Source: Bdellovibrionota bacterium (GTDB lineage: Bacteria; Bdellovibrionota; Bdellovibrionia; Bdellovibrionales; JAMPXM01). From it: a stretch of 51,308 nt of DNA. The notes beneath the pieces were generated by a model. It ran no database searches, was not told where the DNA came from, and saw nothing but the letters and a program-made list of their open reading frames with translations. Each line of letters starts with the position of its first letter. The first letter of the stretch is position 1. A program made the position numbers and the translations under genes. Positions 1 through 51,308 of this stretch are shown here, piece by piece. The stretch spans positions 1 to 51,308 of the forward strand of contig CAUJGS010000029.1 in assembly GCA_963170185.1 (NCBI GenBank), read 5' to 3'.

Positions 1-1194
1 AGGGTAAATGCGCATTGGCACTTTGTATGGGTCTTCGCCTGTGATCTTCGCGTACATGTCGAAAAGGTTATCGTACTTTTCTTCGATACCTTTTTTGCCT
101 ACACGCTTAATCGCATCGCGGAAGTCGAGATAAACAGCGACTTTCGAAGGACCAACTCCAAGACCTTCATCGACGCGGTACTTCGCCTGACGAGACGAAA
201 CATCGCGAGGCGCCAGGTTTCCGAAGCTCGGGTAAACGCGCTCGAGATAGTAGTCGCGCTCATCATCTGGAATTTGATCCGGCGAACGTGGGTCGCCTTT
301 TTTCTTAGGTACCCAGCAGCGTCCGTCGTTACGAAGCGATTCCGACATCAGCGTCAGTTTCGATTGATGGTCGCCCGAGTATGGTATGCACGTCGGGTGG
401 ATTTGCGTGAAGCATGGGTTACCAAACGCCGCACCTTTTTTATGCGCACGCCAAGAAGCCGTGACGTTTGAAAGCTTCGCATTGGTCGAGAAGTAGAACA
501 CGTTTCCGTATCCACCAGTCGCCAAGATCACAGCATCAGCTGCGTGCGATTCAAGTTCGCCCGTTGCGAGATTTCGAACCACAACCCCGCGTGCTTTGCC
601 GTCGATCACGACGAGCTCCAGCATCTCGCGACGGTAGTGAAGCTCCACTTGGCCGGCTTGCACCTGACGCATCATCGCCTGGTACGCGCCGATCAAAAGC
701 TGCTGACCCGTTTGTCCACGAGCGTAAAATGTTCGCGAAACCTGCGCACCACCGAACGAACGGTTAGATAGTGTCCCGCCGTATTCACGAGCAAACGGAA
801 CACCTTGTGCCACGCACTGATCGATAATGTTCGGAGAGATTTCCGCGAGACGATAAACGTTCGCTTCGCGAGCGCGGAAGTCGCCACCTTTAACGGTGTC
901 GTAGAACAAGCGATAAACCGAGTCGCCATCGTTTTGATAGTTCTTTGCGGCGTTGATTCCGCCTTGCGCGGCAATCGAGTGAGCGCGGCGAGGAGATTCG
1001 TGGATACAGAAGGTTTTCACCTTGTATCCAAGCTCCGCCATCGTCGCCGAGGCACTAGCGCCAGCTAGGCCGGTGCCGATTACGATAACCGTGTGCTTAC
1101 GTTTGTTAGCTGGGTTAACCAGCTTCATGTCGAATTTGTGTTTCGACCATTTTTCTTCAAGCGATCCGCCAGGAATTTTCGAGTCGAGTTTCAT
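1..1194 (-). CDS. sdhA: Succinate dehydrogenase flavoprotein subunit (partial, 5' part only)
   Basis: The first 398 codons are present and the frame runs off the left edge of the window. SdhA binds FAD covalently and oxidises succinate to fumarate in the TCA cycle and respiratory complex II. Near residue 37 is a Rossmann FAD loop ([14 protein letters not shown]). It is followed by the [13 protein letters not shown] segment, which contains the usual flavin-attachment histidine, and by a [11 protein letters not shown] substrate-site stretch. The last visible residues, VPMRIYP, match the family just before its capping region. The ATG at 1194 is preceded by GGAAGG, which lies inside the end of sdhC, so the two genes are translationally linked. 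Family members are about 600-650 residues, so roughly a third is missing at the window edge. sdhB is expected next but lies outside. Confidence 0.95.
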
Positions 1195-1197
1195 CGT

Positions 1198-1857
1198 TTA
1201 CCTTCCTGCCAAAAAGAATACGTAAATTGGTTGAGACGCAAATCCCGCCGCTACGACAACTGCGTAGAGATAGCCGAATTTGCTGATCATCGATGCGTAT
1301 CGCGGATGCGAAAGACCCAGCGACGCAAATGCCGAATAGAAACCATGGCTCAAGTGGAAACCCACCGCGACCATGCAAAGCAGGTAGAAACCCACATAAG
1401 CCGGGCTTTGGAAAACTTCGAGGACAAGGCGATGCAAATCACGCATCTCAACGCCGTCATAAGTCACCGCGTAGTAGGTACCGAATTTGAAGGTCACCAA
1501 GTGCCAAACCAAGAAAATCAGCAACAATGAGCCGTGATACGCCATCCACTTCGACTGAAACCGCGGCGCCTTTTCGCCCGACGGAGTCATCGCGTACTTC
1601 TGCGGTCGCGCCATCTTGTTTTCAAGCGTGAGCTTTAAGCCGTTCACGATATGAATCAGGAGAAGAAGCACCAGGCCGCCCTCCGCCACATAGATGAAGG
1701 GGTTGGTAATCAACGCGTGGCTATACTTGTTGTAAGCTTCCGCGTCGAAAATGATGAGAAGGTTCGCGGCCATATGCGAGAGCACAAAAAGGCTCCACGC
1801 GATCCCGGTCACCGCCATCAACTGTTTTCGACCGATTGACGACATGAGGTACTTCAC
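1198..1857 (-). CDS. sdhC: Succinate dehydrogenase cytochrome b subunit, five-helix class B type
   Basis: This 219-residue membrane protein has five hydrophobic helices, at about residues 15-37, 55-75, 105-125, 152-175 and 190-215. That matches the cytochrome b558-type anchor of complex II, which carries two hemes and passes electrons to or from quinone. Histidines 28, 69, 119 and 168 lie in helices and are the likely axial heme ligands; this assignment is by family pattern. I chose the GTG at 1857 because AAAGGA sits 8 nt upstream. An in-frame ATG four codons later (1845) is the alternative. The stop is 3 nt before sdhA. Succinate dehydrogenases with this anchor type occur in Bacteroidetes, epsilon- and deltaproteobacteria and Bdellovibrio, unlike the SdhC+SdhD pair of E. 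coli. Confidence 0.92.
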   Translation of the reverse strand: MKYLMSSIGRKQLMAVTGIAWSLFVLSHMAANLLIIFDAEAYNKYSHALITNPFIYVAEGGLVLLLLIHIVNGLKLTLENKMARPQKYAMTPSGEKAPRFQSKWMAYHGSLLLIFLVWHLVTFKFGTYYAVTYDGVEMRDLHRLVLEVFQSPAYVGFYLLCMVAVGFHLSHGFYSAFASLGLSHPRYASMISKFGYLYAVVVAAGFASQPIYVFFLAGR

Positions 1858-1911
1858 CGGTGCAATTCCTTTCAGTTCGAGTGCGTTCCAATATAAGTTT
1901 CCGAATCGACA

Positions 1912-1927
1912 GACTCCGGCCGGAGTC
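1912..1927. promoter_or_regulatory. Perfect 16-bp palindrome in the sdh/etf divergent control region
   Basis: GACTCCGGCCGGAGTC reads identically on both strands. It lies in the 242-nt gap between the divergent sdhC and etfB starts, about 55 nt upstream of sdhC and 170 nt upstream of etfB. Position and symmetry suggest an operator for a dimeric regulator of respiratory genes. No U-run follows, so it is not a terminator. The regulator is unknown. The rest of the gap has no convincing ORF. Confidence 0.45.
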
Positions 1928-2047
1928 CCAAACGGAACAGGACTAGATATTCCTGAAGGGATTCCGACATTTGAGTTGTTTTCAGTTACCTATCATTACG
2001 CCTCTTAAAGAACTCTGTCCAACGCTTCATGCTGATTTCAACTTTTG

Positions 2048-2060
2048 CTTCGGACCGAAG
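2048..2060. promoter_or_regulatory. Short inverted repeat 40 nt upstream of etfB
   Basis: CTTCGG-A-CCGAAG is a perfect 6-bp inverted repeat around one base. It lies in the etfB leader between the probable promoter zone and the ribosome-binding site AAGGGGAT (2087-2094). It could be an operator or a small mRNA hairpin; nothing further can be said from sequence. Confidence 0.3.
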
Positions 2061-2099
2061 TTTCTGCCATAAGAGATGCCTGACTTAAGGGGATCTAAA

Positions 2100-2873
2100 A
2101 TGAAAATTTTTGTTTGCGTGAAGCAGGTTCCGGACACGGAAACCAAGATCAAGCTGAAGCCGGATGCCTCAGGAATAGACACCGCGGGCGTTAAATGGGT
2201 CATGAACCCTTACGACGAATTCGCGGTCGAAGAAGCTGTCAAAGCTCGCGAAACCGGAAAAGCGACTAGCGTCACCGTTTTCTCAGTCGGCCCAAAGGCT
2301 CGGATTGTCGAAACTCTTCGCACGGCACTCGCGATGGGCGCCGACGAAGCCGTCGCCATTGACGCTCCAGAAGATCTCGACTCAGGCACGACAGCCAAGG
2401 CTCTCGCGGCAGCCATCAAAGCTGAGGGCGAGTTCGGGGCGGTCTTCACCGGAAAGCTTGCCATCGACGACAACCTATCTGCTGTCAGCCAGATGCTGGC
2501 CGAAAATCTCGCCATTCCTCACACGACCGTCGTATCGAAACTCGAGTTCGGCGACCAATTCGTGGCGGAACGCGAAGTTGAAGGCGGAACGAAAGAAATC
2601 GTGCAGTTGATGAAACCCGCTCTCATTGGCGCGAACAAAGGCCTCAATATGCCGCGCTATCCCAGCCTTCCCGGAATCATGAAAGCCAAGAAAAAGGTCA
2701 TCAAAGATCTCACGCTCGATGGTCTTGGAGTTTCGGCGGCGCAAGCGGCGTTCAAACTCTCTGGCTTCCAACTCCCGGCCGAAAAACCACCAGTTAAGAT
2801 GATCGATGGCGACGCTGGTGCTCAGGCTAAAACTCTTGCCTCGCTTCTTCGCCAAGAAGCGAAGGTTCTTTAA
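2100..2873 (+). CDS. etfB: Electron transfer flavoprotein subunit beta
   Basis: This is a 257-residue EtfB, the AMP-binding subunit of the EtfAB heterodimer. The dimer takes electrons from acyl-CoA and other flavin dehydrogenases and passes them to ETF:quinone oxidoreductase. The N-terminus KIFVCVKQVPDTE and the segment MNPYDEFAVEEAVKARE are family hallmarks, as is the PSLPGIMKAKKK region near residue 195. The ATG at 2100 is preceded by AAGGGGAT. An earlier in-frame start eight codons upstream exists but has no ribosome-binding site and would add residues the family lacks. etfA follows after 10 nt. EtfAB points to beta-oxidation or amino-acid catabolism, which fits a lipid- and protein-consuming organism. 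Confidence 0.96.
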   Translation: MKIFVCVKQVPDTETKIKLKPDASGIDTAGVKWVMNPYDEFAVEEAVKARETGKATSVTVFSVGPKARIVETLRTALAMGADEAVAIDAPEDLDSGTTAKALAAAIKAEGEFGAVFTGKLAIDDNLSAVSQMLAENLAIPHTTVVSKLEFGDQFVAEREVEGGTKEIVQLMKPALIGANKGLNMPRYPSLPGIMKAKKKVIKDLTLDGLGVSAAQAAFKLSGFQLPAEKPPVKMIDGDAGAQAKTLASLLRQEAKVL

Positions 2874-2883
2874 GAGGTCACTC

Positions 2884-3849
2884 ATGTCTAAAGTTTTGGT
2901 TTTTGCTGAAGTAGCAAACGGACAAATTAAAAAAGGTGCCTTCGAACTGCTGACGGCAGCTCGAAGCGCCAATCTCACAACTCAAGTTCTCGCCCTCGGC
3001 ACTGGCGCGAAAGCGGCGGTTCAAACTCTTGGCGGCTGGTCGGTTTCCGAAGCTTTCGTTGGCGACAACGCGGCCTTTGATTCGTACAACCCAGAAGTTT
3101 TCGCGGAAACTGTCGCCTCGGCAATTAAAGACTCGGGTGCGGATGTTGTTCTCGCCTCGTCTTCACTTCTGGCGCGCGATCTTTTCCCACGCGTGGCGGC
3201 CCGCTTGGGTTCGGCAGCTGTTAGCGATTGCACGGAATTGACTTTGGCTGGCGGACTGAAGGTTCGTCGACCAATGTATTCTGGCAAATGCTCGGCGGAA
3301 GTCAGCTTCCTCGCAAACGGTCCAAAAATCGTTTTGATGCGCGCAAACCAACTTCCTGTTGGTGAACCTTCGGGCTCGGCGGCGATCGCGGTAAAAGAAC
3401 TTCCAACTCCGGCAACGACTGGCTTGAAAACGATGATCAAAGACATCGTCAAGGGCGCAACCGGCAAACTCGATCTTACGGAAGCCAACATCATCGTGGC
3501 CGGTGGACGAGGTCTTAAAGAGGCTGCGAACTTCAAACTCGTTGAAGATTTGGCTGCGACATGCGGCGCGACGGTTGGTGCTTCGCGCGCAATCGTCGAC
3601 GCTGGCTGGGTTCCGCACTCAATGCAGGTCGGTCAGACTGGTAAAACAGTTGCGCCAAGCCTTTACATCGCAATCGGGATCTCGGGCGCGATTCAGCATT
3701 TGGCTGGTATGAGCGGCTCGAAAGTGATCGTGGCGATCAACAAAGACGCCAACGCTCCGATCTTCCAAAAAGCGAGCTACGGTGTAGTTGGTGACCTCTT
3801 TGAGGTCGTTCCGGCTCTTACCCAAGAGTTCAAAACTCTTCTTCAGTGA
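2884..3849 (+). CDS. etfA: Electron transfer flavoprotein subunit alpha
   Basis: This 321-residue EtfA is the FAD-binding partner of EtfB. The N-terminal half has the ETF fold. The C-terminal FAD domain (from about residue 195) shows the hallmarks IIVAGGRGLK, GASRAIVDAGW, QVGQTGKTVAP and GISGAIQHLAGM, which bind the flavin. The ATG at 2884 follows AAGAGG. The frame stays open upstream into etfB, but that extension has no family similarity. The stop codon overlaps the GTG start of the next gene by 4 nt, so the acyltransferase downstream is probably co-translated. Confidence 0.96.
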   Translation: MSKVLVFAEVANGQIKKGAFELLTAARSANLTTQVLALGTGAKAAVQTLGGWSVSEAFVGDNAAFDSYNPEVFAETVASAIKDSGADVVLASSSLLARDLFPRVAARLGSAAVSDCTELTLAGGLKVRRPMYSGKCSAEVSFLANGPKIVLMRANQLPVGEPSGSAAIAVKELPTPATTGLKTMIKDIVKGATGKLDLTEANIIVAGGRGLKEAANFKLVEDLAATCGATVGASRAIVDAGWVPHSMQVGQTGKTVAPSLYIAIGISGAIQHLAGMSGSKVIVAINKDANAPIFQKASYGVVGDLFEVVPALTQEFKTLLQ

Positions 3850-4508
3850 AATTCCTAAAACCCTACCTGCTCAAGGTCGCACCTTGGGCAGCTTTTGTTT
3901 TCTACAAGCTTTTGTCGGCGACCTGGAGGATCTCTATCCACGAGTCGTCCGACTTAAGCGACGCACGTGCGGCGGGAAAAACCGCCGTCTATGCACATTG
4001 GCACGGCGACGAACTTGCGATCTTCCATCTTCTAAAACCTTACCGCGCCTGTGCGATGACCTCGACGAGTTCCGATGGCGAAATTGTCACGAAGGTCATT
4101 CATCTCATGGGCTCAATGACATCGCGAGGCTCCAGCACGCGCGGTGGCGTCAGCGCTCTACGCGGAATTCTTCGTCTCGCCAAAGATGGCTGGAACCCAA
4201 GTGTGGCGGTCGATGGCCCAAAAGGTCCTCGGCATAAGGTGAAAAGCGGCGTGTTTGAAATTTCGAAGATCGTCGAATCTCCGATTTATCCGCTGACCGC
4301 GACCTGTGATCGGGCGTGGCATTTCGAAAAATCTTGGAACAAAACATATCTTCCCAAACCCTTTGCTCGCGTGAGCATCGTCTTTGGTCCAGGACTTCCA
4401 GCCATTGGTCGAGATCAAGATGCACACGACGTCGCACTCGCGTCTCGACTTGAGGTCGCGCTTTTCGATGCGCAGCAACACGCGCGTCGCCTTCTTGCTG
4501 GCACCTAA
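3846..4508 (+). CDS. DUF374-type lysophospholipid acyltransferase family protein
   Basis: A 220-residue protein with the features of the DUF374 branch of the lysophospholipid/lipid A acyltransferase superfamily. These are AHWHGDEL near residue 50, a TSTSSDGE segment with G(S)-TSRGSSTRGG near 75-100, and a VAVDGPKGPRHKVKSG block near 140. The family transfers acyl chains to lipid acceptors at the inner membrane. The exact substrate cannot be told from the sequence. An N-terminal hydrophobic stretch (residues 8-25) probably anchors it to the membrane. The GTG start overlaps the etfA stop (GTGA), indicating translational coupling. Linkage to EtfAB suggests a shared lipid-metabolism transcript, which is an inference. 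Confidence 0.8.
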   Translation: MKFLKPYLLKVAPWAAFVFYKLLSATWRISIHESSDLSDARAAGKTAVYAHWHGDELAIFHLLKPYRACAMTSTSSDGEIVTKVIHLMGSMTSRGSSTRGGVSALRGILRLAKDGWNPSVAVDGPKGPRHKVKSGVFEISKIVESPIYPLTATCDRAWHFEKSWNKTYLPKPFARVSIVFGPGLPAIGRDQDAHDVALASRLEVALFDAQQHARRLLAGT

Positions 4509-4574
4509 GCGCTTTGTTAGCCTTTTGAGAGTCAGCAAGTGCCTAAATGGGCCAGACTTTTTAAGGGGTTAAGG

Positions 4575-5414
4575 ATGATTCGTCTCATCGCATCACAGCT
4601 CGTACTTCTAGCAACCGCATTGGTCCTCGGCAGCTCGATGGCAGCCGCCCAACAAGGCAACCCCAACGACGTCGTAGCGTCAGTTGGAACCAAACAGATC
4701 ACTCTCAAAGAATTGAACGAAAAATATGACGAGGTCGTGCGCAACACGATCAACCCGCCAACGAAAGAGGTTTTTCTTGAAGACCTCATTCGTTACGAAA
4801 TGGGCGTTCAGGAAGCCAACAAGCGCGGTCTTCCCGAAGATCCAATCGTTAAAGAGCGTATTCGCCAGGAGATCTACAAAGGTCTCATCGAACGTGAGCT
4901 CGGGAAAAAAGTTTCGGAGATCAAAGTCACCGATAAAGAGATGCAGGACTACTACAAAAAGAGCCCTGAAATCCGCACCAGCCACATCCTGATCGAGTAC
5001 CGCCCGGACGCCACTGCGGAACAAAAGAAAGCCGCGCGCGATCGTGCGACAGAAATCTACGACGAAGTTCGCAAAGGAAAACGTTCGTTCGAAGAGTACG
5101 TCGGCCTCTATACTGATGACGTTCTTTCCAAGAAAACCGGCGGAGACGTCGGCTGGCAAACAGCCCTCACGCTTGTTCCCAACTACTACAACACGATCCT
5201 CGGTATGAAGATCAACGAGGTTAAAGGCCTCATTGAAACGCAGTACGGCTTTCACATTATCAAGAAAACCGGCCAGCGCTCGTATCAGGAAGCCAATAAA
5301 CGCACGATCCGTGCGGCCGTCTTCGACATCAAACGTCGCGCGCTCTTTGATGCGTACTTTGCGCAGCTAAGAAAGCAATATCCGACCAAGATCAACAAAG
5401 ATAAAATCAAGTAA
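4575..5414 (+). CDS. Periplasmic parvulin-type peptidyl-prolyl cis-trans isomerase
   Basis: This 279-residue protein has a signal peptide (basic start MIR, hydrophobic core to about residue 22, AAA-QQ cleavage zone). A SurA/PpiC-like N-terminal helical region with VASVGTKQITLKEL follows. Next is one parvulin domain (about residues 135-235) showing TSHILIEY, an SKKTGGDVGW loop and the closing YGFHIIKKTG. It should catalyse prolyl isomerisation and chaperone outer-membrane or secreted proteins in the periplasm. The ATG at 4575 is chosen because AAGGGG lies 6 nt upstream and a signal peptide follows at once. A GTG 12 codons upstream would bury the signal. It is the first of three related genes in a row. 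Confidence 0.88.
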   Translation: MIRLIASQLVLLATALVLGSSMAAAQQGNPNDVVASVGTKQITLKELNEKYDEVVRNTINPPTKEVFLEDLIRYEMGVQEANKRGLPEDPIVKERIRQEIYKGLIERELGKKVSEIKVTDKEMQDYYKKSPEIRTSHILIEYRPDATAEQKKAARDRATEIYDEVRKGKRSFEEYVGLYTDDVLSKKTGGDVGWQTALTLVPNYYNTILGMKINEVKGLIETQYGFHIIKKTGQRSYQEANKRTIRAAVFDIKRRALFDAYFAQLRKQYPTKINKDKIK

Positions 5415-5426
5415 TAGATCAAAACG

Positions 5427-6389
5427 ATGTCCTACACGCGCTTATGCGGCCTGATCGCTCTAGCTTTGGTACTTAGCGCAGGCTGCACCCAGCGCGAATC
5501 TCGCCTGGCGAATCGCACAGTCGTCGAAGTCAACGGCCAAGCCATTTCCACCAAAGTCTTCGCCGAACGACTGGCGAGACATTTACGAAACCGCGATCCT
5601 CTTACGGTGAAAGATCCGCTTCTCCTTGAGCGCGCCAAGAGCGATCTCGCCGATGCCCTTGTTCTGCAAGTTATCGCCGAGCAGTGGGCCGCCAAAAACG
5701 ACGTCGCAATCACGGATGCCGATGTCGATCGCCGAGTTTCCGAAGTTCGCGCCGAATATCAGGACGAACTGGCGTTTCGCAAAATGCTCGCGAATGAGAA
5801 CATCTCAATGGAAATCTGGCGAGACGAGCTCAAGCAAAGCATGCTTAGAAAACGGGTCTACGAAAAAGTCACCACGGCAACGGCCGAACCCAGCGACGCG
5901 GAAATCAAAACCTATTACGAAGCGAACCGTAAAGATTGGCAGCGACCTGCTCGTATCCGCTTAAAGCAAATCGTCCTCGAAAAAGAGGAAGACGCGAAAC
6001 GGGTTTACGAAGAAGTCGCCAAGGGCCGCGATATTGGCGCGCTTGCAAAGCAGTTTTCCGTGATGCCAGAGGCCTCGGCCGAAGGCGACACCGGTTGGAT
6101 CGAAAAGGGCATCCTCGAGGTCTTTGACCAGGCCTTTAAAATGAACGTCGGAGCCAAGAGCAAGATCGTAAAGAGCCCCTACGGCTGGCATATCTACCAA
6201 GTAACTGGCAAAGAACAGGAACGCCGGCTCACACTGGAGCAAGCCAAACCCTCAATTGTCCGAGAACTTAAGGAGCGCCGCGCCCAAAGCGATTTTGCGC
6301 GGTGGCTCGAAGAACAGATTCGCCTCTCGACGGTGAAGCGAGACGACGCTATTCTCAAGTCGATTTCGCTGTCGACTCGACTCGACTGA
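5427..6389 (+). CDS. Lipoprotein parvulin-type peptidyl-prolyl isomerase (PrsA/SurA-like)
   Basis: A 320-residue protein whose N-terminus ends in a lipobox (LSAGC, Cys20), so the mature form should be lipid-anchored. A SurA-N-like segment (VVEVNGQAISTKVFAERL) is followed by a helical region. One parvulin domain lies at about residues 165-260, with RLKQIVLEKEEDA, SAEGDTGWIEKG and YGWHIYQVTG. Domain order resembles PrsA/PpiC foldases. It lies 12 nt downstream of the first isomerase gene and 11 nt upstream of the third, so the three are almost certainly co-transcribed. Related tandem SurA-like genes handle different client sets; its own clients are unknown. Confidence 0.86.
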   Translation: MSYTRLCGLIALALVLSAGCTQRESRLANRTVVEVNGQAISTKVFAERLARHLRNRDPLTVKDPLLLERAKSDLADALVLQVIAEQWAAKNDVAITDADVDRRVSEVRAEYQDELAFRKMLANENISMEIWRDELKQSMLRKRVYEKVTTATAEPSDAEIKTYYEANRKDWQRPARIRLKQIVLEKEEDAKRVYEEVAKGRDIGALAKQFSVMPEASAEGDTGWIEKGILEVFDQAFKMNVGAKSKIVKSPYGWHIYQVTGKEQERRLTLEQAKPSIVRELKERRAQSDFARWLEEQIRLSTVKRDDAILKSISLSTRLD

Positions 6390-6400
6390 TCGGGGGGTAC

Positions 6401-7384
6401 ATGTCTCGTTTCTTGGTTCGACTGCCGGTTTGCTTGCTGGCACTCATTGCAGTCACTTCGTTTTCCAACCACGCCTCGGCCAATATCGTCGATAGCATTG
6501 CCGTTATCGTGAATGATGAGATCATCACCCTTAGCGACATTTCGGATTTCGAAAATCGATTAAAAACGGGTGGCCTCGTCGACGATCAGCTCGTACCGAA
6601 CGACGCCGTTCGCCAGTCGCTGCTAAAAGATCGCGAAGCGCTTATCAAAAAGCTCATCGATGCTCGTTTGATCGACGGCGAAGTTAAACGCCAGGGCCTT
6701 AGCATTCCGTTTGAACGTCTTGAGCAAGAAGTTCGGGCTATCGCCAAGCGAAACGGTATGCAGCGCGACGGTCTGAAAAACGCGCTGCTTGAAAAGGGTA
6801 TTAGCTTTTCCACCTATCAAGACTTCATCAAAACCGGTCTCGAACGCCAAGCGCTTGTGGAAAAGTCTGTGACTTCTAAGATTAAGATCTCGGAAGACGA
6901 CGTACTTGCCGCGCTGATCGCCGAGGGGCGTGCATCTGATACCCAAGCTTTTGAATTTTCCATCGCACACATTCTATTTTTGAACTCCAAAAACCGCGGT
7001 GGCGAGGACGCAAAAACGCGCGCTCAACAAGCTTATGAAAAGCTCACTTCTGGAGCGGCGTTTGATCGTGTCGCTGCAGATTCCTCGGAAGACCCCAACT
7101 TCGACGTCGGCGGAGTTTTGGGTACATTTAAAACAGGTGATCTCGCCAAGGATCTGGAGCGTGCGGTCTTGAAACTCTCGCCCGGTGCTTGGACTGAACC
7201 TATTCCCACCAACGGCGGGTTTCACATCGTACGACTTATTAAGCGCCGCCTGATCCCCGATCCAAAGATCGAAAAAGAAAAAGATCGCGTTCGCGCCATC
7301 CTCGGAGAGAAGGCGTTTCGTCGGCAATACGAGATCTGGCTCGACTCTCTTCGCGCTGATGCCTTCATTCGCCGTAACAAATAG
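6401..7384 (+). CDS. surA: SurA-like periplasmic chaperone/peptidyl-prolyl isomerase
   Basis: This 327-residue protein has a signal peptide (MSRFLVR, hydrophobic core, ASA cleavage near residue 27). The typical SurA N-terminal domain opens with IVDSIAVIVNDEIITLSDI. A single parvulin domain at about residues 180-285 contains SIAHILFL, DVGGVLGTFK and GGFHIVRL. E. coli SurA has two parvulin domains, so this is a one-domain version. The ATG at 6401 follows GGGGGG; an open frame extends upstream into the previous gene but has no signal peptide. The stop codon abuts the pdxA start, recalling the conserved surA-pdxA linkage of proteobacteria and supporting the symbol. SurA delivers beta-barrel proteins to the BAM complex. 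Confidence 0.85.
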   Translation: MSRFLVRLPVCLLALIAVTSFSNHASANIVDSIAVIVNDEIITLSDISDFENRLKTGGLVDDQLVPNDAVRQSLLKDREALIKKLIDARLIDGEVKRQGLSIPFERLEQEVRAIAKRNGMQRDGLKNALLEKGISFSTYQDFIKTGLERQALVEKSVTSKIKISEDDVLAALIAEGRASDTQAFEFSIAHILFLNSKNRGGEDAKTRAQQAYEKLTSGAAFDRVAADSSEDPNFDVGGVLGTFKTGDLAKDLERAVLKLSPGAWTEPIPTNGGFHIVRLIKRRLIPDPKIEKEKDRVRAILGEKAFRRQYEIWLDSLRADAFIRRNK

Positions 7385-8344
7385 ATGAAGAATTTCGTCT
7401 TAACCGCCGGCGACCGTGACGGTGTCGGCCTTGAAGTCAGTGTCAAAGCGTTGGGCCTGCTTGGCCCTACAAAAAACGCACGTCTACTTCTTGCCACTCA
7501 CGAGTCCGCGCGAAAATCCGTGCATCGCAGGCATTGGGCCAAACTCGCCAAGCGGTGGAATATCGTTGAAATCCACGGAACCGATCTCGGCGAAGTTCTA
7601 CCGACTCTCGACCTGCTCGAACCGGATGAGCTACTTATCTTTTTCGACTCTTCTCGCAAGCCTTCCGCCGAAGCAGCATGGGTGGAGGCCGCAGCGCGCT
7701 CGGCGCTTAACGACGGTTTCGTCGACGGACTCATCACGGGGCCGGTTTCAAAAGAGCGTTTTCTCGCCAACCACCGCCGCGACATGGGTCACACCGGACT
7801 CTTAAGCCGGATCACAGGCAAGACTGTTTATCAGGGATACATCGGCCAACGACTAGCGATCACTCTGGCAACGGATCATGTCGAGCTCCGCGGCGTCGAA
7901 AAAGCTCTCACGGCAAAGCGGCTCAAAGGAGCTTACCAAGCGGCTATGCAGCTCAGTCGCTTTTTACCAGCCTCCACCGCCCGTAAACCTATCGCGATCC
8001 TTGGTTTAAATCCTCACGCCGGTGAAAACGGCACTATTGGCAAGTTCGAAAAATCTCGAATTCTGCCCCCTAAGGGCTTCGCCGGACCTTACTCCGCGGA
8101 TGCCGCCTTTCATCCCGCCTCACTTAAGAAATTTTCCAGTGTGTTAGCTATGTACCATGACCAGGGTTTGATCCCTTTTAAGATGCTGCACGGCCAAGAC
8201 TCTGGCTTCCAAATCTCTTTGGGACTACCGTTTATACGCACGAGCGTCGACCACGGTACCGCCAAAGACCTCTTCGCAAAAGACCGAGCAAACCCCGGTT
8301 CCATGCGAGATGCCATCCAGGCGGCGCTCAAACGAACGAACTAA
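7385..8344 (+). CDS. pdxA: 4-hydroxythreonine-4-phosphate dehydrogenase
   Basis: A 319-residue PdxA, which oxidises 4-phosphohydroxy-threonine with NAD(P) in the DXP-dependent pyridoxal-phosphate pathway. The three metal-ligand histidines are visible: H136 in DMGHTGLL, H165 in LATDHVEL and H258 in MYHDQGL. LITGPVSKERF (about 116-126), LNPHAGENG and SVDHGTAKDL also match the family. One departure is the N-terminal family motif, normally close to GDPAGIGPE, which reads GDRDGVGLE here (residues 9-17). The ATG directly follows the surA stop, so translation is coupled. No rsmA/ksgA follows, unlike in E. coli. Confidence 0.93.
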   Translation: MKNFVLTAGDRDGVGLEVSVKALGLLGPTKNARLLLATHESARKSVHRRHWAKLAKRWNIVEIHGTDLGEVLPTLDLLEPDELLIFFDSSRKPSAEAAWVEAAARSALNDGFVDGLITGPVSKERFLANHRRDMGHTGLLSRITGKTVYQGYIGQRLAITLATDHVELRGVEKALTAKRLKGAYQAAMQLSRFLPASTARKPIAILGLNPHAGENGTIGKFEKSRILPPKGFAGPYSADAAFHPASLKKFSSVLAMYHDQGLIPFKMLHGQDSGFQISLGLPFIRTSVDHGTAKDLFAKDRANPGSMRDAIQAALKRTN

Positions 8345-8387
8345 ACAACTTGGGCTGAACTTAAAAACTAACAAAGTGGTGAGCACT

Positions 8388-9752
8388 ATGATGAAACCAG
8401 TCATCTTCCGTGAATATGATATCCGTGGCGTCGTCGGTACAGATTTCGACGAAGACTTCGCCTACGATCTTGGGCGCGCATATGTCACCTTCGTTACCGA
8501 ACGCACGGGAAAAAAGAACCTCACCTTCAGCCTCGGCTACGATGCCCGTCTTTCCTCACCCGGAATCGCAAAGGCTCTCGAAAAGGGAATGCTCGAATCC
8601 GGTGCCAATGTCATTCGCCTTGGACTAATCACCACGCCGATTTCTTACTTCTCATGCTTCACACTCGAGATCGACGGCGGCTTCATGGTGACCGGCAGCC
8701 ACAACCCTCCCGACTACAACGGTTTCAAAATCTCGGTTGGAAAAACGACGATCTACGGCGCCGACATCCAAGAGCTTCGCAAAATCATCGAGGCAAAACG
8801 TTATCAAACTGGAAAGGGCACCGCGCGCGATCATGACATCTTCCCGCAGTACCTAGCTCGCTACAAAGAGGAGTTCAAAGGCCTTGAAGGCGTAAAAGTT
8901 GTTCTCGACTGCGGAAACGGCGCTGCCGGCTGCATCGCTCGCCGCCTGTACGAGGGAGTTGGTCTTAAGCCAACGATTCTTTTCGAAGAACCAGATGGAC
9001 GTTTCCCAAATCACCACCCCGATCCAACTGTCGAAGAGAATATCGACGCCATGAAAGCCGCGGTTAAAAAAGAAGGTGCCGCAATCGGCATCGGCTTCGA
9101 TGGCGACGCCGATCGCATTGGACTTGTCGACGAAAACAGTCGCTTTGTTCTCGGCGACGAAATGATGATGGTCATTTCACGCTCGATCTTGGAAACCAAT
9201 CCCGGCGCAAAAATCATCGGCGACGTGAAGTGTTCCGACCGCCTCTACGCGGACATTAAAAACAACGGCGGAGTCGGGATCATGTGGAAGACCGGCCACA
9301 GTCTGGTAAAAGCCAAAATCAAAGAAGAGAAAGCACCGTTCGGCGGTGAACTTTCGGGTCATGTGTTTTTCGCGGATCGCAACTATGGTTACGACGACGC
9401 ACTCTACGCCGGACTTCGCTTGATCGAAATTCTCGCCAAGAAAAAGAAACCCTTTTCGACGCTGTTGGATGGAATTCCGTCGGCCTACAACACACCTGAG
9501 ATTCGCATCGACACGACAGAAGAGAAGAAAGTTTCTATCGTGGAGAAACTTCGCTCCACTTACGGCGAAGGCTCTGCGGACAAAAAGGTTAATCTCATCG
9601 ACGGCATTCGCATCAGCTACAACGACGGCTGGGCTCTGGCTCGAGCTTCAAACACTCAGCCCGTCCTTGTCCTTCGTTTCGAATCCGAAACCGAGGCCGG
9701 CCTAAGCCGGATTCGCAAAGAGGTCGAGTCCGTCGTACAGCCATTGCTCTGA
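8388..9752 (+). CDS. Phosphomannomutase/phosphoglucomutase
   Basis: This 454-residue alpha-D-phosphohexomutase interconverts hexose 6-phosphate and 1-phosphate and supplies precursors for LPS and capsule sugars. All four signature regions are present: the phosphoserine loop TGSHNPPDYNGFK (catalytic Ser104), the Mg-binding loop GFDGDADR (Asp238, 240, 242), the sugar-binding GGELSGHVFF (about residue 323) and the phosphate-binding RASNTQPVLVLRFES near the C-terminus. It resembles AlgC/ManB, which act on both mannose and glucose; specificity cannot be read here. The first of two adjacent ATGs (8388) is used, with AGTGGTGAG upstream. The 43-nt gap after pdxA suggests the same transcript. Confidence 0.93.
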   Translation: MMKPVIFREYDIRGVVGTDFDEDFAYDLGRAYVTFVTERTGKKNLTFSLGYDARLSSPGIAKALEKGMLESGANVIRLGLITTPISYFSCFTLEIDGGFMVTGSHNPPDYNGFKISVGKTTIYGADIQELRKIIEAKRYQTGKGTARDHDIFPQYLARYKEEFKGLEGVKVVLDCGNGAAGCIARRLYEGVGLKPTILFEEPDGRFPNHHPDPTVEENIDAMKAAVKKEGAAIGIGFDGDADRIGLVDENSRFVLGDEMMMVISRSILETNPGAKIIGDVKCSDRLYADIKNNGGVGIMWKTGHSLVKAKIKEEKAPFGGELSGHVFFADRNYGYDDALYAGLRLIEILAKKKKPFSTLLDGIPSAYNTPEIRIDTTEEKKVSIVEKLRSTYGEGSADKKVNLIDGIRISYNDGWALARASNTQPVLVLRFESETEAGLSRIRKEVESVVQPLL

Positions 9753-9789
9753 TTCGTATCGGATCGATTTCGAAAAGTTTGGAGAACGC

Positions 9790-12420
9790 GTGAGCGATGA
9801 TCTAGGAACCATCAAAATTCGCGGAGCGAGAGAACATAATCTCAAAAATCTCTCGCTCGAAATTCCTCGCGGAAAGATCACGGTCATCACGGGCCTCAGC
9901 GGGTCAGGCAAATCCAGCCTCGCTTTCGACACCATCTACGCCGAGGGTCAGCGTCGCTACGTCGATTCGCTTTCCACATACGCTAGAAACTTTCTTGAAA
10001 AGCTAAAAAAGCCGGAGGTCGATTCCATTTCCGGACTAAGTCCGGCGATCGCCATCGACCAAAAGTCTGTCGGCCTTAACCCAAGATCCACTGTCGGAAC
10101 CGTTACCGAAATTTATGACTACCTTCGTCTGCTCTACGCACGAGTCGGCGAGGCTCGATGCCCCGATCACGGCATCAAAGTCGAAGGCCAGCTTCCCGAT
10201 CAAATCATCTCGGAGATTTTAAAACTTCCGAACGGGAGCAAGCTCTACATCCTGGCCCCAGTTGTTCAGGGAAAAAAGGGTGAATTCTATCAAGACTTCC
10301 AACGCTGGATGAAAAAAGGCTTCGTCCACGCCAAGGTCGACGGCGAATTCATTGAACTTGCTAGCGCAAAGAAACTCGCCAAAACAAAAGTCCACGACAT
10401 CGATATCGTCGTCGATCGCCTTGTGATCAAAGACGGCATCAAGTCGCGTGTCGCGGAAAGCGTTCACAATGCGATTCAACTTGCCGAGGGCCAAGTCGTC
10501 GTCGAGATCCAAGGCAAAACAGGCAAAGACGCGCGCCGCTCGTACTCCATCCACTCGGCCTGCCCGCAATGCGGTTTCGGTTTTCCAGAGCTAGAGCCGC
10601 GATTCTTCAGTTTCAACAACCCGCGTGGCGCTTGCCCTACCTGTAAGGGTTTGGGAACCGTCGATATCGAAGAGGTCGAGAGTCGTTCTGACGATGCTCC
10701 CGAAGGCAGTATCGCCACCAGCGTTTCTTATCGGATCGCGGATCGCGTGAAGCGAAAATCCGAAGACGATGACGAGTCCGACGGCCAGGTGGACCTCATG
10801 GCCATTCGCGCCTGCCCCGACTGCAAAGGCACACGCCTTAGTCGCGAAGCGCGAAGTGTTTTCATCGCCGATCGTTGCATCACGGATCTCTCGAGTCTCG
10901 CGACGTCGGAACTTCTTTCCGCTATTCAGAGTTCCAAATGGTCTCCGCGGCAATCGGCCATTGGCGAAAAGATCTTAAAACAGATTGAGCAGCGTCTTGA
11001 GTACCTGGTCCGTGTTGGCGCCGGATACTTAAGCCTTGATCGACCGACGAGAACTCTGTCTGGTGGTGAAAACCAGCGTATTCGCCTTGCGAGCCAAGTT
11101 GGAAGCGCTCTCATCGGCGTCCTCTACGTTCTTGACGAGCCCTCTATCGGGCTTCATCCGCGCGATCACGCACGACTGCTTTCCATCCTTCGCGATCTTC
11201 GCGATCTCGGAAACACGGTGCTTCTGGTCGAACACGACGACGACACGATCCGTACCGCCGATCATGTTATAGACATCGGCCCACGCGCTGGAAAACTCGG
11301 TGGAAACGTGATCGCATCGGGAACTCCCGACGATATCGCCAAGCACCCGACGAGTGTCACCGGAATGTACTTAAGTGGTCGTAAATCAGTGCCGGTTCCA
11401 AAAATTCGCCGCAAGGGCAACGGACAGGTTTTAAAATTAAAGGGCGCGCGAGGGAATAACTTAAAAGACGTCGATATCGAAATCCCTCTCGGGACTCTCA
11501 CTTCGATCACGGGTGTTTCCGGATCAGGCAAAAGTACTGCCATCATGGACACGCTTTATCGGGCGTTATCCAACCACTTCTACCGCGCAAATTGGACCGT
11601 GGCCGAACATGACAGCATTACGGGAATGGAGCATCTCGACAAAGTCATCGACATCAATCAAAACCCGATTGGCCGCACGCCTCGCTCGACACCGGCTACT
11701 TACGTCGGCCTCTTTCCTCTCGTGCGCGATCTCTTCGCCTCTCTCCCTGACGCCAAAGTCCGAGGCTACGCTCCTGGCCGTTTCAGCTTCAATGTCAAAG
11801 GCGGGCGCTGTGAAACATGCCAAGGCGGTGGTCAGATCAAGGTCGAAATGCACTTCCTATCGGACGTCTTCGTCGAGTGTGATGCTTGCCGTGGGCGACG
11901 CTACAACAAGGAAACTCTCGCGATCCATTACAAAGGCAAAAGCATAGCCGATGTTCTGGAAATGACCGTCGCCGAGGCACTTGAATTTTTCCAGAATCAT
12001 TCCTCCATTCATCGCAAACTCGAAACTCTCAATCGGGTCGGCCTCGACTACCTCTCACTTGGTCAAAGCTCGACAACTCTTAGCGGTGGCGAAGCTCAGC
12101 GGGTAAAACTCTCAAAAGAGCTCTCCAAACGCGGAACCGGAAAAACTCTCTACATATTGGACGAACCAACAACGGGCCTGCACTTCGAAGACGTCGCCAA
12201 ACTCGTCGAACTCCTGCACGAGCTGGTCGAACAAGGGAATACCGTGCTTGTCATCGAACACAATATGGATGTCGTTAAAGCTTCGGACTACGTTGTGGAT
12301 CTCGGTCCCGACGGGGGAACAAAAGGCGGCGAGGTTGTCGCTCGTGGCACGCCCGAGGTCATAGCCAAAGCGACGCGATCCGAAACAGCGAAGTTTCTCA
12401 AGCAAGCGTTAAGCCTTTAG
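9790..12420 (+). CDS. uvrA: UvrABC excinuclease subunit A, with a shortened signature-domain insert
   Basis: UvrA finds bulky DNA lesions and loads UvrB in nucleotide excision repair. This 876-residue protein has two ABC ATPase halves. Walker A motifs are GLSGSGKSSL (about 35-44) and GVSGSGKSTA in the second half. ABC signatures are LSGGENQR and LSGGEAQR, and Walker B motifs are VLDEPSIGLH and ILDEPTTGLH. Zinc-binding cysteines appear as CPQCG...CPTC (258-285) and CETC...CDAC in the second half. It is about 65 residues shorter than the ~940 usual. The stretch between CPTCKGLG and CPDCKGTRL (residues 290-341) is about half the length I recall for E. coli. The GTG start at 9790 follows GGAG. 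It converges on the next gene with only 16 nt between. Confidence 0.97.
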   Translation: MSDDLGTIKIRGAREHNLKNLSLEIPRGKITVITGLSGSGKSSLAFDTIYAEGQRRYVDSLSTYARNFLEKLKKPEVDSISGLSPAIAIDQKSVGLNPRSTVGTVTEIYDYLRLLYARVGEARCPDHGIKVEGQLPDQIISEILKLPNGSKLYILAPVVQGKKGEFYQDFQRWMKKGFVHAKVDGEFIELASAKKLAKTKVHDIDIVVDRLVIKDGIKSRVAESVHNAIQLAEGQVVVEIQGKTGKDARRSYSIHSACPQCGFGFPELEPRFFSFNNPRGACPTCKGLGTVDIEEVESRSDDAPEGSIATSVSYRIADRVKRKSEDDDESDGQVDLMAIRACPDCKGTRLSREARSVFIADRCITDLSSLATSELLSAIQSSKWSPRQSAIGEKILKQIEQRLEYLVRVGAGYLSLDRPTRTLSGGENQRIRLASQVGSALIGVLYVLDEPSIGLHPRDHARLLSILRDLRDLGNTVLLVEHDDDTIRTADHVIDIGPRAGKLGGNVIASGTPDDIAKHPTSVTGMYLSGRKSVPVPKIRRKGNGQVLKLKGARGNNLKDVDIEIPLGTLTSITGVSGSGKSTAIMDTLYRALSNHFYRANWTVAEHDSITGMEHLDKVIDINQNPIGRTPRSTPATYVGLFPLVRDLFASLPDAKVRGYAPGRFSFNVKGGRCETCQGGGQIKVEMHFLSDVFVECDACRGRRYNKETLAIHYKGKSIADVLEMTVAEALEFFQNHSSIHRKLETLNRVGLDYLSLGQSSTTLSGGEAQRVKLSKELSKRGTGKTLYILDEPTTGLHFEDVAKLVELLHELVEQGNTVLVIEHNMDVVKASDYVVDLGPDGGTKGGEVVARGTPEVIAKATRSETAKFLKQALSL

Positions 12421-12436
12421 TTTTTTGCCGTTCAGA

Positions 12437-13939
12437 CTAGCCGGCCTTCTTGGCGATTTTTTTCTTCAAGCTTTTCACCGAGGCGTGCTGTCTAAACGCG
12501 TTCGACGAGCTTTTCGTCAGATAGACGGCCGCATTGTTTTTCGCCGTGAGCTTAGATGATTGCTTCGTCGAGATCGAAAATCCTTCGCGCACGTACTTCA
12601 CATATTTCCCGTTCAACGGAAGATGCAAAAAGACCTCGAAGTTCAAACGCTGTTCCGGCTCAATCGCTTCGGGTTTTACCGCAATCATCATATCCGGTGT
12701 CTCAACCAACTCGGGAACCTCTGGCACCAGATCAAGAATCGCTATCCCCACCTCGTACTTGTCGGAGCGACTTACGGCAGAGGCCGCCGAAGCCAAAAAG
12801 GCATTCTCCGCCGCCGAAGCGGGCGTGATTTCGTATCTCTCAAGTTCTCCGACTCCGATGTCGACACCCGCCTGAATAATCTGAAAGACAAACTCCGTCT
12901 CGATCGACTTCAACATTTCGCTATGATCAAAAGCGCCGCGACCAACCGCGATTAAAACCGAACCGCGAAAAAAGCTCGTGTTGAATACGAGAACCGAAAC
13001 CGTTCGGTAATCGACCAAGGTTTCCTTTTGGTCTCTCGGCCAGCCACAACACTCTTTCAAAGCAGCACGCATGCAGCGCTCAAGAATATCGACACTGTTT
13101 TGACTAAGGCTGCCTGACGACTCGTCCGCGTTTGTTTTAAGCCCAATACCCGGCCCGCTCTCGACAATCACGTCATTTGGCCGAAGCTTGCTTTCGTCGA
13201 TCTTCGGCTGCGCCGGCTTCAGCCGACCTGCCGTTATATTTTCTCGAACTTTTGCCTTCTTGCTGGCTGTCGGCGGCGGGACCGCCATCAACGATTGCCC
13301 ACGATTGCCTTTTTGAATCACGACCGGGTTCGAAAGATTTTTTAGCTGATGCTCGGCATCCGTCGTTACTTCGCCAAGTTCCGCCATCAAACGCTTCAAA
13401 CCTTCTTCGTTTTTTGTGGGCTTCCCGTGCTCCCTCAAGTGGATCGCGGCGGCTTCACCGGAATCGCCGCTTCCTCGGCTAATCGCCGCCGAACCATCGT
13501 CTTCGGAGCGATGTGACTCTTTTAGAATCTGGGTCAAACGCATCAAAACAACCGGCCCGCTCACCGAACCAAAGATAATGTGTTTGGCTTTCGAGGCCGT
13601 CAGACGCGAGCTCGACTTCCGATCTTGGCTCTCGGCAAATAGCAACACTTCGGTATTAAAGCTTTGCGCAAGAAGCTGCGGCACAAGTTCGATCTTAGGA
13701 TGTGGAAAGTTGATACTTACCAACGCGAAACGCGACCACTCTGCCGCAAGTTTATCGATGGCATCCTGAAAAACAGTGGTTGCGAAGACCTCAACACCTC
13801 GACGAGACAGAAAGCTGACCGTCGATCTCACCGTCGCGGCATCCTTGGAGAGAACAATCAGCCTTAAAGGCTCTTCACCAGCGGCCGTTCCGTCGCTTGT
13901 TGTAGCCGTATTACCAGATGAATCCGTGGCTGCTGTCAC
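12437..13939 (-). CDS. Uncharacterised protein with a pseudo-receiver N-terminus
   Basis: I do not recognise this 500-residue protein as a named family. Residues about 25-140 have the alternating strand/helix pattern of a response-regulator receiver (LRLIVLSKD...). The phospho-acceptor position, normally Asp in an LLDINMP-like strand, reads ALVSINFPHP, so it should not be phosphorylated. A low-complexity linker (about 145-290) leads to a C-terminal alpha/beta region. It ends in a short module (FEVFLHLPLNGKYVKYV...AVYLTKSS) that looks like input modules of other delta-type bacterial regulators; this is only a pattern resemblance. The C-terminus is Lys-rich (KSLKKKIAKKAG). The start is a GTG. 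It stands alone downstream of the atpE terminator and converges on uvrA. Confidence 0.7.
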   Translation of the reverse strand: MTAATDSSGNTATTSDGTAAGEEPLRLIVLSKDAATVRSTVSFLSRRGVEVFATTVFQDAIDKLAAEWSRFALVSINFPHPKIELVPQLLAQSFNTEVLLFAESQDRKSSSRLTASKAKHIIFGSVSGPVVLMRLTQILKESHRSEDDGSAAISRGSGDSGEAAAIHLREHGKPTKNEEGLKRLMAELGEVTTDAEHQLKNLSNPVVIQKGNRGQSLMAVPPPTASKKAKVRENITAGRLKPAQPKIDESKLRPNDVIVESGPGIGLKTNADESSGSLSQNSVDILERCMRAALKECCGWPRDQKETLVDYRTVSVLVFNTSFFRGSVLIAVGRGAFDHSEMLKSIETEFVFQIIQAGVDIGVGELERYEITPASAAENAFLASAASAVSRSDKYEVGIAILDLVPEVPELVETPDMMIAVKPEAIEPEQRLNFEVFLHLPLNGKYVKYVREGFSISTKQSSKLTAKNNAAVYLTKSSSNAFRQHASVKSLKKKIAKKAG

Positions 13940-14031
13940 AAATACTTATCGGAATTCACGGGGACCGAGTTCAGCTAAACACTTTAGATCGACGGTTCAA
14001 ACTGAGACATTTGAAGCGCATTTCCGCACAA

Positions 14032-14067
14032 AATAAAAGGAGCTGGCCTAAGCCAACTCCTTTTATT
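14032..14067 (-). terminator. Rho-independent terminator of the atpZ-I-B-E cluster
   Basis: On the minus strand, AAAAGGAGTTGGC and GCCAGCTCCTTTT pair as a 13-bp stem with one G-U pair and a 4-nt loop, followed by TTTTATTTT. It lies 32 nt after the atpE stop and before the gene that ends at 12437, so it separates the two. The mirrored A/T flanks would let it also work weakly from the other side. Confidence 0.85.
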
Positions 14068-14098
14068 GAATCTCAATCGAGTTAACTCGACGTATGTC

Positions 14099-14452
14099 TT
14101 ACTTAACTGCTTTGAGAGCTTCTGTAACCGCGCCAGTCAATTGGAGACCGATGATGAGCGCGAAAAGAACAAGCGATTCCATAAGAGCGAGTGCGAGGAT
14201 AAGGTTACCACGGATATCTTTCGCAGCCGATGGGTTGCGAGCGATACCGTCGAGAGCTGCGTTAGCTGCTTTCGACTGACCGAAAGCTCCGCCGAATACG
14301 GCGATACCCATCATGAGGGCTGTGCCGAATGCAACCCAACCAACTGCGCCACCAAGACCTGCAGTTGCCGATGTAGCCGCTGCTGCTGTTTCTTGTGCGA
14401 AAGCTGGAGATGCCGCCAGAAGTGTAACAAACATGAAGAAGATTTTTTTCAT
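14099..14452 (-). CDS. atpE: ATP synthase Fo subunit c, with signal peptide
   Basis: This 117-residue subunit c forms the rotor ring of the F1Fo-ATP synthase. A signal-peptide-like N-terminus (MKKIFF..., AFA-QE near residue 19) and an Ala-rich spacer precede the usual two-helix hairpin. Helix 1 is about 34-65, the polar loop is ARNPSAAKDIRGN and helix 2 is about 84-106. The ion-carrying carboxylate is Glu92 in ALMESLVLF. Gln59 in helix 1 and Ser93 next to the Glu resemble the sodium-binding set of Ilyobacter/Propionigenium rings, so the coupling ion is open. AAAGGA lies 7 nt upstream of the ATG. It is last in the operon, followed by a terminator. Confidence 0.95.
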   Translation of the reverse strand: MKKIFFMFVTLLAASPAFAQETAAAATSATAGLGGAVGWVAFGTALMMGIAVFGGAFGQSKAANAALDGIARNPSAAKDIRGNLILALALMESLVLFALIIGLQLTGAVTEALKAVK

Positions 14453-14541
14453 CGCTATTTCCTTTGTAGGGTTCTTCGTTAAGCCAATTCTACTGTTATG
14501 TCATTCGTTTTCGTGAATTCGTCTTAAGACGCACCAAACTT

Positions 14542-15234
14542 TTAGTGCTCGTCTTCTGTCGCCAGAGAGACGTAAACCATCGACAACATCGTGAACACGA
14601 ACGCTTGAACCAGAGATACGAAAGTTCCCATGCCGTAGAAAATCACCGGCACGCCAACCTTCGTGAGATCGAGGAATGTCCCGAGGATCGTGTGATCCGC
14701 GGTCATGTTAATAGAAAGACGCATTCCCAAACTGAATGGTCGAACTGAGTGCGAAATGATTTCGAGTGGCAACATCAGCCACGCGAGCCACCACACAGGG
14801 CCGAAGAAGTGAGCCAGGTAATGCCAGCCACCGTGCTTCAAACCGATGATGTTGTACGTGAGAAACGAGAAAATACCGATAGCCAATGCCGCGTTGATAT
14901 TGCTCGTCGCCGCGGTCATTCCAGGAATCAAACCGAACAAGTTGCTAAACGCGATGAAGAAGAAGACCGCGCCAAACAGAGGAACATATTTACGTGCTTG
15001 AGGCCCGATCACCTCGCGCGTGAGCGTGTCGATAAACTCAACCAGAACTTCCGACATGCCCTTGATAGAAAACTTCGAAGCCGGCGTGATCGCCGCTTCA
15101 CCGCTGCCAAGAGAAGCACGAGCAGCAAGACTGAACGCAACCAAGACACCTGTGACAGCAACATTGGCCGCAACATACGTGTACTGATGCGGAACGTGTG
15201 CGAGATCAAACAATGTAAAGTGACCTGAAGCCAT
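14542..15234 (-). CDS. atpB: ATP synthase Fo subunit a
   Basis: The 230-residue membrane subunit a carries the ion half-channels that face the c-ring. Five or six hydrophobic segments are visible. The essential stator arginine is Arg172 in SLGMRLSINM, equivalent to E. coli Arg210. The preceding FSNLFGLIPG and the later GTFVSLVQAFVFTML stretch are typical of the family. The ATG follows AAAAGG with 6-nt spacing. It lies between atpI and atpE on the minus strand. The 89-nt gap to atpE contains a 12-bp palindrome (14520-14531) of unknown use. Confidence 0.96.
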   Translation of the reverse strand: MASGHFTLFDLAHVPHQYTYVAANVAVTGVLVAFSLAARASLGSGEAAITPASKFSIKGMSEVLVEFIDTLTREVIGPQARKYVPLFGAVFFFIAFSNLFGLIPGMTAATSNINAALAIGIFSFLTYNIIGLKHGGWHYLAHFFGPVWWLAWLMLPLEIISHSVRPFSLGMRLSINMTADHTILGTFLDLTKVGVPVIFYGMGTFVSLVQAFVFTMLSMVYVSLATEDEH

Positions 15235-15280
15235 TTCGACCTTTTCTACGTCTTCGTTACGCCAACTGCTACGTTAACTG

Positions 15281-15754
15281 TTAAGTTAACTCTGGCTTCT
15301 CGCCAGCCGATCCTACCACACGCTCTCCTGCCGATTGGGCAGGTACCAAGTGAGCGGCCGCCACTGCTGGAAGCACCAAAGCGATTCCGGCAATGAACGC
15401 AACCAGTGTCATAAACCCGCCAACTACCGGTTCTTTTGGCACAACCTGGTATGGAACCAAGTGTGTCTTGAAAAACCAATCGTTTAGCTGATCGAAGGCC
15501 GAAGGTTTCATCAGCCTGTACAGAACACCGATTGTGATCGCGAATTTGGATACAATGATACCAACTGGGAGGGCAACGCTTTTTTTGTCCAGAATTCGAG
15601 GCCAAGCATAGGCAGTTCCTGCCAAATTTACGAGAGCCAAAAGGGCTCCCAGCACAAACGGCAGCAGGTACTCCCAACGGCCCCAAAGAACGATAGAAAT
15701 CGCCCCCAAGAGCGAAAATGCGACCTGAAATACGAGAATTCGACGAGGCTCCAT
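15281..15754 (-). CDS. atpI: ATP synthase subunit I-like membrane protein
   Basis: A 157-residue protein with about four hydrophobic segments (residues 5-23, 28-50, 61-80, 112-137). Its size, topology and place directly upstream of atpB match AtpI, the non-essential factor that helps assemble the c-ring. Sequence conservation in this family is weak, so the call rests mainly on context. Its ATG overlaps the atpZ stop (TAATG) and atpB follows after 46 nt. That gap contains two GTTAAC palindromes whose role is unknown. Confidence 0.75.
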   Translation of the reverse strand: MEPRRILVFQVAFSLLGAISIVLWGRWEYLLPFVLGALLALVNLAGTAYAWPRILDKKSVALPVGIIVSKFAITIGVLYRLMKPSAFDQLNDWFFKTHLVPYQVVPKEPVVGGFMTLVAFIAGIALVLPAVAAAHLVPAQSAGERVVGSAGEKPELT

Positions 15755-15960
15755 TAGGAGTCTTCTTTATCGATCTTCTTTAAAACCGCAAGGATATGAA
15801 CAAACCAAGCGACCATCATGACTATACAACCCAGAGCGGGGCCTAGGTTTTTACTGCCTAAATAATGATCAAATTTCTGTCCAAGCCAATACCCGGCCAA
15901 CACCGCCACTAGCGCCTCGACGCCCATCCCCGCAAAAATCAGCGACTTATTGTCCTTCAT
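15754..15960 (-). CDS. atpZ: AtpZ-like small ATP synthase accessory protein
   Basis: This 68-residue protein has two transmembrane helices (about residues 6-26 and 40-60). The connecting motif GYWLGQKFDHYLGSKNLGP matches the small AtpZ family encoded next to atpI and associated with F1Fo operons. Proposed roles include ion (Mg/Ca) supply or assembly of Fo; neither can be judged here. The ATG overlaps the stop of the upstream TPR gene (ATGA), and its own stop overlaps the atpI start. Confidence 0.8.
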   Translation of the reverse strand: MKDNKSLIFAGMGVEALVAVLAGYWLGQKFDHYLGSKNLGPALGCIVMMVAWFVHILAVLKKIDKEDS

Positions 15961-16856
15961 TTTCGAAACCCTCTCGCTCCGGGTTGCTGAGACTGACGCT
16001 CGCGTAGCGACCTTATTTTTTCGTCAAAGAAAGATTTTCGCGGGTCATATTCGCGAACGCTCTCCAAAACTTCTATGGCTTTCGTGAAATTGCGCTGTTC
16101 TTCGTAAGCGACCGCCAACATCAAAGCGATCGAGTCCCGTTTCGACCGGTCGGGAAACTGCGAAAGCATCGACATCAAAACAGTGGCCGCTTGTTCATGT
16201 TCTTTGGCGCCGACATGGATATTCGCCTTCAAAAGATACGTCTGGTAGACGGCTTCCTCGTCGATACCGGTAGCGATTTTCAACACACGATCCGCCTCGA
16301 CGGCCGCCTGAAAGTAATTGCCAAGATAGTAGTAGGCCTTGGCGATACGACTGCGCCACTCGATCTCTTCCGTCACTCCATGCTGCAACTCCAAAAGCTT
16401 AGAGAACTCCTGAATCGCGGCTTGAAAGTCTTGTACGTCGTAAAACAAAAGGTTTGCGATTTTCAGCTGAGCGTCTCGCCGTACCGGAGCATTTGGAGAT
16501 TTGGCGACGACGATCCGATAGTTTTTTACCGCAAGTTCGAAACGCTTGAGATCGTAGTGATAAAGCTTCGCCGCCTCTAACGCGGCTTCGGCAGATCCCG
16601 GCTCATCGCCGATCTTGGCCGCGACCTTCTCAAAAAGAATCGCGGCTTCCGCTGGTTTTTTTTGTTGAACCAGATTTTTCGCACGCTTGAGCTCAAGCTC
16701 CGTCGACGAAAGACAACCGGTAAGCCCGCCAGTAAACCCACCGACAAGTACAACGAGCAGCCCAAGACCGAGCAGCCTAGCAAGTGCCGCTCGACTTGGA
16801 AGCTTCCAAAAAGAACTAGTTCTTGATCGGAGGAGCGCTCGGAGTGCCGTCGCCAT
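15957..16856 (-). CDS. Tetratricopeptide-repeat lipoprotein
   Basis: About 299 residues (309 if a TTG at 16886 is used). A long basic N-terminus leads to a hydrophobic stretch ending in the lipobox GLTGC, so the mature protein should be lipid-anchored. The rest consists of helical TPR-like repeats (for example [60 protein letters not shown]), giving a protein-binding solenoid. It is reminiscent of BamD/YbgF-type envelope TPR proteins but matches neither fully. Whichever start is real, it overlaps the end of gyrA by 40-70 nt. Its stop overlaps the atpZ start by 4 nt, placing it in the gyrA-to-atpE transcription unit. The client is unknown. Confidence 0.8.
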
Positions 16857-19308
16857 CGATCTCGCCAGTGTCGCCAATTGTCGCAATGCCCGTTACCTTT
16901 TCGTCCGGATTCAAAGTGATCAAGCGAACACCCTGAGTGTTGCGTCCAAGAACGGAGATGTCAGAAGCATTCATACGAATCGTCTGACCCTTGTCCGTGG
17001 TGATCATCAACTCGTCAGTGTCGAGAACCAAACGAGTTCCAACCACCGCACCGACTTTGTCTGTCGTCTTCTGAGTGATGATACCAACGCCACCACGCGA
17101 CTGAACACGGTACTCGTCAATCGGTGTACGTTTTCCGTAGCCGTTCTCCGTGACCATCAACAGCGTCGCTTTGGATGTCTTGTCGAGAATCTCCATGCCG
17201 ACGACGATGTCTTCTTTGCCCAGTGTGACACCCTTCACGCCGCGAGCCGATCGGCCCATGGCACGAACGTCACCTTCGTCAAAGCGAATCGACATACCTT
17301 CTTTGGTCGCGATGAACACATCGCACTTTCCGTTAGAAAGTTTCGCGTCGATCACATTGTCATCAAGATCCGTCGTCAAAGCGATGATCCCAGAAGGACG
17401 TGGGTTCGAGAACGCATCTAGCGATGTTTTCTTGATCACGCCTTTTTCCGTGAGCATCACGACAAAGCGGTCTTCGTCGAACTTGTCTGTCGGCAAGATC
17501 GCACGAACCTTTTCTGAATTGCTTAGGCTTAGAACGTTCGCAATCGCCTTACCTTTGCTTGTACGGCTAGCAAGCGGCAAACGGTGAACTTTCAGCCAGA
17601 AGAGCTTTCCTTTGTTCGTGAACACAAGAAGCATCGTGTGCGTGTTCGCAACGAAGATCTCGGTGACGAAATCTTCTTCGCGAGTTTCGGCACCCTTAAG
17701 GCCCTTACCGCCACGCTTCTGCACACGGTATTCATCAAGCGGAATACGTTTGATGTAACCAGTGTCTGTCATGACAACGACCATTTGTTCGTTGGCGATC
17801 AGGTCTTCGTCATCGAGGTCACTTGCGTCGCCGGTGATTTGCGTGCGGCGCGGATTCGAGAACTTCGCTTTAATCTCTTCAAGCTCTTCGACGATGATGT
17901 CGTAAATCTTTTGAACGTCCGAAAGAACGCTCTTCAGCCAGGCGATTTCTTTTTCGATCTCGATCAACTCGTCGATGATCTTTTGGCGCTCAAGACCAGT
18001 AAGACGCTGCAAGCGCATTTCAAGAATGGCTTGTGCTTGACGATCGCTAAAGCCAAATCGCTCCATGAGGTTTGATTTCGCGATCTGCGCTTCTTTTGAT
18101 TCGCGGATTGTCGAAACAACGGCATCGATCATGTCGAGCGCTTTCTTTAAACCTTCCAAGAGATGCGCGCGCGCTTCTGCTTTTTTCAGTTCAAAGATAC
18201 AGCGTTTTGTGACGACGTTTTGACGATGCTCGATAAACGCTTCGAGCATCGATTTCAGATCGAACGTGCGCGGTTGATTTTTTGAATCAAGCGCCAGCAT
18301 ACGAATACCAAAGCTCGTTTGCATCTGCGTGTACTTGTAAAGACGGTTGAGAACAACGCTGGCGTTCTCTCCACGTTTTACAAGAATCACGATGCGCATA
18401 CCTTCGCGCGACGACTCGTCGCGGATATCCGAAATGCCCTCGATTTTTTTATCGCGAACAAGGTCGGCGATCGATTCGATGAGCTTCGCCTTATTCACCT
18501 GATAAGGAATCTCAGTGACGATGATCTCTTCGCGATCTTTTACGTTCACGATTTCAGCTACGGCTTGTAGCGAAATAATGCCCGCACCTTTTTTGTAAGC
18601 CGAAATGATTCCTTCGCGGCCCGAGATCACTCCTGCCGAAGGGAAATCCGGACCAGGAATCTTTTCGATGAGTTCGTCCAATGTGCATTTCGGATTGCGA
18701 ATCAAGTGCACGCAACCATCGATAACTTCGCCCAAATTATGCGGCGGAATATTTGTCGCCATACCGACCGCGATTCCCGTCGATCCGTTCACCAATAGGT
18801 TCGGGAACTTCGACGGAAGGATCAGCGGAATCAAAAGCGAGTCGTCGTAGTTAGGGCCGTACGGAACGGTTTCCTTCTCAATGTCTTCAAGCAGCGCTTC
18901 CGCAAGCTCCGTCATACGGACTTCGGTATAACGAGCAGCCGCCGGGCTATCACCGTCGATCGAGCCGAAGTTTCCTTGGCCATCGACAAGCGGATAACGA
19001 AGCGAGAAGTCTTGCGCCATACGCACCATCGTGTCGTAGGCCGCGGCATCGCCGTGCGGATGGTATTTACCGATGACATCACCCACGACACGAGCCGACT
19101 TTTTATACGGCTTATCGTGCGTGTTGCTGAGTTCGTGCATCGCAAACAGAATCCGGCGGTGAACCGGCTTCAAACCGTCGCGCACATCCGGGAGTGCGCG
19201 ACCGACGATGACACTCATCGAGTATTGCAGATACGCGTCTTGCATCTCGCGATTGATATCGACGCGGGAGATTCCATTTTCAGTGGGATTCGAGTTTTCT
19301 TCAGCCAT
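16816..19308 (-). CDS. gyrA: DNA gyrase subunit A
   Basis: The 830-residue GyrA breaks and rejoins DNA during supercoiling. The catalytic tyrosine is Tyr127 in [10 protein letters not shown]. The quinolone-determining region [19 protein letters not shown] has Ala88 where E. coli has Ser83, while Asp92 (E. coli Asp87) is kept. The C-terminal DNA-wrapping domain contains the GyrA-box QKRGGKG (about residue 535). The ATG follows AAAGGA. It lies 13 nt downstream of gyrB in the same direction, giving the classical dnaA-dnaN-recF-gyrB-gyrA order. A separate parC/topoisomerase IV gene is not in this window. Confidence 0.98.
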
Positions 19309-19321
19309 GTCTCATAATCCT

Positions 19322-23030
<3,709 letters not shown>

Positions 23031-23042
23031 TAAATCCCTGGC

Positions 23043-24197
23043 CTAAATTCTCAGTGGCATGACGACGCAGGTGTAGCTTTGGTCATTCTGTGGACGCATC
23101 AGACCTGGCGAAAGTTGATCGTTCAAATGAAGATCGACACCCTCGTCATCAAAGCTGTTCAAAACATCGAGCATGTACCGAGCGTTGAAGCCGATCTTCA
23201 GATCTCCGCCCTTGTAGTTCACTTCGATCTCTTCTTTCGCGTCGCCAAGCTCCGGGTTGTTCGACGTGATTTCCATACGTCCACCAGTTAAAGCCAGTGT
23301 CACGCCTTTGTACTTCTGGTTCGAAAGAAGCGAAACGCGCTTCAGTGACGAGAGCAGAATTTCGCGAGGAACTTGCACACGGTTAGGAACAGACTGTGGA
23401 ATAAACTGTTGATAAGAAGGGAACTTCCCTTCGATCAGGCGAACCATCAAGACTGTCGAACCGCGACGAACAACAAGTTGCGAGCCTTCAACCGCGAGAT
23501 CAAAATCCCCTTCGATTGTTTCAAGCATCTTGCGAATTTCAAACAAACCTTTGCGAGGAATGATTACGCCTGTAGCAGGAAAGGCTGATTGCGACTGTTC
23601 TTTTGAAAGCTGCATCTCGCGATCGACGATCGAAAGACGGAAGCCATCGGTTGCAACCATGCGGAACGAAGTCTTGCTATCTTTCTGAACGCGCTCAAAG
23701 AAAACGCCGTTCAAGTGGTAGCGAGTTTCGTCGTTTGAAACCGAGTAGATCGTCTTTTCGATCATGTCGGCAAAAACTCCCGACGAAATCGTCATGAAGT
23801 CTTTTGTCGCATACGACGGAAATACTGGATATTCCTCGGCCGCAATTCCGACGAGGTTGAAAACCGATTTTCGTTGTTTGATTTCAAGCCAGTTGTTGTC
23901 GCGCTTCGTAAGCGTAACCGGTCCGTCGTCCAATTCCTTGATGATCTCAAAAAGGCTCTTTGCAGAAACGGCGACTTTGCCAGCCTTCTCTTTCAGAGTT
24001 GGAATCTGATCGGTGAGGCTGACCTCAAGATCCGTTGCAAAAACCTTGAGCACGCCGTCTTTTGCTTCCAAAAGAACATTCACAAGAACCGGCATGGTGT
24101 TTCGTTTCTCGACAATGTTCTGCGTTTTACCGAGAAGGTTCAGAAGATCTTTTTTTTCCGCTTCGATCATCATGGAACTAGTGTTGGTTTCCGCCAT
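23043..24197 (-). CDS. dnaN: DNA polymerase III sliding clamp (beta subunit)
   Basis: The 384-residue beta clamp has three repeated clamp folds. Family features include VEKRNTMPVLVNVLLEA, TDLEVSLTDQIP, the ATDGFRLSIVDRE segment in the middle domain, and the C-terminal QNDQSYTCVVMPLRI. It holds the polymerase on DNA and binds partner proteins in its hydrophobic cleft. The start at 24197 has AGAGAA upstream. An internal ATG pair nine codons later is an alternative that would remove a non-conserved tail. Its promoter must lie in the origin segment upstream. Confidence 0.97.
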   Translation of the reverse strand: MAETNTSSMMIEAEKKDLLNLLGKTQNIVEKRNTMPVLVNVLLEAKDGVLKVFATDLEVSLTDQIPTLKEKAGKVAVSAKSLFEIIKELDDGPVTLTKRDNNWLEIKQRKSVFNLVGIAAEEYPVFPSYATKDFMTISSGVFADMIEKTIYSVSNDETRYHLNGVFFERVQKDSKTSFRMVATDGFRLSIVDREMQLSKEQSQSAFPATGVIIPRKGLFEIRKMLETIEGDFDLAVEGSQLVVRRGSTVLMVRLIEGKFPSYQQFIPQSVPNRVQVPREILLSSLKRVSLLSNQKYKGVTLALTGGRMEITSNNPELGDAKEEIEVNYKGGDLKIGFNARYMLDVLNSFDDEGVDLHLNDQLSPGLMRPQNDQSYTCVVMPLRI

Positions 24198-24421
24198 AAG
24201 ATTCTCTTGGTTTCTCTTCTTTCTATATTTAATAAATAAAACAGAAGTAGTAGTAGGGCCTGTGGTTAACGTCTATTTCCTTTTAACTCATTGCTTTCAC
24301 TTCAATTTTCCTGTGGAAGAAATGGCCCTTAATTCGCCCTTCTTCCAGCTCCCGGATGTGCATGAGGAGCTTCCACAGAGTTGATCTCCCCTGCCTCCAC
24401 ATGGTTTTCCAGGATCCACAT
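24198..24421. other. oriC: Probable replication origin (oriC) with basal unwinding element
   Basis: The dnaN-dnaA gap contains, in order: an AT-rich tract (24221-24242), the trinucleotides AAG-TAG-TAG-TAG (24245-24256), a GGCC cluster (24257-24260) and a DnaA box on the reverse strand, TGTGGTTAA (24261-24269, one mismatch to TGTGGATAA). Read from the box outwards, the plus strand gives 3'-GAT-GAT-GAT-GAA-5'. This is the DnaA-trio arrangement known from Bacillus subtilis and many other bacteria. Further TCCACA cores, possible weaker DnaA sites, follow at 24312-24320, 24369-24377, 24395-24403, 24412-24420 and, inside dnaA, 24439-24447. No protein is encoded here. Strand orientation of genes also diverges around this region. 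Confidence 0.85.
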
Positions 24422-26005
24422 TCACACCCCTGTGATGTTGTGGATTCTCACCTGTAACTCATCGATATCTCTCTTCATATCCAGATTTGATACGAGTTGA
24501 TCGTCGATTCGCTGCAGAGCATTCATCACCGTCGTGTGATCGCGTCCACCAAAATGGCGTCCGATTTCAACGAGCGATTTATTAGGCAAATTCTTTTTAA
24601 TAAGCCACATCGCGATCTGGCGAGCTGTGACAATCGGCTTTGGACGCGCTTGTCCACGAAGATCCGTCGCACGAAGACGGTAATGAGTCGCTACGAGGCT
24701 CTCAATATCTTCCATCGTGATCTGGTTGCCTTCGGAATCAAGAGCCAGGATCTGCTTCGCGCTATCCAAAGTGACTGGAGAGTTCGAGAAGCTGAAATAA
24801 ACCTCGATCTTATTAAGGTTGCCTTCAAGCTCACGAACCGAGCGTTTTGAAACCTTCGCCACGTATTGAAGAACGGCGTCGTCGATGCGAAGCCCACGCT
24901 GCTCAGTCTTTGAGCGCAAGATCGCAAGACGTGTTTCAAAATCCGGCATCTTGATGTCGGCAACTAGGCCGCCTTCAAGGCGTGTGCGGATACGATCTTC
25001 CAAGCCTGGGATATCCTTGGGTAGTCGGTCGCTGGTCACCACAACCTGCTTACGCATCAAATAGAAGTGGTTAAATGTCTGGAAGAACTCTTCTTGAATC
25101 TGCTCTCCACGGCCGAGGACGTGAATATCGTCCATCAAGAGTACATCGCATTTTTCGCGGTACTTGGCGTGGAACTTATCCATCGTGCGGTGACGAAGGC
25201 TACTCATGAACTCCGACAAGAATCGACTAGTATCCACATAAGTTACTCGCAGATGTGGAAAACGTATGCGGATCTGATTCCACACCGCAAACATCAAGTG
25301 CGTTTTACCGAGACCAGTGGGTCCGACAATAAATAGTGGATTGTAGGTCGTGCTCGGATTGTCGGCAATCGAGAGACTTGCGTTGTAGGCAAACTCATTT
25401 GTGCGGCCGACGACGAATGTAGAGAACGTCATGTCGGCACGTGGCTCATTTCCAGACGGTACAAGCGTGTGAGCGCCGGCCGCTCCGACCGCAGGTTGGC
25501 TAGAGTCAGACTTCATCGACTGTTGAATCTCTTGTTGATGGAAGTACTCATCCAATGTCGTCGGTTCCGACGATGTAGGCGCAGGTCGTCCGGTAATTCG
25601 AATCTCCGTCGTGAATTCGCCCGAATAGTGTGCGCGAATCTCTGGGTAGAATCGGTCCATGTAATTTTCAATCTGTTCTTTGTGCAGACGTGACGGAACA
25701 CCTAAGACAAACTTCAGCACGCCACTTTCCGTGGGTTCGATCTCCTCCAAAGTCGTAGCCGTCAGCCAGTTGCGGAAAGCCTTATTGTCGGGATTCAAAT
25801 GTAGAAGGTTGTCGACAACCTTTTTCCAGAAGTCGGTTTTTGAGTCCAAGGCGTGGTTCGCGGCAGCCGAGTCTTGAGTAGGTGATGACTCGTTTTGGCC
25901 GGCACCGTGATTGGTCAGGTGAGTACTCGTCACGTGAGTAAGTGGCACCTGTTCCGCGTATTTTGGTTCCGCAAATGATGTCGATGGATATTCATCATGG
26001 TTCAT
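24422..26005 (-). CDS. dnaA: Chromosomal replication initiator protein DnaA
   Basis: This 527-residue AAA+ protein opens the origin. Residues 1-55 are an unusual polar extension. Domain I is about 56-135 (FWKKVVDNLL...FRNWL). A linker runs to about 190. The AAA+ domain has Walker A GPTGLGKT (228-235) and Walker B VLLMDDIHVL (288-297). Domain IV, the DNA-binding part, carries GRDHTTVMNAL near residue 487. The ATG at 26005 is preceded by GAGGGG with 9-nt spacing. The frame stays open 47 codons further upstream, but that stretch contains a DnaA box and no conserved residues. Autoregulation by DnaA is likely because DnaA boxes lie upstream (26058-26066, 26174-26182). Confidence 0.97.
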   Translation of the reverse strand: MNHDEYPSTSFAEPKYAEQVPLTHVTSTHLTNHGAGQNESSPTQDSAAANHALDSKTDFWKKVVDNLLHLNPDNKAFRNWLTATTLEEIEPTESGVLKFVLGVPSRLHKEQIENYMDRFYPEIRAHYSGEFTTEIRITGRPAPTSSEPTTLDEYFHQQEIQQSMKSDSSQPAVGAAGAHTLVPSGNEPRADMTFSTFVVGRTNEFAYNASLSIADNPSTTYNPLFIVGPTGLGKTHLMFAVWNQIRIRFPHLRVTYVDTSRFLSEFMSSLRHRTMDKFHAKYREKCDVLLMDDIHVLGRGEQIQEEFFQTFNHFYLMRKQVVVTSDRLPKDIPGLEDRIRTRLEGGLVADIKMPDFETRLAILRSKTEQRGLRIDDAVLQYVAKVSKRSVRELEGNLNKIEVYFSFSNSPVTLDSAKQILALDSEGNQITMEDIESLVATHYRLRATDLRGQARPKPIVTARQIAMWLIKKNLPNKSLVEIGRHFGGRDHTTVMNALQRIDDQLVSNLDMKRDIDELQVRIHNITGV

Positions 26006-26468
26006 TATGTAAGCCCCTCGCAGACTGAACGTTTCAGAAGACGTTTCGAAAAGCCTATGTGGAAAATCTTTCAGCCTTCGTAGCTCGGTCTCAAAAAATA
26101 TTGAGAGCGCCGCCGCTTTAGCCCCGTTTGCGAGCCCCTCTCCCAAACGGCCAAACGACTGCTACGCGCTTGGTTTTCCACAGCTTTTCCCTACCCTGAC
26201 AAGTTCTGTCAGGTCGCGAATTTCGTTTTTCAACGCTGTTCGCGCTTACGACCGATTTGGCTGAGGGAAATCGCGTTTACAGAAGGGCAAAATCGTAGGA
26301 TTTCGGCTCTGTATCTGCGTTCTCCGTGAGTCTGGGGTGCTGAAAACATAGTCCCAGCCGTTTTCGGGCGCCGGAGGTAGTTAACAGTGTGGACTCCGCT
26401 TTTCAACACCTTGACGGTTGCGCTGCACTGTGCTTTTTTAGGCACCTTTGAAAGCACCGAGGTAAAGA
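26006..26468. promoter_or_regulatory. dnaA-rpmH divergent control region with DnaA boxes and inverted repeats
   Basis: These 463 nt carry no credible gene. Two perfect TTTTCCACA-class DnaA boxes occur, one per strand, at 26058-26066 (reverse) and 26174-26182 (forward). Two perfect 7-bp inverted repeats lie at 26124-26150 (CCGTTTG...CAAACGG) and 26195-26213 (CCTGACA-AGTTC-TGTCAGG). ACGTTTC occurs twice 12 nt apart in the dnaA leader (26029-26035, 26041-26047). A possible rpmH promoter has TTGACG at 26411-26416 and a T-rich -10 at 26434-26440. The region probably holds both divergent promoters and may be a second DnaA-binding part of the origin. Confidence 0.7.
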
Positions 26469-26618
26469 ATGAAACGCACCTATCAGCCCAGCCGCCGCCG
26501 CCGCAAAAATACTCATGGATTCCGCGCCCGTATGGCGACAAAAGATGGGCAAGAGGTCCTTAATCGCCGTCGTGCGAAGGGCCGTAAGAAGCTGGTAGTT
26601 ACTGTCAGCGGCAAGTGA
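26469..26618 (+). CDS. rpmH: 50S ribosomal protein L34
   Basis: A 49-residue, strongly basic protein with the L34 hallmarks [22 protein letters not shown] and [12 protein letters not shown] (positions 1-22 and 32-43). It is part of the large ribosomal subunit. GAGG lies about 5 nt upstream of the ATG. The stop overlaps the GTG start of rnpA (GTGA), the usual tight coupling of this pair. Confidence 0.97.
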
Positions 26619-27064
26619 GCCCTTCCTCTAAGCAGGAAACTCCAAAATCTCAGATGCAAGATGGGTCGACTCGAGTGGGTCGAACTCGTCTTGTCGTTTT
26701 GTCTCGTCGTTCTGATTTCCTTCGCACGTTCCGTCTAGGGAAAAAGCTTCGACCGTCCGACTGGGTGGTCTTTAACGTTTACCGAAAATCATCAGAGGAG
26801 AGTCCCAAAGGATTGCGCTGCGGCTGGACCTGTCCAAAAGCGGTTGGCAACGCCGTCGTTCGCAATCGCTTGAAGCGTTGGTCGCGTCAGTGGTGCCGCG
26901 AAAACGTGAAGGCTTTGGCCGCTAGCGGGGAAGAGCTTCCGCATGTCGATCTGAACATCGGGTTTCGAGCCATGCCTGAGGGCTTTTTTCGCAAACTCAA
27001 ATATTCTGAGTTCTGTGCTGGGATGGATCCCGCTTGGACTGAAATTTTGCGATGGAAAAGATGA
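26615..27064 (+). CDS. rnpA: Ribonuclease P protein component
   Basis: This 149-residue basic protein is the cofactor of the RNase P ribozyme that matures tRNA 5' ends. The RNR signature is visible as [13 protein letters not shown] (about residues 85-97), preceded by [10 protein letters not shown]. The N-terminal 25 residues, rich in Ser/Thr/Lys, are not conserved. The GTG start overlaps the rpmH stop codon. The RNase P RNA gene itself is not seen in this window. Confidence 0.94.
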
Positions 27065-27068
27065 ATTC

Positions 27069-27332
27069 ATGTTCGCCTTTTTGAAAGCGAAAGTGTACAG
27101 CCTACTGACGACGCTCGCCCTGGTACTTATCGCATTTTATCGTGCGGTCGGCTCACTCTGGTTGAGCGGATCTTGTCGCTTTGAACCGTCGTGTTCGATT
27201 TATGCCGAAGAGGCTGTTCGACGTTATGGTTTCTCGGTGGGAGGAAGGCTGGCGCTGGCGCGCTTGCTTCGTTGTCGCCCAGGTGGGCCGTTTGGATTGG
27301 ATCCGGTTCCGGATCTCGATGAGAAACGATAA
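27069..27332 (+). CDS. yidD: Membrane protein insertion efficiency factor YidD
   Basis: This 87-residue protein matches YidD, which assists YidC-dependent membrane insertion. The family motif is clear: SCRFEPSCSIYAEEAVRRYG, then LLRCRPGGPFGLDPVP. An amphipathic or hydrophobic N-terminal helix (about 10-30) lies at the membrane. The ATG at 27069, just after the rnpA stop, is preferred; the frame is open further upstream only inside rnpA. yidC follows after 12 nt, as in most bacteria. Confidence 0.94.
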   Translation: MFAFLKAKVYSLLTTLALVLIAFYRAVGSLWLSGSCRFEPSCSIYAEEAVRRYGFSVGGRLALARLLRCRPGGPFGLDPVPDLDEKR

Positions 27333-27344
27333 GGGACTTTAAGT

Positions 27345-29036
27345 ATGAATGGACAGCAAATGGGACCGGAAAATAAATCCTTCTTAGATCGCGGCACACT
27401 TATCGCCATGGTGCTTGTCGGAATCGTTTGGTTTGGCTGGTCGAAATGGGTTGAAACCAAGTACCCGACTGCGAAAGCTCCACAAACTTCTGTGGCAAGC
27501 GAAACCGTCGCCGATACAGCTAAAGACCAAGGCGCTGCGGGTTCGGCGGGTTCTTCTGCCGCTGGGGAAACCGGAACCGGTGGTTCAGCGACCACGGCAA
27601 AAACGCAAGCTCCCGTCACGGCGGAAACAGCACCGGAGACGCTAGAGCCGATCGCGACCGAGCATTGGACGGGTCAGATTTCTTCGCATGGAATGGCGAT
27701 CACGCAGATCACTTTGAAAAACTACACGACTCGCGATGATAAGCCGATCGTGATCGGTTCAGCTGCGGGCGGAATCTTTGCGACAAGCCTTCTCGATGGC
27801 AAACACCCGTTGAATTTCCGCATTGAAAAGCAAGGCGATGCGAAGTGGGTCGGTGTTTCGAATCAAGGTGCCTACACAGTCACGAAAGAGATGGAACTTG
27901 TTCGCGAAGGCGAGGCTTCGGGCCGAGCTATGAAGGTTAGCACGGTTGTAAAAGGCGACCTTTCGCAGTTCCCAGGGCTCACAACTGCGATTGCCGATGT
28001 GGTACAAGCTCCCGCGAGCTCGAGCTTCTTGGCTCCTTCTTACGATCATTACGACTGGTTCGTTCGTCACGAAGACACCAATACACGCACGATCATCAAC
28101 CCGGAAAAACCTGCCGCTTTGGATTACAAGACGACGATGTCGGCGGCGCTTTCATCTCACTACTTCACGGCGGCGATTGCCGACCAGTCTCCACTTCGCC
28201 CGGAGTTCAAAGGCGAAAGCGTGACAAAGAAAGACGACAAGCTGCTTTCAACGGGCGTGCTCGCGTACAAGCCGATGGTGAAGTCGGACGAATTTAAGAC
28301 GGAGCAGGTGATCTACGTCGGAGCAAAAGACGTAAAAGCGCTTCGCGCCGCCCATATGGAACTTGCTAAAGTCATCGACTACGGAATGTTCGCGGTGATC
28401 GCGGAGCCACTTTTGTGGCTGATGCGCTTTTTCTTTGGTTGGTTTGGAAACTGGGGCTTTGCGATCATCGGTTTGACGATCGTTGTTCGCTCATTGGTTC
28501 TCCCGTTCAACATTTACTCGTTTAAATCGATGAAGGTCATGCAGCAGATCCAGCCGCAGATGCAGCAGGTTCGCGAACGTTACAAAGATGACCCTCGTCG
28601 CATGAACGAAGAAGTTATGAAGCTGATGAAGGACAACAAGGCCAATCCGTTGGGTGGCTGTCTTCCGATGTTGCTTCAGCTCCCCGTATTTTTCGCCCTT
28701 TACCAAGTTCTCGCTATGTCGATCGACCTCTATCGCCAGCCGTTTATCTTCTGGATCAACGATTTGACGGTGAAGGACCCGTTCTTTGTCCTTCCGGTCT
28801 TGATGGGTATTTCGATGTTCTTGCAGCAGAAGATTACACCGGTGGCTGATCCGCAGCAGGCTAAGATCCTGATGTGGATGCCGGTGATCTTCTCGCTTCT
28901 GATGTTTACGTTACCAAGCGGACTGACCCTTTACATTTTCGTGAGCACGCTCTTCGGAATCATTCAGCAGTACGTGCTCATGCGAGACAAGTCGTCCGCG
29001 CAACCAACAAAAACTGTCCGCGAGGCAAAAGCCTAA
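27345..29036 (+). CDS. yidC: Membrane protein insertase YidC
   Basis: A 563-residue Gram-negative-type insertase. There is one N-terminal membrane helix (about 17-34) and an Ala/Gly/Thr-rich linker (about 55-95). A large periplasmic domain of about 230 residues precedes the conserved C-terminal core of five helices, from PLLWLMRFFFGWFGNWG onward. The core contains the groove arginine (IVVRSLVLPF), the coiled cytoplasmic hairpin (MQQIQPQMQQVRERYKDDP) and NPLGGCLPMLLQLPVFFALY. It inserts and folds membrane proteins alone or with SecYEG, including subunit c of ATP synthase. AAGGGA lies upstream of the ATG. Confidence 0.97.
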   Translation: MNGQQMGPENKSFLDRGTLIAMVLVGIVWFGWSKWVETKYPTAKAPQTSVASETVADTAKDQGAAGSAGSSAAGETGTGGSATTAKTQAPVTAETAPETLEPIATEHWTGQISSHGMAITQITLKNYTTRDDKPIVIGSAAGGIFATSLLDGKHPLNFRIEKQGDAKWVGVSNQGAYTVTKEMELVREGEASGRAMKVSTVVKGDLSQFPGLTTAIADVVQAPASSSFLAPSYDHYDWFVRHEDTNTRTIINPEKPAALDYKTTMSAALSSHYFTAAIADQSPLRPEFKGESVTKKDDKLLSTGVLAYKPMVKSDEFKTEQVIYVGAKDVKALRAAHMELAKVIDYGMFAVIAEPLLWLMRFFFGWFGNWGFAIIGLTIVVRSLVLPFNIYSFKSMKVMQQIQPQMQQVRERYKDDPRRMNEEVMKLMKDNKANPLGGCLPMLLQLPVFFALYQVLAMSIDLYRQPFIFWINDLTVKDPFFVLPVLMGISMFLQQKITPVADPQQAKILMWMPVIFSLLMFTLPSGLTLYIFVSTLFGIIQQYVLMRDKSSAQPTKTVREAKA

Positions 29037-29054
29037 AGGATATTGGAGGAAGTC

Positions 29055-29621
29055 ATGACAGGTTTTTTTAGCAAACTCTTCGGAGGCAACGGTAAATCAG
29101 CTACTTCAGGCGCTACAAAAGCGATCGAGATGGTTGAAGAAACAATTGGCGGCGTTGTGGAACGCGCTGGTCTTGCTTTGGAGTTTAAGACTTCAAGCTC
29201 GATGAACGGCGAAGTCGAAGAGGTTTCGGTGGAGTTCTCGGGTGCGGACTCGGAGCTTCTTACCGAAGAAAACGGCGAGCTTCTGGAATCGTTCCAGCTT
29301 TTCGCGAAACGTGTTCTTCAACACAAACTTCCGGACGCACGTGTGGAAGTCCTCGCGGACGTCGATGGTTTCCGCGAAAAAGCGACACAGTCGCTTATCG
29401 ACCTTACGGACAAACTCAAAGACAAGTGCATCCAGTCTGGAAAGTCGCAGTACATGCGCCCGCTTGCTCCTAAGGATCGCAAAACGGTTCATCAGCACTT
29501 AGCTGGCGACGACCGCGTACGCAGCCGCTCAATCGGCGAAGGTCATTACAAGAAAGTAAAGATCTACCCAGCAAAGCAAGCGACACGCGAAGAAGTGGAC
29601 GACAACTTCGGCAATTTTTAA
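29055..29621 (+). CDS. jag: Jag/KhpB-like RNA-binding protein (KH-R3H)
   Basis: This 188-residue cytoplasmic protein has a KH-like domain (about 35-92) and a C-terminal R3H domain (about 110-172: LAPKDRKTVHQHLAGDDRVRSRSIGEG). Jag/KhpB proteins bind many RNAs and influence cell division and envelope synthesis. Two things are odd. The N-terminal Jag domain of Firmicutes is replaced by a short hydrophobic segment (MTGFFSKLFGG). The KH loop that usually reads GxxG (as in LIGRRGETL) is LLTEENGELLESFQ, so RNA binding by KH may be altered. The ATG at 29055 has GGAGG upstream and is preferred over a TTG four codons earlier. mnmE starts directly at its stop. Confidence 0.88.
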   Translation: MTGFFSKLFGGNGKSATSGATKAIEMVEETIGGVVERAGLALEFKTSSSMNGEVEEVSVEFSGADSELLTEENGELLESFQLFAKRVLQHKLPDARVEVLADVDGFREKATQSLIDLTDKLKDKCIQSGKSQYMRPLAPKDRKTVHQHLAGDDRVRSRSIGEGHYKKVKIYPAKQATREEVDDNFGNF

Positions 29622-31025
29622 ATGCGGATCAGGCCTGGAGATGAGGACACGATATGTGCGCTAGCGACCGCTCCGGGCCTCGGAGCGATTGCTGTCGTTC
29701 GTATTTCAGGCCCAAAAGCCCTGGCTTGCTCCAGGGCTCTGGCACCTTTTCTTCCTGAAGCACCCGATTCCCACCGAGCGTACTTCGGTACTCTGAAGGC
29801 CGTCGACGGCAACGCGACGAAGAATGTCGACGAAGCACTTGTTACGTATTTCGCAAACGGCACGTCGTTTACCGGCGAAGAGTCGCTTGAATTCTCTGTT
29901 CACGGTGGTGATCAGATATCTGGTCGCGTGGTTGAGGAACTGATTCGCGCGGGAGCTCGAATCGCGAAGCCCGGTGAATTCACTTATCGAGCGTTTCTCA
30001 ACGATCGAATCGACTTGGTTCAAGCCGAGAGTATTTTAAGCCTCATTGAGTCACGATCCTCCATGGGTTCGGCTAACGCCCTCAATCAGTTGAAGGGCGA
30101 GCTTAGCCAGAAGTTTTTGGACATCGAAGACGACTTGTTATGGCTGGGAGCCCAGCTCGAGGCGAGCATCGATTTTTCTTCAGACGGGATTGAGCTTACG
30201 CCTTCAAAAGATCTTCTGGATCGCGCGAATCAGCTACAAACCGAGGTTCGTGAGCTGATGGCGACCTATCAAAAGGGTCGTATTTTGCGCGATGGGCTTA
30301 TGGTGGCGTTGATTGGTGCTCCAAACGCCGGAAAGTCGTCATTGCTGAACGCAATTGTCGAAGACGACCGGGCCATCGTTACAGAGCATGAGGGCACCAC
30401 CCGCGACTTGATTCAGGTGGAGACCCGCCTCGAGGGCACACCGGTGACCTGGGTGGACACAGCCGGTATTCGGGCTTCCCAGGACGATGTCGAAAAAATG
30501 GGGATCGAACGCTCGCTGAAAATGCGAAAAGACGCGGACTTTGTGGTTGTCGTGATCGACCTCTCGGATCGCGGCTGGCGAGAGCGCTTGGCGGCGTTTG
30601 TTCGCGATGGCCGCCGTGACGAATGGTACTTCTTCAATAAAACAGACCTCGATCGCTCGGGCGAATGGGTCGCGACGGCCGAGGCGGAGCTCGAGAAGTA
30701 CGGAATTTTGGCTCGTTCTGTCTTTGGATCTGCGGTTCGCGGATCGGGCCTTCAGGAGCTTAAAGAGGCCGTTTTGAAGCCGGTCCGCGAGAAGCTTGGT
30801 GTGGCCGGCGGTACGGTCGTTACCCAAAGCCGCCATTTTGAAGGTCTTCAGAAGATCGACTCCTCTTTGGAAAAGGCCCTTAAGCTGATTCGTGGCGACG
30901 CCAGCCCCGAACTCATAGCCTTTGAACTGCAGGAGGGCGTGAAAACCGTCCATGAACTACTGGGTAAGGTCTTTCATGAACAAGTGATCGATCGAATCTT
31001 TAAGGAATTCTGCCTCGGGAAGTAG
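29622..31025 (+). CDS. mnmE: tRNA modification GTPase MnmE
   Basis: The 467-residue MnmE works with MnmG to add the aminomethyl or carboxymethylaminomethyl group at wobble uridine U34 of certain tRNAs. The N-terminal folate-binding domain has GLGAIAVVRISGPKA. A helical domain encloses a Ras-like GTPase with G1 GAPNAGKSS (about 232-240), the GTTRD switch and G3 DTAGIR. The C-terminal motif FCLGK contains the conserved cysteine. It begins directly after the jag stop, and mnmG follows after 15 nt. Confidence 0.97.
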   Translation: MRIRPGDEDTICALATAPGLGAIAVVRISGPKALACSRALAPFLPEAPDSHRAYFGTLKAVDGNATKNVDEALVTYFANGTSFTGEESLEFSVHGGDQISGRVVEELIRAGARIAKPGEFTYRAFLNDRIDLVQAESILSLIESRSSMGSANALNQLKGELSQKFLDIEDDLLWLGAQLEASIDFSSDGIELTPSKDLLDRANQLQTEVRELMATYQKGRILRDGLMVALIGAPNAGKSSLLNAIVEDDRAIVTEHEGTTRDLIQVETRLEGTPVTWVDTAGIRASQDDVEKMGIERSLKMRKDADFVVVVIDLSDRGWRERLAAFVRDGRRDEWYFFNKTDLDRSGEWVATAEAELEKYGILARSVFGSAVRGSGLQELKEAVLKPVREKLGVAGGTVVTQSRHFEGLQKIDSSLEKALKLIRGDASPELIAFELQEGVKTVHELLGKVFHEQVIDRIFKEFCLGK

Positions 31026-31040
31026 TACAACTGCGCTCCG

Positions 31041-33002
31041 ATGGACCATTTTGATGTCATTGTAGTTGGAGCCGGTCATGCCGGTTTGGAAGCGTGTTTG
31101 GCGAGTGCTCGCATGGGCCTTCGCGTGGCGCTCGTGACATCGAACCTCTCGCGCATCGGATACATGAGCTGCAACCCATCGATTGGCGGTTTGGCGAAAG
31201 GCCACATGGTTCGCGAGGTCGATGCGCTTGGCGGTGAAATGGGTCTTGCGGCCGATGCGACCTGCATTCAGTTCAAGCGGCTCAATTCTCGAAAAGGTCC
31301 GGCCGTCCGCGGTTCACGTGCGCAGTGTGATAAAGATCTCTACGTCGACTACATGACCGCAAAGGTTCGTTCGACGCCGGGTCTGGAGATTGTCGGGAGC
31401 GAAGCCAAGAGTTTGATTCTGGAAGATGGACGCTGCGTGGGTGTAAATCTGGAAGACGGCTCTAAGCTGCGCGCACGGGCGGTCGTTTTGACCACCGGCA
31501 CCTTCATGCGAGGGGTCATGCACATAGGTCTCAAGCAGATGGACGGTGGCCGCGTCGGCGATAAGGCGACCATCGGAATCAGTGACCAGCTTCGCGAGCA
31601 TGGTTTCGTCGTTCAGCGCTTAAAGACTGGGACTCCGGCACGACTTAAGGCGGGCTCGATTGATTTTTCCAAAACGGTTCCGCAACCGGGTGACGAGAAG
31701 TTCTATCCGTTCTCGTCGCGTAGCTCGGAGAAACTGGCCCTGCCGCAGGTAAACTGCTGGCTTAGTCACACCAACGAACGAACGCACGAGATCATCCGCA
31801 AGAACCTCGACAAAAGCCCTATGTTCTGCGGAAACATCGAAGGACGAGGTCCGCGATACTGCCCAAGCATCGAAGACAAGATCACTCGATTTGCGGAGAA
31901 AATCTCGCATCAGACTTTTTTGGAGCCCGAGGGGCTTTCGACGGATTGGATTTATCTCCAGGGTATTTCGACAAGTCTCCCGGAAGATGTTCAGCTGGAG
32001 TTTCTTCGCACGATCGATGGGCTCGAGAATGTCGAAGTTCATCGTTACGGTTATGCGGTCGAATACGACTTCATCGAGCCAACGCAGATTCGCCACTCTT
32101 TAGAAACGCGCTCGATACCTGGACTTTTCTTGGCCGGCCAGATCAACGGTACAAGTGGATACGAGGAAGCAGCCGCTCAAGGTTTTATTGCGGGCGTGAA
32201 TGCGGCTCGAAGTGTGCGAGGCGAAGAGAGTTTTGTGCTCGGCCGTGACGAAGCGTACATCGGTGTTCTCATCGATGATCTCGTGACGAAGGGAACGAAA
32301 GAACCTTACCGAATGTTCACCTCTCGGGCTGAACACAGGCTTGTCCTAAGAGAAGATAACACGTTGGAACGTCTCTGGAATCGCGCAACTGAACTTGGCG
32401 TCATCGATGATGGCCAAAAGCATCGTCTCGAAATGACACTCGCGAAACGCGAGGAACTTCGTTCGGTTTTGAAGAGCACGGTTCTGACTCCAACTGCGGA
32501 AACGCAGTCCAAACTTGAGGCGCTAGGAACTGCAAAGCTCCTAAAACCGATGACAGCCGAAGAAGTTTTAAGACGACATGAAGTCTGCTTCGAAGACCTG
32601 GCGGGATTCGGTCTTTCCGGAGATTATGAAGTAAATGTTGTTGAGCCGGTTGAGATTGAAGTTAAGTACGCCGGTTATATTCAACGTGAGAACGAATTGA
32701 TTCGTTCTAATAGACGGTTTGAAGCTACCAAGATCCCGAGTGAGCTGGATTACGGGTTGATCAAGGGGCTTTCGAAGGAAGAACAGGAAAAGCTTCAAGA
32801 GAAGCGGCCGGAGACATTGGGGCAAGCGAGCCGAATTAGCGGTGTGAATCCGTCGGCCATTCAGGCTCTGATTGTTTACCTCAAGGCGAAACGGAGTATT
32901 GTTGACGTCGAAGAATCCGAAACAGGCAGACGACGAGCTCTCATCGAGCGCGAACTTGCCCAAAGACAGCGACAAATTTCCGAACCCGAGCGAATCGTCT
33001 GA
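31041..33002 (+). CDS. mnmG: tRNA uridine-5-carboxymethylaminomethyl modification enzyme MnmG
   Basis: The 653-residue FAD protein is the partner of MnmE. The dinucleotide fold [19 protein letters not shown] is at the N-terminus. [22 protein letters not shown] and [11 protein letters not shown] are strict family markers, and [12 protein letters not shown] follows in the middle. The C-terminal helical domain ends [15 protein letters not shown]. The last residues after about 630 ([19 protein letters not shown]...) are a non-conserved, charged tail. The stop lies close to the rsmG start. Confidence 0.97.
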
Positions 33003-33009
33003 TTCTCTG

Positions 33010-33651
33010 TTGAATGGGTTTAGCTCACGATTTGCGGAATGGGCGCCCGCGCTAACTTCGGAACAAGTCGATCAGTTGAAGCGCTACCTTGGCGAGCTTC
33101 TGCGCTTCAATAAGAAGTTGAATCTGATCTCCCCAGGCACCTCCCAACGCGCTGACACGGTGCATATATTAGACGCTGTGCGCGCCTGGTCCTTGGTCGC
33201 GCCCCACATCCCCAAGGGACAAACGGTACACGACTTTGGTTCGGGTAATGGTCTTCCTGGAATGGTTGCGGCGGTGTTGTCACCGGATCTGGTTCTTCGT
33301 CTGGTTGATCGCGATCAGCGGAAGATGGAGTTTCTTAAACACGTTGGTTCGATGCTCGGTCTTAAGAACGTGATCTTTAGCTGTCAGAGTTTGCAGGATC
33401 TGGAAGATGAGTCGGTGAATTTTGCCATTTCTCGTGGGTTTGCCAGCGTGTCGAATTCGTTGATTCAGAGTCGACGGCTGTTTACCGGGGGCGGCGTCTT
33501 TTATATGATGAAAGGCGAAGGCTGGTCTCGCGAGCTAGTTGAGGTTCAACCACAGATTTTCCGGGATTGGTCGGCCGAAATGCTGGGGCAATACGGTCTC
33601 CCCGAGTCTCCGGCCGAATACGTCGTTCTTCAGGCCCGTCGACGCTCCTAA
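33010..33651 (+). CDS. rsmG: 16S rRNA (guanine-N7)-methyltransferase RsmG
   Basis: A 213-residue SAM-dependent enzyme that methylates G527 of 16S rRNA. The SAM loop DFGSGNGLPGMV and the following VDRDQRKMEFLKHV are typical, as is the N-terminal RFNKKLNLIS segment. The start is uncertain. The frame is open back to a TTG at 32872 within mnmG. The TTG at 33010 gives the usual family length and begins just after mnmG ends, but no strong ribosome-binding site is visible for either, so coupling to mnmG translation is likely. A parS site lies 17 nt after the stop. Confidence 0.9.
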   Translation: MNGFSSRFAEWAPALTSEQVDQLKRYLGELLRFNKKLNLISPGTSQRADTVHILDAVRAWSLVAPHIPKGQTVHDFGSGNGLPGMVAAVLSPDLVLRLVDRDQRKMEFLKHVGSMLGLKNVIFSCQSLQDLEDESVNFAISRGFASVSNSLIQSRRLFTGGGVFYMMKGEGWSRELVEVQPQIFRDWSAEMLGQYGLPESPAEYVVLQARRRS

Positions 33652-33668
33652 ACAGAGTTTTTCTCGAA

Positions 33669-33684
33669 TGTTCCACGTGGAACA
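33669..33684. promoter_or_regulatory. parS: parS centromere site 1 (perfect palindrome)
   Basis: TGTTCCACGTGGAACA is a perfect 16-bp palindrome of the universal chromosomal parS type, differing from the Bacillus sequence only by the symmetrical C/G change. ParB clamps load here and spread, and the origin region is segregated through ParA. It sits between the 3' ends of rsmG and the reversed lipoprotein gene. Confidence 0.95.
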
Positions 33685-33690
33685 ATAAGA

Positions 33691-34275
33691 TTAGTGGCCT
33701 TTTGCGGGCTTTAGCTTCGCATCGAGCTCGTCTCGGAGCTCTTTTTCGGACTTTCTGTTGTATCTCTCGGTCTTCTGTAGACGGGAGTTCCATTCGCGAG
33801 GAGCATCTTCTAGGCGTCGTTGGAGCTTGTAGGCCTCAAAATCTTTAGGATCTGGCCATTTCTCGCCCCGGTCATAGGCTTCAAGGTAGGACTTTCGCGC
33901 GTAGTCCTTCCTCTGCTGTGCCCGAATCTCGAAATAGAGGGCTTCCTGGTCGGCAACCATCAGCTGTGTCTCTTTTTTCGTTATATCTTGCTGTACCTTG
34001 CGGCGACTGGGATCTCTCGCCGGCAGAGCCTCGAGATCTTCGCGAAGCTGCTTGATCTCCTCTTTGGCTGTTTCTGCGGCCGCTTTAGCGACGGAACTGC
34101 GTCCGATGAGATCCATATAGATGGGATCGGTATTTTCTGGTGTCGGATTTGGCCTTGAGCAGCCAAAGATGAAGCTTGTAAGTACGCAGATGACTACCAA
34201 TGCCCCGAAACCTACCGATGTCAGGTAGTCATTGTGGGCGCGTTTTCTTCTGCTGGATGACCGTTGGTTGCTCAT
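33691..34275 (-). CDS. Uncharacterised coiled-coil lipoprotein between two parS sites
   Basis: This 194-residue protein is not recognised as a named family. A basic N-terminus (SSSRRKRAH) and a hydrophobic stretch (about 18-37) end in a lipobox-like FIFGC (Cys39), so it is probably exported and lipid-anchored. Charged, helix-forming sequence follows. A coiled-coil-like part (about 60-120, AKEEIKQLREDLEAL, TKKETQLMVADQEA) precedes a very polar C-terminus rich in Lys, Arg and Glu. It is the only minus-strand gene between rpmH and nagZ. One parS lies 7 nt beyond its stop and the other 34 nt before its start. The ATG at 34275 has no strong ribosome-binding site. It could also be a single-pass inner-membrane protein if the cysteine is not processed. 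Confidence 0.72.
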   Translation of the reverse strand: MSNQRSSSRRKRAHNDYLTSVGFGALVVICVLTSFIFGCSRPNPTPENTDPIYMDLIGRSSVAKAAAETAKEEIKQLREDLEALPARDPSRRKVQQDITKKETQLMVADQEALYFEIRAQQRKDYARKSYLEAYDRGEKWPDPKDFEAYKLQRRLEDAPREWNSRLQKTERYNRKSEKELRDELDAKLKPAKGH

Positions 34276-34308
34276 TCTCGCGTGCTGCCTATCACTAGCT
34301 ATTCAGAA

Positions 34309-34324
34309 TGTTCTACGTGGAACA
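34309..34324. promoter_or_regulatory. parS: parS centromere site 2 (one mismatch)
   Basis: TGTTCTACGTGGAACA differs by one base (C to T at the sixth position) from the perfect parS 640 nt away. It lies in the divergent control region between the reversed lipoprotein gene and parA, so ParB bound here could also repress these promoters. Confidence 0.88.
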
Positions 34325-34446
34325 TTCGTGATTGATCACATAGTCAAAAGCTTATCGGCATGTCCGTCTGCGAAATGAGTTGAAATTCAATTGTGAGCAC
34401 GGTCTAACTTTATGTCGTCCAATTGGAAGGACACCTGGAGGGGCTA

Positions 34447-35337
34447 ATGGCGCGTATTATCTGTATCGCGAACCAAAAAGGCGGAGTCGGTAAAACCACA
34501 ACATCTGTTAATCTTTCTGCATGCTTAGCGGCTCGTGGTCGCAAGGTTTTGCTGGTTGATCTCGATCCTCAGGGCAATGCTTCTAGCGGTCTTGGACTGA
34601 AAAAGTATGAGTACCAAGAGGCGAATATCTATCACGTACTCATCGGCGAAAAGACTCTCGAGGAGATCCGTCGACCGACCTCGAACGAAAACCTCTGGGT
34701 AGCCCCGGCGACACCTGATCTTGTAGGTGCAGAGATTGAGCTTGTAGATGCGCCGCGTCGCGAATTCCGCCTACGTGAAGCGATCGGAGCCATTGCCGAC
34801 CAGTACGATTACGTACTCATCGATTGCCCGCCTTCGCTTGGGCTTTTGACACTAAACTCGTTGGCAGCGGCGAACACATTCTTGGTACCTCTTCAGTGCG
34901 AGTACTATGCGCTCGAAGGACTTTCGCAGCTTCTTACGACCGCGGGTCTTGTGAAGAAGAACATCAATCCAGAGTTGCGCATCGAGGGTATTCTTCTGAC
35001 GATGTTTGCGGCGAGCAACAACCTCAGCCACCAGGTCGTTTCGGAAATCCAAACGCACTTCGGAGACAAAGTCTTCAAGGCGATCATTCCAAGAAACGTT
35101 CGCCTCAGCGAAGCACCATCACATGGACAGTCGATTCTTGAATATGAACCGCGATCTGTCGGTGCTTTGAAATACCAAGAGCTTGCGCTCGAACTCGACA
35201 CTCGTGTTTTTGGTCAAGCGACTACTCAAAATCAAGAGATGGAGAGTGTTGAAACCGCGTCCGCTGACCAGTCAGTGCCGGCGAATATGAATGCTCAAAT
35301 AAACAATCAGGCCGTGCAGGAGGGCGCAAATGTCTGA
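34447..35337 (+). CDS. parA: Chromosome partitioning ATPase ParA
   Basis: The 296-residue Walker-type ATPase binds DNA non-specifically with ATP and is released by ParB, pulling the origin. The deviant Walker A KGGVGKTT (residues 11-18) opens the protein. DLDPQGNASSGLG, YDYVLIDCPPSLGLLT and IPRNVRLSEAPSHGQSI are typical. After about residue 255 there is a polar tail of roughly 40 residues (NQEMESVETASADQS...) that the family normally lacks. The ATG at 34447 follows GGAGGGG; an earlier in-frame start adds eight unconserved residues. It overlaps parB by 8 nt. Confidence 0.97.
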   Translation: MARIICIANQKGGVGKTTTSVNLSACLAARGRKVLLVDLDPQGNASSGLGLKKYEYQEANIYHVLIGEKTLEEIRRPTSNENLWVAPATPDLVGAEIELVDAPRREFRLREAIGAIADQYDYVLIDCPPSLGLLTLNSLAAANTFLVPLQCEYYALEGLSQLLTTAGLVKKNINPELRIEGILLTMFAASNNLSHQVVSEIQTHFGDKVFKAIIPRNVRLSEAPSHGQSILEYEPRSVGALKYQELALELDTRVFGQATTQNQEMESVETASADQSVPANMNAQINNQAVQEGANV

Positions 35338-36526
35338 CGTAACAAACGTTTCTCAGAACAACTCCAAGTCCTCAAAGCCACGTCTGGGCCGTGGCCTGGG
35401 TAGTCTTCTAAGTGGGGTGGATACTCAGGACACCACAGGTCGTCCAAAAATGGGTTCTGATTTCGATTCACTCGTGCCACAGGCGAAAATTCCTGCGGTT
35501 GTCGAACAAGTGCCTGTGGCGAACTCCGCTAACCAACCAGAAGTTCAAGCAAAAGTTGAAACTGTCGTCGTCGAAAAAATCGTCGAAGTTGAAAAGCTGG
35601 TCGAAGTAGAGAAGGTCGTCGAAAAAATCGTTGAGGTCGAAAAAGTCGTCGAAAAAGAGGCCTCTCCGATTCCTGAGACCGCCCGAATTTGGACAGTCTC
35701 TATCGAAAAACTGAGTCCGAACACTCAGCAGCCTCGTCAGGTTTTCGAAGACACGGCACTGAAAGAACTCTCGGCATCGATCAAAGAAAAAGGAATTCTC
35801 CAGCCGATCAGCGCTCGCCGTAAGTCGGAAACGGAATTCGAAATCATCGCGGGTGAACGCCGTTGGCGTGCGGCTCAGATGGCCGGACTTAAAGAAGTGC
35901 CGGTGATTCTAAAAGAGGCCGATGAGCAAGACTCTCTGGAACTCGCGATTCTAGAAAACATTCAGCGCGCGGATCTCAACCCGGTGGAAGAAGCGGAAGC
36001 TTACGACCACTTGATGAAGACCTACAATCTCACACAGGTCCAGGTTGCGGATCGCCTAGGTAAAGAACGGCCAACGATTGCCAACGCACTCCGCCTTTTG
36101 GTTCTTCCTCCGGAAGTGAAACTGATGATCGGCGGCGGTGAATTGAGTGCGGGTCATGCAAAAGTTCTTTTGGGACTTGAAAGCATGGCCGACCAGATTT
36201 CTTTGGCAAAAGAAGTCATTCGCGAAAAGCTTTCGGTTCGTGCTCTGGAAAAGAAAGTTGCAGAGAAAAAGTCGCAGGCATCGGGCTCGCAGGTCGTTCG
36301 TCCTGGTGGTTCGATGGGGATCGACGTTTCGGCAAAACTGGTTGAGGCGTTGGCCGGTGAACTTCAGAAGCTGATCGGCACGCGTGTTGTCATTGACTAC
36401 GCGGACCGCCGGGGCAAACTGAGTGTCTATTTCCACTCGGATGAACAGCTGACGGAGATCGTCGAAAGGATGAGAAAAGGATGGGCGAAACCGAGCGCGG
36501 CTCCGACCGTGTCTTCCCGAAACTGA
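35330..36526 (+). CDS. parB: Chromosome partitioning protein ParB, with a Val-Glu-Lys repeat linker
   Basis: The 398-residue ParB binds parS and CTP and stimulates ParA. The N-terminus has the ParA-contact motif RLGRGLGSLL (18-27). Residues 76-110 are a repeat of VEK/VEV units (VEKIVEVEKLVEVEKVVEK...) between that motif and the CTPase domain, which is unusual. The CTP-binding/ParB fold runs from about 120, with QQPRQVF and the catalytic GERRWRA. The helix-turn-helix (LTQVQVADRLGKERPTIANALRL) and a C-terminal dimer domain follow. The ATG overlaps the parA end (ATGTCTGA). The bactofilin frame starts inside its last 46 nt. Confidence 0.97.
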   Translation: MSDVTNVSQNNSKSSKPRLGRGLGSLLSGVDTQDTTGRPKMGSDFDSLVPQAKIPAVVEQVPVANSANQPEVQAKVETVVVEKIVEVEKLVEVEKVVEKIVEVEKVVEKEASPIPETARIWTVSIEKLSPNTQQPRQVFEDTALKELSASIKEKGILQPISARRKSETEFEIIAGERRWRAAQMAGLKEVPVILKEADEQDSLELAILENIQRADLNPVEEAEAYDHLMKTYNLTQVQVADRLGKERPTIANALRLLVLPPEVKLMIGGGELSAGHAKVLLGLESMADQISLAKEVIREKLSVRALEKKVAEKKSQASGSQVVRPGGSMGIDVSAKLVEALAGELQKLIGTRVVIDYADRRGKLSVYFHSDEQLTEIVERMRKGWAKPSAAPTVSSRN

Positions 36527-36882
36527 TGCCGGAATCGACGATCACCGACGGGCGCCTAACGGCGCTCCTCGACGAGGGCGCTCAATTTGAGGGAAAACTC
36601 TCTTTTGAGGGTGTCGTCCGAATCGGTGGCGCCTTCAAGGGCGAGATTTTTACCCGAGACACGCTTGTCATAAATCCCGGTGCGATGGTCGAGGCCGAAG
36701 TCGAGGCGGATGTCGTTGTCATTTCCGGAACCTTCGTAGGCAGTGTTGCTGCGAGACGGCGCGTCATCATGCATCCACCCGCAATTTTTCGAGGAACCGT
36801 GACGACCCCGAGTCTTCGCATCGACGAGGGTGTGACCTTCGAAGGCGCTTCCTATATGCCTAGTTCTTCAGCAGCCACATAG
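36481..36882 (+). CDS. Bactofilin-family cytoskeletal protein
   Basis: A 133-residue (118 if shorter) bactofilin. Short hydrophobic repeats typical of the right-handed beta-helix run through the protein (FEGKLSFEGVVRIGGAFKGEI, VINPGAMVEAEVEADVVVISG, GSVAARRRVIMHPPAIFRGTV). Bactofilins polymerise without nucleotide and act as polar or envelope scaffolds. In Myxococcus they hold ParABS near the poles. The first ATG (36481) overlaps parB by 46 nt and has AAAAGG directly next to it. A second ATG at 36526 shares the parB stop (TGATG) and would fit coupled translation. Either way it belongs to the par operon, which supports a role in origin or pole organisation. Confidence 0.9.
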   Translation: MGETERGSDRVFPKLMPESTITDGRLTALLDEGAQFEGKLSFEGVVRIGGAFKGEIFTRDTLVINPGAMVEAEVEADVVVISGTFVGSVAARRRVIMHPPAIFRGTVTTPSLRIDEGVTFEGASYMPSSSAAT

Positions 36883-36986
36883 ACCCCTCGATTCACAGAA
36901 AACAAGCCTCGGAATCAGGCATTTTCACCCGGTATTTTCCCTATGGATTAGGCCCGGATTTCATTTCACTTTCTTAGCGCTCTATT

Positions 36987-37001
36987 GGGAGTTCAATTCC
37001 C
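36987..37001. promoter_or_regulatory. Quasi-palindrome upstream of the atp operon
   Basis: GGGAGTTCAATTCCC is a 15-nt inverted repeat with one mismatch. It lies 70 nt before atpF' in the 189-nt gap after the bactofilin gene. The gap has no credible ORF and must hold the promoter of the seven-gene atp operon; no clear -35/-10 pair was identified. A weak GCCT/AGGC stem near 36905-36920 might end the par operon. Confidence 0.3.
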
Positions 37002-37071
37002 TTGCCACGTTTCGGTCCCGATGCTACTGAGAGCCGCTACTCGAACAGAAATTTCTGGTGGAATCGGAATC

Positions 37072-37521
37072 ATGGAATTGCTGAAATCTCTCGGCATTGA
37101 CGTCGACACTTTATGGATTCACGTCCTGTGTTTTGCTGTTGGCTATTTGTCGCTCTCGAATCTAGTTTTTAAGCCGTACGCAAAAGCGCTGAAAGAGCGC
37201 GAAGGCCGCACCGTCGGCGGCGAAGAGCTTGCGCAAAAGCTGCTCGTGCAGGCTGCGGAAATCAATGCCGACTACGAGCAGAAGGCGAAAGCGATTTCTG
37301 CCTCGATCCGCGCGGAGTACGACAAAAATCGCCAAGAGGCGCAGCGTGAATCGGAGGCTCTGATTGCTAGCGCACGCCAAGAAGCTGCAAAACTTCTCGA
37401 AGCGTCGCGCGCGACAATCTCAAAAGAAATCGCCTCCGCGAAAGCGGCACTTTCTGCCGAAGTTCCATCTATCACTGCCGCGATCACATCCAAGATGGCG
37501 GGCAAGGAGATCTCTCTGTGA
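37072..37521 (+). CDS. atpF': ATP synthase Fo subunit b' (peripheral stalk)
   Basis: This 149-residue protein has one N-terminal membrane helix (about 12-32) and a long, charged coiled coil rich in Ala, Glu and Lys (EREGRTVGGEELAQKLLVQ, EQKAKAISASIRAEYDKNRQEA). That is the architecture of the b/b' stalk linking Fo to F1. It is the first of two b-type genes in tandem, so the stalk is probably a b-b' heterodimer as in photosynthetic and many deltaproteobacterial enzymes. The ATG at 37072 is preferred; the upstream open frame adds 29 residues without family character. Its stop overlaps the atpF start (TGATG). Confidence 0.88.
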   Translation: MELLKSLGIDVDTLWIHVLCFAVGYLSLSNLVFKPYAKALKEREGRTVGGEELAQKLLVQAAEINADYEQKAKAISASIRAEYDKNRQEAQRESEALIASARQEAAKLLEASRATISKEIASAKAALSAEVPSITAAITSKMAGKEISL

Positions 37522-38111
37522 TGAATAAGCATTGGATGAAGGTGTTTGCGGTTGCGGTGGTTCTTGGTCTGCCGATGTTGTTGGCGAGCCACTTTGGACG
37601 AGCAGCTGGCGATGCTCATCATGGCGAAGGTCTACCGACGATGTTCTGGCTCCAGGTCGTGAACTTCGTTATTTACCTTGGTGCGATCATCTTCTTTGCT
37701 CGCGGCCCGATTCGCGAAATGTTCAAAGGGCGCTACGAGGGGTTCTTCTCGGCCGTGAAGCGCGCGGAAGCGGCGAAAGCGGAAGCGGAGCTGAAGCGTA
37801 AAGACATTCAAGACCGTCTCGCGAAACTCGAGGCGACTCGCGACGAATCGATCCAAAAGGCGCGCAACGACGCTGCGGCTCTTCGCAATCAGATCGTCGA
37901 AGAGGCTCGCTCGCTTTCAGCAAAACTTAAGGCAGACGCCGAACGTACGGCTCAACTAGAAGTCGAGCGCGCGAAATACGAACTTCGCGAAGAACTTCTT
38001 GCGCAGTCGGTTCAGATGTCCAAACGCATCTTGACTGACAAAATGCAGGAGCAGGATCAAAAGCGTCTTCAGTCAGAGTTTGTCGACAAGATCCAGGTGG
38101 TGTCGCAGTGA
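37521..38111 (+). CDS. atpF: ATP synthase Fo subunit b (peripheral stalk)
   Basis: A 196-residue subunit b. A signal-peptide-like N-terminus (MNKHWMKVFAVAVVLGLPML, to about residue 29) precedes a His-rich spacer, the membrane helix (about 41-62, FWLQVVNFVIYLGAIIFFARGP) and a long coiled coil. The extra N-terminal segment is unusual compared with E. coli but parallels the signal peptide on subunit c here. The ATG at 37521 overlaps the atpF' stop; a GTG one codon earlier is possible. Its stop overlaps the atpH start (GTGA). Confidence 0.92.
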   Translation: MNKHWMKVFAVAVVLGLPMLLASHFGRAAGDAHHGEGLPTMFWLQVVNFVIYLGAIIFFARGPIREMFKGRYEGFFSAVKRAEAAKAEAELKRKDIQDRLAKLEATRDESIQKARNDAAALRNQIVEEARSLSAKLKADAERTAQLEVERAKYELREELLAQSVQMSKRILTDKMQEQDQKRLQSEFVDKIQVVSQ

Positions 38112-38656
38112 AATCAAACGCCTTAGCAAAACGTTATGCGAAAGCGATCTTCAGCCTGGCGACGGACAACCGTTCGCAAGACAAAGTTCTAAACGATCTT
38201 CGCGCTTTGGCAGATGCGTTTGATACCGATCCTGCGATTCGCGCCTTCTTTCAATCGCCAATGGTAACACCGTCGCAAAAGTCAGCGTCGTTGAACCAGG
38301 CTCTAGAAGGCCGAGTATCTACTCCAGAAGTGACTCAGTTTCTAAATCTGCTGGCGAAAAAAGACCGACTTTCTATTTTTACAGAAATCGTCGACGCGTT
38401 TCAGGCGGAAATCGATGCGGCTAACAACGTTTGCCGTGGCGTCGTGAAATCGACGACAGCTCTTGGACCTTCGGAAAGAACGCAGCTCGAAAAGACAGTC
38501 GAGGGCGTTCTGAAGAAGAAAGTGATCATGACATATAAAGTAGACCCGAGCGTTATCGGCGGTTTGGTTGCTCACGTAGGCAGCCATACATTTGATGATT
38601 CTCTGTCGACCCATTTGAAGAGAATGAGTGAAGAACTCAAGAGGAGAACGATCTAA
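38108..38656 (+). CDS. atpH: ATP synthase F1 subunit delta
   Basis: The 182-residue delta subunit joins the b-type stalk to the top of F1. The N-terminal helical bundle begins [14 protein letters not shown]. The C-terminal part shows the family pattern [29 protein letters not shown]. The GTG start overlaps the atpF stop. atpA follows after 2 nt. Confidence 0.94.
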
Positions 38657-38658
38657 CA

Positions 38659-40182
38659 ATGGAACTTCAAATTCGCGCTGATGAAATCAGTAAAGTTCTA
38701 AAAGAACAGATCAAGGGCTACTCGAAAGCCGTTGAGATGAGCGAAACAGGCACAGTCCTCTCTGTCGGAGACGGTGTTGCTCGCATTTACGGCCTCGAAA
38801 CTGCCATGCAAGGTGAGCTCGTCGAGTTCCCTGGCGAAACATTCGGTATGGTCTTGAACCTTGAGTCGGACTCAGTCGGTGTCGTTATCTTCGGTGAAGA
38901 TCGCGGTATCAAAGAAGGCGACACGGTTAAGCGTACAAAACGTATCGTTCAAGTTCCAGTTGGCGAAGCTCTCCTCGGCCGCGTTGTCGACGCACTAGGA
39001 AACGCGATCGACGGTCTTGGTCCAATGAAAACCGAGCACAACCGTATCATCGAGTTGAAAGCTCCAGGCATCGTTTACCGTCAGTCGGTTCACGAGCCAT
39101 TGCAGACTGGTATCAAAGCTATCGATGCAATGATCCCAATCGGGCGTGGACAGCGTGAGTTGATCATCGGCGACCGTCAGACTGGAAAGACGACGATCGC
39201 TCTCGATACGATCATCAACCAAAAAGGTCAGAACGTTCACTGCTTCTACGTAGCGATCGGTCAGAAGCGTTCGACAGTTGCTCAGGTTGTTGAAAAACTT
39301 CGCGCAGCGGGTGCGATGGAATACACAACAATCATCGCTGCGACAGCGTCGGATCCAGCTCCACTTCAATTCTTGGCTCCATACGCGGGTTGCGCGATGG
39401 CGGAGTACTTCCGCGATACAGGTCGCCATGCTCTGATCATCTTCGACGATTTGACGAAACAAGCTCAGGCGTATCGTCAGCTCTCGCTTCTCCTTCGTCG
39501 TCCTCCAGGTCGCGAAGCTTATCCAGGCGACGTATTCTATCTTCACTCGCGTCTTCTTGAGCGCGCAGCGAAGATGAGCGCGGACAAAGGCGGCGGTTCG
39601 TTGACGGCATTGCCAATCATCGAAACGCAAGCGGGTGATATCTCGGCATACATCCCAACAAACGTTATCTCGATCACTGACGGTCAGATCTTCTTGGAAG
39701 CTGACTTGTTCTACAAAGGGATCCGTCCCGCTGTGAACGTCGGTAAGTCGGTTTCGCGTGTCGGTGGTGCGGCTCAAATCAAAGGGATGAAGCAAGTTGC
39801 GGGTACTTTGAAACTCGAACTCGCTCAGTTCCGTGCGCTTGAGGCGTTCGCAGCGTTTGCTTCGGACCTCGACAAAGCGTCGCAACAGCAGCTTTCGCGC
39901 GGTCGTCGTCTGGTCGAGCTTTTGAAGCAAGGTCAGTACTCGCCGTACAACGTTGTTGATCAGGTTATCTCGATCTTCGCAGCGACAAATGGCTACGTAG
40001 ACTCTGTTCCAGAGTCGGAAGTTCGCCGCTACGAAAAAGAGATGCTCGAGTTCATGCATCAGAAGCACCAAACAGTTGTGGCTGAAATCGCGAAAGAAAA
40101 ACAGGTTAAGGACACGACGAAAAAAGCTCTCGTCGATGCTCTGACCGAATTCAAAGCGATCTTTGAAACCAACAAGAAGTAA
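38659..40182 (+). CDS. atpA: ATP synthase F1 subunit alpha
   Basis: The 507-residue non-catalytic nucleotide-binding subunit. The P-loop is GDRQTGKTT (about 171-179). The catalytic-interface arginine lies in [19 protein letters not shown] (about residue 375). The N-terminal beta-barrel segment [11 protein letters not shown] is typical. Together with beta it makes the catalytic alpha3-beta3 hexamer. Long open frames on the opposite strand are by-products of its biased codon use. Confidence 0.98.
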
Positions 40183-40194
40183 GGGACTGGCAGA

Positions 40195-41076
40195 ATGCCA
40201 AGCTTGAAGGATATTCGGCTGCGTATCGATTCGACGAAGAATACGCAGCAGATTACAAAAGCGATGAAGATGGTGTCCGCGGCGAAACTTCGCCGTGCGC
40301 AGCTCAGCATCGTCAATATGCGCCCTTACGCTCAGTCATTGATGACCGTAATTGCTGACGTCGCGACGACTCACGCAGTTTCTCATCCATTGCTCGAGCG
40401 GAAAGAAAACCCACGCAAAGTTCTCTTGGTCGTTGTCACTAGCGATCGCGGTCTTTGCGGAGCTTTCAACACGAACGTGTCGAAGTTCACAGAGCGCTAT
40501 TTGAAAGACAATTCGTCGAAGTACGAAAAAATCGACGTCATCATGATCGGTCGCAAAGGTTCGGACTATATCCGTCGCCGTGGCTACCAGCCTGTGGACT
40601 CGATCTTGAATCTCGCAAAAGACATTTCGTATTCGATGGCCGCTGGAATTTCGAAGCGTGTTGTCGATATGTACAAGTCTGGCGAGTACGACGAAGTTCG
40701 TTTCGTCTACAATGAATTCAAGTCAGCTATTCAACAAACTGTTGTTTGCGAAACACTGCTTCCGGTGGATATCGAAAAATCTGCGACGCTGAACAAAGGC
40801 ACGGGCGGATTCCCAGCGGAATTGATCTTTGAACCGGCTCCGGCCGACATGATCGAGCAGTTGATTCTCAAACATTTCGACATTCAAGTTTATCGCTGTT
40901 TGTCGGAATCTGTTGCCGCGGAACACGGTGCCCGTATGACGTCGATGGAAAACGCGACGAAAAACGCCGGCGAAATGATTCGTACATTAACTTTGACTTA
41001 TAACAAGGCCCGCCAGGCAGCGATCACGACAGAACTGATCGAGATCACGAGCGGTGCGGAAGCTTTGAAGGCCTAA
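40195..41076 (+). CDS. atpG: ATP synthase F1 subunit gamma
   Basis: The 293-residue central rotor shaft. The N-terminal helix contains IRLRIDSTKNTQQITKAMKMVSAAKL and the C-terminal helix RMTSMENATKNAGEMIRTL...YNKARQAAITTELIEI, the two family signatures that form the coiled coil inside alpha3-beta3. The Rossmann-like middle has SDRGLCGAFNTN. It lies between atpA and atpD in the standard order. Confidence 0.97.
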   Translation: MPSLKDIRLRIDSTKNTQQITKAMKMVSAAKLRRAQLSIVNMRPYAQSLMTVIADVATTHAVSHPLLERKENPRKVLLVVVTSDRGLCGAFNTNVSKFTERYLKDNSSKYEKIDVIMIGRKGSDYIRRRGYQPVDSILNLAKDISYSMAAGISKRVVDMYKSGEYDEVRFVYNEFKSAIQQTVVCETLLPVDIEKSATLNKGTGGFPAELIFEPAPADMIEQLILKHFDIQVYRCLSESVAAEHGARMTSMENATKNAGEMIRTLTLTYNKARQAAITTELIEITSGAEALKA

Positions 41077-41095
41077 GGGTAAAACCCAAGGTTAA

Positions 41096-42511
<1,416 letters not shown>

Positions 42512-42529
42512 TCGTCTGGAAGTGAGAAG

Positions 42530-42964
42530 ATGGCTTTAGACAAAACACTGAAACTCACACTTGTTACGCCAGAAAAAAAACTTCTGGCGGAAGCTGAGGT
42601 CGAAGAGATCTTCGTTCCTGGTTTTCGAGGTGAGCTCAATATTCTTCCTGGTCACGCGCCGTTGATGACGACGCTTTCGACGGGTGTTGTGAAATACCGT
42701 TTGAAAGGGACCGCGGAGCTTAAGTCGGTGATCGTTTCTTGGGGTTACTGCGAAGTGAACCCACAAGGCGTGGTCGTTTTGGCGGAAACTGCTGAACGCC
42801 CAGAGGACATCGACGAAGAGCGCGCTTTGGCGGCTTGGAAGCTTGCTGCGGAACGCCTGGCTTCTCCCGAATTGGACGAAGAAGCACGAGCGAAATTCAT
42901 GCGCAAACAACAACGTGCAGATTTGCGTCGCATGGTTGCCAAAGGCAATCAGACATCGCATTGA
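42530..42964 (+). CDS. atpC: ATP synthase F1 subunit epsilon
   Basis: This 144-residue subunit forms the foot of the rotor and inhibits ATP hydrolysis. The N-terminal beta-sandwich shows KLTLVTPEKKLLAEAEVEEIFVPGFRGELNILPGHAPLMT and the C-terminal part is the usual helical hairpin (Ala/Glu/Arg-rich). It is the last gene of the operon; a perfect terminator lies 57 nt after the stop. Confidence 0.96.
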   Translation: MALDKTLKLTLVTPEKKLLAEAEVEEIFVPGFRGELNILPGHAPLMTTLSTGVVKYRLKGTAELKSVIVSWGYCEVNPQGVVVLAETAERPEDIDEERALAAWKLAAERLASPELDEEARAKFMRKQQRADLRRMVAKGNQTSH

Positions 42965-42984
42965 TCGCGTAGAAGAATCAGATC

Positions 42985-43578
42985 GTGGCAGTCGCCGAAA
43001 TCGATTTCACGAATGTAAAACCGAAGCCCGAAAGGCTTCGGTTTTTTATTTCTCAGTTCGGCATCGAAGCCGAATATGAATTCGTTTGCACGGAAACCTC
43101 GCCTGGCTCGCTTGATATTCGGGCCGAATTTCAAATCGTTGGCGGTGTTTTGACGAAAATGATTCCGATAAAGTCGTACCGCGAAGAACTTCATTTCTCA
43201 TATGAAAGCGGGCGAGAGCTTCGTCGAGAAACAGTGTTTAAGACGGGCGAGCCCAAGCGCCAGCAAATGGCATGGGACGACCTATCTCTGCCCTCGACGG
43301 CCGAAACGCCATGGGTGTTGGAGGCGGTTTGGCGAAATCTGCTTGAGGGAAAACTGCGGGACGCGAAGTTTCAGTTCCATGACGGTCGATCGGTCGTGGG
43401 CGGAGTGATAAAAGTGAAAGAGCTGTTTCGCAATGAAGGCAGCGGTACAGGAAAGCTTCTCGTTGAGAGCGCTAGGCGGTTTGAAGCGGATCTTGATTTT
43501 CACGGGTATCGGTTGCGCTCGATGAGCGTTGAGATGCCGGTTATTGGAAAGCTTCGTCTGAATCGGCGCGACGACTGA
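42985..43578 (+). CDS. Uncharacterised protein; 5' end contains the atp terminator
   Basis: A frame of 197 codons from a GTG, with no recognised family. The strand-rich pattern and the ending SMSVEMPVIGKLRLN faintly recall DUF3108-type beta proteins, but not enough to assign. The proposed N-terminus (KPKPERLRFF, residues 12-21) is encoded by the terminator hairpin at 43021-43051. Either the true start lies downstream (a TTG at 43153 or the ATG at 43162 are the next in-frame choices), or the gene is read only by antitermination or read-through. No strong ribosome-binding site precedes the GTG. Its 3' end overlaps the converging nagZ-like gene by 38 nt. Confidence 0.55.
   Translation: MAVAEIDFTNVKPKPERLRFFISQFGIEAEYEFVCTETSPGSLDIRAEFQIVGGVLTKMIPIKSYREELHFSYESGRELRRETVFKTGEPKRQQMAWDDLSLPSTAETPWVLEAVWRNLLEGKLRDAKFQFHDGRSVVGGVIKVKELFRNEGSGTGKLLVESARRFEADLDFHGYRLRSMSVEMPVIGKLRLNRRDD
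43021..43051 (+). terminator. Rho-independent terminator of the atp operon
   Basis: CCGAAGCC and GGCTTCGG form a perfect 8-bp stem around the loop CGAAA, followed at once by TTTTTTATTT. It lies 57 nt after atpC and inside the 5' end of the next reading frame. AAAA upstream gives weaker potential on the other strand. Confidence 0.93.
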
Positions 43579-45361
43579 CGGTCGTGCGATTGAGATCGAG
43601 GTAAAACTCGGCCGCGGTAGCGCCTATCTGCGGATGACGGAAGTGAACGTCAAAAACATCGCGATAACGTTTCGGATTTCCGATGGCGGCGCTGGTCTCG
43701 ACATTTACTAGCATCATCCGAGATGCGATATCATCGCTGAGCTTTGCGACGTAACGTGCGATGTGACCGCCCGAGACATAAACGATAATGGGCGATTCGG
43801 GCTGGGCTCGGAGGGCGCGCGTGATTTCTTCCATTTTTGACGGGCGCAAATGGTAGCTCTTTATCTTGTGCCCAGCGGCTCGATTTCTAAATGAGGTGAT
43901 GAAATCCAGACGGGAAGAGAGCACGATCACCGGATCGTTGGACACTCGTATTTTTTCAAAATCGAGTTCGTCCGCGGGACGCCGTTCTCGACGATTGCGA
44001 ACGGCGGCTTTGATGACCGCATCACCAAGCTCGCCAAAATCTTTATGGAGAAGATTCTTGCGAAGTTCCTCTTGCGTGGCGAGATGCAATTTCGGCGGAA
44101 TATAGGCACGCTTCGCGGCCGCGATGCGAGCAAGAGCCTCTTCAACGCGCGCTCGTGAAAGTTTTCCCGTTGCAAGCGCGGTTTCGAGCGCTTTTAGTAC
44201 CTCTCTCTGCATCTGGCGGCTCCATGCGATCATCACCATATCAGCACCGGCTTCAATAGCTCGGACCGCGCGTTGGCCGATGTCTTTTTCGGCCGAGGCC
44301 CCAGCCATTTCGATATCGTCGGTCATTACGAGCGGGTTTTTTGCGATATTCTCTCGAAGTAAGTCGGTGATGATGGGTTTAGAGAAAGTCGCGGGTACGC
44401 CGGCGGGATCAATTTCTGGGAAAGAAACGTGGGCAAGCATGATGCCCCAGGGTCGTTTCATTGACCTTGCAAGGGCGTAGTAGGGAACGAGATCACGCTT
44501 GGTGAGAGATTCTAACGTCGAGTTGTTATAGGCGGCGACGAGATGTGAATCGCCAGACGCGTTGCCGTGACCGGGAAAGTGTTTCGCTATTGGAAGCACG
44601 TTCATGTCTTGAAGACCTTGCGCGACGGCGGTCGTCATTTCCGATACCAGCTGTGCGTCGCTACCGAAGCTCCGAGTGCCGAGAAATTTGTCTGTATTGG
44701 GGTCGGATACGTCGACTACGGGGGCAAGATTGACGTTGATACCGAGGGCTTTAAGCAAGCGTCCCGTTGCCACGCCGGACTTTCTTGCGATGGCGACGTC
44801 GCGCGTACGAGCGATGGCAAGGGCTGACGGAAGAGTCGGAGAGTGTCGGATGCGAATGACGTTTCCACCCTCTTGGTCAATCGCTACGAGCAAAGGCGAG
44901 CGAGAGACTTTCATCGAAAGATCTTGTGCGGCGTGATTGAGAAGTGAGACCTGACGTGCCGAGCGGACGTTTCTTCCGAACAGGAGAATAGCGCCTGGTT
45001 TGGTTTCCCGGATCACTTCGCCGAGGCCGTCGTTTAGAGAAGTCCCTTTGAAGCCGACGATAAGAAGTTGCCCGAGTGGCAGTTTTGTTCGACTGGTCGC
45101 CGCGTTCTCGCTAGCGGGTTGTTTGATCGACGAATCCGAGAGCGCGGGTGAGACCGCGGGCGTAGGCGCTATGGGTGTTGCGGGCGGGTCTATACGGTAA
45201 AGCTCGGCTTCGAGTTCGTCCATGTCTGCGAACGCCTTGGAGATTGTAAGGGTCGACATCACGACGCTTGAAAAAAGAAGGACAGCGATGATCATTGCGG
45301 TTTTCGCAACGATCAAGGGACTTGATCGCGAAGCTTTAAATGACGCCGTGGAAACAAACAT
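43541..45361 (-). CDS. nagZ: Exported NagZ-like beta-N-acetylhexosaminidase (glycoside hydrolase family 3)
   Basis: This 606-residue protein has an N-terminal signal or anchor (hydrophobic about 17-40, AFA-DM) and a Pro/Ala/Ser linker (about 58-92). The GH3 barrel carries IDQEGG (161-166), KHFPGHG (260-266), the general acid/base dyad D-S-H (271-273) and the nucleophile region MTDDIEM (346-352). A C-terminal alpha/beta domain follows (about 450-590). NagZ removes GlcNAc from peptidoglycan fragments. Cytoplasmic NagZ of enterics is about 340 residues with no signal, so this is closer in layout to the secreted two-domain enzymes of Bacillus. It lies downstream of mfd on the same strand. Confidence 0.85.
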   Translation of the reverse strand: MFVSTASFKASRSSPLIVAKTAMIIAVLLFSSVVMSTLTISKAFADMDELEAELYRIDPPATPIAPTPAVSPALSDSSIKQPASENAATSRTKLPLGQLLIVGFKGTSLNDGLGEVIRETKPGAILLFGRNVRSARQVSLLNHAAQDLSMKVSRSPLLVAIDQEGGNVIRIRHSPTLPSALAIARTRDVAIARKSGVATGRLLKALGINVNLAPVVDVSDPNTDKFLGTRSFGSDAQLVSEMTTAVAQGLQDMNVLPIAKHFPGHGNASGDSHLVAAYNNSTLESLTKRDLVPYYALARSMKRPWGIMLAHVSFPEIDPAGVPATFSKPIITDLLRENIAKNPLVMTDDIEMAGASAEKDIGQRAVRAIEAGADMVMIAWSRQMQREVLKALETALATGKLSRARVEEALARIAAAKRAYIPPKLHLATQEELRKNLLHKDFGELGDAVIKAAVRNRRERRPADELDFEKIRVSNDPVIVLSSRLDFITSFRNRAAGHKIKSYHLRPSKMEEITRALRAQPESPIIVYVSGGHIARYVAKLSDDIASRMMLVNVETSAAIGNPKRYRDVFDVHFRHPQIGATAAEFYLDLNRTTVSRRADSDEAFQ

Positions 45362-45368
45362 CCAAGCA

Positions 45369-45430
45369 CTAGGATACTAGAGTGTCGCGGCTTTCGCCGC
45401 TGCCGAAGGTCGAGCTAGACCACGTCTAGC
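45369..45430 (-). other. Three small stem-loops between mfd and nagZ
   Basis: The 70-nt intergenic space holds three perfect inverted repeats in a row. These are GCTAGAC-CAC-GTCTAGC (45414-45430, 1 nt after the mfd stop), GCGGC-TTTC-GCCGC (45387-45400, giving a GAAA tetraloop on the minus-strand RNA) and CTAG-GATA-CTAG (45369-45380). None is followed by a U-run, so they look like mRNA-stability or processing structures rather than an intrinsic terminator. Confidence 0.45.
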
Positions 45431-45431
45431 C

Positions 45432-48400
45432 CTAAGGACAAAGCCGCTCGATAGCTAGTAATTCTTCATAGATTTTCGGCCAGGTGATGGTGTCCATGCG
45501 GATGTTAAGTCGCATGTCTGGCGTCAGGCTGATTCGTCCTTTTTCACGAGCTGTCAGCTGAACGACCTCTTGAGGAGGAACTTTTGTCTGTGCTGTGAAG
45601 GCCAGTGAAATCGCTTTCGGCCCGGAGCTTAAATCGCGAATGCCGAGCTTGCGACAGAGTGAACGAATGAGCATGAGACCAAGTAGGTTGATGACCTGTT
45701 CGGGCGGACGACCGAATTGATCGGACATCTGTTCTTCGATGCGGTCAAGATCCTCAGGTGATTCGATTTGAGAGAGCGTGCGATACCAGGCCAGGCGAAT
45801 ACGGATATCTGGCATGTAGGTGTCGGGAATAAGAGCCTGAACGCGAACGTTGATGTCGGGCTCGATGCTCTCGATGATCTCTTCGCCTTTAAGTTCTTTG
45901 ATCGTTTCTTCCAGGAGTTCGAGGTACATCTCGTAACCGACCGCTTCGATGTGGCCGGATTGATCTTCTCCTAGGAGATTTCCCGCGCCTCGAAGCTCGA
46001 GGTCGTGGTGGGCAATGGTAATGCCGCTTCCAAGCGCCGTGTTTTCTTGGATCACTTTCAACCGTTCTTGAGCATCTTTTTCGATGCGCTTGTTGGGTGG
46101 AATCAAGAGATAGCAGTAAGCGCGCTCTTTTGAGCGACCGACGCGACCACGCAGCTGGTACAGCTGACTTAAGCCAAGCTGATGAGCATTATCGATGAAC
46201 ATCGTGTTGGCGCGCGGGTTGTCGATGCCGGATTCGATGATCGTGGTGCTTAAGAGAACGTCGATCTCGTGATTGAAGAAGGCCACCATCGTCGCCTCGA
46301 GTTCGTGCTCGTCCATTTGTCCGTGACCGATGCGAATGCGGGCGTTGGGCACGAGTTTTCGAAGCGTGTCGGCGACTCCGTAGATCGATTGAACGCGGTT
46401 GTGGAGGAAGAAAACCTGACCGCCGCGTTGAATTTCGGATTCGATACCGCGACGGATGGTTTCTTCGTCGAATTTGCAGACAAAGGTGCGCGTTGGCAGG
46501 CGATCAACCGGTGCTGTGTTGATAAGGCTGAGATCGCGGATGCCGATCAGGGACATGTTCAGTGTACGCGGAATCGGTGTCGCGGAAAGAGTTAGAGTAT
46601 CGACTCCGACTTTCAGCTTTCGGATCTTTTCTTTGTGTCCAACGCCGAAGCGCTGTTCTTCGTCGATGATTAAAAGACCAAGCTCTTTGAATTCGATGTC
46701 TTTGGACAGCAAACGGTGTGTTCCAACGAGAATATCGACTTTCCCGTCTTTGACTTCGGCGATCGTTTTGCGTTGCTCGGCCGGCGGAACAAAGCGATTG
46801 AGCGCGCGGATATTGACGGGCCAATTGCGGAATCGCTTTTGGAATGTCTCCAAATGCTGGAAGCTCAACACCGTTGTTGGCGCCAGAACGGCGATTTGCT
46901 TTCGACCTTGAATGGCTTTGAAGGCCGCTCGCATAGCAACCTCGGTTTTTCCGAAACCGACGTCGCCGCATACGAGGCGATCCATCGGTTTTTCGGTCGC
47001 CATGTCGTGCACGATGGCGTTGATCGCCTTTAGCTGGTCGTCCGTTTCATCGTAGGGAAAGCTTGATTCAAAGAGATCAAATTCCCCGTTGGCCTTCTCG
47101 TCGTGCGGAAATGGAGGGCGAATGCTTTGCGCGCGTTTTGCGTAAAGCTGCAAGAGCTCTCCGGCGAGTTCGCGTAGCTGGCTTCGGACTTTGATTTTTG
47201 TTTTCGCCCAGCCTGTGCCGCCGAGTTTGTCGATCAGAGCTTCGCCGCCCGGGCCGGAATACTTCTGAATCTGCGCGATTCGATAGATCGGGAGATAAAG
47301 CTTGTCGCCCTCTTTATAGGAGAGAGCCAGGAATTCGCCTTCGATGCCGTTTACGCTCATGCGTTTGAGGCCTTCGTAAACCCCAATTCCGTGTTGAACG
47401 TGGACGACCTTGTCTCCCATCTGGAGATCCGTAAAAGCCAAGGCCGCGGTGAAGTCTTTGAATGTCTCGTTGATCGCCGTCGCTTTTTCGCGTCGGCGTG
47501 ACTTTCGACCAAAGAAGTCCTCGTCTCTTAGAAAGACAAGATGCTCTTCCGGAACGCGAAAACTGGAATCCAAGACTCGAGGAACAAGCGTGACCAGTTT
47601 CGGATCCGCGTGTTGACGTTGCTTGACCGCGGACCAGTCGAACTCATCGTGGGCGAGAATTTCTGTTCGCCAGTCTTGTTTTTCGAATGTGGCGGCGAGG
47701 CGTTGCGACTGTGCGGCGGTGCCGGCGGCGACGATCACGGTCTCTTCTTTTTCGCGCCAAGATTGCAGCCGCGCGAGCGCTTCGACTCCGGCCGGGTTTT
47801 GCGGCGTTGGCGGAGCAAAGCGAAGGTCGACGGTCGAGAGTTTTAGCTGTGAGGATGTATCGTTTGTATCTGTATCGCCTAGGGCGGCGCCGAAATCGGA
47901 AACCAGGTTCTCTTCGGACGCAAATGGGTCCTGATCGATGGCAAGTTTCGAAACTGTGATCGTGGCTTTGATGTGATCAAAGTTCCAGTGCTCGAGCGAT
48001 CGATAGAGCGAATCGGGATTCGGGCAGATCGCGAGATTCTGCGACGCTTTGAACTCTCGTTTTGTGGATTCTTCGAGAGTGTCTCCCGCCCTCGCTGTTT
48101 CGATAGGGTTGACCATCCAGACCGCGACATCTGGGTTTATATGATCGAGGGGGGTTTCGAAGTTTTCGTGAATGTACGGAAGCAGGAAGTCGATTCCAGG
48201 AAACAAATTCCCTTGAGCAAGCGAGTGAAGAACGACCTGAGACTCGGATTCATCCACCGTGACGTCGGGTTTTGCCATTCGGGCTTCGAGGTCGGCCCGG
48301 AAAAGTCGGGTCGAACGCTCGCGCATCTCGTCGTTGAAGACGAATTCTTTGGCCGGAAGAATAATGGCTTCACGAATTTCATCGTCGGACCGTTGCGTGG

Positions 48401-49016
48401 CCGGGTCGAAGTGGCGAATGGATTCGATGGTGTCGCCGAAGAGGTCAAAGCGTACGGGCTTGTCGTGTGCGGGAGAAAAAATGTCGACCACGGAGCCGCG
48501 AATCGCGAAGGTCGCGATGTCTTCGACGATTGGTGTTGCGGTGTAACCGAGTCGCGTGAGTTCGTCGCCAAGAGTTTGGGAAATATCCTCGCCTTTTCGG
48601 AACTTAAAGGTTCCGGCCTTAAGGCTTTGTTGAGGAATGGTGCGCTGCGAAAGCGATTCGACGGTGGCTGTGTAGAGATGAAATGGTCGAACATTTCGCA
48701 CATGGTGAATCCACGACACGCGATCTGCGACGGTTCGCGGGTTCGGGTAGAGGCCAGAGTAGGGTGTCACGTCGAACGCGGGAAGATGCCGAACACTCCA
48801 AGATTTGCTGAAAAAAACGACAGCTCGATGAAACTGGCGGGCTTCGTCGTCGCTGGCAAAGACCAAAACATGAGATTCGGGGTGGTCTGACGAGGTGAGA
48901 AGCATGGCAAGAACATCGGGTGAATCAAAACCGGAGACTTCGATTCGTCGTTCGCCGCTTTCTCGGGCACGTCGGATTCCTGCCAGCGTGTGAATCTGAA
49001 GAACGGAATGGTTCAT
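45432..49016 (-). CDS. mfd: Transcription-repair coupling factor Mfd
   Basis: The 1194-residue translocase removes stalled RNA polymerase and recruits UvrA. The N-terminal UvrB-like module spans about residues 1-350. The RNA-polymerase-interacting (CarD-like) domain is near 530-600 (GDKVVHVQHGIGVYEGLKRM). The RecG-like motor has Walker A CGDVGFGKTEVAMRAAF (about 680-695), DEEQRFGV (about 785), SATPIPRTLNMSL and QLRGRVGRS. The C-terminal TRCF domain contains MYLELLEE. The partner UvrA is encoded 33 kb away in this window. Confidence 0.98.
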   Translation of the reverse strand: MNHSVLQIHTLAGIRRARESGERRIEVSGFDSPDVLAMLLTSSDHPESHVLVFASDDEARQFHRAVVFFSKSWSVRHLPAFDVTPYSGLYPNPRTVADRVSWIHHVRNVRPFHLYTATVESLSQRTIPQQSLKAGTFKFRKGEDISQTLGDELTRLGYTATPIVEDIATFAIRGSVVDIFSPAHDKPVRFDLFGDTIESIRHFDPATQRSDDEIREAIILPAKEFVFNDEMRERSTRLFRADLEARMAKPDVTVDESESQVVLHSLAQGNLFPGIDFLLPYIHENFETPLDHINPDVAVWMVNPIETARAGDTLEESTKREFKASQNLAICPNPDSLYRSLEHWNFDHIKATITVSKLAIDQDPFASEENLVSDFGAALGDTDTNDTSSQLKLSTVDLRFAPPTPQNPAGVEALARLQSWREKEETVIVAAGTAAQSQRLAATFEKQDWRTEILAHDEFDWSAVKQRQHADPKLVTLVPRVLDSSFRVPEEHLVFLRDEDFFGRKSRRREKATAINETFKDFTAALAFTDLQMGDKVVHVQHGIGVYEGLKRMSVNGIEGEFLALSYKEGDKLYLPIYRIAQIQKYSGPGGEALIDKLGGTGWAKTKIKVRSQLRELAGELLQLYAKRAQSIRPPFPHDEKANGEFDLFESSFPYDETDDQLKAINAIVHDMATEKPMDRLVCGDVGFGKTEVAMRAAFKAIQGRKQIAVLAPTTVLSFQHLETFQKRFRNWPVNIRALNRFVPPAEQRKTIAEVKDGKVDILVGTHRLLSKDIEFKELGLLIIDEEQRFGVGHKEKIRKLKVGVDTLTLSATPIPRTLNMSLIGIRDLSLINTAPVDRLPTRTFVCKFDEETIRRGIESEIQRGGQVFFLHNRVQSIYGVADTLRKLVPNARIRIGHGQMDEHELEATMVAFFNHEIDVLLSTTIIESGIDNPRANTMFIDNAHQLGLSQLYQLRGRVGRSKERAYCYLLIPPNKRIEKDAQERLKVIQENTALGSGITIAHHDLELRGAGNLLGEDQSGHIEAVGYEMYLELLEETIKELKGEEIIESIEPDINVRVQALIPDTYMPDIRIRLAWYRTLSQIESPEDLDRIEEQMSDQFGRPPEQVINLLGLMLIRSLCRKLGIRDLSSGPKAISLAFTAQTKVPPQEVVQLTAREKGRISLTPDMRLNIRMDTITWPKIYEELLAIERLCP

Positions 49017-49034
49017 ATGCCTGCCGAATTTCCT

Positions 49035-49064
49035 TTGGACCGCATCGCAGCAAATCCTTGTAAT
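49035..49064 (+). promoter_or_regulatory. Candidate sigma-70-type promoter for the nuo operon
   Basis: TTGGAC (49035-49040) and TGTAAT (49059-49064) are separated by 18 nt and lie 79 nt before nuoA, in the 126-nt gap between the divergent mfd and nuoA starts. Four of six and five of six bases match the consensus hexamers. The gap also has AGGAG (49131-49135) as the nuoA ribosome-binding site. Confidence 0.4.
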
Positions 49065-49142
49065 CTCAGTTCTTGGAATCCGCGTCGTGCCTCAGTATAA
49101 GGAGCTAAACGCATCACGGAGTCTCAACTTTAGGAGCCTACC

Positions 49143-49544
49143 ATGTCCCCAGTCGTCGCACCTGCAACGGCATCGAGTCTGTTGCCCGTCATCATCTTGG
49201 CAGTCATCGTTGTCGCATTCGGTCTCGTCATCGTCTTTGGAACATCCTTACTTGGTCCAAAGAGAACCGTAAAGTCCAAGGCGCAAATGATGCCGTACGA
49301 GTGCGGAATTCCCGGAACCGAAACAAACGACACCAAGATCTCGATCAAGTTTTACCTGACGGCGATCCTCTTCATTCTCTTCGATATCGAAATCATCTTC
49401 ATGTATCCGTGGGCCATTAAATTCTTGGACTCGATCAAAGAAGGTATGGGTGGCTACATGTTGGCGACGATGGGTGTCTTTGTGCTCCTCTTCGTTATTG
49501 GTTTGATCTGGGAAGTAAAATCGAAAGCGCTGGACTGGAAGTAA
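49143..49544 (+). CDS. nuoA: NADH-quinone oxidoreductase subunit A
   Basis: The 133-residue membrane subunit of complex I has three helices (about 14-36, 70-92, 101-124). The conserved loop YECGIPG (53-59) and KFYLTAILFILFDIEIIFMYPWA are family hallmarks. It sits at the junction of the membrane and peripheral arms near the quinone site. Four nt separate its stop from nuoH; the genes usually found between them (nuoB, C, D, E, F, G) are not here. Confidence 0.96.
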   Translation: MSPVVAPATASSLLPVIILAVIVVAFGLVIVFGTSLLGPKRTVKSKAQMMPYECGIPGTETNDTKISIKFYLTAILFILFDIEIIFMYPWAIKFLDSIKEGMGGYMLATMGVFVLLFVIGLIWEVKSKALDWK

Positions 49545-49548
49545 GCTA

Positions 49549-50700
49549 ATGGGAAAAGACGTTTTTGAAGTCACAGTGAATATTCTGAAGATGTTCGTCA
49601 TCTTCCTGATGATGGTACAGGCCGTGCCGATTCTCGTTTGGTTGGAGCGCCGAGGTTCGGCTTTCATCCAAAACCGATTGGGGCCAAACCGCATTGGACC
49701 TTTGGGGCTTTTGCAGCTGCTTGCGGATGCCGTGAAGTTCTTGTTCAAACAGTCGTTTGTTCCAGAGAAGAGCGTTGCGCCTCTTTACTATTTTGCGCCA
49801 GTTATGGCGTTGATCCCGGGTGCTCTGGCGTTCAACTCGATTCCGCTCTCGATCCCTATTAACATTCAACCATTCGAAATGGCTGGCCAGACATGGGGGC
49901 CGTACACGTTTGCATTCCAAGGTTACGACCTTGGAATCGGCATCGTCTTTATCCTCGGGATCTCTTCGCTCGCGGTTTACGGATTGATGATGGCGGGCTG
50001 GGGTTCTTCGAACAAGTACTCGCTGATGGGTGCGGTTCGTGCGACAGCTCAGGCGATTTCTTACGAACTCGCGCTTTCGCTTTCGCTAGTCGGAATTCTG
50101 ATGGTTTACGGTACGTTCTCGTTCCGTGAGATCGTCGACATTCAGACGGGCCCTCTGACATTCAAAGCGTTTGGCGGCGAGCATATCGTGAGCTGGCTTC
50201 CTAACTGGGGAATCTTCTTTCAGCCGTTGGGTGCACTGATCTTCTTCGCGGCGACGTTCGCTGAAGCTAACCGTTTGCCGTTTGACTTGCCAGAGGCGGA
50301 AGGTGAATTGGTCGCGGGATTCCACACGGAATATGCCGGATTCAATCTACTTTTGTTCTACATCGGTGAATACGGCCACATGATGGTCGCAAGTGCGTTG
50401 CTCGCAACATTCTATTTTGGCGGTTATTCGTTCCCTGGATTGAATCCAGCAGACGTTTTGACTTACATGCAAAGCGTGACGGGTGGAGCGAACTCTGCGT
50501 CGATTTTGACCGCTGTGGTTTTCCATCTCGTGCTGCTGGCGAAGGTTGCGATCTTCCTGTGGATCTTCATCCACGTGCGCTGGACACTGCCGCGTTTCCG
50601 TTATGACCACCTGATGAGCCTCGGTTGGAAAACAATGTTGCCTTGGGCGCTCGCAAACGCGTGCTTCACGGCTATTTGGATGTGGCTGGGCCACCGTTAA
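49549..50700 (+). CDS. nuoH: NADH-quinone oxidoreductase subunit H
   Basis: The 383-residue membrane subunit forms the quinone chamber of complex I. Eight hydrophobic helices are visible. WLERRGSAFIQNRLGPNRIGP (about 28-48) and EANRLPFDLPEAEGELVAGFHTEYAG are strict family motifs, the latter containing the acidic residues near the quinone tunnel. The ATG is 4 nt after nuoA. nuoI, normally between nuoH and nuoJ, is absent here. Confidence 0.97.
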   Translation: MGKDVFEVTVNILKMFVIFLMMVQAVPILVWLERRGSAFIQNRLGPNRIGPLGLLQLLADAVKFLFKQSFVPEKSVAPLYYFAPVMALIPGALAFNSIPLSIPINIQPFEMAGQTWGPYTFAFQGYDLGIGIVFILGISSLAVYGLMMAGWGSSNKYSLMGAVRATAQAISYELALSLSLVGILMVYGTFSFREIVDIQTGPLTFKAFGGEHIVSWLPNWGIFFQPLGALIFFAATFAEANRLPFDLPEAEGELVAGFHTEYAGFNLLLFYIGEYGHMMVASALLATFYFGGYSFPGLNPADVLTYMQSVTGGANSASILTAVVFHLVLLAKVAIFLWIFIHVRWTLPRFRYDHLMSLGWKTMLPWALANACFTAIWMWLGHR

Positions 50701-50715
50701 GAGAGGAAAATTCTA

Positions 50716-51255
50716 ATGCCGGTTCTTTCTGAAAATCTCTTATTCTTTATCTTGGCGGGTCTTACGATTTTTTCGGGCTTGATGGTGATCCTGCAATCAA
50801 ACCCGATCTTCTGCGCACTCGCACTTGCGATGACAATGATCTCGATTGCCGGGATCTTTGCATCTCTTGGGGCGTGGTTCGTTGCGGGCGTTCAGCTGAT
50901 CGTCTACGCGGGCGCGGTCATGGTTCTCTTTGTCATGGTTCTGATGCTCTTTGATCTCAAAGACGAGGTGCGGGCGTTTTCTCGCGGCATCGTGTCTGGT
51001 TTCGTGAAGATCGCGTCGGTCGGCGTGATCGGTGGAGTTGTGACGGCGGCGATCTGGATGTCGGCGGAAACAGTGTTCCCGACGACACCGTCTGGGCTAC
51101 AGGTTTCGGCGACGCAGTCGACAAAGCAGCTCGCGGATTTGCTCTTTAAGAAATACATCTTCTCGTTCGAAGCGATGGGAGCCTTGCTCTTGATCATCGC
51201 GATTGGCGCGGTGGCACTCTCGCGCATCCAAGGAGGAACTCATGCCGATCGCTGA
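50716..51255 (+). CDS. nuoJ: NADH-quinone oxidoreductase subunit J
   Basis: A 179-residue membrane subunit of complex I with five helices. The family core is SNPIFCALALAMTMISIAG followed by the AGVQLIVYAGAVMVLFVMVLMLFD stretch (about 56-79), which holds the conserved glycine/tyrosine pi-bulge helix. GAGAGGA-type sequence lies upstream of the ATG. It overlaps nuoK by 14 nt. Confidence 0.95.
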   Translation: MPVLSENLLFFILAGLTIFSGLMVILQSNPIFCALALAMTMISIAGIFASLGAWFVAGVQLIVYAGAVMVLFVMVLMLFDLKDEVRAFSRGIVSGFVKIASVGVIGGVVTAAIWMSAETVFPTTPSGLQVSATQSTKQLADLLFKKYIFSFEAMGALLLIIAIGAVALSRIQGGTHADR

Positions 51256-51308
51256 TTCATTGGCAAACGTCGGTCTTAGCCACTATCTGGTTTTGTCGGC
51301 GATCCTTT
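51242..51308 (+). CDS. nuoK: NADH-quinone oxidoreductase subunit K (partial, 5' end only)
   Basis: Only the first 22 codons are in the window (MPIADSLANVG then LSHYLVLSAIL), which match the start of NuoK: the L-x-HYLxLSAILF entry into its first helix. The ATG is preceded by GGAGG and overlaps the nuoJ end. The rest lies beyond the right edge. Confidence 0.85.
   Translation, partial: MPIADSLANVGLSHYLVLSAIL

Follow-up and report, generated by a model that had tools for sequence, protein, structure and literature searches.

Why a single lipoprotein gene should lie between the two parS sites beside parA, reading against its neighbours, is the question raised by this locus. The window, i.e. the whole stretch of DNA analysed (51,308 nucleotides), is one whole contig. 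It carries dnaA, dnaN, recF, gyrB and gyrA on the minus strand and yidC, jag, mnmE, mnmG, gidB, parA, parB, a bactofilin gene and ATP-synthase genes on the plus strand, and this gene content indicates the origin region of a Bdellovibrio-type bacterium. The preliminary description of a perfect parS and a one-mismatch parS 640 nt apart, enclosing one minus-strand gene, proved correct as to both sites, their spacing and the open reading frame (33691-34275). The gene is indeed the only one against the flow in 17 kb, no other minus-strand gene being present between dnaA (minus strand, to 26146) and a minus-strand gene starting at 43541. Its reading frame occupies the interval between the sites, ending 6 nt from parS1 and having its ATG 33 nt from parS2. 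The features of the locus are:

32872 to 33651, plus strand: gidB/rsmG (Pfam GidB, E 5e-32); reading frame taken from the first TTG, true start uncertain.
33669 to 33684, strand not applicable: parS1, TGTTCCACGTGGAACA, perfect, flanked by the stop codons of gidB and the lipoprotein gene; a parS is found here in 53 of 56 loci.
33691 to 34275, minus strand: lipoprotein gene, 194 aa, with signal peptide, lipobox FGC and helical hairpin; homologue of B. bacteriovorus bd3907 (bd3908/bd3907/parA/parB/bactofilin synteny, PMC10547168).
34309 to 34324, strand not applicable: parS2, TGTTCTACGTGGAACA, one mismatch; a parS is found here in 54 of 56 loci.
34353 to 34358, minus strand: predicted sigma28 (FliA) -10 box CCGATA, conserved in 5/5 members of the genus, in the register of the organism's own flagellin promoters.
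34375 to 34379, minus strand: predicted sigma28 -35 region CTCAT, weak (2 of 5 matches to TTAAG; own flagellins CTCAAG).
34380 to 34408, plus strand: predicted parA promoter TTGAAA-N17-TCTAAC, divergent and sigma70-like, conserved in 5/5 genus members as read from the alignment.
34447 to 35337, plus strand: parA (Pfam AAA_31, E 2e-67).
35330 to 36526, plus strand: parB (Pfam HTH_ParB, ParB_N and ParB_C).
36481 to 36882, plus strand: bactofilin gene (Pfam Bactofilin, E 9e-25).

The term perfect refers here to TGTTCCACGTGGAACA, the form used in the order; against the textbook TGTTTCACGTGAAACA the two sites have 2 and 3 mismatches. The 3.54-Mb assembly contains no further site with at most one mismatch, the next best having 2, and exactly two such sites are present in most of 60 relatives, while the reversed control pattern gave almost none. 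The sites of the window organism are thus 16-bp palindromes in few copies near oriC and parAB, as is characteristic of parS, and for the parS sites of B. bacteriovorus ParB binding has been demonstrated (PMC10547168). RNA folding of the parS1 region gave nothing remarkable. The number and form of the sites vary among the relatives. Five copies lie on the gidB side in G005, repeated in tandem at intervals of about 38 bp (locus L090, 2507-2673), and likewise five in G006 (L091, 1642-2348). In G013 (L097, parA forward) both sites are altered, to AGTTCTACGTAGAACT at 2274-2289 and TGTTCTACGTAGAACT at 2759-2774, and the gene is still bracketed; this joint change suggests co-evolution of ParB and parS. 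One contig of G263 (C79, L220) carries parA and gidB and has TGTTTCACGTGAAACA within its gidB; it differs in this from the remainder of the order and is possibly a contaminant.

A synteny comparison, of the kind suggested with the preliminary description, found the arrangement conserved across the order and also in f11, an outgroup order of the same class. A homologue of the 194-aa protein was detected in 55 of 60 relatives (E <= 1, with a few weak matches), its position beside parB being verified in the loci that were fetched. Among 56 loci with the gene, from ten families of the order, with up to 4 mismatches allowed for a parS-like site, nearly all have the bracketed layout; those short of a site are at contig edges, many of the assemblies being drafts, apart from G029 (no parS2) and G016 (degenerate parS1). 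The stop codon is usually 1-26 nt from parS1 and the start codon mostly 0-47 nt from parS2, and the median parS spacing is 561. In f11 the gene is found between gidB and parA, beside parS. A scan of named genomes with a narrower lipoprotein alignment returned six Bdellovibrio-type loci, and in a profile search covering 291 genomes of the phylum all strong matches lay inside the class. Judged from these comparisons, the bracketed layout is ancient. Several genomes of other classes have a parS upstream of parA and no lipoprotein gene, so that the gene was probably a later addition to an older parS-parAB arrangement.

The product has the N-terminal hydrophobic stretch and the lipobox that define a lipoprotein. 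The lipobox Cys is invariant in 52/52 homologues, with G, A or S at position -1 in all 52, which agrees with the coiled-coil lipoprotein of the preliminary description. The Cys is followed by a conserved PxPxPELxDPIY-like motif, and the predicted structure is a helical hairpin with a core confidence >90 and a tail of low confidence. This tail ends in His in 28/56 homologues, often as GGH or HH (33691-33696 in the window). Neither Pfam nor NCBIfam gave a consistent family match, known flagellar lipoprotein families included; a fold search returned generic coiled coils only, none at E <= 0.001, and a sequence search of the PDB nothing except two coiled coils, short or designed, at E ~0.05. The gene evolves under purifying selection, with dN/dS values of 0.02-0.18. 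The idea that it is kept as spacer DNA to separate the parS sites was rejected on the basis of these values and of the protein motifs conserved across families, and also because the parS sites are spaced differently within this gap in genomes without the gene, e.g. about 200 bp apart in G042.

The DNA between the lipoprotein gene and parA carries a signature of a sigma28 promoter, a feature beyond the preliminary description, which points to sigma28 control of the gene. The attack-phase FliA consensus of B. bacteriovorus, derived from its transcriptome, is TTAAG-N16-CCGATA (PMC3627812). In the gene-parA gap CCGAT occurs in the direction of the gene in 46/54 loci, being missing from the other 8, versus 1/54 on the opposite strand, which served as a control on the same DNA. 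The -35-like box has 2-5 of 5 matches, with a spacing of mostly N16. It is weak (2/5) in the genus of the window, where the best promoter score was also reached by about 12-24% of shuffles; flagellin promoters of the window organism itself have the form of e.g. CTCAAG-N15-CCGATGAG. The CCGAT box was not seen in other classes. The predicted parA promoter and the predicted sigma28 promoter adjoin each other back to back, and the polymerases at the two would be expected to compete as well; a strict sigma70 scan found nothing and missed this promoter-like pair.

The predicted promoter is closely connected with parS2. CCGA abuts parS2 in 36/54 loci versus parS1 in 2/53, and no sigma28 box above background was found near parS1. 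Divided by family, contact or overlap between the -10 box and parS2 is seen in 16/16 loci of f9, 11/13 of f4, 6/12 of f1 and 3/5 of f6, in forms such as CCGA-TGTTCCACGTGGAACA or CCGAT-TGTTCC..., and B. bacteriovorus strain kdesi has TTATG-N16-CCGATG fused to parS2. With this arrangement the transcription start would fall inside parS2; in the window, parS2 would be part of the gene's 5' untranslated region. In f2, f3, f5 and f8 the order is different, parS2 lying immediately upstream of the -35 box, and the outgroup genome G274 shows this form too; in the genus of the window parS2 lies 11-32 nt downstream of the -10 box and is not fused with it. A parS is thus found in or beside the predicted lipoprotein promoter, as would be expected of a gene repressed by ParB. 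That CCGA is a general part of an extended parS motif was rejected: parS1 lacks it, it was not seen in outgroup classes, genomes without the lipoprotein gene have lost it, and the promoter is on the other side of parS2 in f2, f3, f5 and f8. In four loci (L090, L093, L094 and L116) plausible lipoprotein start codons, GTG and some TTG, are in or overlap the parS2 palindrome, and here the centromere site perhaps supplies the start codon of a leaderless mRNA.

These connections have to be weighed against the simpler explanation that an attack-phase lipoprotein gene ended up by chance in the conserved stretch from gidB to parA, with parS on its flanks by necessity and no regulation involved. Gene order near oriC is conserved anyway, and with short intergenic gaps a parS near the start and another near the stop are partly forced; furthermore, parS is retained in genomes without the gene and is in that respect independent of it. 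Such a neutral position would, however, not account for the fusion of the -10 box to one parS and hardly ever to the other, nor for the parS2 that abuts the -35 box in f2, f3, f5 and f8 although the gap is often 70-130 nt. It is also at odds with the persistence of the bracketing pair in G013, where the sites themselves have changed. We regard a passenger gene as possible but somewhat unlikely.

The genomes without the gene provide a clue to its function. Profile searches gave no convincing homologue in nine members of the order (G015, G042, G056, G208, G232, G243, G252, G263 and G288), which have genomes of 1.2-2.4 Mb and belong to family f4. Flagellin and FliG (FliG_C) are absent from all nine, yet FliA is kept; in fact FliA (TIGR02479) was above the cut-off in 19/19 genomes tested, flagella-less ones included, so that loss of FliA was rejected as the reason for the absence of the gene. 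Flagellin was found in every gene-carrying genome tested, and FliG in those tested for it. Of two apparent exceptions, G299 does encode a lipoprotein at this position, though a divergent one, and in G227 the locus is probably in an assembly gap, since the assembly has no parS and parB starts its contig. The presence of the lipoprotein thus tracks the flagellum within the order, and this joint absence with flagellin and FliG also goes beyond the preliminary description. Loss is seen only in the flagella-less genomes of f4, not in close relatives that share the same parS layout, and on this point the preliminary description stands. The genomes without the gene fall in two or three groups in the ParAB tree, indicating one to three losses, and the co-loss of gene and flagella is accordingly not strongly independent, being one to three events in one family with shrunken genomes. 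In most of them parS is still near parA. Where the gap could be read, in five of these genomes, the promoter box is missing; the sole CCGAT near parA in G208 sits in the ribosome-binding region of parA. In G015 a region of about 1 kb (L225, 1-1100) contains three parS sites with non-coding DNA between them, and past the end of gidB it has no open reading frame of at least 60 aa; it resembles what erosion would leave of the lipoprotein region.

The same data bear on the proposal in the preliminary description that the lipoprotein ties the ParB-parS complex, and with it the origin, to the envelope or the pole. Polar adaptors are known among genes near parAB elsewhere, a bactofilin gene follows parB in the window, and the pole anchor of the Bdellovibrio origin is not known (PMC11318664). 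The invariant lipobox nevertheless implies an extracytoplasmic mature protein that cannot itself touch ParB or DNA, so that the cytoplasmic exposure of anchors of the PopZ or HubP type is lacking. ParABS and the parS pair moreover persist without the gene, the presence of which follows the flagellum. This role is not supported, and we regard it as very improbable.

The explanation that we prefer, and hold with moderate confidence, is that the gene encodes an attack-phase, flagellum-linked envelope lipoprotein with a sigma28 promoter that shares DNA with, or adjoins, parS2. From this promoter the gene would be transcribed by sigma28 (FliA) RNA polymerase, and the transcription unit would span the inter-parS interval, since one site (parS2) is within the promoter or early transcribed region and the other (parS1) closely follows the stop codon. 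In the swimming, non-replicating cell, with ParB off parS and FliA active, the gene would be on; in the growing cell, with parS2 covered by ParB and FliA low, it would be off. The product would most likely be a helical-hairpin lipoprotein of the outer membrane or periplasm, not an origin anchor, and may serve the flagellum, which is sheathed in Bdellovibrio, or the envelope of the flagellated cell. Many attack-phase genes with sigma28 promoters are not flagellar, which counts against a flagellar role. FliA is the attack-phase sigma factor in Bdellovibrio, and many envelope proteins belong to its regulon, with promoters of this same type (PMC3627812); the predicted lipoprotein promoter differs from these in overlapping a centromere site. 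A lipoprotein linked to a sheathed flagellum, as we infer here, has a parallel in HpaA of the Helicobacter flagellar sheath (PMC7175336), whereas the family in the window has no Pfam or NCBIfam match and is predicted to be all-helical.

Since the promoter shares DNA with the centromere, sigma28-RNA polymerase and ParB would be expected to exclude each other, and where parS2 is fused to the promoter, ParB at parS2 should interfere with expression of the gene. Chromosomal ParB spreading is not always gene-silencing, and this counts against exclusion. In P. aeruginosa the oriC-proximal parS3 and parS4 also adjoin promoters, and ParB represses these (PMC5521831); the promoter in the Bdellovibrio class differs in being predicted as sigma28 type and class-wide, and its repression by ParB would be putative. 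In Bdellovibrio, ParB is almost undetectable in attack phase and parS foci appear only once growth begins (PMC10547168). The shared DNA at parS2, together with this behaviour of ParB and the repression in P. aeruginosa, argues for mutual exclusion. The suggestion in the preliminary description that expression may respond to the segregation complex is strengthened by the conserved layout and by the fusion of parS2 to a predicted sigma28 promoter in most lineages, and the response itself would be a consequence of them.

Control may also run in the opposite direction: sigma28-RNA polymerase on this promoter may be, or form part of, whatever prevents ParB from occupying parS in attack-phase Bdellovibrio. 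With its chromosomal flanks of 242 and 330 bp, each parS is free of ParB foci in attack-phase Bdellovibrio, an effect not seen in E. coli (PMC10547168), and the predicted promoter is located in the parS2 flank, its -10 box overlapping parS2 in Bdellovibrio. Both flanks are effective, however, while parS1 has no conserved sigma28 box; FliA exists in E. coli too, and the genomes without the lipoprotein gene do without the promoter. We consider this reverse control unlikely. Layout, promoter and co-absence with flagella taken together suggest a switch between swimming and segregation of the chromosome, though they do not prove it. In its full two-state form, sigma28 polymerase would keep ParB off parS2 during swimming, with transcription sweeping from parS2 to parS1, and during growth ParB would occupy the same DNA and shut the flagellar-class gene; this is put forward tentatively, as a doubtful but specific proposal.

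The locus can be compared directly with parABS of B. bacteriovorus HD100, which has the same bd3908-bd3907-parA-parB-bactofilin order and two parS sites near oriC (PMC10547168), bd3907 being the homologue of the window lipoprotein by position and family. It is called just an "unknown protein" there, and the main text of that paper holds no lipoprotein, promoter or flagellar link for it. This protein beside parA now gains a family, a predicted location, a likely regulon and, from its occurrence in flagellated cells only, a lead to its function. Published work has left it as a question how Bdellovibrio closes its centromere during attack phase and reopens it once prey has been invaded, and has placed the factor responsible in the DNA flanking parS. 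The predicted sigma28 promoter overlapping parS2, conserved class-wide, offers a concrete candidate in the parS2 flank. If the two-state switch is true, one shared DNA element would wire centromere competence directly to the decision between swimming and growth.
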